Source: Verrucomicrobiota bacterium
GTDB lineage: Bacteria; Verrucomicrobiota; Verrucomicrobiia; Opitutales; Opitutaceae
DNA: 64,000 nt
Direction of reading: 5' to 3'
Assembly (NCBI GenBank): GCA_016222805.1
Contig: JACRQG010000009.1
Location: 87,006 to 151,005 of the forward strand
Shown: positions 1 through 64,000 of the stretch, piece after piece
Layout of the letters: the number at the start of each line of letters is the position of its first letter
Numbering within the stretch: the stretch's first letter is position 1
Program-made: the position numbers and the translations under genes
The notes under the pieces: model-generated
Told to the model about the DNA's origin: nothing
The model's input: only the letters and a program-made list of their open reading frames with translations
Databases searched by the model: none

Positions 1-85
1 CCAGGGTCACCCGCGGGTGACCCAGGAGGAGCCGCACCAGAACTTCACCGGAATAACCGGACGCACCGACAATGCCGACTTTCAT
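1..85 (-). CDS. argC: N-acetyl-gamma-glutamyl-phosphate reductase, 5' fragment
   Basis: Only the first 28 codons lie in the window; the gene runs off the left edge. The reverse strand reads MKVGIVGASGYSGEVLVRLL, and GASGYSG is the glycine-rich NADP-binding loop that opens ArgC proteins. ArgC reduces N-acetylglutamyl phosphate to the semialdehyde in cytoplasmic arginine biosynthesis. The ATG at 83-85 fits the usual N-terminus exactly. The terminator at 135-168 separates it from the upstream outer-membrane gene, so it is probably transcribed separately. The identification rests on the N-terminal motif only. Confidence 0.85.
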   Translation of the reverse strand, partial: MKVGIVGASGYSGEVLVRLLLGHPRVTL

Positions 86-134
86 GATGGAAGAGCGGCA
101 AGGGATGCGCCGCCCTCGCGCCGTCCGCAACGCC

Positions 135-168
135 AAAGAAAACGGCCCGCACCTGGGGGAGCGGGCCG
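135..168 (-). terminator. Rho-independent terminator of the 195-995 gene
   Basis: On the minus strand an 8-bp perfect GC stem (CGGCCCGC / GCGGGCCG, arms at 143-150 and 161-168) with a 10-nt loop is followed by TTTTCTTT. It lies 27 bp downstream of the stop codon of the outer-membrane protein gene and ahead of argC. Confidence 0.85.
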
Positions 169-194
169 CGGGCCGGACGGATCCGGGACGGAGG

Positions 195-995
195 TCAGAA
201 GCTCACCGTGTAGGCCAGGGTGGTCACGCCCCGGCCGAGCGCGAGGCTGTTGGGCGACTTCGGCAGCGTCCCCGCCTTGGTGAAGGCGTTGCGCCCCTCG
301 GTGTAGGCGAAGCCGATCGTGAGCTTGGAGTTCTTGTCGAGTTGGAAGGGCATCGACACGCCGAGCAGCCAGTAATCCCCCCAGGCCTTGACCGACGGGT
401 TCGCGTCATTGGCGAACTCGTCGTACTTGTAGGTGCCGACCATGCCGGTGAAGGCGAGTTCCGAGCCGATGCCCTTCAGCGGCACCGAATACGCGAGGTT
501 CAGCTCATAGGTCGGCCCTTCAATCACCATGTCGTAATAGATCTTCGGGGTGATCTTCAGGCCTTCGACCGTGTAGCTGAGCGCGAGGTTCGGCTCGAAG
601 GTCGTGCGGTAGAAGCCGGCGCTCGTCGGGGCGCTGGGGTAGAAATAAGCCGTGAAACCCGGCGCGAGGGTGAGATCCTTCCCGAGCGTGAACGTGTAGG
701 AGCCGTAGAGATCCAGTTCCGGGTCGGAGCTGTCCGGCACCTTGTCATCGAGCACGAAGTTGCCCCACAGCCCGAGCGTGAGATTGCCGGCGGCCATCTC
801 CACGGTGGGCTGGAAGCCCGCGCCATTGAGGCGCTGCCCGCGGAGAAAATACTGCGAAACGACGGCGCCGGTGGCGGTGAAGGAGACGGCCGGAGCGGCC
901 GCCGGAGCCACCTGGGCGTGACTGGCAAGGGCAGGCGCGAGGGCGAAAAGCGCACCCGCGAGGAGGAGTTTGGTATGGTTGGTAGGCATGTTCAT
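195..995 (-). CDS. TorF-like putative outer-membrane beta-barrel protein
   Basis: A 266-aa protein with a Sec signal peptide (about residues 1-25, hydrophobic core LLLAGALFALAPALASHA, cut near AQV). The rest consists of alternating amphipathic strands (VVSQYFLRGQRL, LTLGLWGNFVLDD, LDLYGSYTF, LTIGFAYTEG) and ends in an aromatic residue (TLAYTVSF), as outer-membrane barrels do. The early phrase SQYFLRGQ resembles the TorF family of putative porins (SDYxFRGxS). The substrate is unknown. I chose the start MNMPTNH because the signal peptide follows directly; the reading frame is open further upstream without a credible start. It is divergent from the urea porin at 1196, so both may be transcribed from the 996-1195 region. 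Confidence 0.7.
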   Translation of the reverse strand: MNMPTNHTKLLLAGALFALAPALASHAQVAPAAAPAVSFTATGAVVSQYFLRGQRLNGAGFQPTVEMAAGNLTLGLWGNFVLDDKVPDSSDPELDLYGSYTFTLGKDLTLAPGFTAYFYPSAPTSAGFYRTTFEPNLALSYTVEGLKITPKIYYDMVIEGPTYELNLAYSVPLKGIGSELAFTGMVGTYKYDEFANDANPSVKAWGDYWLLGVSMPFQLDKNSKLTIGFAYTEGRNAFTKAGTLPKSPNSLALGRGVTTLAYTVSF

Positions 996-1122
996 GGAAT
1001 TCCGTGTGCGGAGTGATCGAGATCTCCTTCTAAGCAGGACACGGGCCAATCATTGTAGAACTTCAGCGACGGCGCCGGAATCACGCAAGGTCGCGTAATA
1101 GCAACACGGTGACGGCCGCCCT

Positions 1123-1138
1123 TGGCAGAGATGCTGCT
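1123..1138 (+). promoter_or_regulatory. Candidate sigma-54 (-24/-12) promoter of the urea locus
   Basis: The sequence TTGGCAGAGATGCTGCT has GG at 1124-1125 and GC at 1136-1137, the exact 10-nt spacing of sigma-54 promoters, and matches most of the TTGGCAC-N5-TTGCT consensus. It lies about 58 bp before the start codon at 1196. NtrC/sigma-54 control would suit nitrogen-limited expression of urea uptake genes. No clear NtrC dyad was found upstream, so this is a candidate only. Confidence 0.45.
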
Positions 1139-1195
1139 CCAACCGCGCGCCGGGCCCACGCCCGGTTCTGACTACATCAACCTCGAAAACAACCC

Positions 1196-2164
1196 ATGAA
1201 TCAACGCCTCACACTCGCGGCCGGTCTCGCTCTCGCCGCCTCGCTGACCGCCCACGCGGACATCAAGGTCAACGACAGTCTCTCCGTGGCCGGTTACGCC
1301 GTCGGATCCTATCGCACCACCGATCCGGATCCCGGACCGGCCGTCGACAAGTTCGACGTCGACGCGACGAAGCTCCAGTTCAACACCACCTTCAAGCCGG
1401 TCACCGGCACGATCAGCCTCTTCCATCAGCCCGGAGCCCCGAGCGACGTCACGGTGCTCGACGCCTACGCGACGGTCGACGTCGGCGGCGGCAGCAGCGT
1501 CACGGTGGGAAAGTTCCTCTCCTACCTCGGCTATGAGGCGTTCGACATCCCGAACATGACCCAGATCTCCTACGCCAACGGTGACTTTCTCGGGCCGATC
1601 CCGGGCTATCACAGCGGCGTGAAGTGGGACTACTCCGACAAGGCGGTCGGCTTCGGTCTCGCCCTGGTCGACTCGGTCTACTCCGGTCCCTTCTACCTGA
1701 AGGGCGACGGCGAGCTGAAGCACAACGGCGGTTTCGAAGGCTACTTCGTCTACAAGGCGATTCCCGAACTGACCGTGTGGGCCGGCTTCGCCTACGACAC
1801 CAAGGGTAATGTCCTCCACAAGAACGACGACATCCTCACCCTGGACCTCTGGATCGGCTACAACCTGACCAAGGAATCCACCCTCGGGCTGGAGTATGTG
1901 AACAAGGACGGCGGGCTCGGCGACAAGGGCTACAACTGGCTCGCATTCTACGGCTACAAGTTCGACGCCAAGACTTCCGCCGCCTTCCGCGTCAGCGGTG
2001 AGAAGATGAAGAGCGGCCCGGGCTTCACCAAGTTCACGGTCTGCCCGGCCTACAGCGTCAACGACAACTTCCTCGTCCGCGCCGAGCTGTCGTACTACGA
2101 CTACACGAAGCACACGGCGGACAGCGCCCTCTTCTTCGGCATCCAGACCGTCTTCAAGTTCTGA
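1196..2164 (+). CDS. Outer-membrane beta-barrel porin (BBP2-like), first gene of the urea locus
   Basis: A 322-aa protein with a signal peptide ([15 protein letters not shown], mature end near [13 protein letters not shown]) and a C-terminal aromatic residue ([10 protein letters not shown]), as expected for an outer-membrane barrel. The sequence [19 protein letters not shown] followed by [12 protein letters not shown] is typical of the OmpL-like putative beta-barrel porin-2 family. It sits 160 bp upstream of urtA on the same strand, so I infer that it carries urea across the outer membrane. A related barrel serving another substrate is possible. A sigma-54-like promoter and a downstream hairpin (2172-2200) bracket the gene. 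Confidence 0.75.
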
Positions 2165-2171
2165 TCTCCGC

Positions 2172-2208
2172 CGGGGCGCCGGCCAGCCCGGCGCGCCCCG
2201 CCGTTTCT
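2172..2208 (+). terminator. Terminator-like hairpin between the porin gene and urtA
   Basis: Eight bases after the porin stop, CGGGGCGCCGG (2172-2182) pairs with CCGGCGCGCCCCG (2188-2200) through a 2-nt bulge and is followed by CCGTTTCTTT. The T run is short, so this could be partial termination or an mRNA-stabilising hairpin. Confidence 0.45.
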
Positions 2209-2264
2209 TTCCGCGCGGCGTTTCGCCCGCGCGTTTCCGTCCTGCGTTTTCTCCTCCCGGCCAC

Positions 2265-2290
2265 CGGGGCAGGGCTGCTGCCTTGCCCCG
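2265..2290 (+). promoter_or_regulatory. Hairpin in the urtA leader
   Basis: An imperfect stem (CGGGGCA at 2265-2271 with TGCCCCG at 2284-2290, extended by GGC/GCC pairing) ends 34 nt before the urtA start. There is no T run, so a role in mRNA stability or translation is more likely than termination. The role is inferred only. Confidence 0.3.
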
Positions 2291-2324
2291 CTGGGCCCAC
2301 CTCCTCCCAGCCTCAGCCTCAGAC

Positions 2325-3578
2325 ATGAAAAAACTGACCTCCCTCCTCGGTGCCGGCGCGCTCGCGCTCGGCGCCTCCCTGGCCTCCGCCCGCGCGGCGG
2401 AGACCGTCAAAGTCGGCGTCCTTCACTCCCTCTCCGGCACCATGGCGATCAGCGAGACCTCGCTGCGCGACGTGCTGCTCTTCACCTTCGACGAGATCAA
2501 CGCCAAGGGCGGTGTGCTCGGCAAGAAGATCGAACCCGTCGTGGTCGACGGCGCCTCCAACTGGCCGCTGTTCGCCGAAAAGGCCAAGCAGCTGCTCGAG
2601 CAGGACAAGGTGGCCGTCACCTTCGGCTGCTGGACCTCGGTCTCCCGCAAATCCGTGCTGCCGGTGTTCGAGAAGAACAACGGACTGCTCTTCTACCCGG
2701 TGCAGTATGAAGGCGAGGAGGAATCGCAGAACGTGTGCTACACCGCCGAGGCGGTGAACCAGCAGGCGACACCCGCGGTCGACTACTACCTCAAGGAGGG
2801 CAAGAAGAAGTTCTACCTGCTCGGCTCCGACTACGTCTACCCGCAGACCACCAACCTGGTCCTGCTCGAGTACCTGCTGAGCAAGGGCGTGCCGCTGGCC
2901 AACATCGGCGGCGGTTTCCGCAAGGACGGCTCCGGCAAGATCATCTCCGCCGGCAAATACACGCCGTTCGGGCACACCGACTACCAGCAGATCGTCGCCG
3001 AAATCAAACAGTTCGCCGCCTCCGGCGACGCCTGCGTGATCTCGACGCTCAACGGCGACACCAACGTGCCGTTCTTCAAGGAATACGCCGCGTCCGGCCT
3101 CACTGCCGAGACCTGCCCGGTCGTCTCGTTTTCGATCTCGGAGGACGAATTCCGCGGGCTGCCCGCGGACAAGCTCGTCGGCCAGCTCGGCTGCTGGACC
3201 TACTTCCAGTCGATCAACAGCCCGGCCAACAAGAAGTTCGTCGCCGACTTCCAGGCCTGGCTGAAGAAGAGCACGGTGCCCGGCATCGTGAAGGAAGGCC
3301 GCGTCACCTGCTCGCCGATGGTGCTCAGCTACGTCGGTGTCTACCTCTGGAAGGCCGCGGTGGAAAAGGCCGGCTCGTTCGATGTCGACCAGGTCCGCGC
3401 CGCCTGGAAGAGCGGCCTCTCCTTCGAGGGCCCGGGCGGGAAGGTCACCACCCAGAAGAACATGCACCTGACGAAGAACGTCTACATCGGCGAGACCAAG
3501 GCCGACGGACAATTCAAGATCCTCAGTTCGTTCAACGGCGTCTACGGCGAGCCGTGGCTCAAGGGTAAGTTCAAGTAA
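2325..3578 (+). CDS. urtA: Urea ABC transporter, periplasmic substrate-binding protein
   Basis: A 417-aa type I periplasmic binding protein of the branched-chain amino acid/amide family. The signal peptide [24 protein letters not shown] decides the start; the frame is open further upstream but without a signal sequence. Diagnostic stretches are [32 protein letters not shown] and [11 protein letters not shown], which mark UrtA rather than LivJ or FmdD-type relatives. It binds urea and delivers it to UrtBC. It is separated from urtB by a strong hairpin terminator (3655-3688), which would give more binding protein than membrane components. Confidence 0.95.
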
Positions 3579-3654
3579 GCCTCTCGTCGTTCGCCGCGAG
3601 CGCCGGCGGAGCCGTCCCACCCGGCCTCCGCCCGTTCGCGACCCGACTTTCGAT

Positions 3655-3688
3655 GGCGGACGCGGAATTCTGCGTCCGCCCTCTTTGT
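3655..3688 (+). terminator. Intra-operon terminator/attenuator after urtA
   Basis: A perfect 9-bp stem GGCGGACGC (3655-3663) / GCGTCCGCC (3672-3680) with an 8-nt loop is followed by CTCTTTGTT. It lies 77 bp after the urtA stop and 41 bp before urtB. Partial read-through would lower urtBCDE and ure expression relative to urtA. Confidence 0.75.
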
Positions 3689-3720
3689 TGGCACAACTCT
3701 AGCATTTCCCCTCCTGCGTG

Positions 3721-5508
3721 ATGACCCACCCTCTCCCCTGCTGGCTGCGCGCCGTCCTGGCAGGCCTGTTCGCCGCCGGCGCCCTGGCCGCCGCCGAACC
3801 CACCCCGCGCCAGATCATCGCGCGGGCGGCGTTGACCGAAGATGCCGCCCAGCAGCGGGCCTTGATCTCGTCTCTCCTCGGTCGCGCGGACGATGCGATC
3901 GTCCCGTTGCTCGAGGCGTGGCGCAAGGATGCCCTCTTCCTCCACACCGCCGCCGATGGCACCAAGACTCCGGTGCAGCTCACCGGTGACCCCGACGCCA
4001 CCGGCGCACGGGTGGCCTCCCGGGTCGATACCGGCGGGCCCTGGCTCGATGCCTCCGGCCGTCCAGTCCGCCTGAACCCATCCGAACTGACGGCCGTCGA
4101 ACACAACACTTCCCTCCGTCGCGCCATGAAGGGCGTGCTCGACCTGGTCGATCTCGCCGCTGCCGATCCCGCCAAGCGTCTCAAGGCGATCCAGGCGATC
4201 GGGCTGGCCCAGGACGCGGAAAAACTCCCCGTCCTGCAGGGCCGCCTCGCCACCGATTCCGTTCCCGCCGTGCGCCGCGCCCTGCGCGAGGCCATCGCGC
4301 TCATCCAGCTGAAGGACGCCCGGGATGAGGTAAAACTGGCGGCCCTCGCCGAACTGCGGGAGCTGCACCCGCTGGCGAGCGCGGACTTCCTCCAGCGGGC
4401 CCTTCAGGAAGCGCGCGAGCGCCAGAATGCCGCCGTGGCCGGAGCCGCTCGCGCGGCGCTCCGCGCCGTCGAGGACCATCGCACCACCGTCGACTTCCTC
4501 GGCACGCTGTTTCGCGGCCTGAGCCTTGGCAGCATCCTCCTCGTCGCCGCACTCGGCCTCGCCATCACCTTCGGGTTGATGCGGGTGATCAACATGGCGC
4601 ACGGCGAGATGATCGCCGTGGGAGCGTACACGACCTATCTCGTGCAGAATGTCTTCGGCGCCGGCCTCACCATCCCCTGTTTCGGGCTGAGCGTGCCCCT
4701 GCCGGGCCTCAACCTCTCGGGCGCCGCCTACCAAGGTTACTTCCTGGCCGCCCTGCCCCTCAGTTTTCTCAGCGCCGCCCTCGTGGGCATCGCGCTGGAG
4801 CGGAGTGTCATCCAGTTTCTCTACCGCCGCCCCCTCGAAAGCCTGCTGGCCACCTGGGGCGTCTCGCTCGTCCTGCAGCAGGGCTTCCGCCTGATGTTCG
4901 GCGCCAACAACGTCCAGGTTTCGAGCCCCAGCTACCTCAGCGGCAACTGGCTGATCAACGACGTCATCCTGGGATGGAATCGCGTCTTCGTGATCGGCTT
5001 CGCCATCCTGATTGTGTTCGGAATGTGGCTGGTGCTCACGAAGACGCCGCTCGGCCTGCTCATCCGGGCCTCGATGCAGAACCGCACCATGGCGTCGTGC
5101 ATGGGGGTCAGCACCGGCCGGGTCAACCTGCTGACGTTTGGTCTCGGCAGCGGCCTGGCGGGACTGGCGGGCGCCTTTCTCAGCCAGATCGGCAACGTCG
5201 GGCCTTCCCTCGGCCAGGGCTACATCATCGATTCGTTCATGGTGGTGGTTGTGGGCGGCGTCGGCAGCATCGGCGGGACCATCCTGAGCGCCTTCGGCAT
5301 CGGCGGGGTTGATCAGGTTCTGCAACAGTACCTGCCGTCCGTCGCACCCGGGCTCGGCTGGGTGCCCGGACTCGGCGGGTTCCTGCAAAACCTGGCCCAG
5401 GATGCCGCCGTCTTCGGAAAGATCCTCGTGCTGGCCGGCATCATCCTGTTCCTGCAGTGGCGCCCGGCGGGGCTGTTTGTCATCCGCAGTCGCGGCCTTG
5501 AGGACTGA
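3721..5508 (+). CDS. urtB: Urea ABC transporter permease UrtB
   Basis: A 595-aa inner-membrane permease of the LivH type. It has a signal-like N-terminus, then a soluble, helical (HEAT-like) domain of about 220 residues found specifically in UrtB. The membrane domain starts near FRGLSLGSILLVAALGLAITFGLM and includes VINMAHGEMIAVGAYT, the LivH-family signature. Together with UrtC it forms the urea channel. I use ATG at 3721; a GTG directly before it is an alternative. It overlaps no gene and is 3 bp from urtC, so the two are co-translated. Confidence 0.93.
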   Translation: MTHPLPCWLRAVLAGLFAAGALAAAEPTPRQIIARAALTEDAAQQRALISSLLGRADDAIVPLLEAWRKDALFLHTAADGTKTPVQLTGDPDATGARVASRVDTGGPWLDASGRPVRLNPSELTAVEHNTSLRRAMKGVLDLVDLAAADPAKRLKAIQAIGLAQDAEKLPVLQGRLATDSVPAVRRALREAIALIQLKDARDEVKLAALAELRELHPLASADFLQRALQEARERQNAAVAGAARAALRAVEDHRTTVDFLGTLFRGLSLGSILLVAALGLAITFGLMRVINMAHGEMIAVGAYTTYLVQNVFGAGLTIPCFGLSVPLPGLNLSGAAYQGYFLAALPLSFLSAALVGIALERSVIQFLYRRPLESLLATWGVSLVLQQGFRLMFGANNVQVSSPSYLSGNWLINDVILGWNRVFVIGFAILIVFGMWLVLTKTPLGLLIRASMQNRTMASCMGVSTGRVNLLTFGLGSGLAGLAGAFLSQIGNVGPSLGQGYIIDSFMVVVVGGVGSIGGTILSAFGIGGVDQVLQQYLPSVAPGLGWVPGLGGFLQNLAQDAAVFGKILVLAGIILFLQWRPAGLFVIRSRGLED

Positions 5509-5511
5509 ACC

Positions 5512-6645
5512 ATGGCCACGGCGCGTCTCCGCCTTTCCGAACCGCTGGCCATCACCGCCGCCGCGGTGCTGTTTCTCGGCGTCTTCCCCTTCCTGCACGC
5601 GCAGGGAGTGATCAGCACCTTCACCCTCGGTGTCTGGGGCAAGTATCTCTGCTACGCCCTGCTCGCGATTTCGGTGGATCTGCTTTGGGGCTACACCGGG
5701 CTGCTTTCACTCGGCCAGGCGTTGTTCTTCACCCTCGGGGGTTACATGCACGGCATGTACCTGATGCGGATGATCGGAGATCTCGGGCAGTACAAGAAGC
5801 CGATTCCGGACTTCCTCGTGTTCCTCGGCTGGGAGCGCCTGCCCGCCTTCTGGGAGCCGTTCGCCAGTTTTCCCTTCGCCGTCGCCATGGTGTTCGCGGT
5901 CCCCGGCGTGGTGGCCTTTCTCTTCGGTTACCTGGCCTTTCGCTCCCGGATCAAGGGTGTGTACTTCTCGATCCTGACGCAGGCGCTGACCTATGCGGCG
6001 TCGATCATGTTTTTCCGCAACAACCTCCTGCTCGGAGGCAACAACGGGTTCACCGACTTCAAGTTCATCCTCGGCCACCGTCTCGCCGACCCCGCCACGG
6101 CCCGCGCCCTCTACGCCGCGTCGGCCCTCGCCCTCCTCCTCGCCTTCCTCTTCTGCCGCTGGCTGAGCCGCACCAAGTTCGGCCTCGTGCAACAGGCGAT
6201 CCGCGACGGCGAGAACCGCGTCCTGTTCAGCGGATACGCCACCGCCCACTTCAAGCTGTTCATCTTCGTGGTCGCCGCCTGGATCGCCGCGATCGGCGGA
6301 GCCCTCTACACCCCGCAGGTGGGCATCATCAATCCCAGTGAAATGCAGGCCGACAAGTCCCTGGAGGCCGTCGTCTGGGTGGCGGTGGGCGGACGGGGCA
6401 CGCTGCTCGGGCCGATCGTCGGAGCCATCGGCATCAATGCCCTGAAGAGCTGGGCGACGCGCGCCTACCCCGATCTCTGGCTCATCATCCTCGGCACCCT
6501 CTTCATCCTGGTCGTGCTCTTCCTGCCCGGCGGCATCGTCAGTCTGCCGGCCCGCTTGAAGGCGCTCTGGCAGCGCTTCCGTTCGCCGCGCCTGCCGGAT
6601 CCGGCCCCGCCCGCGGCCGCCGAATCCGCCTCCGCCAAACCCTGA
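5512..6645 (+). CDS. urtC: Urea ABC transporter permease UrtC
   Basis: A 377-aa inner-membrane permease of the LivM type with about ten hydrophobic helices. Family hallmarks are [31 protein letters not shown] and the late segment [21 protein letters not shown]. The C-terminus is a short Pro/Ala-rich tail. It starts 3 bp after urtB, and a GAGG sits 9 nt before the ATG, one of the few Shine-Dalgarno-like sites in the window. It partners UrtB in the urea channel. Confidence 0.93.
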
Positions 6646-6666
6646 GCCCGCAACCACCGCACCCGC

Positions 6667-7443
6667 ATGGCGCATCCCCTGCTCACGGTCGAGGGAGTCT
6701 CGAAAACCTACGACGGTTTCAAGGCCATCTCGGAACTCACCTTCTACCTTTTTTCCGGGGAGCTCCGGACGGTGATCGGTCCCAACGGCGCCGGCAAATC
6801 CACCTTCTTTGATCTCATCACCGGCCGGGCCAAGCCCGACCGCGGCAAGATCGAGTTCGGCTCCGATCCCTCCTCCCATCACGACCTGACCGGGCTGAAC
6901 GAATACGAAATCAACCGCCTCGGGATCGGCCGGAAGTTCCAGACCCCGAGCGTCTACACGGAGCACACCGTCTGGGAAAATCTCGTGCTCTCCCTCCACG
7001 GCCCCCGCGGGGTCTTCGCCTCGCTCTTTCACCGCCTGTCCTCCACCGCAAGGGACCGCCTCGACGAACTGCTTCGCCTGGTGCGCCTGGGCGAAAAACG
7101 CGACTGGAAGGCCGGCCTCCTCGCCCACGGGGAGAAGCAGTGGCTCGAAATCGGCATGCTGCTCGCCCAGGACCCCAAGCTGCTCCTGGTCGACGAACCC
7201 GCGGCCGGCATGACCGATGAGGAAACGCACCGCACCGGGGAGCTCCTTCTCTCCCTCGCCGGCCGGCACAGCCTCATCGTCGTCGAACACGACATGACAT
7301 TCGTCAAACAGATCGCCGCCCACGGCCAGGTGACGGTCCTGCACCAGGGAACGGTCCTGTGCGAAGGCAAGTTCGACGACGTCCAGGCCGACCAGAAGGT
7401 GCGCGAGGTTTACCTGGGCCGGGGCAAACACGGAACGCGCTAG
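6667..7443 (+). CDS. urtD: Urea ABC transporter ATP-binding protein UrtD
   Basis: A 258-aa LivG-type ATPase. Walker A is GPNGAGKS (residues 38-45) and Walker B is LLLVDEPAAGM. The ABC signature is the UrtD-like LAHGEKQWLEIGM rather than LSGGQ, and the H-loop is VVEHDM. It powers urea import together with UrtE. It follows urtC by 21 bp. Downstream, 279 bp with a long inverted repeat separate it from urtE, an unusual break inside a urtABCDE cluster. Confidence 0.93.
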   Translation: MAHPLLTVEGVSKTYDGFKAISELTFYLFSGELRTVIGPNGAGKSTFFDLITGRAKPDRGKIEFGSDPSSHHDLTGLNEYEINRLGIGRKFQTPSVYTEHTVWENLVLSLHGPRGVFASLFHRLSSTARDRLDELLRLVRLGEKRDWKAGLLAHGEKQWLEIGMLLAQDPKLLLVDEPAAGMTDEETHRTGELLLSLAGRHSLIVVEHDMTFVKQIAAHGQVTVLHQGTVLCEGKFDDVQADQKVREVYLGRGKHGTR

Positions 7444-7504
7444 GTCCCGAACCCATCCTCTTTTCCCATCGCATCGATGACGCTTTCGACCCGGCACCCG
7501 TGGG

Positions 7505-7693
7505 CAGTAAACAGTGATCAGTATTCAGTAATCAGTGACCCGTGACCTTTGATGCGTAACCAAAACCAACGACCTCAAATCCTGCCGGTGAGCCCGCCCC
7601 GCCCTTTCCCGTCAGCCAGGCCCGCCAACGCACTCCGATCCCTGACTACTGATCACTGACCACTGATCACTGAATACTGATTACTGATTACTG
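7505..7693 (+). repeat. Imperfect inverted repeat between urtD and urtE
   Basis: The left arm 7505-7540 is complementary to the right arm 7658-7693 at 31 of 36 positions, with a 117-nt spacer. Both arms are built from a short ACTGATYACTGA-like unit that also recurs around them (7645-7660 and 7694-7714). The composition is AT-rich compared with the neighbours and there is no open reading frame. It could fold into a long hairpin in the urtD-urtE message or be the remnant of a miniature mobile element. Confidence 0.8.
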
Positions 7694-7722
7694 GTCACTG
7701 ATCCCAGGTCACTGCACCGTCA

Positions 7723-8520
7723 ATGTCCACGCCCCTGCTCCAACTTTCTGCCGTCGAGACCTACATCGGCGGCTCCCGCATCCTTCGCGGGGTGGACCTT
7801 GAGATCTTCCCCGGGGAAGTCGTTGCTCTGATGGGGCGCAACGGCGTGGGAAAAACCACCACGCTGCGGTCGATCACCGGCATCCTGCCGGTTCGCGCGG
7901 GTTCGATCCTCCTGGCAGGGCAGCCGATTCACCCGCTCGCCATCGACGCGCGGGCCCGCGCCGGACTCGGTTATGTGCCCCAGGGGCGCGACATCTTCCC
8001 CCACCTCACCGTCGAGGAGAACCTGCAGATCGGGCTCGTCGTGCACCGCCGCAAGGGCGCCGCCGCCCGCGCCGCCCTCGACCGCGTCTTCGCCCTCTTT
8101 CCCGTCCTGCGCGAAATGCTCGGACGCAAGGGCGGCGTTCTTTCCGGCGGACAGCAGCAGCAGCTGGCGATCGGCCGCGCCCTCCTCACGGAACCCAAAC
8201 TCCTGATCCTCGATGAACCCACCGAGGGCATCCAACCTTCAATCATCGATCAGATCGGCGACACGCTCAAACAGCTCAAGGCCCCGCGGGCTCCCGCCAC
8301 CGCGCTCGACGAGGCGGCGCGGGCCGTGGCCGAAATCCGTCACGCGGTCCAGCAATTGAAGCAGGAGCACTCCCTCGCCATCCTGCTCGTCGAGCAGTAC
8401 GTCGATTTTTGCCGCGACGTCGCGGATCGTTTCTATGCCATGGACCGCGGCGCCATCGTCGCCTCCGGGCCGATCCAGGGCCTCACCGACGAGATCGTGA
8501 AGGCGCATCTCCAGGTGTGA
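7723..8520 (+). CDS. urtE: Urea ABC transporter ATP-binding protein UrtE
   Basis: A 265-aa LivF-type ATPase. Walker A is GRNGVGKT (38-45), the signature is [15 protein letters not shown], and Walker B is [16 protein letters not shown], the UrtE hallmark. The H-loop region is [11 protein letters not shown]. It is about 30 residues longer than typical UrtE because of an insert after [12 protein letters not shown] (roughly 186-215, Ala/Arg-rich, predicted helical). It is 55 bp upstream of ureA and links the transporter to the urease genes. Confidence 0.93.
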
Positions 8521-8575
8521 CCCGCCTCGCCCTTCCGTTTTCCGCCCGCCTCCGCTATTTCCGTCCGCCTTCCCC

Positions 8576-8878
8576 ATGCATCTCACCCCGCGTGAACGCG
8601 AAAAACTCCTGGTGGTCGTGGCCGCCGATCTCGCCCGGCGCCGCCAGGCCCGCGGCCTCAAGCTCAACTACCCGGAGGCCGTCGCCATCATCACCTACGA
8701 AATCATGGAAGGCGCCCGCGACGGCCGGTCGGTCGCCGACCTCATGAGCCACGGCACCACCCTCCTCAAGCTGGCCGACGTGATGGAAGGCGTGGCGGAG
8801 ATGATCCCCGAGGTGCAGGTCGAAGCCACGTTTCCGGACGGCACCAAGCTGGTCACCGTGCATCACCCGATTCGCTAA
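8576..8878 (+). CDS. ureA: Urease subunit gamma
   Basis: A 100-aa protein, the standard length of UreA. Family motifs are [33 protein letters not shown] and the C-terminal [15 protein letters not shown]. With UreB and UreC it forms the cytoplasmic nickel enzyme that splits urea to ammonia and carbamate. It is followed by ureB after 20 bp. Confidence 0.97.
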
Positions 8879-8898
8879 TCGGCCCTACCCCTTCTCCC

Positions 8899-9264
8899 AT
8901 GATTCCTGGCGAAATCATCCCCGCTCCCGAGGCTCCGCCGCTCGCGGCCAACGTCGGCCTCGCGACCCGGACGCTGGAGGTCGTCAATACGGGCGACCGC
9001 CCCATCCAGGTGGGTTCCCATTACCATTTCTTCGAAACCAACGAAGCGCTGCGCTTCGATCGGGCCGCGGCCCGGGGCTTCCGCCTCAACATCCCAGCGG
9101 GCACCGCCGTGCGTTTCGAGGCGGGAGACACGCGCCGCGTCGAACTCGTGGCCCTCGCCGGCCGCCGGGAGGTCTGGGGTCTCAACGCCCTCGTCAATGG
9201 CCCGCTCGACGCCCGGCCGCGGGCCGCGTCCCGGAAAAAACTCCCACCCCAGCAGCGAAAGTAG
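8899..9264 (+). CDS. ureB: Urease subunit beta
   Basis: A 121-aa protein with the UreB motifs [43 protein letters not shown] and [13 protein letters not shown]. The Lys/Arg-rich tail after NGPL is a little longer than usual. It is a structural subunit that helps order the active-site flap of UreC. ureC begins 7 bp downstream. Confidence 0.97.
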
Positions 9265-9271
9265 CCCGACC

Positions 9272-11038
9272 ATGCCCCTGCATCTCTCCCGGCGCCAGTA
9301 CGCCGAAATGTACGGCCCCACCACCGGCGATCGCGTGCGCCTCGCCGATACCGACCTTTACGTCGAGGTCGAACGCGACCTCATCGCCGAAGGGGGCGGC
9401 TACGGTAACGAGATCAAGTTCGGCGGCGGCAAGGTGATTCGCGACGGCATGGGCCAGTCGCCCACGGCCCTCGACGCCGAGTCGCTGGATCTCGTGATCA
9501 CCAACGCCCTGCTCCTCGATCCCGTCCTGGGCGTGATCAAGGCCGACCTGGGGATCAAGCACGGTCGAATCGTTGGCATCGGCCACGCCGGCAACCCGGG
9601 GATCCAGGATGGCCTTGGCTCCGCGTTCCCCGACCCGAAAACGAAGCGGCGGAACCCGATGATCGTCGGCGCCGCCACCGAAGTCATCGCCGGCGAGGGC
9701 TGCCTCGTCACCGCGGGCGGCATCGACACCCACATCCACTTCATCTGCCCGCAGCAGATCGATGAGGCGATCAGCGCCGGTATCACCACCATGCTCGGAG
9801 GCGGCACCGGTCCCGCCCACGGCACCTTTGCCACCACCTGCACGCCCGGACGCTGGAACCTGCACCGCATGCTCGAGGCCGCCGAGGCGTATCCGATGAA
9901 CCTCGGCTTCCTCGGCAAGGGCAACTGCGGCACACCGCAGCCCCTCCGCGAGCAGATCCTCGCCGGCGCCATCGGGCTCAAGCTGCACGAGGATTGGGGC
10001 ACCACTCCGGCCGCCATCGACGTCTGCCTGGGCGTCGCGGATGAATTCGACGTTCAGGTCGCGATTCACACCGACACCCTCAACGAATCGGGGTACGTCG
10101 ACGACACCCTCCGCGCCTTCAAGGGTCGCACGATTCACACCTTTCACTCGGAAGGCGCCGGCGGTGGCCATGCTCCCGACATCATCCGCGTCTGCGGCGA
10201 GCCCAATGTCCTGCCCTCGTCCACCAACCCGACGCGCCCCTTCACCGTCAACACCATCGACGAGCACCTCGACATGCTGATGGTGTGCCATCACCTCGAT
10301 TCGAAGATCCCGGAGGATGTCGCGTTCGCCGAGTCGCGGATCCGGCCCGAGACGATCGCGGCCGAGGACTGCCTGCACGATCTTGGCGCCATCTCCATGA
10401 TGTCGTCCGACTCGCAGGCGATGGGGCGGATTGGCGAGGTCATCCTGCGCACGTGGCAGACGGCGCACAAGATGAAGTCCCAGTTCGGACCGCTGGCGGG
10501 ACCGTCGCACCCGGCCGCCGACAATTTCCGCGTGCTCCGCTACCTCGCCAAGTACACCATCAATCCCGCCCTCGCGCACGGCATCGCGCACGTCGTTGGC
10601 TCGATCGGGATCGGCAAACTTGCGGACCTGGTGATCTTCAAGCCGGCGCTCTTCGGGGTGAAACCGGAAACGGTCCTGAAGGGCGGTTTCATCGCGTGGG
10701 CCAACATGGGCGATCCCAACGCCTCCATCCCCACGCCACAGCCCACCTTCTACCGGCCCCAGTTCGGGGCGGCGGGTCGGGCGCTGGCCTCGACCTCGCT
10801 CACGTTCGTCAGTGCGGCCTCGCTGCGCCAGGGGAAGCTCGACCGCCTGGGGCTGCAGCGCCGCCTGGAGCCGGTTCGCCGCTGCCGGAAGCTGGGCAAG
10901 CGCGACATGGTGCTGAACGACGCCCTGCCGCGGATCACGGTGGATCCCGAAACCTACACCGTCACGGCCGACGGCCGCGTGCTCACCTGCGAACCGGCGC
11001 GCCAGCTGCCGCTCGCCCAGCGCTACTTCTTGTTTTGA
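9272..11038 (+). CDS. ureC: Urease subunit alpha (catalytic)
   Basis: A 588-aa catalytic subunit, about 20 residues longer than most UreC. All nickel ligands and catalytic residues are present, offset by 20 from Klebsiella numbering: His154 and His156 (DTHIHF), the carbamylated Lys237 and His239 (GLKLHED), His266 (AIHTDT), His292 (FHSEG), Cys339 and His340 (VCHH), Asp380 (SSDSQAMGR). The extra length includes an insert around residues 114-130 ([16 protein letters not shown]), before [15 protein letters not shown] 9272 is chosen because [17 protein letters not shown] is the normal N-terminus. Confidence 0.98.
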
Positions 11039-11064
11039 GGGACGACGCCCCCTTGGATGCCGGC

Positions 11065-11526
11065 ATGCAGCTCGTTTCCGCCCCGCTCCCGACCAGCGCC
11101 GCCCACCTGCCCGAGGTCGCGATCCGCACCGATCGCCTCACCCTGGCGAAACGACTCTGGCGGGGGCGCGCGGAGGACGGCACCGAATTCGGTTTCGAAC
11201 TCGCCGCGCCATTGCGTCCGGGAGACGTGGTCTTCCAGAGTCCCACGGCCCGCTACGTGGTGCGCCAGGCGGAGGAACCAGTGGTGGAGATTTCCCTCGA
11301 GATGCCGCCATCGGCCGCCGCCGGCATCGGCTGGGCGATCGGCAATCTTCACCTGGAACTCTGCGCCGAACCCACCCGCCTGCTCGCCGCCGACGAACCG
11401 GCAGTCCGCCAATTGCTCGACCGCCTGAAGGTTTCCTATCGCACGACCACCGCGGTCTTCCGCCCCGGGCGGTTCAGCCGCGGCCAGTTGCCCGTCCATG
11501 ATGTCGGAACCAGCCACAAACACTGA
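11065..11526 (+). CDS. ureE: Urease accessory protein UreE (nickel metallochaperone)
   Basis: A 153-aa protein. The start MQLVSAPLP is inferred from the UreE fold: an N-terminal peptide-binding domain (TLAKRLWRGRAEDGTEFGF) followed by a ferredoxin-like metal-binding domain (GWAIGNLHLELCAEP). The tail HDVGTSHKH supplies His ligands, though far fewer than in Klebsiella UreE. It delivers Ni(II) to the UreG/UreF/UreD-urease complex. It overlaps the start of ureF by 29 bp, which suggests translational coupling. Confidence 0.88.
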   Translation: MQLVSAPLPTSAAHLPEVAIRTDRLTLAKRLWRGRAEDGTEFGFELAAPLRPGDVVFQSPTARYVVRQAEEPVVEISLEMPPSAAAGIGWAIGNLHLELCAEPTRLLAADEPAVRQLLDRLKVSYRTTTAVFRPGRFSRGQLPVHDVGTSHKH

Positions 11527-12214
11527 CGACCACGCCTGGCTGCTGCGCCTGCTCCAAGCCGGGGACTCCTTCTATCCGACGGGCAGCTATGCGCACTCGT
11601 TCGGTCTCGAGGCGCTGGTGCAGGACGGCGTGATCCAGGATCGCGCCAGCCTGCGGCAGTTCCTTTTTCTTTCCGTCCTTCCCGCCCTCCGCCAGGCGGA
11701 ACTGCCGCTCGCCGCCCACGCCTGGCGCGCCCTCGCCGGACCCGACTGGAAAGCCGTGGGCGAACTGTGCGTCCTGTCCTCGGCCCTCAAGGCCCCCCGG
11801 GAACTCCGGCTCGCCTCGGAACAGATCGGCCGGCAGCGCGCCGAACTGCTCGCCCAGCTGCATCCCGGTTCCCTGGCCGCCACCTTCTGCCGCGAAGCGG
11901 CGGAAAACCGCTGGCCCGGCTCTGCCGCGGTGTCAGCCGCCCTGGAAGGACGCGTTGCCGGCGCCCCCCTGCCCGCCGTGCTCTCCGGAGTCTACTACAG
12001 CGCGATTGCCGCGCTCCTTTCCGCCGGCATGAAGCTCCTCCGTCTCGGCCAGAACGGCGCCCAGACGCTCCTGAGCGAGGCCTTGGCGCCGGCACCGGCG
12101 ATCCTCAGCGCCGCCACCGTCGTGCCGGTCTCCGAGGTGGGATGGTTCAATCCGTGGCTCGACATCGCGGCCGCCCGCCATGAATTCGCGGACGCCCGCA
12201 TGTTCATCTCCTGA
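11498..12214 (+). CDS. ureF: Urease accessory protein UreF
   Basis: A 238-aa helical protein. The N-terminal motif LLRLLQAGDSFYPTGSYAHSFGLE is characteristic of UreF (usually DSxFPxGxFxHSxGLE). It controls UreG GTPase activity in the UreD-UreF-UreG activation complex. It begins inside ureE (tandem ATG ATG at 11498 and 11501; either could be used) and ends 69 bp before ureG. Confidence 0.92.
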   Translation: MMSEPATNTDDHAWLLRLLQAGDSFYPTGSYAHSFGLEALVQDGVIQDRASLRQFLFLSVLPALRQAELPLAAHAWRALAGPDWKAVGELCVLSSALKAPRELRLASEQIGRQRAELLAQLHPGSLAATFCREAAENRWPGSAAVSAALEGRVAGAPLPAVLSGVYYSAIAALLSAGMKLLRLGQNGAQTLLSEALAPAPAILSAATVVPVSEVGWFNPWLDIAAARHEFADARMFIS

Positions 12215-12283
12215 GGCCACCGGCGCCGGCGCCTCGCCCCGAGCCCACGCCACGCCTCCTCCTCGCCCTCCGGCTTACTTTCC

Positions 12284-12916
12284 ATGACCCGTCCTCCCCG
12301 CATCGGCATCGGCGGACCTGTTGGTTCCGGCAAAACGATGCTCTGCCTCAAGCTCTGCCAGCGGCTCCGCGACCGGCTCTCGCTGGCGGTAGTCACCAAC
12401 GACATTTACTGCTCTGAAGACGCGCAGTTTCTCATTCGGCACAGCGCCCTCCCGGCCGAACGTATCGTGGGCGTCGAGACCGGCGGCTGTCCGCACACCG
12501 CCATCCGCGACGACACCACCATGAACGAGCAGGCCTGCCGGGCCCTCGAGACCAGGTTTCCCGACCTGCAGTTGCTCCTGGTGGAGAGTGGCGGTGACAA
12601 TCTCACGGCGACATTTTCGCCGGAACTGGTGGACACTTTCATCTACGTCATCGACGTGGCGGAAGGGGACAAGATCCCGCGCAAGGGAGGTCCGGCCATC
12701 CGCCACAGCGATCTGCTGATCATCAACAAAATCGACCTGGCCCCGCTGGTCGGCGCCGATCTCGGAATCATGGATCGGGATGCCCGCGCCCAGCGCGGCC
12801 CCCGCCCCTTTCTCTTTTGCGACCTGAAACGGGAGCATAATCTCGACGCCGTGCTTGCCTGGATCGAACATCACGTGCTGTTCGCCCAACGGCCGTCGTC
12901 GGGCCCGGGCGGCTGA
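12284..12916 (+). CDS. ureG: Urease accessory protein UreG (GTPase)
   Basis: A 210-aa SIMIBI-class GTPase. The P-loop is GPVGSGKT (11-18). Other motifs are [28 protein letters not shown] with the metal-binding [19 protein letters not shown], and the guanine-specificity motif NKID. It hydrolyses GTP to drive nickel insertion into urease. It is separated from ureD by 106 bp. Confidence 0.97.
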
Positions 12917-13022
12917 ACAGGGATCGCCGCCATCGGGCGGCCCCCGCCCTGCGACCCGCCGGCGCCCCACGCCCCGCCGCTGGGCGGACCCATCCCTCCG
13001 CGCTCTCCCGTCCCTCTTCGCC

Positions 13023-13850
13023 ATGACTGAGTTTTCCGGCCATCTTCGCCTGCGCGCGGCCCGCCGCGCAGACGGCCGGACGGTGCTGGCCGAACAGGCT
13101 TTCCGGGCGCCGTTTCACCTCAGCAAGCCCTACTGGGAGCCGGAGGCCCGCACCCTGATCGTGCAGGTGGTCAACCCCACCGCCGGGGTCCTCGCCGGAG
13201 ACCGGCTGGAGTCCTCGCTGCAGGTCGATCCTGACGCGGCGCTGATCGTGACCACGCCGAGTGCGAGCCGGATCTTCCAGATGCGGACAGGTCAGGCGCT
13301 GAGCCGGCAGTCCTACACGGTCGCGGCCGGAGGGTGGCTCGAAGTGCTGCCGGAGCCCTTGGTGCCCCATCGCGGTTCGGTGTTTCGGCAGGAGACCCGG
13401 ATTGACGTCGCACCCGGAGGCGGGGTGTTCTTCGTCGATCAATTGATCCCAGGCCGGCTCGGCCATGCCGAGGCCTGGCAGTGGGCCCAGCTGACGCTGG
13501 AGACCGAAGTCCGGGTCGGCGGGGAACTGGCGCTGCGCGAGCGGCTCAGCCTCAGTGGTGCGGAACTGCAGGAGCTGGCCGCCTTCTTCGGATCCGGCCC
13601 CACGTGCTGTTTCGCCAACGCCCTTCTGATTCCTCCCACCCTCGAACCCGTCCCCCCGGACTGGTGGCAGCCCTTGCACGCCCTGCAAGAGGCGGGCGTG
13701 CGGCTCGGTGCCAGCGCGCTCCGCCGGGGAGGCTGGAGCCTGCGTCTCGCCGCCTCCGGTCCGCTGCAACTCCGCGACACCGTCCAGGAAGTGCGCCGCC
13801 TGCTCGCCGCACAGTTTCCGCGGCTCGGAGCCAATCTGCGCAAGCTGTAA
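13023..13850 (+). CDS. ureD: Urease accessory protein UreD (UreH)
   Basis: A 275-aa scaffold protein that binds the urease apoenzyme and recruits UreF and UreG. Family features are HLSKPYW, VVNPTAGVLAGDRLESSLQV, TTPSASRIF, LPEPLVPHRGSVFRQ and the central FVDQLIPGRLGHAEAWQW. It is the last gene of the cluster (order A-B-C-E-F-G-D), whereas many operons start with ureD. The start ATG 13023 fits the family N-terminus. Confidence 0.9.
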   Translation: MTEFSGHLRLRAARRADGRTVLAEQAFRAPFHLSKPYWEPEARTLIVQVVNPTAGVLAGDRLESSLQVDPDAALIVTTPSASRIFQMRTGQALSRQSYTVAAGGWLEVLPEPLVPHRGSVFRQETRIDVAPGGGVFFVDQLIPGRLGHAEAWQWAQLTLETEVRVGGELALRERLSLSGAELQELAAFFGSGPTCCFANALLIPPTLEPVPPDWWQPLHALQEAGVRLGASALRRGGWSLRLAASGPLQLRDTVQEVRRLLAAQFPRLGANLRKL

Positions 13851-13885
13851 ACCCGCCCGCGTCGCCGCGCCGCACCCTGGCGCCC

Positions 13886-13920
13886 AAAAAAAAGCCGCCC
13901 GCCCCAGAGGAGCGGACGGC
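13886..13920 (-). terminator. Rho-independent terminator of rplM-rpsI
   Basis: On the minus strand the stem GCCGTCCGC / GCGGGCGGC (9 bp with one mismatch, arms 13894-13902 and 13912-13920) is followed by eight T residues (13886-13893). It lies about 30 bp past the rpsI stop and 36 bp past the convergent ureD stop. Confidence 0.9.
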
Positions 13921-13949
13921 GGAAAGATCTTCCCGAAGGAAGGGCGCGA

Positions 13950-14354
13950 TCAGCGCTTCGAGAACTGGAACCGCTTGCGGGCGCCCGGCTGGCCGGCCTT
14001 CTTGCGCTCCTTCTCGCGCGGGTCGCGCTTCAGGTGCCCGGCCTTCTTCAGCTTCGGACGCAGCTCGAGGTTCATCTTCTGCAGCGCCCGGGCGATGCCG
14101 TGGGCGACCGCCCCGGCCTGGCCGGCGACGCCGCCGCCCGCCACGTTGGCCGTCACATCAATCTTCTCGCGCAGCTCCACGGTGAGGAGCGGGGCGTAGG
14201 CCTGCTTGGCGAAATTCTCGTGGGAGAAGTACTTCTCGAACTCGCGTCCATTGACGGAGAGTTTGCCCGAACCCTCGGTGATGCGCACCCGGGCGGTCGA
14301 GGTTTTGCGGCGGCCGGTGCCGAGGAAGACGTTGGCGGGAGTGACAGCGCTCAT
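13950..14354 (-). CDS. rpsI: 30S ribosomal protein S9
   Basis: A 134-aa protein. [16 protein letters not shown] near the start and the basic C-terminus ending KRFQFSKR are diagnostic for S9, whose tail reaches the ribosomal P site. The mid-region [19 protein letters not shown] is also conserved. It is encoded 13 bp downstream of rplM, the usual bacterial pair. Confidence 0.98.
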
Positions 14355-14367
14355 GGTCGATCAGGGG

Positions 14368-14796
14368 TCAGACAGAAATCTTCTGGGGGGCGTTGGCTTC
14401 GTGGGAGTGCGTCGGGCCGGCGAAAACCCGCAGCTTCTTCAACATCTGCGCCGCGATGCGGTTCTTCGGCAGCATGCCCTTGACGGCGTGTTCGATGATG
14501 AACTCCGGGTGCCGCTCGCGCATCAGGGAAACCTTCCGGTAGCTTTCTCCGCCGACGAAACCGGAGAAGAACATGTACTCGTTCTGCTCTTCCTTCTTGC
14601 CGGTCAGGACCACCTTCTCCGCGTTGATCACGACCACGAAATCACCGGTGTCGACGCTGGGGGTGTAAGTGGGACGGTGGCGGCCGCGGATGATGTTGGC
14701 CGCCTTGACGGCGAGGCGACCGAGCGGAACCCCGGCGGCATCGATCAGATACCACTTGGGTTGCACCGTCTCCTTCTTGGCGAGGAACGTTTTCAT
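14368..14796 (-). CDS. rplM: 50S ribosomal protein L13
   Basis: A 142-aa protein with the L13 hallmarks WYLIDAAGVPLGRLA, RGRHRPTYTPSVDTGDFVVVINAEKV and the late VKGMLPKNRIAAQMLKKLRVF. The ATG at 14794-14796 gives the usual MKTFLAKKE start; an upstream in-frame TTG is not needed. It has no Shine-Dalgarno sequence (the leader reads GACCTCTTTTCGC). Confidence 0.98.
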   Translation of the reverse strand: MKTFLAKKETVQPKWYLIDAAGVPLGRLAVKAANIIRGRHRPTYTPSVDTGDFVVVINAEKVVLTGKKEEQNEYMFFSGFVGGESYRKVSLMRERHPEFIIEHAVKGMLPKNRIAAQMLKKLRVFAGPTHSHEANAPQKISV

Positions 14797-15013
14797 GCGA
14801 AAAGAGGTCAACTGCTAAGGTCACGGGAGGGTGTGTCAACCCCGGTTTTGCGGGATTTTTCGCCGGAAGCGCAGCGCGGTTTCCCGCCGGACGAAGGGGG
14901 CGGCGCCTCCACCAGGGCCGCCGGGCCAGTCCGTCGACGGGGAAACCGCCGCTGCCGCCACCACCGCCGCAACCTCATCGACTTTCGGGCCTCCCCCGTT
15001 TCAGTCACCCCAC

Positions 15014-16702
15014 ATGCCCAAACCCGAAGAAGCGCCCACGATCATCTTCTCGATGCTCGGTGTCTCGAAGAAGATCGAGCGGAAGGAGATCCTCCGCGAC
15101 ATCTCCCTCTCCTTCTTTTACGGCGCCAAGATCGGCGTCCTCGGATTCAACGGCTCCGGCAAGTCTTCGCTGCTCCGGATCCTCGCCGGCCGCGACACCG
15201 AGATCGAGGGCCGGGTGCACTTCGAACCCGGGTACACCGTCGGTCTCCTGGAACAGGAACCGCAGCTCTCCGCCGGCAAGACCGTCCGCGCCTGCGTGGA
15301 GGAAGGGGTCCAGCACCTGATGGACCTGACGGCGGCCTACGACGCCACCTGGGACGAACTCAATGACGCCCCGGACGACGCCGCCAAGGACGCGATCATG
15401 GCCCGGCAGGGCGAGTTGCAGGAGAAGATTGACGCCCTTGGCGCCTGGGATGTCGCCCCCAAGGTGGAGATGGCCATGGATGCGCTCCGCTGCCCCCCAG
15501 GCGATCAGCCGGTCGACCGGCTCTCCGGCGGCGAGCGCCGCCGCGTCGCCCTGGCACGCCTGCTCCTGCAACAGCCATCAATCCTGCTCCTCGACGAACC
15601 GACCAACCACCTCGATGCCGAGAGCGTGCACTGGCTGGAGCAGCACCTCGCCCGCTACGCGGGCACCGTCATCGCCGTGACGCACGACCGGTACTTCCTC
15701 GACAACGTCGCCCAGTGGATCCTCGAACTCGACCGCGGCCATGGCATTCCGTGGAAAGGCAACTACTCCTCCTGGCTGGAGCAGAAGCAGCGCCGCCTCG
15801 CCATCGAACAACGCACCGAGGATCGCCGGCAGAAAGCCATGGCGCGCGAACTGGAGTGGATCCGCAAGTCGGCGAAGGCGCGGCAGGCCAAGTCCCAGGC
15901 CCGCATCAATGCCTACGAGGCGATGCTGAAGGAGGACGTCGCGGAGAAGGAGCGGGAGTTCGAAATCCTGATCCCTCCCGGCCCGCGCCTCGGCACCCTG
16001 GTAGTCGAAGCCCAGCAGCTCGCCAAGGGCTACGGCGAGAATCTCCTCTTCGAGAAGGTGAACTTCTCGCTGCCGCCGGGCGGAATCGTCGGGGTGATCG
16101 GCCCCAATGGCGCCGGCAAGACAACGCTCTTCCGCCTGATCACCCGTGCGGAGCGTCCGGACGCCGGCGTCCTGCGCGTCGGCGACACGGTGAAAATCGC
16201 CCACGTCGACCAGTCGCGCGACACCCTGCCCGGCGCCGCCACGATCTACGAGGCGATCAGCGACGGAGAGGAGATCCTCCGGATGCCCGGCCGCGAGGTG
16301 AACGCCCGCGCCTATTGCGCGCAGTTCGGTTTCTCCGGCGCCGACCAGCAGAAAAAGGTCGGAGTGCTGTCGGGAGGCGAACGCAACCGCGTCCACCTCG
16401 CCCGCCTGCTCAAGAGTGGCGCCAACCTCATCCTCCTCGACGAACCCACCAACGATCTCGACGTGAACTCGATCCGCGCCCTGGAGGAGGCCCTGGAGAA
16501 CTTCGCCGGCTGCGCCGTCGTGGTGTCCCACGATCGCTGGTTCCTCGACCGGGTGGCCACCCACATCCTCGCCTTCGAAGGCGACAGCGCGGTGGTCTGG
16601 TTCAACGGCAACTACTCGAGCTACCTCGAGGACTTCCGGCGCCGCCGGGGTAAGGAGGCCGACCAACCCCACCGCATCAAGTACCGCCGGTTGGCACACT
16701 GA
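15014..16702 (+). CDS. ettA: Energy-dependent translational throttle protein EttA (ABC-F)
   Basis: A 562-aa ABC-F protein with two ATPase domains: GFNGSGKS with LSGGERRRVAL and LLLDEPTNHLD, and GPNGAGKT with LSGGERNRVHL and LLDEPTNDLD. The linker region contains GHGIPWKGNYSSWLEQKQRRL and the end is HRIKYRRL, features that point to EttA rather than Uup or YheS. EttA binds the ribosomal E site and gates elongation according to ATP/ADP. MPKPEEAPTIIFSMLGVSKK is the expected N-terminus; the frame is open further upstream without homology. Confidence 0.95.
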   Translation: MPKPEEAPTIIFSMLGVSKKIERKEILRDISLSFFYGAKIGVLGFNGSGKSSLLRILAGRDTEIEGRVHFEPGYTVGLLEQEPQLSAGKTVRACVEEGVQHLMDLTAAYDATWDELNDAPDDAAKDAIMARQGELQEKIDALGAWDVAPKVEMAMDALRCPPGDQPVDRLSGGERRRVALARLLLQQPSILLLDEPTNHLDAESVHWLEQHLARYAGTVIAVTHDRYFLDNVAQWILELDRGHGIPWKGNYSSWLEQKQRRLAIEQRTEDRRQKAMARELEWIRKSAKARQAKSQARINAYEAMLKEDVAEKEREFEILIPPGPRLGTLVVEAQQLAKGYGENLLFEKVNFSLPPGGIVGVIGPNGAGKTTLFRLITRAERPDAGVLRVGDTVKIAHVDQSRDTLPGAATIYEAISDGEEILRMPGREVNARAYCAQFGFSGADQQKKVGVLSGGERNRVHLARLLKSGANLILLDEPTNDLDVNSIRALEEALENFAGCAVVVSHDRWFLDRVATHILAFEGDSAVVWFNGNYSSYLEDFRRRRGKEADQPHRIKYRRLAH

Positions 16703-16759
16703 GCCGGGACGAATTCGGGCATTCCCTCGCGCCCGACACTGGTCCATCCTGCCGGTACC

Positions 16760-19700
16760 ATGAGGTACCCCACCCCGCCCTACGGTCGCCTGCCTGCCCT
16801 GTGCCTCGCCAGCATCCTGGCCCCGTGCGCCGCCGCTCCGCTCTCGGCCGCGGAACCCGCCCGCCCCCCGGCCCCGCCTCCTGCCTCGGCCGAGGTCGTC
16901 GAACTGAGCCCGTTCGAAGTCAACACCACCAAGGACACCGGCTACGTGGCCGAGAACACCCTCGCCGGCAGCCGGCTCAACACCTCGCTGCGCGACACCG
17001 CCAGCTCGGTCTCCGTCTTCACCAAGGAGTTCCTCGACGATGTCGCCATCACCAGCCTCGTCGAGTTGGTGCAGTACTCGGTCAACTCCGAGATGAACAC
17101 CAACGAGAACCAGGCCGGCACCGGGCAGAATCCAATCGTCAACGCCCAGGCGCTCACCCCCCAGGTCCTCGTACGCGGGCTCGCGGCCAGCCTCGGCCTG
17201 GATTACTTCAACAGCATTACGCCGACCGACCCGTATCGCGTCGGCCGCTACGAGGACACCCGCGGGCCCAACAGCATCCTCTTCGGCATCGGTTCGCCGG
17301 GCGGCATGCTCAACCAGTCCTCCAAGGTCGCCACCCTCCGCTCAGACAGTGCCGCCATCCGCCACAGCTCCGGTTCCTGGCAACGCAGCCGCACTGAACT
17401 CGACGCCAACAAGATTCTGCGCCGCGACCACCTCGCCGTCTCGCTCGCCGCCGTGCACCAGGAAAATGGCGGCTGGCGGCAGTTCGACTTCCAGGACAAG
17501 CAGCGGATCTTCGGTTCCGTCACTTATCGTCCCACGCGCACCCTGGGCGTCAGTGTAATGGGCGAAGTCGGCCGCGACCTCAACGCCGTCATCCGCAACT
17601 CCGTCGAGTCGGACCAGGTCCTCGCCTGGTACGACAACCGCAACGCCCGGGGCGTCGACGCCGTCACGTTCACACCCGGTACGGTGGCACCGACCGCGGC
17701 CCAGATTGCCGTCGGCGTGACCGGCCGCGACAGCACGCGCACCGGCAACAACCGGCGGGTCACCTTCATCGAGAACGACGGCACGATCTTCGACTTCTCG
17801 GGTGCCTTCGTCACCGGCAGCTACAACAACGCCGCCGTACGGGCCCCCGACGGCACGCCGGGGGTGACGAGTTCCACCCTCAAGGTGCACGATCCCTCGC
17901 TGCTCCCCTACGACATGAATGGCGCGGGCCCGGGCATGTTCCGCGACCAGAAGCTCAAGAACTACACGATCAGCCTGGACTGGCAGCCACTCCGCGACCT
18001 CGCGTTCAATCTCGCCCACAATTACCAGGACACCACGGCCCTGGTGAACCTGATGACCGGCGAGGATCCCACTCTGCGCGGCGACGCCAACCGCACTCTC
18101 GGAGTCGGCGGACCCGCCAACCCCTACGCCGGCCGGCTCTACATCGATGGCACCTGGCGCCGCGACGTGCACGTCGGCGACGCCACCGAGACCCGCCTGT
18201 CCGCTTCCTGGCAGGTCGACACCCGCTCGAAGTGGTTCGGCCGGCACCGCGTCGCGGCCATGGTCTCGCAAGCCGAGCAGTTCGACACCCGCGCCAACTC
18301 CTGGCTCGCCCTCGCCGGACGGCCCTTCAACGCCACCCCGAACAACGCCAACAACCGCATCACGGTCCGCAATTACTTCACCGAAGGCAGCCATGCGACC
18401 TACCGCGCGGGCGACTGGCGCCGGCTCCCGACGAAGATCAACTTCCTCGGCCGGGACTACGGGTTGGTCTTCGCCAACGAAGTCTGGGGCGCCAACAACG
18501 GCGGCGGCGAACAGGACTCCACCTCCGCGCTGGGCGTGGTGCAAAGCCACTGGCTGGCCAACCGTCTCGTCACCACCTTCGGGTACCGCCAGGACAAGGT
18601 CGACATCTACGAACTGAGTTTCTACGACGACCCCAACGTCGGCAACATCGTCGACCGCGACCGCAGCAAGAGCACCAAGACGAGCGCCACCGGTTACACC
18701 AGCACCGCAGGCGCGGTGCTGCACGTGACTGACTGGCTCTCGCTCATCGGCAACCGCTCGACCAACCAGGGTGTGCCCTCGTTCACCCGCAAGATCTTCC
18801 CGGACGGCAACCTCGCTCCGGCCTCCGAGGGCAAGGGGGAGGATGTGGGCCTCGGCCTCGATCTGCTCAACGGCCGCCTCAACGCCAAGGCGGTCTATTT
18901 CACCTCGTACGAGCAGGGACGAATCACCACCACCGGCTTTGGCGGCGCCGCCGACCGCAACACCCGCGTGATGACCGCGTTTGCCTCGGTTCTGGTCGGA
19001 ACGGGGCGCCCCTACTCCCAGGCGCAATGGGACCCGATCTTCCGGCAACTTACGCCGCCGGCCACCGCGGCATCCTCCGATTTCGAAACCGAGGGCTACG
19101 AGGCGCGCCTGACCGCCAACCTCACGCGCAACTGGCGCCTCGTCGTCAACTATTCCTACACTGACTCGATCCGGCGCAACGTGGCCAACGAAGTCGCCGC
19201 CTGGTACGGTCTCAAACCCACCGACAACGGGAAGCTGGTGCAGGGCGTTTCCCAGGTGGCCGGCGGCCAGTATGTCGTCGATCGCTCCGCCTTCGTCCCG
19301 GGCGGCGCCATCAGCCGGTGGCTCGATCTCGCCGCCCAGCATCCCGAGGCCAACGTCTCGACGCTATCCACGTCGAATTCCATCCCTGTGGCCCAGGAGA
19401 TCTTCAATCTGATCAACAACCTGAACGACGACAAGGAGCAGGAGGAGCGCCGCTGGGGCGTCCGCCCGCACAAGATCAGCCTGTTCACAGCCTACGACCT
19501 CCGGGAAGGCCGCCTGAAGGGCTTCACCGTCGGCGGCGGCTGGCGCTGGCGCAGCGCCAATGTGATCGGCGAGGATTCCAAGGGCAACGAGATCACGGGC
19601 CGCGTCCTCACCGCGACCGACCTCATGCTGGCGTACGCCACGAAGTTCGATCGCCTGCCCGGGCGGGTGCGCTTCCAGGTCAACATCTCCAATCTCTTCG

Positions 19701-19849
19701 ACAACACCAAGATCATCCCCGTGCGCCTCGCCACGGGCGCGACCGCGTCCGACGGCTTCTTCGTTCCCGGGGGCCGCGGCGTCGCCTACGGGCGCTATGA
19801 TCTGGTGCAGCCGCGCGAGATTCGCTTCACGACCACGTGGTCGTACTGA
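16760..19849 (+). CDS. TonB-dependent outer-membrane receptor
   Basis: A 1029-aa receptor with a signal peptide (about 1-31). A Pro/Ala-rich linker then leads to VVELSPFEVNTTKDTGY, a TonB-box-like start seen in Opitutaceae receptors. The plug domain includes LAGSRLNTSLRDTASSVSVFTKEFLDDV and EDTRGPNSILFGIGSPGGMLN, and the long barrel ends in TTWSY with a terminal aromatic residue. It probably imports a glycan fragment or chelated metal; the sequence does not show which. There is no TonB/ExbBD in the window. It is 57 bp downstream of ettA but functionally unrelated to it. Confidence 0.9.
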   Translation: MRYPTPPYGRLPALCLASILAPCAAAPLSAAEPARPPAPPPASAEVVELSPFEVNTTKDTGYVAENTLAGSRLNTSLRDTASSVSVFTKEFLDDVAITSLVELVQYSVNSEMNTNENQAGTGQNPIVNAQALTPQVLVRGLAASLGLDYFNSITPTDPYRVGRYEDTRGPNSILFGIGSPGGMLNQSSKVATLRSDSAAIRHSSGSWQRSRTELDANKILRRDHLAVSLAAVHQENGGWRQFDFQDKQRIFGSVTYRPTRTLGVSVMGEVGRDLNAVIRNSVESDQVLAWYDNRNARGVDAVTFTPGTVAPTAAQIAVGVTGRDSTRTGNNRRVTFIENDGTIFDFSGAFVTGSYNNAAVRAPDGTPGVTSSTLKVHDPSLLPYDMNGAGPGMFRDQKLKNYTISLDWQPLRDLAFNLAHNYQDTTALVNLMTGEDPTLRGDANRTLGVGGPANPYAGRLYIDGTWRRDVHVGDATETRLSASWQVDTRSKWFGRHRVAAMVSQAEQFDTRANSWLALAGRPFNATPNNANNRITVRNYFTEGSHATYRAGDWRRLPTKINFLGRDYGLVFANEVWGANNGGGEQDSTSALGVVQSHWLANRLVTTFGYRQDKVDIYELSFYDDPNVGNIVDRDRSKSTKTSATGYTSTAGAVLHVTDWLSLIGNRSTNQGVPSFTRKIFPDGNLAPASEGKGEDVGLGLDLLNGRLNAKAVYFTSYEQGRITTTGFGGAADRNTRVMTAFASVLVGTGRPYSQAQWDPIFRQLTPPATAASSDFETEGYEARLTANLTRNWRLVVNYSYTDSIRRNVANEVAAWYGLKPTDNGKLVQGVSQVAGGQYVVDRSAFVPGGAISRWLDLAAQHPEANVSTLSTSNSIPVAQEIFNLINNLNDDKEQEERRWGVRPHKISLFTAYDLREGRLKGFTVGGGWRWRSANVIGEDSKGNEITGRVLTATDLMLAYATKFDRLPGRVRFQVNISNLFDNTKIIPVRLATGATASDGFFVPGGRGVAYGRYDLVQPREIRFTTTWSY

Positions 19850-19864
19850 GCCGGCCGCCCGGCC

Positions 19865-21133
19865 TCACTCCTGCTTCTTGGCCTCCGCCGCCGCGGCGGC
19901 TTTCTTCACCTTGGGCGGCAGCCGCTTGACGGCCGCGACCACGTCCTCCTCCGCGTAGGCCTCGGCCCGATACGCGGCCGGCTGGCGCCCCTTTTCCTTG
20001 CGCAGGGCAAACCGGTCGAACTCGCGGCCGTCGATGTCGATCGCCCGCGCCTCCAACTGGTCGCGGGTCGCCCGGAACCACACGAAATGGTACACCTTCT
20101 CCGCCACGACCAGCGACGGATCCGCGATCGCCGCTGCCAGGGGAGCCCCGCCGCCGCCGGTGGTGACGTGCTGGATCAGCCACGCGTCCGGCTGCCCTTT
20201 CGGACCGAGCGGCTTGAAACGCTCGTACAGGTGCGAATGTCCGGCGAGGACGAGGTCGACCTTTGTCTCCCGGAAGAGCGGCAGGTAGTGTTCATGGCCC
20301 CAAAGCGAGGCGTGCCCGCCAAAGTTAAACATCGGCGCGTGCAGCAGCACGACTTTCCAGGGCGCCCGGCTCGCCCGCAGATCCGCCGCCACGAAGGCAA
20401 ACTGCTCATCCGTCGGTTTGGTTGACCGGTAGTCGAGCGTGACCACATGCACGGGCCCGATGTCGCGGCTGTAGAAGAATCGTTGGTCGCCCGGCTGGTG
20501 GAAGTACGCGAGGTAGTTGACACCATCCTGCTCGTGGTTGCCGATCGACGGCAGCATCGGCACTTCGTCGATCACTCCCTTCAGGGGATCGAAGAACTCG
20601 TTCGCCCAACGTTCATGTTCGGTCCCCTTCGCCACCAGGTCGCCGGAATGAAGGATGAATTCGGGCTCGTGCCGCCGGAAGTGCGCCGCGACGGCGGCGT
20701 GTTTCTCGGGATTCGTCCGCGTATCGCCGTAGGCGATAAAGGTCACCTGGGCAGCCTCGCGATTGAAGGTCCGGAACTGTCGCCGTCCGCTCGAATCGGA
20801 ACCGATCCTCGCCTCGTAGCGGTAGGCCGTGCCGGGTTTCAGGCCGGCCAGCACCGCTTCGTAGACATAAAACGTCACCTTGGCGTTTGCCACCCGGGTG
20901 GGTCGAATCGGACCGACCGTCCGATCGAGGCGATCCCCTTCGCCGTACCGCAGTTCCCCGGACTCCTCGACCGCCGATTCCCACATGATCGTGATGCCCT
21001 CGGGTCCCGGTGCCTGCAGGTAGGGACCCTTGGTGAGGGGCGCCGCCAGCGCGGACACTTCCAAGACAGCCAGCAACCAGGCGACAGCCGGTACACGGCC
21101 GGAGCACCGGGGAAACACGCAGGGTAAGTTCAT
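19865..21133 (-). CDS. Exported purple-acid-phosphatase-like metallophosphoesterase
   Basis: A 422-aa protein with a signal peptide and an N-terminal fibronectin-like domain (APGPEGITIMWES to FRTFNRE), as in purple acid phosphatases. The calcineurin-like metal centre follows: YGDTR, HSGDLVAKG, GNHEQDG, LHAPMFN and AGHSHLYER. The C-terminal 60 residues are Lys/Ala-rich and probably disordered. It likely hydrolyses phosphate esters in the periplasm or outside the cell. The start at 21133 is chosen for the signal peptide. It is divergent from the sulfatase-esterase at 21268. Confidence 0.85.
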   Translation of the reverse strand: MNLPCVFPRCSGRVPAVAWLLAVLEVSALAAPLTKGPYLQAPGPEGITIMWESAVEESGELRYGEGDRLDRTVGPIRPTRVANAKVTFYVYEAVLAGLKPGTAYRYEARIGSDSSGRRQFRTFNREAAQVTFIAYGDTRTNPEKHAAVAAHFRRHEPEFILHSGDLVAKGTEHERWANEFFDPLKGVIDEVPMLPSIGNHEQDGVNYLAYFHQPGDQRFFYSRDIGPVHVVTLDYRSTKPTDEQFAFVAADLRASRAPWKVVLLHAPMFNFGGHASLWGHEHYLPLFRETKVDLVLAGHSHLYERFKPLGPKGQPDAWLIQHVTTGGGGAPLAAAIADPSLVVAEKVYHFVWFRATRDQLEARAIDIDGREFDRFALRKEKGRQPAAYRAEAYAEEDVVAAVKRLPPKVKKAAAAAEAKKQE

Positions 21134-21267
21134 GGTGCGAGAACAAGCCAGACGACCGGTGCGGCCCGCCGGTTGCCGGCAACCCTGCGCATCGCTTGCG
21201 AAAAACTGGGCGAGCCTCACCCCCCGGCCCGTTGACGCCGCGTTCCCTCCGGCCCAAAGCTTGGTCC

Positions 21268-23598
21268 ATGAAACCCCTCCTGCGGCCGCGCCCGGCCGGG
21301 CCGCCCCTCCTGCTCCTGCTCGGCTGTTTCCTCCCCCTGCTCGCGCCGTCGTGGGTCCGCGCCGCCGGGCACAGCACCCCGAATGTCATCCTCATTTTCG
21401 CCGATGATCTCGGGTACGGAGACCTCGGCTGCTATGGGGCGACGGACATCCGCACGCCGCACTTGGATCGGATGGCAAGCGAAGGGACGCGTTTCACGAG
21501 TTTCTACGTGGCCCAGGCGGTCTGCACGGCGTCGCGCGCGGCGCTCATGACCGGGAGCTACCCGAACCGCGTGGGCATGAGCGGCGCACTCAACCACACC
21601 AGCACCACGGGGCTGCACCCGCGGGAAAAGACGCTCGGGCAGGTATTCAAGGACCGGGGCTACGCCACCGCCATGTTCGGCAAGTGGCACCTCGGGCACC
21701 ACCGGCCCTACCTGCCCACGCGGCGCGGCTTCGATGAATGGCTCGGCCTGCCCTACTCCAACGACAACGGTCCCCTCCACCCCGTGACGAAGGGCATTCC
21801 GTCGCTGCCGCTGTACGACGGCGAGGAGGTCGTCGAGGCCGACCCCGATCAGTCGCAGTTCACGGCGCGCTTCACGGCGCGGGCCATCACCTTCCTCGAG
21901 CGCCATCGCGACCGCCCGTTCTTCCTCTACCTGCCGCACGTCATGCCCCATGTGCCGATCTTCGCCTCCGCGCGGTTCCGCGGCACAAGCAGACGCGGGC
22001 TGTACGGTGACGTGGTCCAGGAGCTTGACTGGTCCGTGGGAGAAATCCTGGCGGCCCTGCGCCGCCTCGGTCTCGACGACAAGACCCTGGTCATCTTCAG
22101 CTCCGACAACGGCCCGTTCCTCTCCTACGGGGAACACGCCGGACTTTCCGGCCCGCTGCGGGAGGGCAAGCTCACGACCTTCGAGGGCGGCATGCGCACC
22201 CCCTGCCTGATCCGCTGGCCCGGCCGGGTCCCGGCCGGAAGGGTCAGCGACGAACCGTGGAGCACGATGGATCTCCACGTGACCTTGGCCGGCCTGATCG
22301 GGGCGAAACTTCCGGAGGTGAAACGGGACGGCGGCGACGTGCTCCCGCTGCTGCTCGGCACCCCGGGCGCCCGCGGGCGTGACGAGCTCTGGTACTACGC
22401 CGGCGACGAGCTCCACGCCGTGCGCCTCGGTGACTGGAAGCTCCACGTGCCCCACGACTATCTCACGGTCGCCGCCGAACCCGGCCGCGGGGGCAAACCG
22501 TCGAACTGGGCCAACATGAAGCCGCAGTCGATCGAGAACTCCGGCATCCGCGGCATCGCCAGCCGCCATGGCTACCGCGTCGAGTCGATCGGCGTCGCCC
22601 TCTATAACCTGCGCGATGACCCGGCGGAAACCCGCAACCTCGCGACCACCCATCCCGAGATCGTCGCTCGGCTGCAGGAGCGCGTAGCGGCCGCGCGCGC
22701 CGATCTGGGCGACTCCCTGACCGGGGCCAAGGGAGCCAACCTCCGCCCGGCCGGCGACGTCCGAGCCGCGCTCCCTGCCGGGGTGAAACGGATCTCCAAC
22801 CAAACCTATCACACGCCTCCGACCGGCGCCGTGCTGCTCGATCTCTACCTGCCCGAAAAGACCCCGGACCGTCCGTTGCCGGTGGTGCTCTGGATCCATG
22901 GCGGTGGCTGGAAGAACGGCAGCAAGGAAAACTGCCCGCTCATCTGGCTCGCCGCCGAGGGTTACGCCGTCGCCAGCATCAACTACCGGTTGAGCTGGCT
23001 CGCCCGGTGGCCCGCCCAGCCCGAGGACGCCCGCGCCGCGCTCCACTGGCTCCGCACGCAGGCAGCGAAGTACCAACTCGACCCGGCGAGGATCGCCGTC
23101 GCCGGTGGATCGTCCGGAGGCAACCTCGCCGGTGTCGTGGGCACGTCACCCGCGCCCGCCAACGAAAGCATCTCGAGCCGGGTCCAGGCGGTCATCGATT
23201 TCTACGGCGCCAGCGACCTGGCGACGATGCCCACCAACGTGCCCGGCCCGGGAAAGACCGACGCCGACCTCGCGCAGTCGAATGGCGCCAAGCTGATCGG
23301 CGGCATCGTCCGCGATCACCCCGACCTCGCCCGGCAGGTCAGCACCCTGCATCTGGTGACGCCGGACGATCCTCCCTTCCTCATCCTGCATGGCGATAAG
23401 GACCCGCAGGTCCCGCTGGAGCAGAGCCAGCGTCTGCATGCCAAGCTCAGGGACACCGGCGTACCGTCCGAACTCGTGGTCCTTCCAGGCGCCGGGCACG
23501 GCGGGAAGGAGTTTTCGGCGCCCGCGGTGCAGGACCGGATTCGCGGCTTCCTCCGACGGACGCTTGGGAATGGACCCAGTCCGACGAGACGACCCTGA
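21268..23598 (+). CDS. Bifunctional sulfatase - alpha/beta-hydrolase (esterase) fusion
   Basis: A 776-aa exported protein. Residues about 35-520 form a type I sulfatase: [19 protein letters not shown], the formylglycine motif AVCTASRAALMTG with Cys86, GKWHLGHH and SSDNGPF. Residues about 540-770 form a BD-FAE/esterase-like alpha/beta hydrolase: the oxyanion motif WIHGGGW, the nucleophile elbow GGSSGG, HGDKDPQVP carrying the Asp, and GAGHGG carrying the His. The fusion suggests removal of sulfate and an acyl group (for example acetyl) from the same polysaccharide. The polypeptide is uninterrupted, so it is not a sequencing join of two genes. Confidence 0.85.
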   Translation: MKPLLRPRPAGPPLLLLLGCFLPLLAPSWVRAAGHSTPNVILIFADDLGYGDLGCYGATDIRTPHLDRMASEGTRFTSFYVAQAVCTASRAALMTGSYPNRVGMSGALNHTSTTGLHPREKTLGQVFKDRGYATAMFGKWHLGHHRPYLPTRRGFDEWLGLPYSNDNGPLHPVTKGIPSLPLYDGEEVVEADPDQSQFTARFTARAITFLERHRDRPFFLYLPHVMPHVPIFASARFRGTSRRGLYGDVVQELDWSVGEILAALRRLGLDDKTLVIFSSDNGPFLSYGEHAGLSGPLREGKLTTFEGGMRTPCLIRWPGRVPAGRVSDEPWSTMDLHVTLAGLIGAKLPEVKRDGGDVLPLLLGTPGARGRDELWYYAGDELHAVRLGDWKLHVPHDYLTVAAEPGRGGKPSNWANMKPQSIENSGIRGIASRHGYRVESIGVALYNLRDDPAETRNLATTHPEIVARLQERVAAARADLGDSLTGAKGANLRPAGDVRAALPAGVKRISNQTYHTPPTGAVLLDLYLPEKTPDRPLPVVLWIHGGGWKNGSKENCPLIWLAAEGYAVASINYRLSWLARWPAQPEDARAALHWLRTQAAKYQLDPARIAVAGGSSGGNLAGVVGTSPAPANESISSRVQAVIDFYGASDLATMPTNVPGPGKTDADLAQSNGAKLIGGIVRDHPDLARQVSTLHLVTPDDPPFLILHGDKDPQVPLEQSQRLHAKLRDTGVPSELVVLPGAGHGGKEFSAPAVQDRIRGFLRRTLGNGPSPTRRP

Positions 23599-23645
23599 GG
23601 CACAAGGAAAGATCGACTGAACCTCGCGCCGGATCGTCGATGGGC

Positions 23646-23922
23646 ACACACCCCGGCGCTGCGCGCCACCCCTCTCGAATCGGAACGATGCAGTCGGGCT
23701 GACGCACCTGCGGGAGTCCACTGACGAAACGGTGACCTGTGGGCGGGGCGACCGCGCCCCGCTCCGCGACGAGGTCGTCGCGGCTACATTGCTGCGGTGC
23801 ACGTCGACTTCGACTGCATCACGTCGACTTCGACTGCATCGTTCCGGCTCGAGAGAGGAACTTGCCGAAGGACATTCGAACGGTCCCCTCCCTGGGAGGG
23901 GTGCCCGTCAGGGCGGGGTGGG
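23646..23922 (+). repeat. Composite palindromic repeat, copy 1 (277 bp)
   Basis: Nearly identical to 24311-24567, apart from a 20-nt tandem duplication (a second CGACTTCGACTGCATC-containing unit near 23814-23840) and a few substitutions. It contains a two-hairpin core at 23739-23787 and ends with a CCCCTCC/GGAGGGG palindrome and GTGCCCGTCAGGGCGGGGTG. It forms the left boundary of the DUF559 cassette, and the last codons of the broken DUF559 frame read into it. Confidence 0.95.
23739..23787 (+). repeat. Two-hairpin core with GTGG/CTAC ends (copy 1)
   Basis: A 49-bp unit: GTGG, hairpin GCGGGGC/GCCCCGC (6-nt loop), TC, hairpin CCGCGACG/CGTCGCGG (AGGT loop), CTAC. The same 49-bp core occurs at 24404-24452 and inverted at 38756-38804. 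The design matches bipartite REP elements (BIMEs), in which a GTAG-type tetranucleotide flanks each hairpin on the outside. Confidence 0.85.
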
Positions 23923-24297
23923 CGGTTTGGGACGGTCAGCTACGTGTTCCCGAATCCACCCGTCGATCGCTTGTGCGACTGCCAGTGGGTCCTTTCGCAC
24001 TTCGCCTTATCCAAAGCGCAGCACCGTCAGTCCGAGATTCTCGAAGGCGGCCTGCTTTTCCCGGTCCTCGTCGGATCGAAACCGATGGGATTCCCCGTCG
24101 ATTTCGATCACGAGTCCAAGGGCCGGACAGCAGAAGTCGGCGATCCACTCGAGAATCGGCTTCTGCCGGTGAAAGTCGTGCCCCATCCGCTGTCCGCACC
24201 TCAGGTGCCTCGAGAGCAGAACCTCCGCCAGCGTGCTCCGCTTTCGAAGGTCGCGGGCAAGCGTCCTCAGTCGCGGGTTGTAGGGGAGAAACCGCAT
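23908..24297 (-). pseudogene. DUF559 (PD-(D/E)XK, Vsr-like) endonuclease gene with one premature stop
   Basis: The reverse strand gives MRFLPYNPRLRTLARDLRKR, then LAEVLLSRHLRCGQRMGHDFHRQKPILEWIADF, VIEIDGESH and ENLGLTVLRFG, the order of a DUF559 domain with its acidic core and conserved LRF. At 24007-24009 there is an in-frame TAA. Beyond it the same frame continues as GEVRKDPLAVAQAIDGW to a TGA at 23908-23910, which matches the normal C-terminal helix of the family. A nonsense mutation is therefore more likely than a natural end; a 96-aa product with the catalytic core could still be made. The gene fills exactly the gap between two direct repeats. Confidence 0.8.
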
Positions 24298-24310
24298 CAC
24301 CGCCAAGACA

Positions 24311-24567
24311 ACACACCCCGGCGCTGCGCGCCACCCCTCTCGAATCGGAACGATGCAGTCGGGCTGACGCACCTGTGGGAGTCCACTGACGAAACGGTGA
24401 CCTGTGGGCGGGGCGACCGCGCCCCGCTCCGCGACGAGGTCGTCGCGGCTACATTGCTGCGGTGCACGTCGACTTCGAGTGCATCGTTCCGGCTCGAGAG
24501 AGGAACTTGCCGAAGGAAATTCGAACGGTCCCCTCCCTGGGAGGGGTGCCCGTCAGGGCGGGGTGGG
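24311..24567 (+). repeat. Composite palindromic repeat, copy 2 (257 bp)
   Basis: A direct repeat of 23646-23922. It begins with ACACACCCCGGCGCTGCGCG, 13 bp upstream of the DUF559 start codon, and ends GGGCGGGGTGGG. A third, inverted copy lies at 38647-38854. The first 134 nt of the shared region differ from that copy at about three positions; the middle of the element is more diverged. Confidence 0.95.
24404..24452 (+). repeat. Two-hairpin core with GTGG/CTAC ends (copy 2)
   Basis: Identical to the 49-bp core at 23739-23787. The perfect conservation of both hairpins within a repeat that is otherwise diverging suggests the hairpins matter for mobility or function. Confidence 0.85.
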
Positions 24568-24615
24568 TGGATCGCCACGGACAAGACGCACCCACTCCCG
24601 AACTATCACCAACCG

Positions 24616-25017
24616 CTACTTGGCGCGCTTGGCCACCCAGTCGCGCTTGGTCGTGCCGCCATCCCGACCCGGGCGCTCGCTGGTGCCCTTGATCGTGTCG
24701 CCCTCCAGCTTGCCCTCGTACTTGCTCGTAAACTTGTTGCCGTTGAATTCGCGCGTCACCGTGAAGGCCACGACGTCCCCCTTGAAGGAGGCATCGCCGA
24801 TCGGCGTGTCGGGAATCTGAAACTGATCGCGCTGGATGCCGACCATGGTGCCGGACAGTTTGCCGTCCTTCAGTTCCAGTTTGAGCGTCGACTCGAAGGC
24901 CTGGCCGTCGCGGCCCGGCGTGGACCATTTCCAGGTTCCAGTGGGATCAGCGGCGAAGGTCGCCGCGGTCAACAGGGCGCTCGTGAGCGCCAGCAGGAGG
25001 GTGCGAAGAACATTCAT
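24616..25017 (-). CDS. Small exported beta-rich protein, unknown function
   Basis: A 133-aa protein with a signal peptide (MNVLRTLLLALTSALLTAATFAA), then ADPTGTWKWSTPGRDGQAFESTLKLELKDGKLSGTM. This alternating-strand pattern occurs in small periplasmic lipocalin-like or hypothetical Verrucomicrobia proteins that start with TGTWKW. It has no catalytic motif. It lies 85 bp downstream of the YceI gene on the same strand. The function is not known. Confidence 0.75.
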   Translation of the reverse strand: MNVLRTLLLALTSALLTAATFAADPTGTWKWSTPGRDGQAFESTLKLELKDGKLSGTMVGIQRDQFQIPDTPIGDASFKGDVVAFTVTREFNGNKFTSKYEGKLEGDTIKGTSERPGRDGGTTKRDWVAKRAK

Positions 25018-25102
25018 GGGGAGGAATGGAAGCGCGACCACCCGACGCGATTCCGGCGCCGGCGGCAAGACCGTCTGGCGCCGGACAGTGCGGCGAAAAG
25101 CC

Positions 25103-25738
25103 TTAACCCTTCTTGGCGGCCCCCGCGATGCTGAGCGTCAGCTGGATCGTCTCGGCCACCTTGTCGGTGTTCTTGCCGGGCTGGATGCCGTAGTCGCTGC
25201 GGTTGATCGCAAAACTCGCCCGCATCACCAGCAAATCGCCCTTCACCTTGGGATCGCCCACCCGCGCCCCGAGCTTGTCCGGCAAATGGGTGAACGAGAC
25301 CGGCACGGTGACGTCCTTGGTCACTCCCTTCACCGTCAGCTTGCCCTTGACGTCCGCAAGAATCTGCGGGCCCTGGTTGCGCACGTTCGCGAGTGACACC
25401 GCCTCGAAGGTGATCGCCGGGTGCTGCGCGACATCGAGCCAGTTGTTGCCCCGCAGATGATCGGTCATCATCGGGTTGCCGACGGTCAGCGTGGCCGCCT
25501 CGAGGACGATCTTGCCGCTGGTCTTCGCCGGGGCGGCCGGATCGAAGGTCACCGTGCCGGAGATTCCGGTACCGGTGCCGGTGATCGACTCGAGCGGCGC
25601 ATCGAGGCTAAACTGGACGTTATTGACGCCCTTGGGGTCCTTGAAGTCGAAGGCGAGTGGCGCCGCGGAGGCAGCCAGGGCCGTCGCGCCCAGCGCGACC
25701 GCAACCGAAAGGGAAGAACGGAGGGAGGAGGTTGTCAT
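25103..25738 (-). CDS. YceI family periplasmic protein
   Basis: A 211-aa protein with a signal peptide (about 1-26) and a YceI lipocalin-like barrel: FDFKDPKGVNNVQFSLDAPL, GTVTFDPAAP, HLRGNNWLDVAQHPAITFE, VKGKLTVKGVTKDVTVPVSF and a C-terminal FAINRSDYGIQPG. YceI proteins bind polyisoprenoids or amphiphiles in the periplasm. It is encoded in a minus-strand run with 25778-26056 and 24616-25017. Confidence 0.9.
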   Translation of the reverse strand: MTTSSLRSSLSVAVALGATALAASAAPLAFDFKDPKGVNNVQFSLDAPLESITGTGTGISGTVTFDPAAPAKTSGKIVLEAATLTVGNPMMTDHLRGNNWLDVAQHPAITFEAVSLANVRNQGPQILADVKGKLTVKGVTKDVTVPVSFTHLPDKLGARVGDPKVKGDLLVMRASFAINRSDYGIQPGKNTDKVAETIQLTLSIAGAAKKG

Positions 25739-25777
25739 GGTATGGTTCTGTGGGAAAAGTGGAGGCAACACGCCGCT

Positions 25778-26056
25778 TTAGGCCCCTGCCGGGCGACGCC
25801 GGTCGAGGAACAAAGCGGTGGCGCCCAACCCTCCGGCCAGCAGCAGGCCGGCGGCGAGGACCTCGACGCCGGCGACAAAGGCGGCGCGCCGCACCGGAAA
25901 ATCGATCCCGGTGATTTCATCGCGCTGCAGTTGCACGACGCTCGTCTGGGTCCAGCCCAGATGGGCCCCGGTGGCGAGCCATCCCCCCGATGCGGCGAGG
26001 CCGACGACGAGGGCGGCGCCGCGAAGCAGGCGGGGAAGTTTGGACGTGGTGGACAT
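25778..26056 (-). CDS. Small membrane protein with two transmembrane segments, unknown
   Basis: A 92-aa protein. One hydrophobic helix lies at about 12-30 (GAALVVGLAASGGWLATG) and a second at about 60-82 (AGVEVLAAGLLLAGGLGATALFL), separated by a soluble loop WTQTSVVQLQRDEITGIDF. The C-terminus is basic. It is upstream of YceI, 39 bp away, and divergent from the LysR gene, so it may be a target of that regulator. I do not recognise the family. Confidence 0.6.
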   Translation of the reverse strand: MSTTSKLPRLLRGAALVVGLAASGGWLATGAHLGWTQTSVVQLQRDEITGIDFPVRRAAFVAGVEVLAAGLLLAGGLGATALFLDRRRPAGA

Positions 26057-26142
26057 GGCCGAAAAAATAGCACGGGCGGTCGCGGGGCGCCACTGCACGG
26101 GACGGCTTGCCGCCATGCGGTACGCGCATAACCCTGGTGCCG

Positions 26143-27069
26143 GTGCACCTCGATCTCCTCCGGTCCTTCCTTACCGTCGTCGAACACGGCAGCCTGAATC
26201 AGGCGGCGGAGCGCCTGCACGTGGCCCAATCGACCCTGACCCGCCAGATCCAGGCCCTCGAGCATCATGTGGGCGGCCGGCTGTTCGAACGCACGGCCAC
26301 CGGCGTCGCCCTGACCGGCGCCGGCCGCACCTTTCATGACGGGGTGCGCCCGGTGCTCGCCGCGCTGGAACAAGTCCTCGATGACACCCGCCGGCAACTT
26401 CGCGGGGAGAGTGCCCGTCTGCGCATCGGCTGCCTCATGTCACTCGTCGGCGAACTGCTCCATCCGGCGCTGGCCGCGTTCCGCCGGGCCCATCCCGAGG
26501 TCAAGGTGCGTCTCGCGGATCTTTCCCCCGGGGAGCAGATCGAGGCGCTCCGCCGCGGGGAACTCGACCTCGCACTCCTCGGGGGCGCGCCCACCCTCGC
26601 CTCCCGCGACTTCTTCGTGCGCCGGCTGGCGACGTTTCCGGTGTTTGCGGTGCTGGCGGAAACGCATCCGCTTTCGGCCAAGCCCGCCCTGCGCCTCGCC
26701 GAACTCAAGGGGGAGGGTTTTGTCGGCGCCAAGGAGCGGGACCTGCCCGGCTACAACGCTTGGCTGCTCCGGCTCTGCCGCCGGGCCCGCTTTCGCCCGC
26801 GGATCGTCCTCGAGGCCGACGGCCTCACCCACGGATTGGCCACGGTCCTGATCGAAGGGGCGGTGGCGCTGTTTCCGAGCTACACCCGCAAGTCCGCCGG
26901 CCCTGGAGTGGTCTATCGGCCCATTCAGGACGCCAACGCGAAGTGGGAGCTCTTTGCCGCCTGGCAGAGGGGAAAGATCTCCCAGCCGGTGCAGGCAATG
27001 TTGGCGGCCCTGCCGGTGCGCCTCCCCGAGTCCGCCGGGCCCGCGACCAAGCCAACCCGCCGGACCTGA
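26143..27069 (+). CDS. LysR-family transcriptional regulator
   Basis: A 308-aa protein from a GTG start (an in-frame GTG at 26137 is equally possible). The N-terminal winged helix is LDLLRSFLTVVEHGSLNQAAERLHVAQSTLTRQIQALE, the classical LTTR domain. It is followed by a periplasmic-binding-protein-like effector domain from about residue 85 (RLRIGCLMSLVGELLHPALAAF). It is divergent from the 24616-26056 gene group, the usual position for control of a neighbouring operon. The inducer is unknown. Confidence 0.92.
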   Translation: MHLDLLRSFLTVVEHGSLNQAAERLHVAQSTLTRQIQALEHHVGGRLFERTATGVALTGAGRTFHDGVRPVLAALEQVLDDTRRQLRGESARLRIGCLMSLVGELLHPALAAFRRAHPEVKVRLADLSPGEQIEALRRGELDLALLGGAPTLASRDFFVRRLATFPVFAVLAETHPLSAKPALRLAELKGEGFVGAKERDLPGYNAWLLRLCRRARFRPRIVLEADGLTHGLATVLIEGAVALFPSYTRKSAGPGVVYRPIQDANAKWELFAAWQRGKISQPVQAMLAALPVRLPESAGPATKPTRRT

Positions 27070-27089
27070 CGCGAGGTGCCGCCGCGGCG

Positions 27090-27758
27090 TCAGCCACCGG
27101 CCGCTGGCCCCGGGACCGCGGAGGGAAACGGAGGGCGCGAGAACCGCGTCCGGCGCCACCACCTCAGTCCGACCCGGAGTCCCGCGGCTGCTCCCTTCCC
27201 CAGACTCCACAACCAGAAGAGCGGATCGACGACGTAATCCCACGCGTTGGGGGACTCCAGCACCCGCAACTCATAGGCCACCAAAGCCACGAAGAACACC
27301 GATCCCGCCCGATTGCCGGCACCAAAGGCCAGCAGCGCCAGCCCGGCCATCGCCCAAATCGCCGGCGCATGCCGCCAGCCAAAGTAGTAGGGATCGACCG
27401 AACTCGGCAGCAGCGGATGGAGATAGAGCAAGGTGCCCGCCACGGCACCGAAGCCCCACAGCAGCCGCCACTCGGCGACCCGCACCACCGGGACGCCGCG
27501 CAGCCGCTCCCAGAGCGCCGCACCGACGACGGCAATCGCCGGCACACTCGGGTTGGGACAGAAGCTGAAGACCCACTGCCACAGCGGCATCTCGCCGAGC
27601 GGCACGAAGAGGGCGCCCACCGCCAGCAGGGCGGCGGCCCCCTGCACGCTCCGCCGGCGCTGCGAGAGTCCCACCCGGGAGCCAAGCCACAGGAGGCCGA
27701 GCCAGAGCGACGCGCCGGCAAGCAGGGCACCACCCACCGGTTCGACGCCGCGGATCAT
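27090..27758 (-). CDS. Multi-pass membrane protein, unknown function
   Basis: A 222-aa protein with about six hydrophobic helices (for example GGALLAGASLWLGLLWLG, GAAALLAVGALFVPLG, LLWGFGAVAGTLLYLHPLL) and a basic Pro-rich tail. Its ATG overlaps the stop codon of the sialidase gene (ATGA), so the two are translationally coupled. It is the last gene of a minus-strand group with the LtaS-like protein. I do not recognise a family; a role in glycan or lipid export or modification is a guess from context. Confidence 0.7.
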   Translation of the reverse strand: MIRGVEPVGGALLAGASLWLGLLWLGSRVGLSQRRRSVQGAAALLAVGALFVPLGEMPLWQWVFSFCPNPSVPAIAVVGAALWERLRGVPVVRVAEWRLLWGFGAVAGTLLYLHPLLPSSVDPYYFGWRHAPAIWAMAGLALLAFGAGNRAGSVFFVALVAYELRVLESPNAWDYVVDPLFWLWSLGKGAAAGLRVGLRWWRRTRFSRPPFPSAVPGPAAGG

Positions 27759-29008
27759 TGGGCCACCGCCTCCCGCGCGGTCCCCTGGTCGAGCCAGGCG
27801 AGGTTGAAGGTGATGTGTTTGATCCGCTCGCGCTCCCAGGTGTAGCTCAGGTGAATCAGGCCGTCGGGCGTCTCGAGCAGGAAAGGATAGGAATACTCAC
27901 GGGCCGCCGCGGCCTCGATGAGCGGCCCCGGACGCCAGGTGCGTCCCACATCCGCCGAGACCGCGAGCCGCAGGTTGTCGCGCCCGCTGGCCGCATGGTT
28001 GTAGACCAGCAGCAGCCGTCCGTCGCGCAGCCGCAGCACATCGAGGGCGGAATCGGGGTTCGGCAGCGCGGAGTCCACCGGGTCGGTCCAGGTCCAGCCA
28101 TTGTCACTCGAATAGGCGGTGCGCATGCGCCGGGTTCGGCTTCGATCACGCAGCACCATCATCACCCGGCCCTCGCCGAGGGCGGCCAGCGCCGGCTGGA
28201 TCAGCCCGTGCTTGGCGGGGAGATTCCGGATCCGATACTCCTTCACCCCTTCGTCCTCCCCGGGAGTGAGCCAGAGCATCTGCGGAAACTTGAACGCCAG
28301 TTCGTGGTACACCGGCAGTCCGATGCGGCCATCGGCGGCGAGAATCGGCTTGTTGCGCACGAGCGTGCTCAGGTTCAGGAACGGATTCAGGGTCAGGCGG
28401 CGGCTCTCCGACCAGGTGCGCCCGTCGTCCCGCGAGGTCTTCACGTTGAGTGAACTGCCGGACCAGCCGCCCAGCGCCACGCTCACGTAGACCATCCAGA
28501 CCCGCCCGAGGCGGTCGGGGAAAATGATGGCGTTGCCGATCTTCCTCACCGCACGTTCCAGTTCACTCTGCGCCATCGCCCGATCGACGACGACCACCGG
28601 CGCCGTCCACTCCCGCGCCCCGGCCGGCAGCCGGGAAGTGAAGAGCGCGACGTCCGCCGCCCCTTCCCGGGAGCCGCCATACCACACCGAAAGGAGGTCG
28701 CCGCTCGGCAGGGCGCAGAGGGCGCTGCTGTGGACGGAGGTCGCGTGCCCCGGCGGACTCACCCAGCCGTCCTGGCGGGATGCGATCGCCGGACCAGACG
28801 CGAGACCGCCGATCCCCCTCGGAACCGGACTCAACGCCGCCGGGGCCTCTCCAGAGTCCGTCGTGGCATCGCTGCCGGCGATGAACGCCGCCACCAATGT
28901 CAGGCCGCAGAGTCCCAGCCGCTGTCGCGTCGGCAACGCACCTGGATCACTCCCCGGGTGATCCGGAGCGGTGGAAACCGGCGGGAGGGGAGTAGAGGAG
29001 ATGGCCAC
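27755..29008 (-). CDS. Sialidase-fold (BNR repeat) exo-glycosidase-like protein
   Basis: A 417-aa protein from a GTG start. It has a hydrophobic segment at about 31-45 and then a six-bladed sialidase domain: HSSALCALPSGDLLSVWYGG, Asp-box-type motifs (SRDDGRTWSESRR, SSDNGWTWTDPVD, SADVGRTWRPG) and SALDVLRLRDGRLLLVYNH. It belongs with the BNR_2/sialidase_2 group common in polysaccharide-degrading Verrucomicrobia and Planctomycetes. The true substrate may not be sialic acid. It lies 39 bp downstream of the LtaS-like gene. Confidence 0.8.
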   Translation of the reverse strand: MAISSTPLPPVSTAPDHPGSDPGALPTRQRLGLCGLTLVAAFIAGSDATTDSGEAPAALSPVPRGIGGLASGPAIASRQDGWVSPPGHATSVHSSALCALPSGDLLSVWYGGSREGAADVALFTSRLPAGAREWTAPVVVVDRAMAQSELERAVRKIGNAIIFPDRLGRVWMVYVSVALGGWSGSSLNVKTSRDDGRTWSESRRLTLNPFLNLSTLVRNKPILAADGRIGLPVYHELAFKFPQMLWLTPGEDEGVKEYRIRNLPAKHGLIQPALAALGEGRVMMVLRDRSRTRRMRTAYSSDNGWTWTDPVDSALPNPDSALDVLRLRDGRLLLVYNHAASGRDNLRLAVSADVGRTWRPGPLIEAAAAREYSYPFLLETPDGLIHLSYTWERERIKHITFNLAWLDQGTAREAVAQ

Positions 29009-29047
29009 GGGGAAGGGGTGGAGGTGGGCGCGGTAAGCGCAGCCGGC

Positions 29048-31123
29048 TCAGTCGGTGGGTTCGCGGGGAGATGTCCCGCGGGGTTTCGCGTTGTGGCGGA
29101 GGAGATATCGGGCCGTCTCGAAAAAACCGAGCGCCAGCGCGCGATGCTCGTCCGCCGCCGGCGGCGCCCCGGAAGGCGGAGGTGCGGTGAAGTCCGACCA
29201 GACCAGCTCCTCCCGACCGCCCTCGCGCCGGTGATTGAGAAAGTAGGAACCGTGCACCACTCCGACCGACTTGGTGTTGTGGTCGATGATGAAGGCGGCA
29301 TTCGAGCGTCCGCCGTCCAGGGCCTGCTGCCGAAGCAGGTCGCGGCCGAGGCCGCTGTTGCGGTACGGAAGGCCGACGATGCCGGCGAGGGTCGGCAGCA
29401 GATCGATCTGCGACGCCACCGCTCCGATTCGGCGCGGTGCCAGCCACCCGGGAGCGTAGAACAGGAGCGGCACGTGGTAGCAGGTGAGATTCTGTCTGGT
29501 CCACGCCGGCGGGAACATCGTCCCGGCATCCCCCCCGATGCCGTGGTCGCCGATGAAGACGAAGATCGTGCGCTCGAAATACGGCGCCTGGCGCGCCGCC
29601 TCCATGAACTTGCGGAAGGTGAAGTCCGTGTACCGAAACGCGTTCAGCTCCTCGTTGGATTCGAAACCGCCGCGTCGCAGCTGCTCGGCCGGCAGGCTGA
29701 CCTTGCGGAACTCCACCAAGTCCTCCTTGGGGATGGTATAGGGACGGTGGTTGTCGGCCGTCTGGATGACGGCAAAGAACGGGCGCGTCTCCCGGCGCAG
29801 AATTTCGTTGGCCTCGAGGAAGAGGTTCTTGTCGCTGATGCCCCACACGTCGATCTGCGGCGACGTGAAGCTGCCCTCCTCGTAGAGCCGCAGTCCCCGG
29901 AGGTTGTTCGTGAGCAGCCCGCGGATATTGGCCCAGCTGGAACTGCCGCCGAGGAAGTAGAGCTTCTCGTGGGCGGTGAAGTCGTTGACGATCGAATGCT
30001 GGTCCACGAGCGCCGGATTCCGGCTCGCGGTCTCGCGCGGCTCGGTGTCCGGCAGGCCGGTAAGCGTGGCCCAGACACCCCGGGCGGTGCCGACATGCGG
30101 GGTGAAGCAGTTGTCGAAGAAGACACCCTCGCGGCACAGCGCGGCGAAGAACGGCGTGGGATCGAGCGGGTTGCCCCACATGGAGCTCTTGTAGCCGCTG
30201 AACGACTCGCAGATCACGAGCACGACGTTGGGCGGACCACCGGGCGGCCCGGGCGGACGCGGCCTCGCGGCCGGAACCTCGCGGACCAGGTCCAGCCGGG
30301 CGGGATCCGGCGCGGTCACCCCGAGGTAGGCACTCATCCGCGGATAGGCCTCCCGCACCCTGGCGAGGTCATACGGTGCTCCTTCAAAGCCGAACGAACT
30401 GGCGAACGACTGGAAGGGATTCAGCGCCAGGTGGGCCAGCGCATCGGACCGCAGATTGAAGGCATCGCTCCAGCGCAACGGGAACTGCGCCACCCGGCCC
30501 CAAATGCCCAGGACGCACGCCACCACCGCGGCGGCGAACCACGCCGCCCGCACCTTCCGGGACGCCGCCGGCTCCGTCGCCGCCACCCGGCGGTGCAGCC
30601 AGTGGCAGGCGGCCACCAGCCCGCCGATCCCCACCGCCATCGCCGCCAGGATTCGGAGCACCGGATAGGACTGCCAGACCATGCCCGCCGAAATCCGCGC
30701 GTCGCCGAGGAAACCGAGGACGGTCGCGCTCAGGCGCTGGTTGAGGTAGCGAAAGTGGAGGAAGTCGGTCGCGTAAAGGAGCACCAGCACTCCGCTGCAC
30801 AGCGCCAGCAGGCCCAGCCACAGCCGCCGGGCCGCCCGGCCGCCGAAGGGATCGAGCGGGCGCAGGCTGCCCAGCACCAGCAACGCCAGGAGCGCCGAGG
30901 CCACGACGCGCACGTCGAAACGCAACCCGAGCACGAACGCCGGCCAGGCTCCGGCCGCGCCCACGCCCTCGTAGTTGAAACACAGGTACGTCGCCAGCCG
31001 GAGCAGGGTCATCACCGCCAGGAAGAGAAGGGCGAGCGCCAGCACCCACCGCACCAGGCGGGAGGCGGCAAAACGGCGGGCGGCGGGGTGGGAGTGGGCG
31101 GGCACGTTGGGGACGGAAACCAC
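29048..31123 (-). CDS. LtaS/OpgB-like membrane sulfatase-fold transferase
   Basis: A 691-aa protein (GTG start). The first 230 residues hold about five transmembrane helices. An extracytoplasmic sulfatase-fold domain follows: NVVLVICESFSGYKSSMWGN, the probable nucleophile Thr in HVGTARGVWATLTGLP, TADNHRPYTIP, and IFVFIGDHGIGG with the metal-binding Asp-His. There is no formylglycine Cys, so it belongs to the lipoteichoic acid synthase/phosphoglycerol transferase branch. In a Gram-negative cell it may transfer phosphoglycerol to periplasmic or surface glycans. Confidence 0.85.
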   Translation of the reverse strand: MVSVPNVPAHSHPAARRFAASRLVRWVLALALLFLAVMTLLRLATYLCFNYEGVGAAGAWPAFVLGLRFDVRVVASALLALLVLGSLRPLDPFGGRAARRLWLGLLALCSGVLVLLYATDFLHFRYLNQRLSATVLGFLGDARISAGMVWQSYPVLRILAAMAVGIGGLVAACHWLHRRVAATEPAASRKVRAAWFAAAVVACVLGIWGRVAQFPLRWSDAFNLRSDALAHLALNPFQSFASSFGFEGAPYDLARVREAYPRMSAYLGVTAPDPARLDLVREVPAARPRPPGPPGGPPNVVLVICESFSGYKSSMWGNPLDPTPFFAALCREGVFFDNCFTPHVGTARGVWATLTGLPDTEPRETASRNPALVDQHSIVNDFTAHEKLYFLGGSSSWANIRGLLTNNLRGLRLYEEGSFTSPQIDVWGISDKNLFLEANEILRRETRPFFAVIQTADNHRPYTIPKEDLVEFRKVSLPAEQLRRGGFESNEELNAFRYTDFTFRKFMEAARQAPYFERTIFVFIGDHGIGGDAGTMFPPAWTRQNLTCYHVPLLFYAPGWLAPRRIGAVASQIDLLPTLAGIVGLPYRNSGLGRDLLRQQALDGGRSNAAFIIDHNTKSVGVVHGSYFLNHRREGGREELVWSDFTAPPPSGAPPAADEHRALALGFFETARYLLRHNAKPRGTSPREPTD

Positions 31124-31195
31124 GAAAACCCGGGGGCGGCATCGGGCGCACGAACCGCGGCAGACGAGGGCGAAGACCGGACGGGGTAGCGAGGT

Positions 31196-31218
31196 GGCGG
31201 TCGCGCGGGGCGACCGCC
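31196..31218. repeat. 9-bp perfect palindrome in the leader of the LtaS-like gene
   Basis: GGCGGTCGC (31196-31204) pairs with GCGACCGCC (31210-31218) across a 5-nt loop. It lies 73 bp upstream of the GTG start at 31123, in the 160-bp gap below the BNR_4 gene. It could be a regulatory hairpin or a degenerate REP hairpin; GTAG occurs just before it at 31186-31189. Confidence 0.4.
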
Positions 31219-31269
31219 GCCCCCGAGCATCCGGCGGAGCCGGCGCAGGTCAACCGTGGAAAGGAACGC

Positions 31270-31284
31270 GCCGCCGAAGGCGGC
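31270..31284 (-). terminator. Short hairpin at the BNR_4 stop codon
   Basis: GCCGCC/GGCGGC with a 3-nt loop directly follows the TAG of the 31284-32660 gene, then GCGTTCCTTTCC on the minus strand. The T run is poor, so it is a weak terminator at best. Confidence 0.3.
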
Positions 31285-32660
31285 TATTTCACCCGTTCCG
31301 GCGGGGCCGAGTCGACGTTGGCCGGAAACGTGTAGGGCATCCGGAAGACCTTCTCCCCGGTGGAGTCGGCGAAATACAGCCGCGACGGACTCGGGCGATC
31401 CGGATCGCCATCCGCCCAAAACGCAAAGAACGGATCCCGGGCGTCGCGCGGACGGCGCGCGTAGCTGTGATTGAACTCGCTGCCTTGAGTGACCGAGCGG
31501 CGTCGCGTCCACGTGCGTCCCTCATCGCGACTGGCCCAGAGCACCATCTCCCCGCCGGCTCCCCACTTCTGCGGCCCGACGTCTGTCGGCGCGAGGACGA
31601 GCCACTCGTCGCGCTGCACGTAGAGGCTGCCCATATCGTAGTTGTGATCCGAGTTGGCGATGGTCGCGAAGTGCCAACGGCCACCCTTCCAATGCGCGAC
31701 CGTCCATTCGCGTTCACCGCCAGCCGGCCCGGGCTTGAAGTCGCGGGAGAGCACGTAGAGCAGGATGGGATGGCCCGCGGCGTCAAAGTTCAGGTCGCAG
31801 GTGTAGAGCAGCCGGCCTTCCGCCGCGTAGTCGCGCACGAGCGCCGGATTGCGGATGTCCTTCAATGGCAGATTCAGGGGCGTGCCCTCCGCCGTGGTCC
31901 AGGTGGCGCCAAAGTCCGTCGTCTGCACGTAGTAGAGGTTGGTCCGCTTGTCGACGTTGCCACCGGGATGGTAGTTGAAGAAGGAGGCCACCTTGCCGTC
32001 GCGCGCTCCGCTGGTCTGGTAGTGGCCGCCGAAGCCGGCGAGCTTGTGCGTGGCGCTCCAGGTCCTGCCGTCGGCACTCGTTTCCCAGTAAAGCTCCCGG
32101 CCCTTCGTGTATTGCGTGAACAGGTGCAGGAAGCCGCGGCCCGGCACATGCCAGGGTTGCGGGTAGGTGATGACGCGCTGATCGACCCGCTCGAAACGTG
32201 AGGGATCGTAGGGAGCCACGCTGCGGTAGATGAATCCGGGGCGCGCGTTGGCGCGGCCGCTGACGAAAACCCACAGGAAGCCCTGGGGATCGAGGTTCAC
32301 GCTCGGATTGTCATGCGGGTCGTTGACCGGCCGCTTGTCGTGCACCACCACCGGACGCGACAGCAGGCCGGTCCGGTGATCGTAGCTGCCGATCAGGCAG
32401 AGCAACGCGCGGGAGCCGTCGGGCGAACCGCCGTAGACGAAAAACGTCTTGTCGACGGCCGGCGCGTAGACCGCGAGCGGGTTGTGGTTGGCCGTGTAGG
32501 TGCCAAGGCCGCCGGAGTACTTGTCGCCGTATTCGGACTTCTGACCCAAGGTGAACCAGATGCCGCGGTAGCCCTCAGCCCGCGGAAACGGGGCGATTTC
32601 CGCCGCGCCGGCGGCGACCGAAATCAAAAGGAGGAGGCAAAAGGCAAGGCGGAGGTTCAT
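31284..32660 (-). CDS. BNR_4 repeat-containing exported protein (paralogue A)
   Basis: A 458-aa protein with a signal peptide (MNLRLAFCLLLLISVAAGAA). The BNR_4 domain begins GYRGIWFTLGQKSEYGDKYSGGLGTYTANHNPLAVY and includes YGGSPDGSR, NDPHDNPSVNLDPQGFLWVF and several Asp boxes (SADGRTW, SRDEGRTW). The fold is a beta-propeller related to sialidases and some polysaccharide lyases. The homologue at 33861-35321 shares the whole architecture, so the two arose by duplication or parallel acquisition. The REP array lies between them. Confidence 0.85.
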   Translation of the reverse strand: MNLRLAFCLLLLISVAAGAAEIAPFPRAEGYRGIWFTLGQKSEYGDKYSGGLGTYTANHNPLAVYAPAVDKTFFVYGGSPDGSRALLCLIGSYDHRTGLLSRPVVVHDKRPVNDPHDNPSVNLDPQGFLWVFVSGRANARPGFIYRSVAPYDPSRFERVDQRVITYPQPWHVPGRGFLHLFTQYTKGRELYWETSADGRTWSATHKLAGFGGHYQTSGARDGKVASFFNYHPGGNVDKRTNLYYVQTTDFGATWTTAEGTPLNLPLKDIRNPALVRDYAAEGRLLYTCDLNFDAAGHPILLYVLSRDFKPGPAGGEREWTVAHWKGGRWHFATIANSDHNYDMGSLYVQRDEWLVLAPTDVGPQKWGAGGEMVLWASRDEGRTWTRRRSVTQGSEFNHSYARRPRDARDPFFAFWADGDPDRPSPSRLYFADSTGEKVFRMPYTFPANVDSAPPERVK

Positions 32661-32755
32661 GACGCAGGGCAGCAAGTTTCATCCTGAGCGTCCAGCGTCG
32701 GCGACGCTTTTCCGGGAGTGCTTCGATCCGCCGTACCAGGGACCACAACCCCGTG

Positions 32756-32824
32756 GTCGTCGGTCGCGGTGAGGCCGGCACCGCGGGATCGACGCACGCC
32801 GCCGGGGTCACCGACCCCGGCTAC
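32756..32824 (+). repeat. REP/BIME unit 1 (69 bp, degenerate left hairpin)
   Basis: The same length as the other units. The right hairpin (GCCGGGGTC / GACCCCGGC, loop ACC) and terminal CTAC are intact. The left end is GTCG in place of GTAG and the left stem is weakened (TCGGTC opposite GGCCGGC). It is the oldest-looking unit and the one nearest the BNR_4 paralogue A. Confidence 0.85.
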
Positions 32825-32869
32825 ATCTAGGTAGCGTTGCTCCGCTCGTATGGAAAACTAGCATCCGTT

Positions 32870-32938
32870 GTAGCCGGCCGCGGTGAGGCCGGCACCGTGA
32901 GATCGATACCTCCCGCCGGGGTCACCGACCCCGGCTAC
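32870..32938 (+). repeat. REP/BIME unit 2 (69 bp)
   Basis: GTAG opens a 7-bp hairpin GCCGGCC/GGCCGGC (7-nt loop). Then a linker ACCGTGAGATCGATACCTCC leads to a 9-bp hairpin GCCGGGGTC/GACCCCGGC (3-nt loop) closing in CTAC. The two outward tetranucleotides are inverted copies of GTAG, the site recognised by RAYT transposases in other bacteria. It is separated from unit 1 by 45 nt. Confidence 0.95.
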
Positions 32939-32983
32939 ATTGCGTATACGTCGTTTTCGGCCGTTTCGAAATTCGCAACTGAT

Positions 32984-33021
32984 GTAGCCGGCCGCGGTGA
33001 GGCCGGTTTGGTGGGATCGAC
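32984..33021 (+). repeat. Left half of a REP/BIME unit, upstream of the RAYT gene
   Basis: GTAG plus the left hairpin and GATCGA of the linker are present; the sequence then departs from the 69-bp consensus and the RAYT gene follows 85 bp later. It is spaced 45 nt from unit 2, in phase with the array. The missing right half is found at 33596-33619, on the other side of the gene. Confidence 0.9.
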
Positions 33022-33105
33022 CGGCAAACGTCGAGACCAACTATACCTCGTTTCGGGTAGCAGCCGTGCTTGGAGCCGCGGTCTCATGCGCCAGATGAAC
33101 AAGCC

Positions 33106-33570
33106 ATGCCGTCCCATCGCCACCTCCGGCGGCTTTCCGTCGTTTGGGAAAAGCACCCCGTCTACTTCGTCACCATCTGCGTACACCGCCGACGCCCCCT
33201 ACTCGCGATCCCTTCCGTCCATGCCATCTTGAAAACCGAATGGCTGCACTTGGCCGACCACCACGGCTGGGCAATCGGACGCTACGTCGTTCTGCCTGAC
33301 CACGTGCATTTCTTCGCAGCCCCGATGCGGGAGTCGGCGAAACCGCTGGCGACCACGATCGGCCGATGGAAAGAGTGGACTTCCAAGCGCATGGTGCGGG
33401 AGATCGGGATCACACCGCCCGTCTGGCAGCCCGAGTTCTTCGACCACCTGTTGCGTTCTGGAGAATCCCGATCGGAGAAATGGAACTACGTGAAGGCGAA
33501 TCCTGTGCGAGCCGGTCTGGTTTCGGACTCCGACGCGTGGCCGTTCGCGGGGGCGATTCACTTCGATTAG
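33106..33570 (+). CDS. REP-associated tyrosine transposase (RAYT, Y1/HUH family)
   Basis: A 154-aa protein. The HUH metal-binding motif is HVH in YVVLPDHVHFFAAP, and the catalytic tyrosine is in EKWNYVKANPVRAGLV, the conserved RAYT tail. YFVTICVHRRRPLL near the N-terminus is also typical. Members nick single-stranded REP hairpins next to a GTAG-like tetranucleotide and are domesticated IS200/IS605 relatives. All motifs are intact, so it may be active. It lies between the two halves of a REP unit. ATG 33106 is used; an in-frame TTG at 33070 is an alternative. Confidence 0.93.
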   Translation: MPSHRHLRRLSVVWEKHPVYFVTICVHRRRPLLAIPSVHAILKTEWLHLADHHGWAIGRYVVLPDHVHFFAAPMRESAKPLATTIGRWKEWTSKRMVREIGITPPVWQPEFFDHLLRSGESRSEKWNYVKANPVRAGLVSDSDAWPFAGAIHFD

Positions 33571-33595
33571 CGCCGGTGGTCAGACGTACCGCCCT

Positions 33596-33619
33596 GCCGG
33601 GGTCACCGACCCCGGCTAC
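33596..33619 (+). repeat. Right half of a REP/BIME unit, downstream of the RAYT gene
   Basis: The right hairpin GCCGGGGTC/GACCCCGGC with CTAC is intact, 25 bp after the RAYT stop. With 32984-33021 it makes one BIME split by the transposase gene. Confidence 0.9.
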
Positions 33620-33662
33620 ATCGGGTCGCATCGCTTCGGCCGTTTTAAGACACGCAACTGTT

Positions 33663-33731
33663 GTAGCCGGCCGCGGCGAGGCCGGCTTCGTGAGATCGAT
33701 ACCTCCCGCCGGGGTCACCGACCCCGGCTAC
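33663..33731 (+). repeat. REP/BIME unit 4 (69 bp)
   Basis: A full GTAG...CTAC unit, nearly identical to unit 2 (linker TTCGTGAGATCGATACCTCC). It is separated by 43 nt from the preceding half unit. Confidence 0.95.
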
Positions 33732-33775
33732 ATCGAGATAGTGTCGAACCCTCCGTGTCGAAATGGTCACCCGTT

Positions 33776-33844
33776 GTAGCCGGCCACGGTGAGGCCGGCA
33801 CCGCGGGATCGACGCACCTCGCCGGGGTCGCCGACCCCGGCTAC
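33776..33844 (+). repeat. REP/BIME unit 5 (69 bp)
   Basis: A full GTAG...CTAC unit with loop changes (CACGGTGA in the left loop region, GCC in the right) and the linker ACCGCGGGATCGACGCACCT, which is shared with unit 1. The spacer to unit 4 is 44 nt. It ends 17 bp before the stop codon of the BNR_4 paralogue B. Confidence 0.95.
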
Positions 33845-33860
33845 AACCAGGCTGGGAAAT

Positions 33861-35321
33861 CTACCGTACTTCTTCCGGCGTGGCGGTGTCTCCGGTCATT
33901 CGCTGCGGGAGGCGGAACACCCGGCCGTCCCTGGTCGCAAAGTAGAGGGCCGAAGGCGTCGCCTCCAGCGGCGAACCGTCCGCCCACAGCGCATAAAAGT
34001 CCGGATGCGCGTTCACCGGCTTGCGGGCATAGGTGTGGTTGTAGCGCGAGTTTTGGGTCAACTGTTTCACCCGTTGCCACGTCGCTCCTTGATCCCGGCT
34101 GGTCCACATCACCATGTCGCCGCCGGTGCCCCACGGTTGCGGGCCGGGCGCCGTCGGCGCAATCACCCGCCAGGTGCCGTCGGCCTCGATGTAGAGCGAC
34201 CCGTGGTCGTAGTTGTGGTCCGAGGTCGTGAAGGCCCGATACTCCCATGCGGTTCCCGTCCAGCGTGCGGTGTACCACTGGAAAGGTCCGGACTCCGGCC
34301 CGGGATTAAACCCCTTCGAGGTCAGGTACAGCACCACCGGCCGGTGGTCGGCAGTGAAGGCGATGTCCTTCAGGTAGACGCTGAGATTCTCTGCGCGATA
34401 GTCGCGCACCAGCGCCGGATTCCGCGCGTCCCGCAGCGGCGGCTCCAGGCGCTGGCCGGCGGCGTTGGTCCAGGTGGCGCCGCCATCCCGCGTCTCCGCA
34501 TAGTAGAGGTTGGTCCGGTAGTTGAGGCCCTTGCCCTCGCGCCCCTGGGCCGGGTGAAGGTCGAACGCAGTCGCGACGCGGTCGGTGTCGCCATCGCGGA
34601 AAGACACCTGGTAGTCGCCCATTTCGAGGTGCGCCAGCAACTGCGGCGCGCTCCAGGTGCGGCCGTCCGCGGAGGTCTTCCAGTTGAGCGTGCGCTCGCC
34701 CTTCACGTAGAGCGTGTGAAGGAAGAGAAACCGCTGTGACTGCGGCAGGTACCAGGGCTGCGTGTAGGAGAAATTGGTCTTCTCGATCAGCTCCCACTCG
34801 GAGATGTCGTAGGGACGCCGCGAACGGTGAAGGTACGACGGACGCCCGGTACCATGGGCGGAGGAAAAGACCCAGAGGTGCCCGGCGGCATCGACGGAGA
34901 GGGTCGGATTGTCGTGGGCATCCTCCGTGCGCTTCTGGAGCAGCCGCACCGGCCGCGGCACCGTGCCGGTGACGTGGTCGTAATAGGACACGAGGTGCTG
35001 CAGCTCGTCCTGCCGCTCGGAGATGTTCCCGGCCGATCCGCCGAAGACGAAGAACGTCTTCCGCTGCGACGCGACGTAGACGGCAATCGGCACGTGCTGC
35101 TGCGGATAGGTCGCAAAGCCGCCGCTGTACTTGTAGCGGTGTTCGCTCTTCAACGGCTGGTTCATGTACCAGATGCCGCGGTAGCCGTCGGCCACCTGGG
35201 GTGTGAGCTCGTCGGGTGGCTTGGGAGCAGCCTTGGTCCCGGGCGTTTGCGGCGTGGACGCGGCGGCGAGGAGGGCCGGGAGGACGCAGAGCAACCAGAG
35301 CGGACGGAGGACAGGAGGCAT
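33861..35321 (-). CDS. BNR_4 repeat-containing exported protein (paralogue B)
   Basis: A 486-aa protein with a signal peptide (LWLLCVLPALLAAAS) and a Pro/Lys-rich linker, then GYRGIWYMNQPLKSEHRYKYSGG, the BNR_4 opening. It shares AHDNPTLSVDAAGHLWVFSS, TSADGRTW, RDARNPALVRDY and TSDHNYDHGSLY with paralogue A. The presumed role is binding or cleavage of extracellular glycans; no catalytic residues can be assigned with confidence. It is the upstream member of the minus-strand group that leads into the LtaS-like gene, although the REP array intervenes. Confidence 0.85.
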   Translation of the reverse strand: MPPVLRPLWLLCVLPALLAAASTPQTPGTKAAPKPPDELTPQVADGYRGIWYMNQPLKSEHRYKYSGGFATYPQQHVPIAVYVASQRKTFFVFGGSAGNISERQDELQHLVSYYDHVTGTVPRPVRLLQKRTEDAHDNPTLSVDAAGHLWVFSSAHGTGRPSYLHRSRRPYDISEWELIEKTNFSYTQPWYLPQSQRFLFLHTLYVKGERTLNWKTSADGRTWSAPQLLAHLEMGDYQVSFRDGDTDRVATAFDLHPAQGREGKGLNYRTNLYYAETRDGGATWTNAAGQRLEPPLRDARNPALVRDYRAENLSVYLKDIAFTADHRPVVLYLTSKGFNPGPESGPFQWYTARWTGTAWEYRAFTTSDHNYDHGSLYIEADGTWRVIAPTAPGPQPWGTGGDMVMWTSRDQGATWQRVKQLTQNSRYNHTYARKPVNAHPDFYALWADGSPLEATPSALYFATRDGRVFRLPQRMTGDTATPEEVR

Positions 35322-35341
35322 GGGAGAGGAAAACGCAGGTT

Positions 35342-35440
35342 GTAGGCGGGGTGACCTTACCCCGCAACGGCGGAGGGAGGGGAAAAACGCGCGGGAGGGA
35401 GACCTTCCAGGGATGCGCGGGACGAGGTCGTCCCGCCTAC
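35342..35440 (+). repeat. REP/BIME element of a second family (99 bp)
   Basis: GTAG, then hairpin GCGGGGT/ACCCCGC (6-nt loop); 50 nt of purine-rich linker; hairpin GCGGGACG/CGTCCCGC (AGGT loop) and CTAC. Stem lengths, the AGGT loop and the outer tetranucleotides are the same as in the 49-bp cores at 23739, 24404 and 38756, but the linker is longer. It lies between the divergent 5' end of BNR_4 paralogue B and the 3' end of the TonB receptor. Confidence 0.75.
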
Positions 35441-35507
35441 AGGCGGGTGCAGGGCAGGGTCGTCCCAGAGAGGCACGCGCGACGGCGTCATCCGCCAGCA
35501 GGGACGT

Positions 35508-38500
35508 TCACCAGACACCGCGCAGGCCGAAGGACCAGATCGTACCGGTGCGCTCGATCGTCTGGGCCACAGCCGGATTGGCGCCGTTCTGCTGCATCGT
35601 GATGACGGGTTCGCTCCGCACATTGCGGCCGTTGTACGTCAGGGTAAAACGGTTGCTCAGGCGGATGCTGCCGCCGAGATCGAGCGTGGCACGGTGGCGG
35701 TTGTACGAGGTACCCGCGGTGTTGAGCGGGGTGTCGTCGCGCCAGTTGACGCTGGTGTAGACATTGAAGCGGCCCCAGGAGTAGTTGAGGCCGGCATTGG
35801 CGCCGTGAGGTGACATCGAAGGGGTGATCACCGAGGAGTAGGAACGCGTGTAGCTGGCGCGGACGTTGAGGCCCTTGAACGGTCGCGGAAGGAAGGAGAG
35901 GCTCTGGTTGTACTCGAACTCGAGCCCGCGGATCCGCACCTCTTCCTCGCTGGCAGTGACCGTGGTGAAGCGATAGGCGGAAAGATCGTCATCGCCCGTA
36001 TAGCCGTACTCGGCCGCCGTCATCTGGGTGGTGCGGTGCAGGCTCTGGACGGTGTTCTCGAAGAGATTCAAGGCGAACAGGCCGACCGGCTCGAAGTAAT
36101 AGGCCAGGCGCACCGCGTAGTTGTCGGAGGTCTCCGGCTTGAGCCGCGGGTTGGGCGCACTGACGGTGAGGCTGTCGTCGTCGACCACCCAGACCCCGGC
36201 GAGATCGCGAATGGTCGGGCGCCGGATGGTCGAGCTGTAACCGAAATGCAGGTCGAGGTTGCGCGTGAAACGGTACTTGAACGAACCGCTCGGGAACCAG
36301 TTGTCGTAGCCACCCTCGCGGTGGATGCGCGGCTGGCTGAAGAACTGGTACTGGAGGCCGGGGATGGTGGTCGCGCGGCCGTTGGCTTCGGTGAAGCCGG
36401 CGGCGCGGACCTCGGCGGCCGACCGGGGGTCCCACTCGAGGGCGTCCGTGGCGGTGTCCTCGTAGCGCAAGCCGGCGCGCACGATCGCCCGGCCGATCGA
36501 CGCGGTGCCCATGAAGAAGCCGGCGGTGATGTCCTCCTCGTAATGGCGCACATTGCCGATGAAGGCGTTGTAGTAGTTGGTCGCGGTGAGCGACTGGGTG
36601 AAGTACTCGGGCCGCTCCAGGAACAGGCGGCCAAGGGCGAGCGCGTTGGGGTAGAAGACCGTGCCGCCGGAGAGGGAGGTGATGCGCGCGTGCAGGCTGT
36701 CGGGATCGAAACGGTAGGGGGACGGGATGCCCGCCAGCGCGCCCGTGCCGGCGCCCGGGCCGGTGTAGGTGTAGCGCTTGGACTCGGTATCGAGCAGGAA
36801 ATCGCGCACCTCGTGCTTGCGCTTCAGGCCCGCCTTCCAGACCACGGGCAGGAAGCGGTTGGTGCGGTAGGTGGCCTGCAGATCACCGCTGAAGATCCGC
36901 GTGCGTCCGTAGCGACCGTCGTTGGCGTTGAAAACGCCGGCGGAGTAGCGCTCGCCACTGCTGAAGTCAGGCCCGCCGATCTGGGTGATCTTCCAGTCGG
37001 AACTGATCAGCGAGGAGCGCTCGGCGCGAAACTGCACGTTGGAGAGGGACGGGCTGCCGGCGTTGTTGACCGAGCCCTGGCGGGCGAGCGGGTTGTACCA
37101 GCTCGTGGACTCCGAACCCACGAACCGGCCTTCGATCAGCAGAGCGCCGACCTTGTACTCGAACCGCGGCACCACGGTATAGGTCTGGCCGGGTTTGACG
37201 ACGACATTGGGGTTCGACGAAACGCTGCCGTTGGCGGCGGAGACGAAACTCGTGAGCGGATCGGCGCCGGTGGCGATGTTGGCCCGGGTGCCGGCGTTGA
37301 AGGTCGTCGTGCGCTGCAGATTGTAGAGCGAGGCGTAGTTGTACATCAGCAGCAGCGAGAGCGCGAGCTGGTCGGTGGCCTTGAAGTCGGTCTTGAGGCT
37401 CACGGTCGAGCGCCGGTTCAACCGGGGCGCATGGAGGAAAGCGACGGCGGTCGGCACGGCTGGGCGCGGGTCGGTCGCGGTCGCCGTGTAGTTGTAGGTG
37501 ACGATGCTGCGGGCGTTCTCCGAATAGAGGTTGGATTCGGAGAGATTGAACACCGTGCCGAGGCGCTTGTTGAGAAAGACGTCGGAGTACTCGATGGAGC
37601 CGCCGGGGTTGATCTTGTAGTGGCGCGCGTCGTCGGGACCGTAGGTCTTGCGGAAGTGCCATTCGTCGGCGAACGCCGTGAGGTTGGCCTGCGCCGTGAT
37701 CCGGCGGCCGGAGCGGGAGAAGGCGTGCCTGGTCTTGAGGTTGATGGTGCCGGCGGGGGCGTTGGCGTCGACGTCGGCACTGATCGTCTTCGACACCTCG
37801 ATCGAGTCCATGCTGCCGAGCGATACCTGCTCGAAACTGAAGCCGCGGGCGTCGCCGGCGGCGCCGCGATTGGCGTCGGAGCTGGCGAGGGAGACACCGT
37901 CGATGGTGACGGCGTTGTATTCGGAGCCGAGGCCGCGGAGGCGGACGTTGCGCACCTCGCCCTGCGTGAGTTCGAGGTCGATGCCCGGGAGGTTGCGGAG
38001 GAAATCGCCGATGTTGCCCTCGCCCATGTCGCCAAAGGTATCGGAGGCCACCGTGTTGGTGATGTTCATCGACTGGCGCTGCTCCATGATCGCCTTGGCG
38101 TTGCCCTCGCGCTCGCCGGACACGGTGAACGCCTCGAGCCGCAGCACGCCGTCCTTGCCGGTCCCAGGTGCCGCCGGGCGGGCCAACGCGCTGAACAGCT
38201 CGATGTCCCGCCGGCTTTCCTCACCGGCCCGCACCGGCACCGTGACGCTGACCGGCGTCGATCCCGTGTAGTTTACCTGGAGAGCGGCATCACCCGCCGG
38301 GACGCCGGCCAGCCGGTAGGTGCCATCGTCCTCGGAAATCGCGGTCAGATCGGTGCCGCGGATCGAGACCTCGGCATTGCGCACGTACTCACCGGTCGCC
38401 GGGTTGATGATCCGGCCGGTGATGGTGCCCGTGGCCGGCGTCTGGGCCGGAAGCAGTGCGGGGGCGAGAAGGGCGGTGCAAGCAGCCGCGAAGGAAAGCA

Positions 38501-38531
38501 ACCGACGGAGGGAGCGGAAGGGCATTGGCAT
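35508..38531 (-). CDS. TonB-dependent receptor with N-terminal carboxypeptidase-regulatory-like domain
   Basis: A 1007-aa outer-membrane receptor. After the signal peptide (about 1-28) comes a CarboxypepD_reg-like domain (TGTITGRIINPATGEYVRNAEVSIRGTDLTAISEDDGTYRLAGVPAG). Next are a TonB-box-like segment LRLEAFTVSG and a plug (NIGDFLRNLPGIDLELTQGEVRNVRLRGLGSEYNAVTIDG). The barrel follows, ending in SFGLRGVW. This is the saccharide-type TonB receptor layout common in Verrucomicrobia. It probably imports oligosaccharides released by the nearby hydrolases. The start is MPMPFRS at 38531; six bases later a second ATG is possible. Confidence 0.92.
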   Translation of the reverse strand: MPMPFRSLRRLLSFAAACTALLAPALLPAQTPATGTITGRIINPATGEYVRNAEVSIRGTDLTAISEDDGTYRLAGVPAGDAALQVNYTGSTPVSVTVPVRAGEESRRDIELFSALARPAAPGTGKDGVLRLEAFTVSGEREGNAKAIMEQRQSMNITNTVASDTFGDMGEGNIGDFLRNLPGIDLELTQGEVRNVRLRGLGSEYNAVTIDGVSLASSDANRGAAGDARGFSFEQVSLGSMDSIEVSKTISADVDANAPAGTINLKTRHAFSRSGRRITAQANLTAFADEWHFRKTYGPDDARHYKINPGGSIEYSDVFLNKRLGTVFNLSESNLYSENARSIVTYNYTATATDPRPAVPTAVAFLHAPRLNRRSTVSLKTDFKATDQLALSLLLMYNYASLYNLQRTTTFNAGTRANIATGADPLTSFVSAANGSVSSNPNVVVKPGQTYTVVPRFEYKVGALLIEGRFVGSESTSWYNPLARQGSVNNAGSPSLSNVQFRAERSSLISSDWKITQIGGPDFSSGERYSAGVFNANDGRYGRTRIFSGDLQATYRTNRFLPVVWKAGLKRKHEVRDFLLDTESKRYTYTGPGAGTGALAGIPSPYRFDPDSLHARITSLSGGTVFYPNALALGRLFLERPEYFTQSLTATNYYNAFIGNVRHYEEDITAGFFMGTASIGRAIVRAGLRYEDTATDALEWDPRSAAEVRAAGFTEANGRATTIPGLQYQFFSQPRIHREGGYDNWFPSGSFKYRFTRNLDLHFGYSSTIRRPTIRDLAGVWVVDDDSLTVSAPNPRLKPETSDNYAVRLAYYFEPVGLFALNLFENTVQSLHRTTQMTAAEYGYTGDDDLSAYRFTTVTASEEEVRIRGLEFEYNQSLSFLPRPFKGLNVRASYTRSYSSVITPSMSPHGANAGLNYSWGRFNVYTSVNWRDDTPLNTAGTSYNRHRATLDLGGSIRLSNRFTLTYNGRNVRSEPVITMQQNGANPAVAQTIERTGTIWSFGLRGVW

Positions 38532-38646
38532 GGGGCGCGAAAAACGGACGGTAAAATGAAGATCCGGCGCCATGGCGCAACGTGCAACATGAGCGCAGTC
38601 GAGGCGGAGCGCGCCGTCGAATGCGCCGTTGATGTGGATCGGACCA

Positions 38647-38854
38647 ATCCACCCACCCCGCCCGGACGGGCACCCCTCCCTGGAAGGGATCTTCCTGCCT
38701 GGATCCGCTCTTGAACCGGAACGATGCAGTCGAAGTCGACGTGCACCGCAGCAATGTAGCCGCGACGACCTCGTCGCGGAGCGGGGCGCGGTCGCCCCGC
38801 CCACAGGCCACCGTTTCGTCAGTGGACTCCCGCAGGTGCGTCAGCCCGACTGCA
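38647..38854 (-). repeat. Composite palindromic repeat, copy 3 (inverted, 208 bp)
   Basis: The reverse complement of part of 24311-24567. The end bearing the two-hairpin core (38721-38854) is nearly identical, the middle (about 38675-38720) diverges, and the terminal ACCCACCCCGCCC-type segment is conserved. It lies 12 bp from the 3' end of the sulfatase gene at 38867. The preceding 115 bp (38532-38646, upstream of the TonB receptor) shows no recognisable feature. Confidence 0.9.
38756..38804 (-). repeat. Two-hairpin core with GTGG/CTAC ends (copy 3, inverted)
   Basis: The reverse complement of the 49-bp core seen at 23739-23787, with both hairpins intact. It is the best-conserved part of the third composite repeat. 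Confidence 0.85.
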
Positions 38855-38866
38855 TGGTAGTTCGCG

Positions 38867-40240
38867 TTACTTCTTCTTCTTCGCCCTCGGTTCCTTCCTT
38901 TCGATCGCGGCCAGACCCTGCTCGTCGAGCTTCGGATCCCTCGCGTTCTTGTAGCGGTCGAGTGCTCCCTGCAGCAGGCGGGCAGCAGCAGCGGCTTCGC
39001 CCGAGAGTCCGGTCGTCGCGAGCGGCGATTTCTCTTCGAGATCCCGTGTCAGGTCGTAGAATTCACCGGTTCGGTAGAGCTTGTAGCGCTGGTTGAACGC
39101 AAATTCCCGCACCGTCAGGTTGGCCTGCTGGCGGGGCGAATACCACGAATAGATCCACTCCCGCGGCTGTCCGTTCATCCCGCGCAATTGCGGAAGGAAG
39201 CTGCGTCCGTCGAAGGGAATGCCGGCCGGCAGTTTCACGCCCACCGTTTCCGCGATCGTCGGCAGGAAATCGGTGGAATCGACCAGATTGTCGTGGACCC
39301 GCCCGGCCGCGATCCCGGCCGGCCAGTTCGCAATCAGCGGCACGTGCATACCGGCGTCGGTCGTGGTGCCTTTGCCGCCAATGACGGTGCGCGCGCCCAT
39401 CTGCGACGGTGTGCCCCGGCCCGTGCCGTTGTCGCCGACGAAGAGCAGCAGCGTGTTCTCCCGCAGGCCGAGGGCATCGAGCCGCGCGACCACCTTGCCG
39501 ATCAGCTTGTCCATGTACTCCACCATCTCTCCGAAATGCCGCACGTGCTGCTTCGCGCTTTCGCCCTGGAGAGAGCGATCCCAGTCCGGGCTGTCGGGCG
39601 TCGGCTGGTACGGCGAGTGCGTCAACATCATCGGATAGTAGACAAAGAACGGCCCGCCCTTCTTCCGCCCGATGAAATCGAGCACGTAATCGTTCACCAG
39701 GTCCGGTCCGTATTCGCCGTTCGCATAGTCCTTCTCGACTCCGTTGATCTCCAGGCCCGGGTTGGCATACCGCGGCGGCCGGCGCGTGTGCTGCCACAGG
39801 CAATACTCGTCGAAACCGTACTTTTTCGGGAGGCCCGGATCCTGGCCGAGCTGCCATTTGCCCGCGATGCACGTGGCGTAGCCGGCTCCCTTCAGGGCGT
39901 TGCCGAAGGTGAAGGCCTTCGGATCCATGTTCCCGAAATTGATGTAATTCCTGACATTGTAGAGACCGGTCATAAGCTGCACGCGCGTGGGCGTGCAAAG
40001 CGGCTGCACGTAACACTGCGTGAATCGCGCCCCGGAGGCGGCCAGGCGATCCAGCACCGGCGTGCGGTAACTCGTGCCGCCGTTGGCGCCGATCGTCTCG
40101 TACCCGAGATCGTCGGCCATGATGAGGATCACGTTCGGTTTCGACGCGGAGGCAGCCGCGCGAACCAGGGCCGGAGTCGCAATCATGGCGCCGGCCAGGG
40201 CGAGAGTCAGGCGGGGCAGGAGACGAGCAAGGGGGTTCAT
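38867..40240 (-). CDS. Exported type I sulfatase (arylsulfatase family)
   Basis: A 457-aa protein with a signal peptide (about 1-28). Active-site motifs are [13 protein letters not shown], the formylglycine sequence [13 protein letters not shown] (canonical CXPXR), [12 protein letters not shown] and [10 protein letters not shown]. It needs an FGE or anSME maturase, which is not in the window. The likely substrate is a sulfated polysaccharide. An ATG at 40249 (MAAMNPL) is an alternative start. It is divergent from another sulfatase at 40376. Confidence 0.9.
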
Positions 40241-40375
40241 GGCGGCCATCGAATAGGAAACCGGACCGAAAAGACGACTCCGGAAGCAAAAGGATGCCGG
40301 CTGCGCGGCCGATGAATCGCCGCCGTCGCGATCCTCCGGTTGACCGCTCCGCCGCACCCGCGTTGCTTTCAGCGC

Positions 40376-41875
40376 ATGCCTGCCCCCACCCCGCCGCTCG
40401 CCTCGCCCGTTCGCACGTCGTCTCCTTCCTGCCGCCTCGCTCTGACGACAACCCGGTGCTGGCCGATGGCCGCGATGATCCTGGGACTGGTGGCCGCCGG
40501 ACTCGCCCGGGGCGCCGCCGAAGCCGGTTCGCGCCCCAACATCGTCTTCATCCTGGCGGATGACCTGGGCTACGGCGACGTCGCCTGCTACGGCCGCCGG
40601 GACGTGCGCACGCCAGCGATCGACCGACTCGCGGTCCAAGGCGTGCGGTTCCTCGCTGGCTACGCCAACGCTCCGGTCTGCTCCGCCACGCGCACGGCGC
40701 TCATCACCGGACGCTACCAGTACCGCCTGCGGGTCGGGCTGGAGGAACCGATCGCGGGCAATCTCCCGGAAATTGGCTTGCCCCCGGAGCATCCCACCCT
40801 GCCTTCCCTGCTCCGCCGGGCCGGATACCGCACGCTGCTCGTCGGCAAGTGGCACCTCGGCGCGCTGCCGAAATTCGGACCGCTGCAAAGCGGCTACGAA
40901 CACTTCTACGGGTTCCGCGGCGGCGCCGTGGACTACTTTACCCATCAATACTCGAAGCCGGATCTTTGGGAAGACGACACGCCGATCCAGCAAGTCGGCT
41001 ACCTCACCACCCTGCTGGGCGACCGCGCGGTCCGGGCCATAGGAGATTTCGCACGGCGCCAGGAACCCTTTCTGCTCAGCCTGCACTTCAGCGCCCCGCA
41101 CTGGCCCTGGGAAGGCCCGGACGATGAGGCCGAGGCCAAACGCCTCCAGGCCGCCGGGAGCAAGCTCGGGCACGCCGATGGCGGATCGACCCGAACGTAT
41201 GTCGCGATGATCGAGGCGATGGACCGGGAGATCGGCCGCGTGCTCGGGGCCCTCGACCAGTACGGCCTCACCTCCAACACCCTCGTGGTCTTCACCAGCG
41301 ACAACGGCGGCGAACGCTTTTCCTACAACTGGCCCTTCACCGGCGTGAAAACCGAGCTCCTGGAAGGCGGCCTGCGCGTGCCCGCGATCGTCTCCTGGCC
41401 GGCCCGCATCCCGAAAGGACGCACCAGCGACCAGGTGATGATCTCGATGGACTGGCTGCCCACCCTGCTCGCCGCGGCCGGCACCGCCCCCGATCCGGCC
41501 TATCCGTCGGATGGCCTCAACCTGCTCCCGCATCTCACCAGCGACGCCGCCCCGGTCTCACGTCGCCTCTTCTGGCGCTACAAGGCCAACGCCCAGCAGG
41601 CGGTGCGCGACGGCGACGACAAGTACCTGAAGATCGGCGAAAACTCCTTCCTGTTCGGCCTCGCGGACGACCCGATGGAACGGGCCAACCTGAAGAGCCG
41701 CCGGCCAGAGCGGTTTCGCGACCTCGCCCAAGCCTGGTACGACTGGCACCAGACCATGCTGCCGCTGACCGAGGAAAGCTACACCTACAACATCGACGGG
41801 GTCACCTTCGCCGACCGCTACGGGGTCAAACGCGCTTCCACCAAGCCCGAGCACCCGCAACCGCCGGCGAAATAG
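40376..41875 (+). CDS. Exported type I sulfatase
   Basis: A 499-aa protein. [19 protein letters not shown], the formylglycine motif [13 protein letters not shown] (CXAXR), GKWHLG and [10 protein letters not shown] are all present. The signal peptide could begin at 40376 with a long polar N-region or at 40466 ([20 protein letters not shown]), which looks more normal. It shares the 40250-40375 promoter region with the divergent sulfatase 38867-40240, so the pair may be co-induced by a sulfated glycan. Confidence 0.88.
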
Positions 41876-41949
41876 CCACGCAGGAGCAGCTCGACTCCCG
41901 CAACGTCGACTTCACGCCTCCGAACGGCAGCGTCCGAAGCGGAAAGTCG

Positions 41950-42630
41950 TCAGCGGAGAAACCGCCGCCGCGCCGCGATGACCAGCAGCGCGGAGCCGAT
42001 CAAACCGAGCGTGGTGCCTCCGTCCGGCGCCGGCACCCCGCCCACCCCCGCTCCGAAATCCGCCGCATCGAGAAAGTTACCGACGGAGATGCCACCCGCC
42101 GCAAACGTCGCCTGGTAGGAGAATCGCACCGTATTACCCAGGGCCAGAATCGGTGCCTCAGAGGCTGCCGTGTAGAATCCCCACGCCGCCGTCCCGTCCG
42201 AGTAGTTCTTGGTGAAGAGCACCGTGTCCGCCGCCCCACCGGCACCGCCCGCCAGGTTGTCGGAACCCAGATCCGTCAAGGTGAAGGTCATCGTATCCAC
42301 CCCGGCCCGGCCGCGATGCGCGAACTGGAATCCGACGCGAACGCCGGCGGCAATTCCGGCAACATCCTGGTACAGGGTACCCGCGTTGAAGGCGTTGAGC
42401 TCCGCGAATTGGACGCCTTCGTAGGAAGTGACCCCAAGAAAGCCGGAACTCCAGATCTCGAACGCCGAATCCGTCGTCTTCCAACCCGGAATCGTGGTCG
42501 GATAACCGTTGCCGCCGAGCGGAACAACAGGGCTTTCAAAACCACCGTTGACCAGCCCGCCGAACATCTGTCCGGCAAGAGCCAGGGAAAGGATGGTGGC
42601 GGCGGCGAGGGAGCGCGTTCCAGGGTTCAT
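41950..42630 (-). CDS. VPDSG-CTERM-type sorted extracellular protein
   Basis: A 226-aa protein with a signal peptide (about 1-24) and a beta-rich body (NGGFESPVVPLGGNGYPTTIPGW, a DUF642/carbohydrate-binding-like opening). The C-terminus is VPAPDGGTTLGLIGSALLVIAARRRFLR: a PDGG motif, a transmembrane helix and an Arg cluster. This is the VPDSG-CTERM variant recognised by exosortase in Verrucomicrobia. It is probably processed at the motif and tied to the outer surface or extracellular polymer. No exosortase gene is in the window. Confidence 0.85.
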   Translation of the reverse strand: MNPGTRSLAAATILSLALAGQMFGGLVNGGFESPVVPLGGNGYPTTIPGWKTTDSAFEIWSSGFLGVTSYEGVQFAELNAFNAGTLYQDVAGIAAGVRVGFQFAHRGRAGVDTMTFTLTDLGSDNLAGGAGGAADTVLFTKNYSDGTAAWGFYTAASEAPILALGNTVRFSYQATFAAGGISVGNFLDAADFGAGVGGVPAPDGGTTLGLIGSALLVIAARRRFLR

Positions 42631-42872
42631 ACGAAGAGGTGTTGGCAGCCGACCCAGCACGGCACGTGCCCAGCGCCCGCTCTCGGCGGTCAACTCCCTC
42701 AAGCCTCTCCCAGTGAGGAAGATTACCAATCCCACTGTCCCAAGGCGTCTGACTCCGTCGTTTCAAAGTGTAAATCCCCCCGACACCTTTCAGCCGCAGG
42801 CCCCTCCGCGGTCCCCGGATCGCCTTGGCCAGCGGTCGGAGCCCTCGCGGCAGTGGTCCCCGCCACCGCCCC

Positions 42873-44348
42873 CTACGCCAGGATCGCCTTCACCACGTGG
42901 GCCTCCTCCACGCCGGTGAGGCGCACGTTGAGGCCGCGGAACTTGTGAGTGAAGCGGGCGTGGTCGATGCCGAGACAGTGCAGGACGGTGGCGTGCAGAT
43001 CGCGCAAGTGCACCGGATTCTCGGTGATGTTGTAGCAGAAATCATCGGTCGCGCCGTACTCCATTCCGCCCCGGATGCCCCCGCCGGCCAGCCAGACCGT
43101 GAACGCGCGGCCATGGTGGTCGCGGCCCATGCCGGGGTCGCCGAGCTTGCCCTGGCTGAACACCGTGCGGCCAAACTCCGTCGCAAAGAGCACGAGGGTG
43201 TCCGCCAGCAGGCCGCGCTGCTTGAGGTCCTTGATCAACGCCGCCGTCGGCTGGTCGATGTCGCGGCACTGGTTTGGCAGCTGGCGCGCGATCGCGATGT
43301 GCTGATCCCAGCCCCTGTGAAACAGCTGCACGAAACGGACGTTGCGCTCGAGGAGCCGGCGCGCGAGCAGGCAGTTGGCGGCATAGGTGCCGGGCTTGTG
43401 CACCTCGGGGCCATACGCTTCGAGCGTCTCCGCCGACTCGCCGCGGATGTCGGTCAGTTCCGGCACCGACGTCTGCATCCGGAACGCCATCTCATAGGCA
43501 TCGATGCGGGCCACCGTTTCGGGGTCCCCCAACTCGGCCGCGCGGGCGTGATTGAGCGCCGCGAGATCGTCCAGCATCGCCCGACGCTGCGCGCGATCCA
43601 CGCCCGGCGGATTGTTGAGGTAGAGGACGGGGTTGGCGCCCGGGCGCAGGCCCACGCCCTGGTGCGAGGCCGGCAGGAACCCGCTGCCCCACAGGCGTGA
43701 GAAGATGGGCTGGCCGGGATTTTTGCCCGTGCCCTGCGACACCATGGCGATGAAGGCCGGCAGGTTCTGGTTTTCCGAACCCAGGCCATAGCTCGCCCAG
43801 GCACCCATGCTCGCGTAACCGGGCAGCTGGTTCCCGGTGTTCAGGTAGGTGATCGCCGGATCGTGGTTGATGGCCTCGGTGTGCAGGCTCTTCACGAGGC
43901 AGATGTCGTCGGCGATCGTCTGGAGGTTCGGCAGCAGATCGCTGATCCAGGTTCCGTGGGCACCGCAGCGCTTGCCTGGTCGCAGCGGCGGCACCACCGG
44001 ATAGGCACTCTGGTTGCTCGTCATGCCGGTCAGGCGCTGGTTGCCCTTGATCGAGGCGGGAATCTCGAGGCCCGCGTGCCGGTGCAGCATCGGCTTGTCG
44101 TCGAAGAGATCGACGTGGGACAGCCCGCCGCTCTGGAAGAGACACAGCACGCGCTTCGCTTTCGGCGCGAAATGCGGCAGGGCCGCCATGCCGGGAGCGC
44201 GGGTGGAAGCGGCAGCCGCGGAAACGCGGTCCTGCGCCAGCAGGGCGCCAAGGGCGATCCCGCCGATGCCGCGGGCCGACTGCCCGAGAAACGTGCGGCG
44301 GGTGAGGTGGGTGAGGTGGTGGCGAAACTGCGGGTCGAACGGATCCAT
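42873..44348 (-). CDS. DUF1501 family protein
   Basis: A 491-aa protein with a twin-arginine signal (RRTFLGQSARGIGGIALGALL). DUF1501 belongs to the alkaline-phosphatase/sulfatase superfamily fold; conserved stretches here are KRVLCLFQSGGLSHVDLFD, DHHGRAFTVWLAGGGIRGG and FATEFGRT. It is nearly always encoded beside a PSD1 (DUF1549/DUF1553) cytochrome-like protein, as here with the 44446-47628 gene 97 bp upstream. The biochemical role is unknown. Confidence 0.92.
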   Translation of the reverse strand: MDPFDPQFRHHLTHLTRRTFLGQSARGIGGIALGALLAQDRVSAAAASTRAPGMAALPHFAPKAKRVLCLFQSGGLSHVDLFDDKPMLHRHAGLEIPASIKGNQRLTGMTSNQSAYPVVPPLRPGKRCGAHGTWISDLLPNLQTIADDICLVKSLHTEAINHDPAITYLNTGNQLPGYASMGAWASYGLGSENQNLPAFIAMVSQGTGKNPGQPIFSRLWGSGFLPASHQGVGLRPGANPVLYLNNPPGVDRAQRRAMLDDLAALNHARAAELGDPETVARIDAYEMAFRMQTSVPELTDIRGESAETLEAYGPEVHKPGTYAANCLLARRLLERNVRFVQLFHRGWDQHIAIARQLPNQCRDIDQPTAALIKDLKQRGLLADTLVLFATEFGRTVFSQGKLGDPGMGRDHHGRAFTVWLAGGGIRGGMEYGATDDFCYNITENPVHLRDLHATVLHCLGIDHARFTHKFRGLNVRLTGVEEAHVVKAILA

Positions 44349-44445
44349 GGGACAAGACGGAAGTGGGAGGGACGGCGGGTGGGGGATCGGCAGCCGGGGG
44401 CAGGAGGTGAAGCGGAAGCGCAAGACTTCCTTTCTTTCTCCAGGC

Positions 44446-47400
44446 TCAGTTTCTCATTACAAACTCGCTCAGGTTCAGCACCAGCGCAGCCACCTGGGAC
44501 CACGCGGCGTGTTCGGGGGCCGGGACGCGCTCGTCGCGCGGCGATTCTCCCGCGGCGAGGAAGGCCCGCGCCGCGGCCTCATCCCGCGCGTAGCGGGCCC
44601 GTTCACGGATCAGGGCGGCGTGGAGCACCTCCAGTTCCTTCGTTCCCGGCGGTCGCGCCACGCACTCCGCAAACATCCACCGCAGCCGGCTCCGGTCTGC
44701 GTCTCCCACTTTCCCGCTGCCCGCCTCTCCCCGTCTTCCGATCGTCCGCTCCCCCAGCGCGCGGGCGGCCTCGACGAACTGCACGTCGTTGAGCAGCACC
44801 AGGGCCTGCAGGGGGGTGACCGTGTTGCCGCGGGCGACGGTGCAGACTTCGCGGTTCGGGGCATCGAAGGCGGTCAGGTTTGGCGGCGGCGCCGTGCGTT
44901 TCCAATAGGTGTAGAGGGAACGGCGATACAACTTTTCCCCGTGGTCCTGGACAAAGGTCTGGGCCGTGGCCGGCGAACTGCCGTAGTGGCTGACCTCGCG
45001 CCAGAGATCGCCCGGCGCGTACGGATTCACGCTCGGCCCCCCGACGCGCGGCACCAGCAGGCCGCTCACGGCGAGCGCCTGATCCCGAATCAACTCCGCC
45101 GGGAGCCGGAACCGCGGGCCGCGCGCCAGCAGGCGGTTCTGCGGGTCGCGTTCCAGCAGCGAGGGGGACGCCACTGCGCTCTGGCGATACGTCTGGCTGG
45201 TGACGATTCCCCGCACCAGGCGCTTCACATCCCAGCCGCTCTCCCGGAACTCCACCGCCAGCCAGTCGAGCAATTCGGGATGGCTCGGCCACTCGCCTTG
45301 CGACCCGAAATCCGCCGGCGTCGCCACCAGGCCGGTGCCGAAAAACTGCTTCCACAGCCGGTTCACCGCCACCCGGGCGGTCAGCGGATGCTCCGGCATC
45401 ACCACCCACCGGGCGAGCCCGAGGCGATTGGCGGGAACTCCCGCCGGCGGGGGCGGCAGCGCCGCGGGCGTGCCCACCTCGACCCTTTCCCCGGGCTGCG
45501 CGTAATCCCCGCGTCGCAGGATGAAGGTCTCGCGGGGTTTCTCCGCCACCGCCATGACCATGGTGGAAAATGGCTCCGTCAGGGCCGCGAGGCGTTCGCG
45601 GAGGTTGGCCAGCGCCACCCGTTCGCGCTCGAGTTCTCCGGCGTGGCCCGCGCAGTGCGTCCAAAGCCGGGCCACCAGTTCCGCCGTCCGCTGTGCCGGC
45701 GGCACCGCGAGCGCAGCCAGGACATCCGCCGGAAGATCCGTCCCGTCGTCCACCCCGGTGATCGCCGCAACCTCGATCAACCCGGCGATCAAGCCCCGCC
45801 CGGCGCCGAAGTTGAGCTGGACCGTGAGGTGCGGGGTGGCGGCGGGATCCAGGGGCCGCGCCAGCGTGGCGGTGATATGCACCGGACCCTCGGTCGCGAG
45901 GTCGGGCGCCCATCCGGAATCGTTACGCGGATCGAGGCAGCCGGCCGGTGGATTCGCGGGCTCCCACGAGTTCGCGGTCACGCGGGCGATCTTCTCCAGC
46001 TTGTGCAGGTTCACCTGATCGCCGGGCACGGCGTCCACGGAGAGGGCCACGGCCGTGAGCTTGAAGGTGCCCTTGGGCGGCGGCACGGCTGCGGCCGCTT
46101 TCTTCTTCGCCGCCCGGGCGGCGCCTGGCTGGGTCGGGCCGCTCCCCCACCCGCCTCCGGGCAAATCGGGTTCCGGGTGCAGGATGAAACGCAGGCCCGT
46201 GATCGGCGCGGGGGTGCGCGGAAGTTCCGCCAGGATGTCGAAGGCTCCGAGGTCGCCGCCATTGCGGATGCGCACCCGGCCCTCGGCGGTAACCTCGAAA
46301 CCGGCGCCGCGGTTGGGGGTGGAGACCTTGCGGGCCCGCAGCGGGATCACCTGCAGGCCGCGCCCGCGTTCCGCCAACCGCACCTGTTCGCGACGTTCCC
46401 ACGCGGCGAGCACCGCGTCATCGCGGCGCGCCAGCCGTTCCTCCCGGGCGGCGATCTCCGCGCGCAGCGCCGGCACCTCGTCCGTGCGCAGCACCGTGCG
46501 CGCCATCGCCGCCGGTCCGGCGTTGATCCCGGCGTTGCCGTCGAGCCCGCGATCGCCGAGCGAGTTGAAGTACGCGAACAGCTGGTAGTAGTCGCGCATC
46601 GAAATCGGATCGTACTTGTGATCGTGGCACTGGGCGCAGCCGAGCGTCAGCCCGAGCACCGCCTCGCCCAGGGTCTTCACGCGGTCGGCGTTGTAGTTGA
46701 CGAGGTTCTCCTCCGGAATGGTGCCACCCTCGTGGGTGGTCATGTTGTTGCGCTGGAAGCCTGACGCGATCAGGTCGGCTTCGGTGCGCTGCGGCAGGAG
46801 ATCCCCGGCGATCTGCTCCACCAGGAAGCGATCGTAGGGCTTGTTGTCATTGAACGCCTGGATCACCCAGTCGCGCCACAGCCAGTGGTGGCGGCCGCCA
46901 TCGATGGAGAAACCGTTGGTGTCGGCGTACCGGGCGGCGTCGAGCCAGTCGAGCGCCAGCCGTTCGCCAAAGTGGGGGCTGGCGAGAAGACGGGAGACGA
47001 GAATTTCGAGGGCCGCTGGACGATTGGCGATCGCGGCCCGTTCGAAGGCCGCCACCTCCTCGGCGGAGGGAGGCAGGCCCGTGAGGTCGAGCGCCAGGCG
47101 CCGGATCAGCGTGCGCGGATCGGCCTCGGGCGAAGGTGTCAGTCCCTCCGCAGCGAGGCGGGCGTGCACGAAGGCATCGATCGGGTTGGCCAGCTGAGCG
47201 GAGGCGGAGGGCAGTGCCGGACGGCGCGGCGGCACGAACGCCCAGTGCTGCGCGTAGCTCGCCCCCTGCGCAATCCAGGAGCGGATCTTCTCCTTCTGCG
47301 CCGCGTCGAGTCGATGATTCGAATCCAGCGGCGGCATGACCTCGTCCTCGTGCGGGCTGATCAAGCGCTGCCACACTTCACTTCCGGCCGGATCGCCCGG

Positions 47401-47628
47401 CTTGATCGGCACGCGGCCGTCGCGTTCCGCGTACGCCGCCTCGGCGAGATCCAGCCGCAGCTTTCCCTTGCGGGCCTTTTCGTCGAAGCCGTGGCAGGCA
47501 AAGCAGTTCTCCGCCAGGATGGGCTTGATGTCGCGGTTATAGTCCAGCGGCACCGGAGCGGCCGCCGCGCCGCGCAGTGCGAGCGCGACAAAAATGCCAA
47601 GGGGGATGATGGGGCGTGGTCGTGCCAT
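44446..47628 (-). CDS. PSD1/PSCyt (DUF1549-DUF1553) cytochrome-c-domain protein
   Basis: A 1060-aa exported protein. After the signal peptide there is a PSCyt1 haem motif (NCFACH), then DUF1549/PSCyt2 with RLALDLTGLPPSAEEV and a second CXXCH (GCAQCHDHKYDP). The middle region is variable and the C-terminal DUF1553 contains VAVNRLWKQFFGTGLV and PRRLY-type segments (EKLYRRSLYTYWKRT). This layout is a hallmark of Planctomycetes and Verrucomicrobia. It pairs with DUF1501. The function is unproven; a role in extracellular electron transfer or glycan oxidation is speculation. Confidence 0.93.
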   Translation of the reverse strand: MARPRPIIPLGIFVALALRGAAAAPVPLDYNRDIKPILAENCFACHGFDEKARKGKLRLDLAEAAYAERDGRVPIKPGDPAGSEVWQRLISPHEDEVMPPLDSNHRLDAAQKEKIRSWIAQGASYAQHWAFVPPRRPALPSASAQLANPIDAFVHARLAAEGLTPSPEADPRTLIRRLALDLTGLPPSAEEVAAFERAAIANRPAALEILVSRLLASPHFGERLALDWLDAARYADTNGFSIDGGRHHWLWRDWVIQAFNDNKPYDRFLVEQIAGDLLPQRTEADLIASGFQRNNMTTHEGGTIPEENLVNYNADRVKTLGEAVLGLTLGCAQCHDHKYDPISMRDYYQLFAYFNSLGDRGLDGNAGINAGPAAMARTVLRTDEVPALRAEIAAREERLARRDDAVLAAWERREQVRLAERGRGLQVIPLRARKVSTPNRGAGFEVTAEGRVRIRNGGDLGAFDILAELPRTPAPITGLRFILHPEPDLPGGGWGSGPTQPGAARAAKKKAAAAVPPPKGTFKLTAVALSVDAVPGDQVNLHKLEKIARVTANSWEPANPPAGCLDPRNDSGWAPDLATEGPVHITATLARPLDPAATPHLTVQLNFGAGRGLIAGLIEVAAITGVDDGTDLPADVLAALAVPPAQRTAELVARLWTHCAGHAGELERERVALANLRERLAALTEPFSTMVMAVAEKPRETFILRRGDYAQPGERVEVGTPAALPPPPAGVPANRLGLARWVVMPEHPLTARVAVNRLWKQFFGTGLVATPADFGSQGEWPSHPELLDWLAVEFRESGWDVKRLVRGIVTSQTYRQSAVASPSLLERDPQNRLLARGPRFRLPAELIRDQALAVSGLLVPRVGGPSVNPYAPGDLWREVSHYGSSPATAQTFVQDHGEKLYRRSLYTYWKRTAPPPNLTAFDAPNREVCTVARGNTVTPLQALVLLNDVQFVEAARALGERTIGRRGEAGSGKVGDADRSRLRWMFAECVARPPGTKELEVLHAALIRERARYARDEAAARAFLAAGESPRDERVPAPEHAAWSQVAALVLNLSEFVMRN

Positions 47629-47773
47629 CACAGGGGAAGGGGTCGTGGGTGGAGCGTGAACGTGGAGGGACGTCGCGCCCGCGTAAAGCCCGCGCATCGG
47701 CACCTTGGCCGCGAAGGGCGGCGCGTTGGAAACGGAATCGACCCTGGCCCGCGGACCCACCACATTCCGCACT

Positions 47774-48430
47774 ATGCACGCCCTTGCCTGCAGTCTTCGG
47801 AGGCCGTCGTGGGGGTTCGCCCTGGCGGCCTGGCTGTCCACCGCCCCGCTGGCCCTGGCGCACGCGGGCGGAGGTGCCGGCGGTCTCGTCAGCGGCCTGC
47901 AACATCCCTGGTCGGGCTGGGACCACATCGCGGCGATGGTGGCGGTGGGCCTGTGGGGGGCGCAGCTCGGCGCGCCCGCCCTCTGGATGCTGCCGGTCGC
48001 CTTTCCGCTGATCATGGCCTTGGGCGGCATGCTGGGACTGCTCGGCCTTCCCCTGCCGGGCGTGGAAGTGGGGATCGCCTTCTCCGCCCTCCTCCTGGGG
48101 ATCATGGTCGCCGCGCAGGTGAGGCCCCGCCATCCCGCCTGGGCGGCGGTAATCGTCGGTTTCTTCGGTCTGTTTCACGGGCATGCGCACGGCACCGAAC
48201 TACCGGCCGGGGAAAACGGCTTGCTCTACAGCCTGGGCTTCGTGGTCGCCACCGGCGTGCTGCACGGCATCGGGATCGGACTCGGCGAGGTGCGCCGCTG
48301 GTCGCACGGTTCCCGTCTCCTGCGGGCCGCCGGCGCCCTGATCGCCCTCGCAGGTGGGACGTTCCTCTTCGGGGCGCTCCGATCCGGGCCGGACGACGCG
48401 GTCCCGGCCGCGACCGCACCGCGCTCCTGA
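47774..48430 (+). CDS. HupE/UreJ-like membrane protein (probable Ni/Co permease)
   Basis: A 218-aa protein with a signal peptide ending LALAHAGG and six further helices. HPWSGWDHIAAMVAVGLWGAQ and FFGLFHGHAHGTELP are the HupE/UreJ metal-binding signatures. These proteins import nickel, often for urease or hydrogenase. The nearest urease genes are about 34 kb away. It is followed by a related gene 2 bp downstream and faces away from PSD1. Confidence 0.9.
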   Translation: MHALACSLRRPSWGFALAAWLSTAPLALAHAGGGAGGLVSGLQHPWSGWDHIAAMVAVGLWGAQLGAPALWMLPVAFPLIMALGGMLGLLGLPLPGVEVGIAFSALLLGIMVAAQVRPRHPAWAAVIVGFFGLFHGHAHGTELPAGENGLLYSLGFVVATGVLHGIGIGLGEVRRWSHGSRLLRAAGALIALAGGTFLFGALRSGPDDAVPAATAPRS

Positions 48431-48432
48431 TC

Positions 48433-49050
48433 ATGCGGCCCTCGCTTCGCCGGGTGTCGGTCGCCGTCGCGATCGCCGTCGGCCTGCTCGCCACGCGCGC
48501 CGAGGCTCACACGATGGTCTCCCCGGACAGCCCGTTTGCCGGCGGGCTGAAGCACTTCCTCTTCTCGATCGAGGACATCCTGATCGCGATTGCGGCCGGC
48601 ATCTTCGCGGCCGAGCACGGCGGAAAGTTCGCAGTGCGCGGCGTCGCCGTCCTCGCGGCCGCCTGGCTGGCGGGAGGACTCGGCGGCCTGGCGATCGGTT
48701 CGCTTCCGGCCGCCGCCGACCGGGCCGCCGCCGGCACCCTGCTGATCGTCGGCCTGCTGGCGGCCTGGGATCGACGCTTCGGCCCGGGAGTGGTGATGGC
48801 GGTCGTGGCCGTGGCCGGCGGCGTGCACGGCTTGCTCAATGGCGTGGGGATGCAGGCCCCCGGCTTTCGCGCCGGCGTCTTCCAACTGCTCGGCATCGGC
48901 AGCGCGGTCGCCTTCGTGTCGTTTTATCCGACGGTGTTGCTCGAGCTTGTCCAGAAACCCTGGGCGCGCGTGGTGGCTCGCATCCTCGGCAGCTGGATCG
49001 CCGCCACCGGCCTGCTGATGCTGGGCTGGGCGTTCCGCTCCGCGCGATAG
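48433..49050 (+). CDS. Second HupE/UreJ-related membrane protein
   Basis: A 205-aa protein with a signal peptide ending TRAEA, then HTMVSPDSPFAGGLKHFLFSIEDILIAIAAGIFAAEHGGKFAVRGV. The six-helix layout and the conserved His/Asp positions resemble HupE, but the family match is looser than for its neighbour. VVAVAGGVHGLLNGVGM provides another His-Gly-rich helix. It is almost certainly co-transcribed with 47774-48430, and the two may act as a heteromeric metal permease. Confidence 0.75.
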   Translation: MRPSLRRVSVAVAIAVGLLATRAEAHTMVSPDSPFAGGLKHFLFSIEDILIAIAAGIFAAEHGGKFAVRGVAVLAAAWLAGGLGGLAIGSLPAAADRAAAGTLLIVGLLAAWDRRFGPGVVMAVVAVAGGVHGLLNGVGMQAPGFRAGVFQLLGIGSAVAFVSFYPTVLLELVQKPWARVVARILGSWIAATGLLMLGWAFRSAR

Positions 49051-49133
49051 CGGGAGGCCTCGCGGCGGCGATCAGGGCGGTCGCAGGCCGACACCGGATC
49101 CGTGTCATAGTGCTTCCGGCCGCGAGACGGCGC

Positions 49134-49163
49134 TTGCCTCAATTCCTACCAGATGAATATGGA
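49134..49163 (+). promoter_or_regulatory. Candidate sigma-70 promoter and operator of the Rrf2 operon
   Basis: TTGCCT (49134-49139) and TATGGA (49158-49163) are spaced by 18 bp. A dyad ATTC (49142-49145) / GAAT (49155-49158) lies between them and overlaps the -10 box, a plausible autoregulatory site for the Rrf2 protein. The region is noticeably more AT-rich than its surroundings. Confidence 0.4.
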
Positions 49164-49180
49164 TTAAACCCTCCGTCTGC

Positions 49181-49780
49181 GTGAAACTCTCCAAGAAAGG
49201 CGAATACGCCCTCCGCACCCTGATCTACCTCGGCCTCGCGGCCGAGGAGGGGCGTACGCTCGTACGGGTGTCGGAGCTGGCCGGCAACGAGCGCATCCCC
49301 GGGAAATTTCTCGAGCAGATCATGCAGTCCCTCAAGGAAGCGGGAGCGGTGGCCAGCGTGCGGGGGAAGTTCGGCGGTTACCGGCTGGCGAAACCGGCCC
49401 GCGAGATCCGGATCGGCGCGATCGTGCGGTGGATCGACGGCCCCCTCGCGCCCATCGCCTGCGTCAGCCAGACGGCCTACGCCCCGTGTTCCTGCCCCGA
49501 CGAGGATCACTGCGGCCTGCGCATGCTGATGCTCGATGTGCGCAACGCCATCGCCGGCATCCTCGACCGCTACACGCTGGGCGACGTCGTCGACGTCACC
49601 CTTCGCAAGCTGCGCCGGGATGGGGTGACGGCGACGGTCGCCCGCAAATCCCACCCGCGCCCCGCCGGCCGGGCCGCGACACGCGGAAGCGGCCGCGCGG
49701 CCGCCCGCCGATCCCGTCGTCGTCGGCTCGACGTCACCGACGGCGTGATCCATCAACTGTTCGAGGAGTATTCCATCTGA
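49181..49780 (+). CDS. Rrf2-family transcriptional regulator (possible Fe-S sensor)
   Basis: A 199-aa protein from a GTG start. The winged helix MKLSKKGEYALRTLIYLGL, IPGKFLEQIMQSLKEAG and RGKFGGYRLAKP is standard for Rrf2. Four Cys (94, 103, 105, 111) lie in the region that binds a cluster in IscR and RirA. The C-terminus carries an Arg/Ala-rich stretch (ATRGSGRAAARRSRRRR) followed by VTDGVIHQLFEEYSI, absent from typical Rrf2. It stands 6 bp upstream of the SsuA-like gene, so it probably regulates that transporter. Confidence 0.92.
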   Translation: MKLSKKGEYALRTLIYLGLAAEEGRTLVRVSELAGNERIPGKFLEQIMQSLKEAGAVASVRGKFGGYRLAKPAREIRIGAIVRWIDGPLAPIACVSQTAYAPCSCPDEDHCGLRMLMLDVRNAIAGILDRYTLGDVVDVTLRKLRRDGVTATVARKSHPRPAGRAATRGSGRAAARRSRRRRLDVTDGVIHQLFEEYSI

Positions 49781-49786
49781 CCGGTC

Positions 49787-50743
49787 ATGCCCCTGCGCCT
49801 GCTGCTTCTTTTCCTGTTGGGGTCCGCCCTGGCGCCGGCCGCGCCGGTGAAACTCCGGGTCGGTTACTTTCCCAACCTCACGCACGCCCAAGGGCTGATC
49901 GGCAGCCACTCCACGCGCCAGCAGCGCGGCTGGTTCGAACAACGCCTCGGCCGCGACGTGTCGCTCCAGTGGTTTCCGTTCAACGCGGGCCCGAGCGCCA
50001 TGGAGGGCATCCTGGCCGGTTCGATCGACCTCACCTACGTCGGTCCGAATCCCGCGCTCAACGCGTACTTTCGCTCGCAGGGCGAGGAGATCCGCGTGCT
50101 CGCCGGCGCGGCCGAGGGCGGGGCGGCGTTGGTCGTGCCGGGCGACGGCAGGATCAAGCTCCCGTCCGACTTCAAGGGCCGCCGCCTGGCCACGCCGCAG
50201 CTGGGCAACACGCAGGACGTCGCCGCCCGCGCCTGGCTGAAGCAGCAGGGTTTCCGCATCACGCTCACCGGAGGTGACGCCTTCGTGGTGCCGACCGCCA
50301 ACCCGGAGCAGCTGTCGCTGTTCCAACAGGGGCGGCTCGACGGGGTCTGGACGGTCGAGCCCTGGGTCTCCCGCCTGGAGATGGAGGCCCGCGGCAGGAT
50401 CTTCCTCGAACAACCCGAAGCGGTCACCACTGTCCTCGTGGCCAGCGTCCGGTTTCTGAAGGTCCGTCCGGACCTCGCGGCAGCCTTCCGCGCGGCGCAC
50501 GCGGAGCTGACCACCTGGATCAACGAGCACCCCGGGGAGGCGCAGGCCGCGGTCCGGACCGCCCTGGCGGCCGAAACCAAGCGGGATTTGCCCGCCCCGC
50601 TCGTGGCGAGTGCCTGGCGCCGGCTCCATTTCACCGATCGCATCACCCAGGCCCAGTTCGAGCGTCTCGTGGTCGAGGCCCAGAGCGTGGGCTTCCTGCG
50701 CCACGCGCAACCGCTCGATCGGCTCTTCCGCCCCCAGCCATGA
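49787..50743 (+). CDS. ABC transporter substrate-binding protein (sulfonate/nitrate/taurine type)
   Basis: A 318-aa protein with a short signal peptide (about 1-18) and an SsuA/TauA/NrtA-type periplasmic fold: VGYFPNLTHAQGLIG, QWFPFNAGPSAMEGILAGSIDLTYVGPNPALNAY, and LATPQLGNTQDVAARAWLKQQG. The likely substrates are aliphatic sulfonates or related sulfur compounds; nitrate cannot be excluded. Its stop overlaps the start of the ATPase gene (ATGA). Confidence 0.9.
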   Translation: MPLRLLLLFLLGSALAPAAPVKLRVGYFPNLTHAQGLIGSHSTRQQRGWFEQRLGRDVSLQWFPFNAGPSAMEGILAGSIDLTYVGPNPALNAYFRSQGEEIRVLAGAAEGGAALVVPGDGRIKLPSDFKGRRLATPQLGNTQDVAARAWLKQQGFRITLTGGDAFVVPTANPEQLSLFQQGRLDGVWTVEPWVSRLEMEARGRIFLEQPEAVTTVLVASVRFLKVRPDLAAAFRAAHAELTTWINEHPGEAQAAVRTALAAETKRDLPAPLVASAWRRLHFTDRITQAQFERLVVEAQSVGFLRHAQPLDRLFRPQP

Positions 50744-51561
50744 CCCTCGCTTCCGAAACCCAGGCCGCGGCGCCGTCGAAGCTCTCGCTCCGCGGTGTGG
50801 AGAAGCACTTCCGCGTGCGCCGCGGCTCCGTGCAGGCCCTCGACAACATCTCGCTCGAGATCGGCGAGGGCGAGTTCGTCTGCCTGCTCGGCCCGAGCGG
50901 CTGCGGCAAGTCCACGCTCCTCAACATCGTGGCCGGGCTCGAACGCGCGGATGCCGGCCAGGTGCTGTGCGATGGCGCACCGGTGGTCGAGCCGGGCCGG
51001 GACCGCATGGTGATGTTCCAGGAGTCGGCGCTGTTCCCGTGGCTGGACGTCCTCGACAACGTGCTCTTCAGCCTGCGCCTGAAACCCGGCCTCGGCCGCC
51101 GCGAACGCCGCGAGGTGGCGGAGTTCTACCTGCAGCTCGTCGGCCTCGAAAAGTTTCACCACGCCTTCGTGCACGAATTGTCCGGCGGGATGAAGCAGCG
51201 GGTGGCGCTGGCCCGCGCGCTGGCCTCCAACCCGCGCGTCCTGCTCATGGACGAGCCGTTCGCGGCGCTCGATGCACTCACCCGCGAGCAGCTCTACGGC
51301 GACCTCCAGCGGATCTGGCGCGAGCGCCGGAAGACCATCGTCTTCGTGACGCACAACGTCCGCGAAGCCGTCTGCCTCGGGGATCGCGTCGTGCTGCTCT
51401 CGCCCCATCCCGGCCGCATCCAGGAGGAGTTCCAGATCCGCCTGCCGCGCCCCCGCGAAATCAACGACGTCGACGTCGCCCACCATGCGACGCTGATCAC
51501 CGCCGCGCTGCGCGGCTACGGGCGGAGCGGCCCTCCCGCGCCACAGGGAGACGGGATATGA
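50740..51561 (+). CDS. ABC transporter ATP-binding protein (SsuB/TauB type)
   Basis: A 273-aa protein. Walker A GPSGCGKS, Q-loop FQESALFPWLDV, signature LSGGMKQRVALARAL, Walker B LLMDEPFAALD and H-loop FVTHNVREAV mark the sulfonate/nitrate/taurine ATPase group. It overlaps both neighbours by 4 bp, so binding protein, ATPase and permease form one translationally coupled unit. Confidence 0.94.
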   Translation: MTLASETQAAAPSKLSLRGVEKHFRVRRGSVQALDNISLEIGEGEFVCLLGPSGCGKSTLLNIVAGLERADAGQVLCDGAPVVEPGRDRMVMFQESALFPWLDVLDNVLFSLRLKPGLGRRERREVAEFYLQLVGLEKFHHAFVHELSGGMKQRVALARALASNPRVLLMDEPFAALDALTREQLYGDLQRIWRERRKTIVFVTHNVREAVCLGDRVVLLSPHPGRIQEEFQIRLPRPREINDVDVAHHATLITAALRGYGRSGPPAPQGDGI

Positions 51562-52322
51562 AGCGCACCCTCAAGGCCCTGGTCTTCTTCGGCGTCCTCC
51601 TCGTGGCGTGGCAGGCCCTGGTGGCCGCGCGGATCTGGTCTCCGGTGCTCGTGCCGTCACCGGCGAGCGTTGGGCGTTATCTGTGGGAAGCGGTGACCGA
51701 CGGCACCCTCGCGTCCGCGACGCTGGTGACCGTGCAGCGCCTCGGCCTGGGTTACGTGGCCGGGCTCCTGCTCGCGCTGCCCCTGGGGTTGCTCACCGCC
51801 CGCTTCCAGCTGCTGGCCGACACCCTCGGCCTCCTCGCACTGGGCCTGCAGGCGCTGCCCTCCGTCTGCTGGGTGCCGCTGGCGCTGCTGTGGTTTGGCC
51901 AGACGGAAGGGGCGATGTTCTTTGTGGTGGTGATGGGCACGCTGTGGTCGGTGATTATCGCCACCGATAGCGGGGTGCGAAACGTGCCGCCGATCTTCGC
52001 CCGCGCGGCCCGCACGATGGGCTCGCGGGGGCTCCACACCTGGCTGCGTGTCATCCTGCCCGCCGCCCTCCCCTACATCGTCGGCGGCATGAAGCAGGGC
52101 TGGGCCTTTGCCTGGCGATCGCTGATGGCGGCCGAAATCTACGTCACCATCCTGAGCGGCTTCGGCCTCGGCCACCTGCTGCACTATGGACGGGAATTGC
52201 ACGCCATGGAGCAGGTGATCGGCATCATGATCGTCCTCCTGGCGATCGGCCTGCTGGCGGACAAGATCCTGTTCTCACCCTGGGAGCGCTTCCTTCACCG
52301 GCGCTGGGGCACGGCCCGGTGA
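51558..52322 (+). CDS. ABC transporter permease (SsuC/TauC type)
   Basis: A 254-aa membrane protein with about six helices. It has LVPSPASVGRYLWEAVTDG at the N-terminus, as in SsuC, and the EAA loop RAARTMGSRGLHTWLRVILPAALPYIVGGMKQGWAFAWRSLMAAE. It completes the transporter with 49787-51561. Confidence 0.94.
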   Translation: MKRTLKALVFFGVLLVAWQALVAARIWSPVLVPSPASVGRYLWEAVTDGTLASATLVTVQRLGLGYVAGLLLALPLGLLTARFQLLADTLGLLALGLQALPSVCWVPLALLWFGQTEGAMFFVVVMGTLWSVIIATDSGVRNVPPIFARAARTMGSRGLHTWLRVILPAALPYIVGGMKQGWAFAWRSLMAAEIYVTILSGFGLGHLLHYGRELHAMEQVIGIMIVLLAIGLLADKILFSPWERFLHRRWGTAR

Positions 52323-52426
52323 GAAGCCGGGGATTCGCGCCGGCCGGGTGCCGCGCCGCCAGGTCGCGGCGGGAATCCCGCCCGCACCGTTGACACTTCC
52401 GCCGATCCGCCGACCGTTTCCCCCCT

Positions 52427-52792
52427 GTGAACCGCCCGCGTCTCGCCGTTTTTCGTCCGCTCGCCTGGCTGACGATCTTGCTCTTTCTCGGAGCAAACGC
52501 CGTGACTCCGGGGGCCGCACAGCTGGAAACCGGTGCCGCGGGCAGGGACGGCCGATCGGTGCTCGCTGCGACGCCGGTGCAGCCCTCGCCGCTGCTGGCC
52601 ACGCATGTGTTTTCGCCCAATCCCGCCCCGCTGTCTCCGCTGTGGCGCGACCTTGGCGCCGCGATTCCGGCGCCGGCGCTGCGCCGGGTCGCGGCTCCCA
52701 CCTTTTCCGCCTGGAACCAGACCGCCGTGGTCCTGGCTTCCTCCGTCGACGAACGGACGACCCTGGTGGGCGTGGTGGAGTTTCGGATCTAG
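52427..52792 (+). CDS. Small putative exported protein, unknown
   Basis: A 121-aa frame from a GTG start with a signal-peptide-like N-terminus (FRPLAWLTILLFLGANAVTPGAA). The remainder is Ala/Pro-rich (SPLLATHVFSPNPAPLSPLWRD) and ends in LVGVVEFRI. No family is recognised. A TTGACA motif at 52390-52395 could be part of a promoter. The gene could be real, but the evidence is only the signal peptide and the open frame. Confidence 0.4.
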   Translation: MNRPRLAVFRPLAWLTILLFLGANAVTPGAAQLETGAAGRDGRSVLAATPVQPSPLLATHVFSPNPAPLSPLWRDLGAAIPAPALRRVAAPTFSAWNQTAVVLASSVDERTTLVGVVEFRI

Positions 52793-52987
52793 CCGGGATC
52801 CCCGCGCGAGCGGCCTCTCCTCCGCGGAGGGGGCCGGCCCGCGCACACCTTACCTGCCGCGAGGCCAGTCCAGCGAGACTGGCGCGCGTCCCTTCCTGGC
52901 ATCGATGCGGCCTGGCCTGATCCCCCGAGATCAGGGACGGCCGGTCGACGACCCCGCACCGTGAAACGTCAGTAATTATCTCTTCTC

Positions 52988-53182
52988 ATGTCTCTTCCTT
53001 CCAAAGATCCTCACCCGGCCGCCGGAACTGAATCCGGTGCCTGGGCCGCCTGGGGCCTGATTGGCGGCGCGCTTGCCGGCGCCTTGATCGGCCTCGCCTT
53101 CCACGAAGCCCGCATGGGCGCCCTGATTCTCGGGGTGATCGGCTGGATTGGCGGTGCCCTGTACGACCGCTCCAGAAAATAG
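52988..53182 (+). CDS. Small glycine-zipper-like membrane protein
   Basis: A 64-aa protein with two hydrophobic helices, AWGLIGGALAGALIGLAFH and GALILGVIGWIGGALY, with GxxxG spacing, and a basic end (DRSRK). The function is unknown; similar small proteins are found as inner-membrane hypotheticals. The 195 bp before it (52793-52987) and 95 bp after it hold no recognised gene. Confidence 0.55.
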   Translation: MSLPSKDPHPAAGTESGAWAAWGLIGGALAGALIGLAFHEARMGALILGVIGWIGGALYDRSRK

Positions 53183-53277
53183 CCTGCCCAGCCGGCGCGG
53201 GCCGTGGTTCGGATCCGCGCCGGCTCCTGCGCTGGGCCGCGGCGGTCGCCGCGGAGCCGTACTGCGGCCGGCCGCAG

Positions 53278-54441
53278 CTACCTCCGACCTTCCGGCCCGG
53301 TCGGCAGGCCCACCGAACCCACGGCGCCATGCGTGAAAGTCTCCCAGGCAATGTGGTTTAGATCCGCGCCCGTCGGCCGGTTGCCCGGAATCACCCGGGC
53401 CATCAGGGGCACCGCCCGACCGAGCCGGTGGTGAAAGTGGTTGAACGCAATCTCCCAGGTTGGCTGCAGCGAGAGTTCGACGTTGGGAGGAGGGGGAGCC
53501 GAGTTCGGTGGCAGATGGCGCGCCTGGAATTCCATCGCGGCGATGATGCGGTCGCCGTGTTCGGCGTAGAGATCGAGTCCCTGTTGTTGGGCGGTCTCGG
53601 CGGCGTTCACCAGCGAGGCGAACCCCATGTTGGCGTGATGCGGATCACGCACGGACTCCTGCAACAGCCCGTCGACCAAGGGCGTGGTCAGCCCCTTGTT
53701 GCCCCAAAAGGGGGTTTCGCCACTCGGCGGAAGCAACGGGGTCGAGCCATCCCGCCGCAGGTAGATGTAGGCCGGGGCCCGGCCGCGCCACATCTTCACA
53801 CCGGCGTCGAAGAGCGCGCGATCGTCAAGGAAGACGCCGACGTTGATCAGCGCCTCGGCCATCGCGAGCTCCTTGTTCCCATTCTCGGTGGAACCGGTGA
53901 GAATCGAAGGCACGTACTGCGTGCGCAGCATCTGCCCGAAACGCGCCACCTCGGCCGCCGGCCAGAGCGTGGACTCGTGGCGGATAATCTCGGCGGCCCG
54001 GGGCCAGACGGAGGCGGTCCAGGCGGCCTGGATTGGTCCGTTGCGGTTGGTATGACCACCGGTGAGGGTGGACGCCCAGGCGTTCAGGATGCGAATCGCC
54101 GCGCGCGCGTGGCGCTCGTCGCCCGTCACCACCCACGCCAGCGCCTGGGTGTACGCGGCGACGCTGTCACGCCGCTCGTCCTTGCAGCCGAGATCCGGCC
54201 GGGAATACGGCCCGCATTCCACGACGGCGCGGGGTTTCGGCTCGTAGGCGGGATCCGCATACGGGCTCGCCCGAAGCGCGGCAAACGCGGTCCGTTGGGG
54301 TTCCACGCCGGATGCGACCCGCTGCCGCAGCAGTTGCAGGTGTTCACGGTTGAGCAACACGCCGGGATGGCGGAATTCGGCGGCCCGGGCGGCGACGGCC
54401 AGGCCCGCCACGGCGAGGAGGAACAGGAAAGCGCGGGGCAT
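53278..54441 (-). CDS. Exported alginate-lyase-family protein
   Basis: A 387-aa protein with a signal peptide (MPRAFLFLLAVAGLAVAARAA) and an alpha/alpha-toroid alginate_lyase domain: FRHPGVLLNREHLQLLRQRV, GHTNRNGPIQAAWTASVWPRAAEIIRH, TGSTENGNKELAMAEALINVG and AFNHFHHRLGRAVPL. The conserved Asn/His/Tyr-rich stretches suit a lyase of uronate-containing polysaccharides, but the exact substrate is not visible. It is divergent from the TIM-barrel gene at 54540. Confidence 0.85.
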   Translation of the reverse strand: MPRAFLFLLAVAGLAVAARAAEFRHPGVLLNREHLQLLRQRVASGVEPQRTAFAALRASPYADPAYEPKPRAVVECGPYSRPDLGCKDERRDSVAAYTQALAWVVTGDERHARAAIRILNAWASTLTGGHTNRNGPIQAAWTASVWPRAAEIIRHESTLWPAAEVARFGQMLRTQYVPSILTGSTENGNKELAMAEALINVGVFLDDRALFDAGVKMWRGRAPAYIYLRRDGSTPLLPPSGETPFWGNKGLTTPLVDGLLQESVRDPHHANMGFASLVNAAETAQQQGLDLYAEHGDRIIAAMEFQARHLPPNSAPPPPNVELSLQPTWEIAFNHFHHRLGRAVPLMARVIPGNRPTGADLNHIAWETFTHGAVGSVGLPTGPEGRR

Positions 54442-54539
54442 GCAGGAGTAATAGCCGACGCCGGGCCAATCCGGACAAGCGGCGGGAGGTCCTCCGCTCC
54501 GATGTCCCAATTCCCCCCGCTCCGGCTATTCTCTTCCAC

Positions 54540-55526
54540 ATGAGCTTCCGCCGCGAATTCCTGAAATCCGCCGCCCTGCTGCCCTTCGCCGGGGGCGCCC
54601 TGGTGCCCGGCGCCATCCGCGCCGCCCCCGCCGCGCCGCCCTCGCGGGTGGGCGGCCCCAGCCTGAAACTCTCCCTCAACGCCTACTCGTTCGCCCGCCT
54701 GCTCAACGACCGGCTGCTCGGGCGCGGCGACGGGCTTTCCCTCGAGCAGCTCGCCGAGTTTTGCGCCCGGCACAACTTCGACGCCATCGACATCACCGCC
54801 TACTATTTCCCGGGCTACCGCGAGCGCACCCCGCCGCCCGATTCGTTTGTCTACGCGGTGAAACGGCGCTGCTTCGAACTCGGGCTCGCCATCAGCGGCA
54901 CGGGCACGGGCAACAACTTCACCACCGCCGATCGAGAGGCCCGCGCCCGCGACGTCGCCTGGGTCAAGCAGGGGGTGGAACTTGCGGCCAAGCTCGGCGC
55001 CCCGGTGTTGCGCGTCTTCGCCGACACCCAGATGCGCGCCCAGACCTGGGAGACCGTCTCCCAGGGAGCCTCCCGCACCGAGGTGGAGAAATGGATCGCC
55101 GACGACATCCGGGCCTGCGCCGACCATGGCGCGAAACATGGGGTGATCATCGGCGTGCAGAACCACGGTGATTTCCTGCAGACCGCCGACCAGGTTATCA
55201 GCCTGCTTAACCGGATCGACTCGCCCTGGTGTGGCGCCATCGTCGACACTGGCTATTTCAAGGCCCCTGATCCCTACGCGGAAATCGCCCGGGTCGCGCC
55301 CTACGCCGTCAATTGGCAGATCAAGCAGAGCCCGCTCGGCGTTGAGAAGGAGGCCGAGGCTCCCACCGACCTGAAACGCCTGCTGCGGATTGTCCGCGAC
55401 TCCGGCTACCGCGGCTACCTGCCGATCGAGACCCTCTCCCCCCGCGGCGGCGGAAACTACGACCCGTTCACGGTGGTGCCGAAATTCCTCGCCGAGGTCC
55501 GGGCCGCCCTCGCGGCCACCGCGTGA
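54540..55526 (+). CDS. Exported sugar-phosphate-isomerase/epimerase-like TIM-barrel protein
   Basis: A 328-aa AP-endonuclease-2-fold protein (xylose-isomerase-like). A Tat signal FRREFLKSAALLPFAGGAL directs export. Barrel motifs are LSLEQLAEFCARHNFDAIDITAYYFPG, RDVAWVKQGVELAAKLGAPVLRVFA, IIGVQNHGDFLQTADQVI and GAIVDTGYF. Periplasmic members of this group are often beside DUF1080 or Gfo/Idh proteins in glycoside-using Verrucomicrobia. It is 16 bp upstream of a DUF1080 gene. Confidence 0.9.
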   Translation: MSFRREFLKSAALLPFAGGALVPGAIRAAPAAPPSRVGGPSLKLSLNAYSFARLLNDRLLGRGDGLSLEQLAEFCARHNFDAIDITAYYFPGYRERTPPPDSFVYAVKRRCFELGLAISGTGTGNNFTTADREARARDVAWVKQGVELAAKLGAPVLRVFADTQMRAQTWETVSQGASRTEVEKWIADDIRACADHGAKHGVIIGVQNHGDFLQTADQVISLLNRIDSPWCGAIVDTGYFKAPDPYAEIARVAPYAVNWQIKQSPLGVEKEAEAPTDLKRLLRIVRDSGYRGYLPIETLSPRGGGNYDPFTVVPKFLAEVRAALAATA

Positions 55527-55542
55527 AGTTCCCCAACCTCCG

Positions 55543-56283
55543 ATGAACCCCTCCCCCCTCTGGCTAGCGATCCTCGCCCTGGCGGCTTCCGCCGGGGCGG
55601 CAACGCCGGGCTCGACCCCGTTTGTCCCGGCGGAAGCGAGTGCGCAACCCGCCAGCCCCGCCCCGCCCACACTGGACGCCCGCCCCCCGGCCGGCGCGGT
55701 GGTGCTGTTCGACGGCCAGCACCTCGACGCCTGGGCGAAGAAGGCCGGCAAGGAGTGGCTCAAGGCGGACGGTCCCGCGCACTGGAAACTCGTCGGCGAC
55801 GGCGCCGTCGAGGTGGTGCCCGGCGCTGACTCGATCATCACCCACCGCCAGTTCGGCGACTGCCACCTGCACCTCGAGTTCCGCACCCTCGGGGCGCCGA
55901 CCAACTCGGGCGTGTATCTCCAGGCCCGCTACGAAGTGAACATCAACGAGACGTTTGGTCGCAGCGACGGCCCGGCCAACGGCGGCCTCGACAACTGCAC
56001 GCCCAAGGGTACGGCCCCCCGGGCCCGGGCGTCGCGCCCGCCCCTCGCCTGGCAGACCCTCGACATCGACTTCCGCGCGCCGCGCTTTGACGCCGCCGGC
56101 CGGAAGATCGCGCCCGCCCGCGCGACGGTCGTGCTCAATGGCGTGGTCCTCTATGACGAACAGGAGCTGAGCCCGCCCTCCGGAGCGGCCGGTCGCCTCG
56201 GCGAGGCCCCGCGCGGCCCGCTGCTGCTGCAGGAACACGGCATGCCGGTGCAGTTCCGCAACGTCTGGCTGGTCGAGAAGTAG
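55543..56283 (+). CDS. DUF1080 (3-keto-disaccharide hydrolase) family protein
   Basis: A 246-aa protein with a signal peptide and a Pro/Ala-rich linker, then the DUF1080 concanavalin-like domain: VVLFDGQHLDAWAKKAG, DCHLHLEFRTLGAPTNSGVYLQARYEVNI, LDNCTPKG and PLLLQEHGMPVQFRNVWL. The family is linked to hydrolysis of 3-keto-glycosides in the periplasm. It is in an operon with the TIM-barrel protein, consistent with a C3-oxidation glycoside pathway. Confidence 0.9.
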   Translation: MNPSPLWLAILALAASAGAATPGSTPFVPAEASAQPASPAPPTLDARPPAGAVVLFDGQHLDAWAKKAGKEWLKADGPAHWKLVGDGAVEVVPGADSIITHRQFGDCHLHLEFRTLGAPTNSGVYLQARYEVNINETFGRSDGPANGGLDNCTPKGTAPRARASRPPLAWQTLDIDFRAPRFDAAGRKIAPARATVVLNGVVLYDEQELSPPSGAAGRLGEAPRGPLLLQEHGMPVQFRNVWLVEK

Positions 56284-56350
56284 GGCACCCGCCCTGCGAC
56301 CGCGGCCTCCGCCCTGTCCCAATCCCGCCGGCCCGCGCTATTTCCCTGTC

Positions 56351-58561
56351 ATGAACTCCCAACCCCTCCTCGCGGCTGCGCTGGGCCTCGCGCTCGCCCT
56401 CGGTGCGGGCGCGGCCTCCGCGGCGACGACGCCCGCCCGGGCCGCGGCCCCCGCGGACGACCTCATCGAACTCACGCCCTTCACCGTGGCGGAGAAGCAG
56501 CTCGACGGGTACCTCGCGTCCGAGAGCGTCACCGGCACGCGGGTGGCGACGCCGATCAAGGACCTGCCCTTCTCCGTCAGCGTGATCACGAGCGAGTTCA
56601 TGAACGACTTCGACTTCTTCGATCTCGGCGCCGACCTCGCCTACACGGCCTCGCTCAACGGGGTCGACACCCAGGGCAACTCCACCCTTCGCGGCTACGG
56701 CGGCACCTTCACCCTGCGCAACGGCTTTTACCGCCTCGGCCTCAACGACCGCATCAACACCGACCGCATCGAGATCATCAAGGGCCCCAACGCCGCCATC
56801 TATGGGGCCACCTCGCCCGCCGGCCTCGTCAACTACGTCTCCAAGCGGCCCACCGGCACGCCGTCGCAGCTGTTCCGGATCACCGGCGGCGGGGAATCGA
56901 TGTGGCGCGCCGAAACCAACGTCAACGGTCCCCTCGGCTCCCTCGGCCGGGTGAAGTTCTACCAGTTGTTCAGCGCCCAGGCCGAGAACAGCGACTCCGA
57001 GACCCCGTTTGCCCGGACCAAGAAGCGCTTCCTGGGCGAGTCGATCCTCGCGCGCCTCCCGGACGGCTCCACCCTGCTGGCGGAATTCGAATGGTCGCAG
57101 CGCGACGCCGTCACCGCGACGTCGACCGTGCCCTACGAGTACAACCTCGCCACCCGCACCTATTCCTCGCGCCTGCGACCCGACCTCGGGCATTTCAGCC
57201 AGGGCGGCCCCGACTCCGAGCAGGATCGCGAGTCGACCTCCGTCTACCTCACCTACGACAAGCGCTGGAACCGCACCTGGTCCACCCGCGCCGGCGCCTT
57301 CTCCTACCAGCGCCAGGCGTTCAACTTCAACACCGGCACCAGCGACCAGTTTGACCCCGTCCAGCGGCGCTTCGGGCGCGGCAACACCCTCTGGGACCCG
57401 CTGAACGAGGACGGCGGCGCGGCGCAGCTCGACACCCTCGCCGACTGGGCGAGCCAGAACGGCCGGCTGAAGCACAAGACGCTGCTGACCCTCGACTACT
57501 CGCAGAACTGGCGCTACCGGGAACAGCGGCAGGTCAATTCGCGGGTCTACTCGATCAGCGGGGTCTTCCTCGACCAGCCGGACTACACGCTGCCGCCGCA
57601 CAGCGCCTTCACGATCGTCACCCGGCGTGACAAGACCCGCTGGGACACGAAAGGCGCCTTCCTGCGCCAGCAGACCACCGCGCTCGACGGGCGGCTGGTG
57701 GCGTTCGCCGGGCTGCGCCGCGACAGCGTCACCTACAACTTCACCTTCGGCAACCAGTACAATGCCGCAGGCGGCGCGCTCCGCACACCGGGGCTCGTCT
57801 CGCGCTACACCGACTCCGCCTGGTCGCCGAGTGCCGGTTTCAACTACAAGGTGACCCGCACCCTTTCGTTCTACTCCAGCCGCAGCGAGTCCTTCACCCC
57901 CGCCGGCCAGAGCGCCCGCCTGGGCGAGCCCCATCTTGAGAATGAAACGTCGGAGGGGTGGGACTACGGCTTCAAGGCCGCCTTCCTCGACGACCGCCTG
58001 ATCTTCACGCTCGGCGGCTACTACATCGAACGCTTCGGCGTGAAGACGACCGTGCGTGATCCCGTCACCGGCGTGAACGAGGTGGTCGCCGCCGGCACGC
58101 AGCTCTCCAAGGGCGTCGAGTTCGAAGGTTCGTGGCGGGTGAACAACGACCTCACCCTGCAAGCGAGCCTCTCGTCGGTGCACGCGCGCATCCTCTACAA
58201 CGGCAACGCCACGACCGATGTCGGCCGCCGCCCCGCCGGCGTGCCGGATGACCAGGCGAGCCTCACCTGGCGGTGGTCGTTGCGGGCGCTCGGCCTGCCG
58301 GCGCTGATGTGGAACGGCGGCGTCGTTTACACCGGCAGCGCCTACCCCAACTCGACCGCCATCGACGCCCGGCGCAACGTCCAGACCGGCTCCTCCACGA
58401 TCGTCAACACCGGCTTGAGCTACGCCTGGCGCACCGGCGACCGCTGGCGCCACAATGTACGGCTCAGCGCCAAGAACCTCCTTAATCGCGACTACCTCAC
58501 GCCGCGCGCGGAGCTCGGCGCCAGCCGCGGCACCTTCCTGGCCTACACCCTCCAGCACTGA
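56351..58561 (+). CDS. TonB-dependent (siderophore-type) receptor
   Basis: A 736-aa outer-membrane receptor with a signal peptide (about 1-25). LIELTPFTVAEKQLDGYLASESVTGTRVATPIKDLPFSVSVITSEFMND is the TonB box and plug start. RIEIIKGPNAAIYGATSPAGLVNYVSKRP closes the plug and the barrel ends AYTLQH. Its length resembles ferric-siderophore receptors, but the substrate is not visible. It is 67 bp downstream of the DUF1080 gene and 162 bp upstream of the sigma factor. Confidence 0.9.
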   Translation: MNSQPLLAAALGLALALGAGAASAATTPARAAAPADDLIELTPFTVAEKQLDGYLASESVTGTRVATPIKDLPFSVSVITSEFMNDFDFFDLGADLAYTASLNGVDTQGNSTLRGYGGTFTLRNGFYRLGLNDRINTDRIEIIKGPNAAIYGATSPAGLVNYVSKRPTGTPSQLFRITGGGESMWRAETNVNGPLGSLGRVKFYQLFSAQAENSDSETPFARTKKRFLGESILARLPDGSTLLAEFEWSQRDAVTATSTVPYEYNLATRTYSSRLRPDLGHFSQGGPDSEQDRESTSVYLTYDKRWNRTWSTRAGAFSYQRQAFNFNTGTSDQFDPVQRRFGRGNTLWDPLNEDGGAAQLDTLADWASQNGRLKHKTLLTLDYSQNWRYREQRQVNSRVYSISGVFLDQPDYTLPPHSAFTIVTRRDKTRWDTKGAFLRQQTTALDGRLVAFAGLRRDSVTYNFTFGNQYNAAGGALRTPGLVSRYTDSAWSPSAGFNYKVTRTLSFYSSRSESFTPAGQSARLGEPHLENETSEGWDYGFKAAFLDDRLIFTLGGYYIERFGVKTTVRDPVTGVNEVVAAGTQLSKGVEFEGSWRVNNDLTLQASLSSVHARILYNGNATTDVGRRPAGVPDDQASLTWRWSLRALGLPALMWNGGVVYTGSAYPNSTAIDARRNVQTGSSTIVNTGLSYAWRTGDRWRHNVRLSAKNLLNRDYLTPRAELGASRGTFLAYTLQH

Positions 58562-58632
58562 TGAAGGTCACGGCTCGGGCGGGGCACCACGGAACGCACC
58601 CGACACACGACCGGGAATGCATTCGATCACAG

Positions 58633-58706
58633 AGGTGATGACGGCTCCCGTTCTCGACCGCTCCTTTGGTGTGCTGCGTGTATTTCGTGGTGAAATCCAA
58701 CCGGAT
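58633..58706 (-). repeat. Fragment of a dispersed TTTCACCACGAAATACAC-type repeat
   Basis: The reverse complement begins TTGGATTTCACCACGAAAT and continues ACACGCAGCACACC, with CACAGAGG on the plus strand nearby. This A/C-rich phrase looks like a remnant of a dispersed intergenic repeat and is unlike the GC-rich neighbours. It lies in the 162-bp gap between the receptor and the sigma factor gene, where it may also replace promoter sequence. Confidence 0.4.
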
Positions 58707-58723
58707 TAATCCAGCCTCCGGCC

Positions 58724-59284
58724 ATGCCTGACCCGTCGTCCCCCGAGACCGAAGGCCGCAAGCGGCTGATGGCGCTCATCACCCGGCACCAGCGTCAGAT
58801 CTTCTCCTACATCTACACGCTGGTGCCGGATCGGCCCGACGCTGAGGACCTCCTGCAGGAGACCTGTGTGGTGATCTGCGAGAAATTCGAGGAATTCACC
58901 CCGGGAACCGATTTCGTCGCCTGGGCCTGCCAGATCGCCTGGTGGCGCATTCGCTACGCGCGGCAAAAGTTCGCCCGGTCGAAGGTCGTGTTTGACGACG
59001 AGGTGCTCGCCAAGGTCGCCCTCACCGCCTCCGCCCTCCGCGAGGAACTCGACGATCGGCACGAGGCCCTCGCCGGCTGCCTGCAGAAGCTCGCTCCACG
59101 CGATCGCGAACTCCTGCTCACGCGTTACGAACCCGGTGGCGGCGTGGCGGAGGCCGCCGAGCGCACCGGCCGATCCCTCGACGCCGCCTACAAGGCGCTC
59201 AACCGGCTCCGGAAACTGCTGCACGACTGCGTCACCCACGAACTCGCCGCCGACGCGCCCCAGCCCCACGAAGGATCCGCATGA
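58724..59284 (+). CDS. ECF sigma factor (Rhodopirellula/Verrucomicrobium group)
   Basis: A 186-aa sigma-70-family protein. Region 2 is HQRQIFSYIYTLVPDRPDAEDLLQETCVVICEKFEEF with FVAWACQIAWWRIRYARQK. Region 4 is CLQKLAPRDRELLLTRYEPGGGVAEAAERTGRSLDAAYKALNRLRKLLHDCV, typical of the sub-family found in Planctomycetes and Verrucomicrobia. It overlaps the FecR/LamG gene by 4 bp (ATGA), the usual regulator pair. Confidence 0.93.
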   Translation: MPDPSSPETEGRKRLMALITRHQRQIFSYIYTLVPDRPDAEDLLQETCVVICEKFEEFTPGTDFVAWACQIAWWRIRYARQKFARSKVVFDDEVLAKVALTASALREELDDRHEALAGCLQKLAPRDRELLLTRYEPGGGVAEAAERTGRSLDAAYKALNRLRKLLHDCVTHELAADAPQPHEGSA

Positions 59285-60894
59285 GACTCTCGGACCGGGA
59301 AATCCTCGAGTTGAACGAACTCTGCGGCGCCCTGGCCGACGGCCGGGCCACGGAGGCGCAGCGCCGCCAGCTGGAGTCCCTGCTGCGCGATTCCGAGGCC
59401 GCGCGACGGTTTTACGTCCGCGCCGCCGCCCAGTCCGCCAGCCTCCACGCCTACGCCGCGGAAATGCAGGCCGATGCCCCGCTGGAGCCCGGGCGCCGCG
59501 GGGTGCGCGACCGGCTGCCGGCCTGGGTCGGTGGTGCGGCCCTGCCCTTTGCGGCCGTTCTGGTCGCAGGCGCCTACCTGATGATCCGCGGCCCGGGCGC
59601 CGCCCCGAAACCGGCGGACGGCGGCGCCGAGGTGGTAGCGCGACTCACCGGGGCGAAGGACGCCGTGTGGGTCGCGCGCGGGACGGCAACCGCCCCCGGA
59701 ACCTCCCTCCGACGCGGCCAGCAGCTGGAACTGAAATCGGGCTACGCCGAAGTGACCTTCGATTCCGGCGCGCGCCTGTTGCTGGAAGGCGCGACGGCGC
59801 TCGATCTCGGTTCCGCCTGGGAGGCCACGCTCCGCCGTGGGACCGTCAAGGCGGAGGTGCCGCCCGAGGCCATCGGTTTCCGCATCGCCCACCGTTTCGT
59901 GGACGTGGTCGACCTGGGAACCGAGTTCACGCTGTTTGCGGATGCCGACCGCGGCGCCGAGGTGCTCGTCAATCGCGGCGCCGTGGAGGCCGCTCCCCGC
60001 GAGGGCGGCGAAGCCGACTCCATCCTGCTGCGCGAGCGCGAGGGCCGGCGGTTCGGGGCGGACGGGATCTCCGAAGTCGCGGATCGCGCGCGCAAGCTGG
60101 AACGGTTTGCGGACCTGATGCCCCTCGAACGGTTCGTCCCGGGAGTGCGCCTGGTGCATTGGTCCTTCGACGAGCCCGACGGCGCCGCCCGCGGCGAGGG
60201 GGCACTCGCCGTCGAACCGTGGCTTCGTCTGCTCGGTCCGGACGGTGCGGGGGATGCGGGGAGCCGGGTCCGCGGCCGCCGCGGCCAGGCCCTGCATTTC
60301 GATGGTCGCCGATACGCGAAGGCCGCCGTACCCGGCCTCTCCGGCGGCCAGCCGCGCACCGTCGCGTTCTGGGTCCGCGTGCCCGAGGATGCACCGCCCG
60401 CCGACACCTGGATGGTCGCCTGGGGCACGCAGCTGCCCAAGCTGGGCCGCCGGCCGGTGCACATCGGCTGGAACCGCCGGCCGGGCGAAGGCGCGCTGGG
60501 GGCGCTGCGGACGGATTTCGGCGGCGGTCACGCGCTCGGCACGACGAGTCTGCGCGATGGCCAGTGGCACCACGTCGCCGTGTGTTTCACGGCCGGCGAG
60601 GAGGCCGGCCTCCCGGTCGAGGTGAAACAGTACGTCGACGGCCGGCTCGAGAGCAGCACGATCGTCCGCGGCGTGCTCAGCCCGCGGGCGGGCACCGGCG
60701 ATGCCACTCTCTCCGACGTGCTCTGGCTCGGCTACCGTCTCACCGGCAACCGGCAGGAAGGGCGCCGGTTCCTCGGGCAGATCGATGAACTCTTCGTGGC
60801 GGATCGCGCCCTGCAGCCGCATGAGATCGTGGCGCTGATGCGGGAGAACCGCCTGCCCGCCGCCACGCTCGCCGCCGCCCCATCCCGCCCATGA
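59281..60894 (+). CDS. FecR-domain and LamG-domain membrane protein (probable anti-sigma regulator)
   Basis: A 537-aa protein. The N-terminal 75 residues resemble an anti-sigma cytoplasmic segment (LSDREILELNELCGALADG, EAQRRQLESLLRDS). One membrane helix follows (about 79-100). The FecR domain is then at about 115-260 (GYAEVTFDSGARLLLEGATALDL, VVDLGTEFTLFAD, GAEVLVNRGAVEA). The C-terminal LamG/concanavalin domain is at about 300-510 (LHFDGRRYAKAAVPG, DGQWHHVAVCF, GQIDELFVADRAL). It overlaps the sigma gene and the VOC gene by 4 bp each. Confidence 0.9.
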   Translation: MRLSDREILELNELCGALADGRATEAQRRQLESLLRDSEAARRFYVRAAAQSASLHAYAAEMQADAPLEPGRRGVRDRLPAWVGGAALPFAAVLVAGAYLMIRGPGAAPKPADGGAEVVARLTGAKDAVWVARGTATAPGTSLRRGQQLELKSGYAEVTFDSGARLLLEGATALDLGSAWEATLRRGTVKAEVPPEAIGFRIAHRFVDVVDLGTEFTLFADADRGAEVLVNRGAVEAAPREGGEADSILLREREGRRFGADGISEVADRARKLERFADLMPLERFVPGVRLVHWSFDEPDGAARGEGALAVEPWLRLLGPDGAGDAGSRVRGRRGQALHFDGRRYAKAAVPGLSGGQPRTVAFWVRVPEDAPPADTWMVAWGTQLPKLGRRPVHIGWNRRPGEGALGALRTDFGGGHALGTTSLRDGQWHHVAVCFTAGEEAGLPVEVKQYVDGRLESSTIVRGVLSPRAGTGDATLSDVLWLGYRLTGNRQEGRRFLGQIDELFVADRALQPHEIVALMRENRLPAATLAAAPSRP

Positions 60895-61895
60895 ACCTGT
60901 ACCTCCGCCTCCTGTTCGCGTGCGCCGGCACCGTCCTCGCCGTTCCGAGCCTGGCCGCAGCCGAGCGCGCGGTGCCGCCGCGGCCGCGCCTCCTCGGGAT
61001 CTCCCACGCCGCGTTCTACGTCAGCGACATGGCGAAAGCGCGCGCCTTCTACGAGGGATTCCTCGGCTTCGCGTCCCCCTACTCGATTCCCCGGAAGAAC
61101 CCGGGGGAGCACCTCGTGTGGATCAAGATCAACGACCGCCAGAGCATCGAACTCTTTCCCGGCAGCGAAACGGCGCCCGGAGCCGATCGCCTGGTGCACC
61201 TCGCCATCGAGGTCGACGACGCCGACGCCATGCTCGCCTACCTGCGGGCGAACGGCGTGGCGGGCCTGCCACCGACGGCGACCGCCCCCCTCGGCCGGAT
61301 CGGAAACAAGAATTTCACGATCAAGGATCCCAACGGCAACGGCGTGGAATTCACCCAATACCTGCCCGACGGCTGGACCGTGCGGGAACAGGGCCGGCAC
61401 CTCCCGGCCACGCGCATCGCGAAACGGATGAGCCATGTCGGCGTGATGATCGGCGAATTCGAGGCCTCGCTGCGGTTCTACCGCGACCTCCTGGGTTTCC
61501 GCGAGACCTGGCGCGGCAGCGCGGGCGGCAAGGTGCTCAACTGGGTGAACATGCAGGTGCCCGACGGCGAGGACTACGTGGAGTTCATGCTCTACGACAA
61601 ATACCCGACGCCGGACCGCCTCCGCACGATGCACCACGTTTGCCTCGAGGTGCCCGATGTCGCCGCCGCCGGGGCCGAACTCGCGCGGCGCCCCTACCCG
61701 CCCGGCAGCAAACCGCCCACCGAGCTGAAGGTGGGCGTGAATGGCAAGCGGCAGATCAACTATTACGATCCGGATGGCACGCGCGTGGAGATCATGGAGC
61801 CGCGCACCCACGACGGCGTTCCCCGGCCCCCCGCCACCGCCCCGCCGCCGGTCGCGGAACGCCGCCCGAGCCCGCCGGTCAACCCCGCGCGCTGA
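60891..61895 (+). CDS. Exported two-domain VOC (glyoxalase-like) protein
   Basis: A 334-aa protein with a signal peptide (about 1-24). Two vicinal-oxygen-chelate domains follow: ISHAAFYVSDMAKARAFYEGFLGF to GNGVEFTQYLPDG, and MSHVGVMIGEFEASLRFYRDLLGFRET to PDGTRVEIME. The metal-binding His and Glu positions are present in both halves. The substrate is unknown. It is translationally coupled to the FecR/LamG gene (ATGA overlap), so it may be part of the same regulated unit. The C-terminal 30 residues are Pro-rich. Confidence 0.85.
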   Translation: MNLYLRLLFACAGTVLAVPSLAAAERAVPPRPRLLGISHAAFYVSDMAKARAFYEGFLGFASPYSIPRKNPGEHLVWIKINDRQSIELFPGSETAPGADRLVHLAIEVDDADAMLAYLRANGVAGLPPTATAPLGRIGNKNFTIKDPNGNGVEFTQYLPDGWTVREQGRHLPATRIAKRMSHVGVMIGEFEASLRFYRDLLGFRETWRGSAGGKVLNWVNMQVPDGEDYVEFMLYDKYPTPDRLRTMHHVCLEVPDVAAAGAELARRPYPPGSKPPTELKVGVNGKRQINYYDPDGTRVEIMEPRTHDGVPRPPATAPPPVAERRPSPPVNPAR

Positions 61896-61922
61896 TCGGC
61901 TCGCAGCCGCCGTCTCGTTCGC

Positions 61923-63122
61923 CTACGGCCGGTAATACGGTCCGAGCACGTCGAGGATCTTCGCCAGCACTTCGTCGTGATCGATGGGACCGTTCTTGCG
62001 ATAGAGGATCTGTCCGCCCGGCGCGATGAGCACGGTGTGGGGCAGCGGCCCCGGCCAGCGCGGATCGAGGGCCGCGATCAGCGCGTCGGCACTGGCCTCG
62101 GTGTAGAGGAAGTTCGTGGCGGTGCGGCCCTCGGCCTTGAGCAGGCGCCGCAGCCGGTTGGGCGTGGCGGCATGCTGGCGCTCGAGGAAACGCTTCGCCG
62201 CCTCCTCCTGCTTGGGATCGTCCATCGAAACCGTGATCAACTCAAAGTCGCGGTTGCCCAGCCGGCGCGCCAGCGAGACCAGCGCCGGGAATTCGGCGAC
62301 GCACGGCGCGCACCACGTGGCCCAGACATTGATCAGCCGCAGCCGGTTCGAATCGTTCTTCGCCAGGCGGGCGACCCCCGCGGCGTCGATCCGTGCCAGT
62401 TCCACCGGCTCGGACTTCCACTTTTCATCCGCCTCCGCCACCTTGGCGCGCTTGTAGTTCCATTTCGTCGAACACCCGAGCACCGGCGTATTCGGCACCG
62501 CCACCGGTCTTCCCGCCAGCAGAGCGCCGATCGCCTGGCGCAGGTCGTGGGATTTCACGCTCGCGAGCTCCTCGAAGCGCGAGTCGTCGACCCGGCCCGC
62601 GTACCGCAGGCGGCGTTCGCGATCGAAGAGGAACACGTGCGGCGTGGCGAGGCAGCCATAGGCCTTGGCCGCGAGCTGCTGCTCACCGTCGTACAGATAG
62701 GGAAACACGAAGCCCTTTTCGGCCGCGTAGCGCTTCATCTCCTCGAAGCCGTCGTTGTACTTGCTGTAGCCGAGTTCGGTGACGGAAACGCTGTCGGGAC
62801 TGTTGGGGTTGATTGCCACCACCGCGAGCCCCCGGGCGGCAAACTCCTGCGCGATCGGAATGAGGCGCGTCTCCGCAGCGTGCGAATAGGGGCAGTGATT
62901 GGAGAGAAACGCCACCAGCAGGAATGGCGCCCGGCTCGCGGGAAAATCCACCAGGGAGTAGGTGCGCCCGTCGATCCCGGGCAGCTTAAAGTCCGGCGCG
63001 AGGTCGCCGAGCTGCAGGCGCTGCGCATCGGGCGGCAGCAGCGCCTCGTAGTTCTCCGCCGCCCCGGCGGGACCGATCAGTGTGAGGGCCAGCAGCAGCG
63101 AATGGATGCGCGGGAAATTCAT
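61923..63122 (-). CDS. Exported double thioredoxin-fold protein (redoxin + TlpA-like)
   Basis: A 399-aa protein with a signal peptide (about 1-21). The first AhpC/TSA-type domain is LQLGDLAPDFKLPGIDGRTYSLVDF with NHCPYSHAAE, which has a single Cys. The second is TlpA/ResA-like with LINVWATWCAPCVAEFPALVSLA and a classical CXXC. The first site (CPYS) suggests a resolving or monothiol role while the second transfers electrons. The start at 63122 fits the signal peptide. No neighbour suggests a specific partner. Confidence 0.88.
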   Translation of the reverse strand: MNFPRIHSLLLALTLIGPAGAAENYEALLPPDAQRLQLGDLAPDFKLPGIDGRTYSLVDFPASRAPFLLVAFLSNHCPYSHAAETRLIPIAQEFAARGLAVVAINPNSPDSVSVTELGYSKYNDGFEEMKRYAAEKGFVFPYLYDGEQQLAAKAYGCLATPHVFLFDRERRLRYAGRVDDSRFEELASVKSHDLRQAIGALLAGRPVAVPNTPVLGCSTKWNYKRAKVAEADEKWKSEPVELARIDAAGVARLAKNDSNRLRLINVWATWCAPCVAEFPALVSLARRLGNRDFELITVSMDDPKQEEAAKRFLERQHAATPNRLRRLLKAEGRTATNFLYTEASADALIAALDPRWPGPLPHTVLIAPGGQILYRKNGPIDHDEVLAKILDVLGPYYRP

Positions 63123-63266
63123 GGACGGAGGACGCGGGGTGGAGGGGAGCATGACCCTGGCGGAGGCCAGCGCGGGTGGCGACAAGATTGGACAGACGTT
63201 CCAATCCACCCGGCAACCGCAATCGGGAACGCGCCCTGAGCCCTGGCGAGAAATCCCGACCGGGGC

Positions 63267-64000
63267 TCAGGTCTCTCCGGCGCCCCGGAGGCCCGCCCGC
63301 GCGAGGTTCGCGCAGGCCTTGGCCACCAGTTCGCCGGGCTCGAAGGGCTTGCCGAGGAAATCGCTGAAGCCGAGCCCTCGCAGCTCCTCTTCCCGCTCCG
63401 CCCCCAAATTGCCGGAAATGCCCACGACCGGGAGGCTGACGGAATACTCCCGCACCTTGCGGACAAAGGTCGGCCCGTCCATCTCCGGCATCGAAAAATC
63501 GGTGATCACCAACCCGATCCTCGGGCCGGCTTCCTGCAGCACCCGCAGCGCATGCACCCCGTTTTTCGCCGGCAGCACCGAAAATCCCCCGGCTTCGAGA
63601 CACCGGCGCGAAGCGAGCAGCACGGCCGGATCGTCGTCGACCAGGAGCACGCAGGGCCGGTGGCCGGGCAACGGTGCGGAGAGGGGCTTCGCCCCGGACT
63701 GCCGGCCGATTTCGCCGTCTCCCCACTCGGCCATCTCGGGCAGGTAGACCCGAAAGGCCGTGCCCCCGCCAACCGCGGATTCCACCTGAACAAACCCTCG
63801 GTGAGATTTCACGATGCCATGCACCGTAGCCAGGCCGAGCCCCGTGCCGCCCGGCTTGGTGGTGAAAAAGGGATCGAAGATCCGCTCGCGGATTTCGGGA
63901 GGGATGCCGCAGCCGGTATCGACCACGCTCAGCACCAGGTACGGGCCCCCCGGTGCCGAGCCGAACTCGTCGGGAGCTCCCGGCGGCAACTGCTCCCGGG
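63267..64000 (-). CDS. Hybrid sensor histidine kinase, C-terminal part
   Basis: The gene continues beyond the right edge; about 244 codons are visible. The kinase ATPase domain shows the G1 box DTGCGIPP, F box FDPFFTTK and G2 box [20 protein letters not shown] receiver domain follows: [11 protein letters not shown] with the acidic pair, phospho-acceptor Asp in [11 protein letters not shown], and Lys in GKPFEPGE. It is a hybrid kinase in which the receiver follows the ATPase directly. Sensor domains are not in the window. Confidence 0.93.

Follow-up and report, generated by a model that had tools for sequence, protein, structure and literature searches.

The locus at 32756-33844 of the window (the whole stretch of 64,000 nucleotides analysed here) is, with a probability that we place at about nine in ten, a REPtron, in which the gene of a REP-associated tyrosine transposase (RAYT) lies among its own REPINs, arranged in tandem. 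RAYTs are HuH, single-tyrosine endonucleases of single-stranded DNA, related to the transposases of the IS200/IS605 family. Directly supported here are the anatomy of the array, the intactness of the gene, the protein family and predicted fold, the dispersal of whole units and the way in which RAYT clades and REP types go together. REPtrons are already known as a kind, and the locus adds a further one that is in itself ordinary. REPINs of the same class also appear to have been taken up by an unrelated mobile element, as described in the final section.

The RAYT gene and the array around it

The RAYT (TnpA-REP) gene occupies 33106-33570 on the plus strand and encodes a protein of 154 aa, intact from the ATG at 33106, with an HuH motif (HVH, residues 66-68) and a tyrosine at position 128; the intact gene with both motifs that the original prediction had described was thereby borne out. 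The protein scored 95.6 bits against the NCBIfam model NF047646 (REP_Tyr_transpos), above the cut-off of 80, which places it in the RAYT family, and 20.4 bits against the Pfam IS200 model PF01797, under the cut-off of 23. When PDB sequences were searched with phmmer, 4er8 (E. coli TnpA-REP) was the sole match at E<=0.01, with an E-value of 6.4e-10. An AlphaFold2 model, for which this protein was aligned with those of 15 of the 21 named-homologue loci (16 sequences in all), reached a pLDDT of 90.9; Foldseek returned 4er8 as the top match to the model (E 1.5e-9), followed by the ISDra2 and IS608 transposases, and structural alignment to 4er8 gave 24% protein identity. H66, H68 and Y128 were invariant in all 16 aligned sequences, the arrangement of an HuH enzyme with a single tyrosine (HuH-Y1), and Tyr128 is, as judged by alignment, the catalytic tyrosine. 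One pair of RAYT genes, from genomes G012 and G026, gave a dN/dS of 0.22.

Four complete 69-bp units and one split unit surround the intact gene, as had been predicted. The complete units, U1 (32756-32824), U2 (32870-32938), U4 (33663-33731) and U5 (33776-33844), all lie on the plus strand in direct orientation and are separated by linkers of 43-45 nt. Each unit has a spacer between two hairpins, the first with GTAG and the second with a CTAC end, and all three parts measure 23 nt; in U2 the left hairpin spans 32870-32892 and the right 32916-32938. The original claim that every unit ends in GTAG or CTAC fails at one end, the degenerate left end of U1, which reads GTCG and has the stem foot TCGG. 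The left half of the split unit, U3 (32984-33021, plus strand), comprises a hairpin at 32984-33006 and part of the spacer; its right half is a hairpin at 33597-33619, listed on the plus strand with its REP in minus orientation. The RAYT gene is thus flanked by inverted GTAG REPs, at 32984-33006 (+) and 33597-33619 (-), and the array as a whole shows the tandem REPs, alternating orientation and regular spacing of a BIME. The names RAYT, REP/BIME and REPtron, all used in the original prediction, proved right by the NF047646 score together with the sequence match to 4er8 and the fold.

When U2 was folded as single-stranded DNA, z-scores of -3.07 and -2.69 were obtained for the plus and minus strands, respectively, and just 1 of 200 shuffles equalled or exceeded the stability of the plus strand. 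The right hairpin (23 nt, with GTAG, 8-bp arms and a 3-nt loop) had a z-score of -3.64; the left was weaker (z -2.11, with 7 of 200 shuffles folding equally well), and its pair 7 is mismatched in most copies.

The locus resembles the gammaproteobacterial REPtrons of E. coli (Ec), S. maltophilia (Sm) and Marinomonas (Mb) in having an HuH-Y1 TnpA-REP gene bordered by inverted copies of GTAG hairpins, and in combining local arrays with dispersed REP copies; it differs from them in its host, which the named RAYT homologues suggest to be in or close to Opitutaceae, in its CCGG stem foot and in a protein 24% identical to 4er8. The right hairpin has the size and shape of REP-Sm, which was studied in vitro (PMC8266576). 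According to the same report, related TnpA-REP proteins bind and cleave REP as single-stranded DNA, the cut in vitro falling at a CT that adjoins GTAG hairpins. By analogy, the RAYT protein of this locus would bind single-stranded REP hairpins via the GTAG foot and the stem-loop and would nick beside them, and REPINs would be copied or rejoined to other sites by the RAYT at a low rate. The array beside the gene would have grown through local re-insertion or tandem duplication, and that the gene now has one half of a unit on either side would be happenstance.

Similar systems have been described in other genomes. In Pseudomonas fluorescens SBW25, ordered clusters of near-identical REPINs that include flanking sequence are reported (PMC3116915); the dispersed unit there, as here, is two inverted REPs plus a spacer, whereas one unit of the present cluster, unlike those described in that paper, contains the RAYT gene. 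Nor are REPs new to the phylum: a 2013 paper (PMC3733652) describes the verrucomicrobial Opitutus terrae as "highly enriched in GTAG repeats" and reports several GTAG-REP families in it, a multiplicity that, by that description, is shared with the genome analysed here.

REP types and their RAYTs in this genome and its relatives

The repeats of the window's type, designated class 1, are dispersed throughout the genome to which the window belongs. The sequence GTAGCCGGNNNNGGTGAGGCCGG was matched exactly at 31 places in the genome (7.9 Mb) and its reversed pattern at none, so chance is excluded as a source of the repeats. The class-1 REP pattern GTAGCCGG-N11-CCGG yielded 255 matches against 14 for the reversed control, and cognate REPs are therefore abundant, as in a REPtron. 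A query comprising a unit and its linker gave 53 genome matches, most of which covered query positions 1-70 and ended before the linker; in most of the 53, then, both hairpins and the spacer are dispersed together, which is the behaviour of a REPIN. The best 30 unit copies were fetched, of which 18 (3 of them from this array) passed a two-hairpin filter and 12 failed. Across the 18 copies, the two types of hairpin within a unit are told apart by swaps between G-C and C-G at the fifth and sixth stem pairs. Covariation of the stems was set aside as independent evidence of compensatory change, because an exchange of these swaps between copies may reflect orientation alone.

Five Y1-transposase matches were found in the same genome: the window's gene (on contig C8) and those on C38, C51, C34 and C46. 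The C8, C38 and C51 RAYTs each lie within an array of their own, built from a different GTAG repeat, and no GTAG repeat array was present in the 1.5-kb flanks of the C34 and C46 genes. Genome matches numbered 255 for the C8 type, 144 (control 2) for the C51 type and 9 (control 0) for the C38 type, 5 of the last 9 lying at the C38 gene itself. Where a species has several REP families, its REPtrons are reported to be repeat-specific (PMC3733652). A REPIN of the C51-type family was also observed at 35342-35440 on the plus strand (GTAG-GCGGG hairpins at 35342-35365 and 35417-35440), 1.5 kb away from the array; the C51 RAYT itself is surrounded by this type.

To what extent REP type follows the RAYT was assessed over 70 RAYT loci taken from 130 match rows (the stronger ones and some weaker). 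REPs were detected on both sides of the gene at 43 of the 70; the 27 dropped include the clade-1 loci of G009, G012 and G026, and the detector, which needs two hairpins sharing 8 nt, misses degenerate REPs (a hairpin at L043, for example, went uncounted). Over the 43 loci, RAYT identity and REP distance were negatively correlated (Mantel rho -0.461; 0 of 2000 permutations). The REP distance was <=0.25 in 10 of 10 locus pairs at 60-70% protein identity; among the 382 pairs whose proteins are 20-30% identical, 5% stayed within that distance. The evidence for a joint evolution of gene and hairpins is thus good. RAYT/REP pairs with differing hairpins abound in the relatives searched (many RAYTs with differing REP sequences were seen at loci L037-L105) and offer a natural set for learning how RAYTs recognise REPs; the reading of REPs by RAYTs was tested with three enzymes in PMC8266576. 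Seven RAYT loci had GTGG feet in place of GTAG (G001c, G003c, G011c, G017b, G017c, G019 and G021c).

Of the 57 genomes searched with the window's RAYT protein, 39, its own included, gave a match at E<=1e-3. Full-length clade-1 copies, at 51-64% identity, are carried by 7 of the 36 family relatives, the nearest being that of G029 (64%). It had been proposed that an excess of class-1 REPs would be confined to genomes with this RAYT clade. The outcome mostly favours the link: the seven had excesses of 27.7, 17.5, 11.8, 11.0, 3.5, 2.0 and 0.2 class-1 REPs per megabase, against a median of 0.0 in the other 29 family relatives (Mann-Whitney p 9e-4 with G013 left out; p 4e-3 with G013 counted as a carrier, its RAYT copy being partial, 59% identical and without REP excess, at 5 matches against 9 in the control). 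The strict form of the proposal did not hold. G033 is a carrier (51% RAYT) but has 1 class-1 match and other hairpins, and G015 had 111 matches of the GTAGCCGG hairpin pattern (control 13; loci L217-L246), while no RAYT at E<=1e-5 was found in its assembly, given as 97% complete. The hairpins listed for G015 mostly belong to another subtype (GGGGCATCTTGCCCC, GGGGAATCCTTCCCC), in which the upper stem and loop differ.

The other two REP types showed a similar looseness. C51-type REPs were frequent in G030 (32 matches, control 0) and G018 (26, control 2), and no RAYT of 50% identity to that of C51 was seen among the best matches compared in these two genomes; C38-type REPs were frequent in G029 (49), G018 (18) and G016 (16), and here too the best matches compared included no RAYT of 50% identity to that of C38. 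Conversely, G004 and G025 contain a C51-like RAYT and have 0 and 2 matches of the C51-type REP. REPINs are reported to occur in E. coli genomes without a RAYT (PMC8049555).

History of the array

An alternative account of the array, which we regard as possible at distinctly less than even odds, is that the split unit is a parent transposon of the order hairpin-gene-hairpin, and that internal deletion of the gene gave rise to the 69-bp units, comparable to the MITEs of an IS200/IS605-type element. The inner flank of the left half of U3 (the first 15 nt past the hairpin) resembles the spacers of the other units, at best in 11 of 15 positions, a score equalled by 6 of 5000 random 15-mers of the 64-kb window, and U2 and U4, which flank the gene on either side, are 96% identical. 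The closest named homologues, L106 and L107 (60% identity), each have a single detected REP per side within 500 bp, facing outward, and four cases in which the 3' end of a rayt became part of a BIME spacer are described by Nunvar (2010). On the right, however, the 12 nt inside the hairpin of U3 gave no clear match to the spacers, their score being reached by 175 of 2000 random stretches, and the split is consequently without a defined edge on this side. With the insertion sequences IS608 and ISDra2 the locus shares the fold, the catalytic residues and a coding sequence between hairpins. It departs from IS200/IS605 elements in its 22.2 bits against the NCBIfam IS200 model NF033573, whose cut-off is 55, and in lacking the several whole-element copies of such elements: among the four other NF047646 matches of the genome (two above cut-off) and its genes at large, none exceeded 43% identity to the window's RAYT, and there is therefore no second copy of the gene.

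The phase of the gene relative to its repeats also counts against descent from a hairpin-gene-hairpin parent. Of the 43 loci, 13 have nearest REPs that face outward, as they do here; in 16 these REPs face inward, and in 14 both point in one direction. In the homologues of G001 and G035 the gene is flanked by complete units, and in that of G029 the order is AB-gene-B. Because phase is mixed in this manner and differs between close homologues, a gene within a split unit was rejected as a special architecture, and the split unit is to be seen as one state among several. The embedding of the gene inside one unit, which the original prediction had singled out as a notable layout, loses its distinction for the further reason that the flanking of RAYT genes by two inverted REPs is a published rule (PMC2817692).

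It is unlikely, in our estimation, that the RAYT gene was inserted later into an existing REPIN array. Such an event would account for the splitting of U3 with part of the left spacer retained, and the linkers on either side of U3 are 71% alike, where the maximum over 500 shuffles was 67%. REPtrons, however, reportedly do not transpose as a unit (PMC6006769), and since 43 of the 70 loci have detected REPs to the left and right of the gene, there is no obvious REP-free donor. That the repeats are unrelated intergenic palindromes (terminators or RNA elements) lying beside a transposase gene by chance is highly improbable, for while the units are indeed palindromes located between coding genes, the RAYTs on C8, C38 and C51 are each set amid a GTAG repeat of their own, and across the 43 loci similar RAYTs go with similar REPs.

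Similarity within the array tends to be highest between parts placed symmetrically about the gene (U2-U4 96%, U1-U5 90%, linker pairs L2-L3 and L1-L4 71%), with all units in direct orientation. The symmetry is weak, U2-U5 also being 90% alike and the pairs L0-L1 and L1-L2 reaching 67%, equal to the shuffled maximum; the pattern hints faintly at a likeness of units and linkers that simple block duplication would not explain. The array is situated between two paralogous BNR-type proteins, at 31284-32675 and 33861-35321, both on the minus strand and 46% identical to each other over 492 columns; they had no match at E<=1e-3 in the flanks (up to 2 kb) of 90 RAYT loci, L037-L126, and shared synteny was therefore rejected within these flanks.

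A TIR element that carries a REPIN

A 94-nt query taken around some class-1 REPs identified 27 dispersed copies in the same genome at >=93% identity (L127-L153). Each copy is an element of 108 bp bounded by terminal inverted repeats (TIRs) of 23 bp, such as that at G000:C36:114664-114771, and the core of the element is a class-1 REPIN. After two copies (L139 and L151) were left out for indels, the 9-nt flanks matched with <=1 mismatch in 14 of 25 aligned copies, as against 0.17% of 600 cross-pairings; at 8 or 10 nt, matching flanks were found in just 3 and 1 of the 25, respectively.

The REPIN may have escaped its own transposase: we consider it somewhat more probable than not that it was captured between the 23-bp TIRs and that the resulting 108-bp element, which leaves 9-bp target-site duplications, is spread by an unrelated transposase, probably of DDE type. 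The TIRs together with the duplication signature suggest that the element was probably moved by such an unrelated, DDE-type enzyme. The 27 copies contain 34 of the 255 class-1 REP matches, and another transposase therefore probably spreads the REPIN as well. If so, the REP population of this genome has two independent routes of dispersal, and a different transposon could supply substrates for a RAYT that persist after the RAYT itself is gone; the element serves as a warning that REP abundance alone is no measure of RAYT activity. Among the titles and abstracts listed by the literature searches, no report of a REPIN inside such a TIR element was recognised, the nearest precedent found being TIRs adjoining degenerate REPs in Pseudomonas (PMC3733652). 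Among 51 TIR matches, none was a REPIN-free element marking an empty site: 50 coincide with matches of the REPIN-containing query, and the remaining one, C49:410917, also has a REP hairpin.
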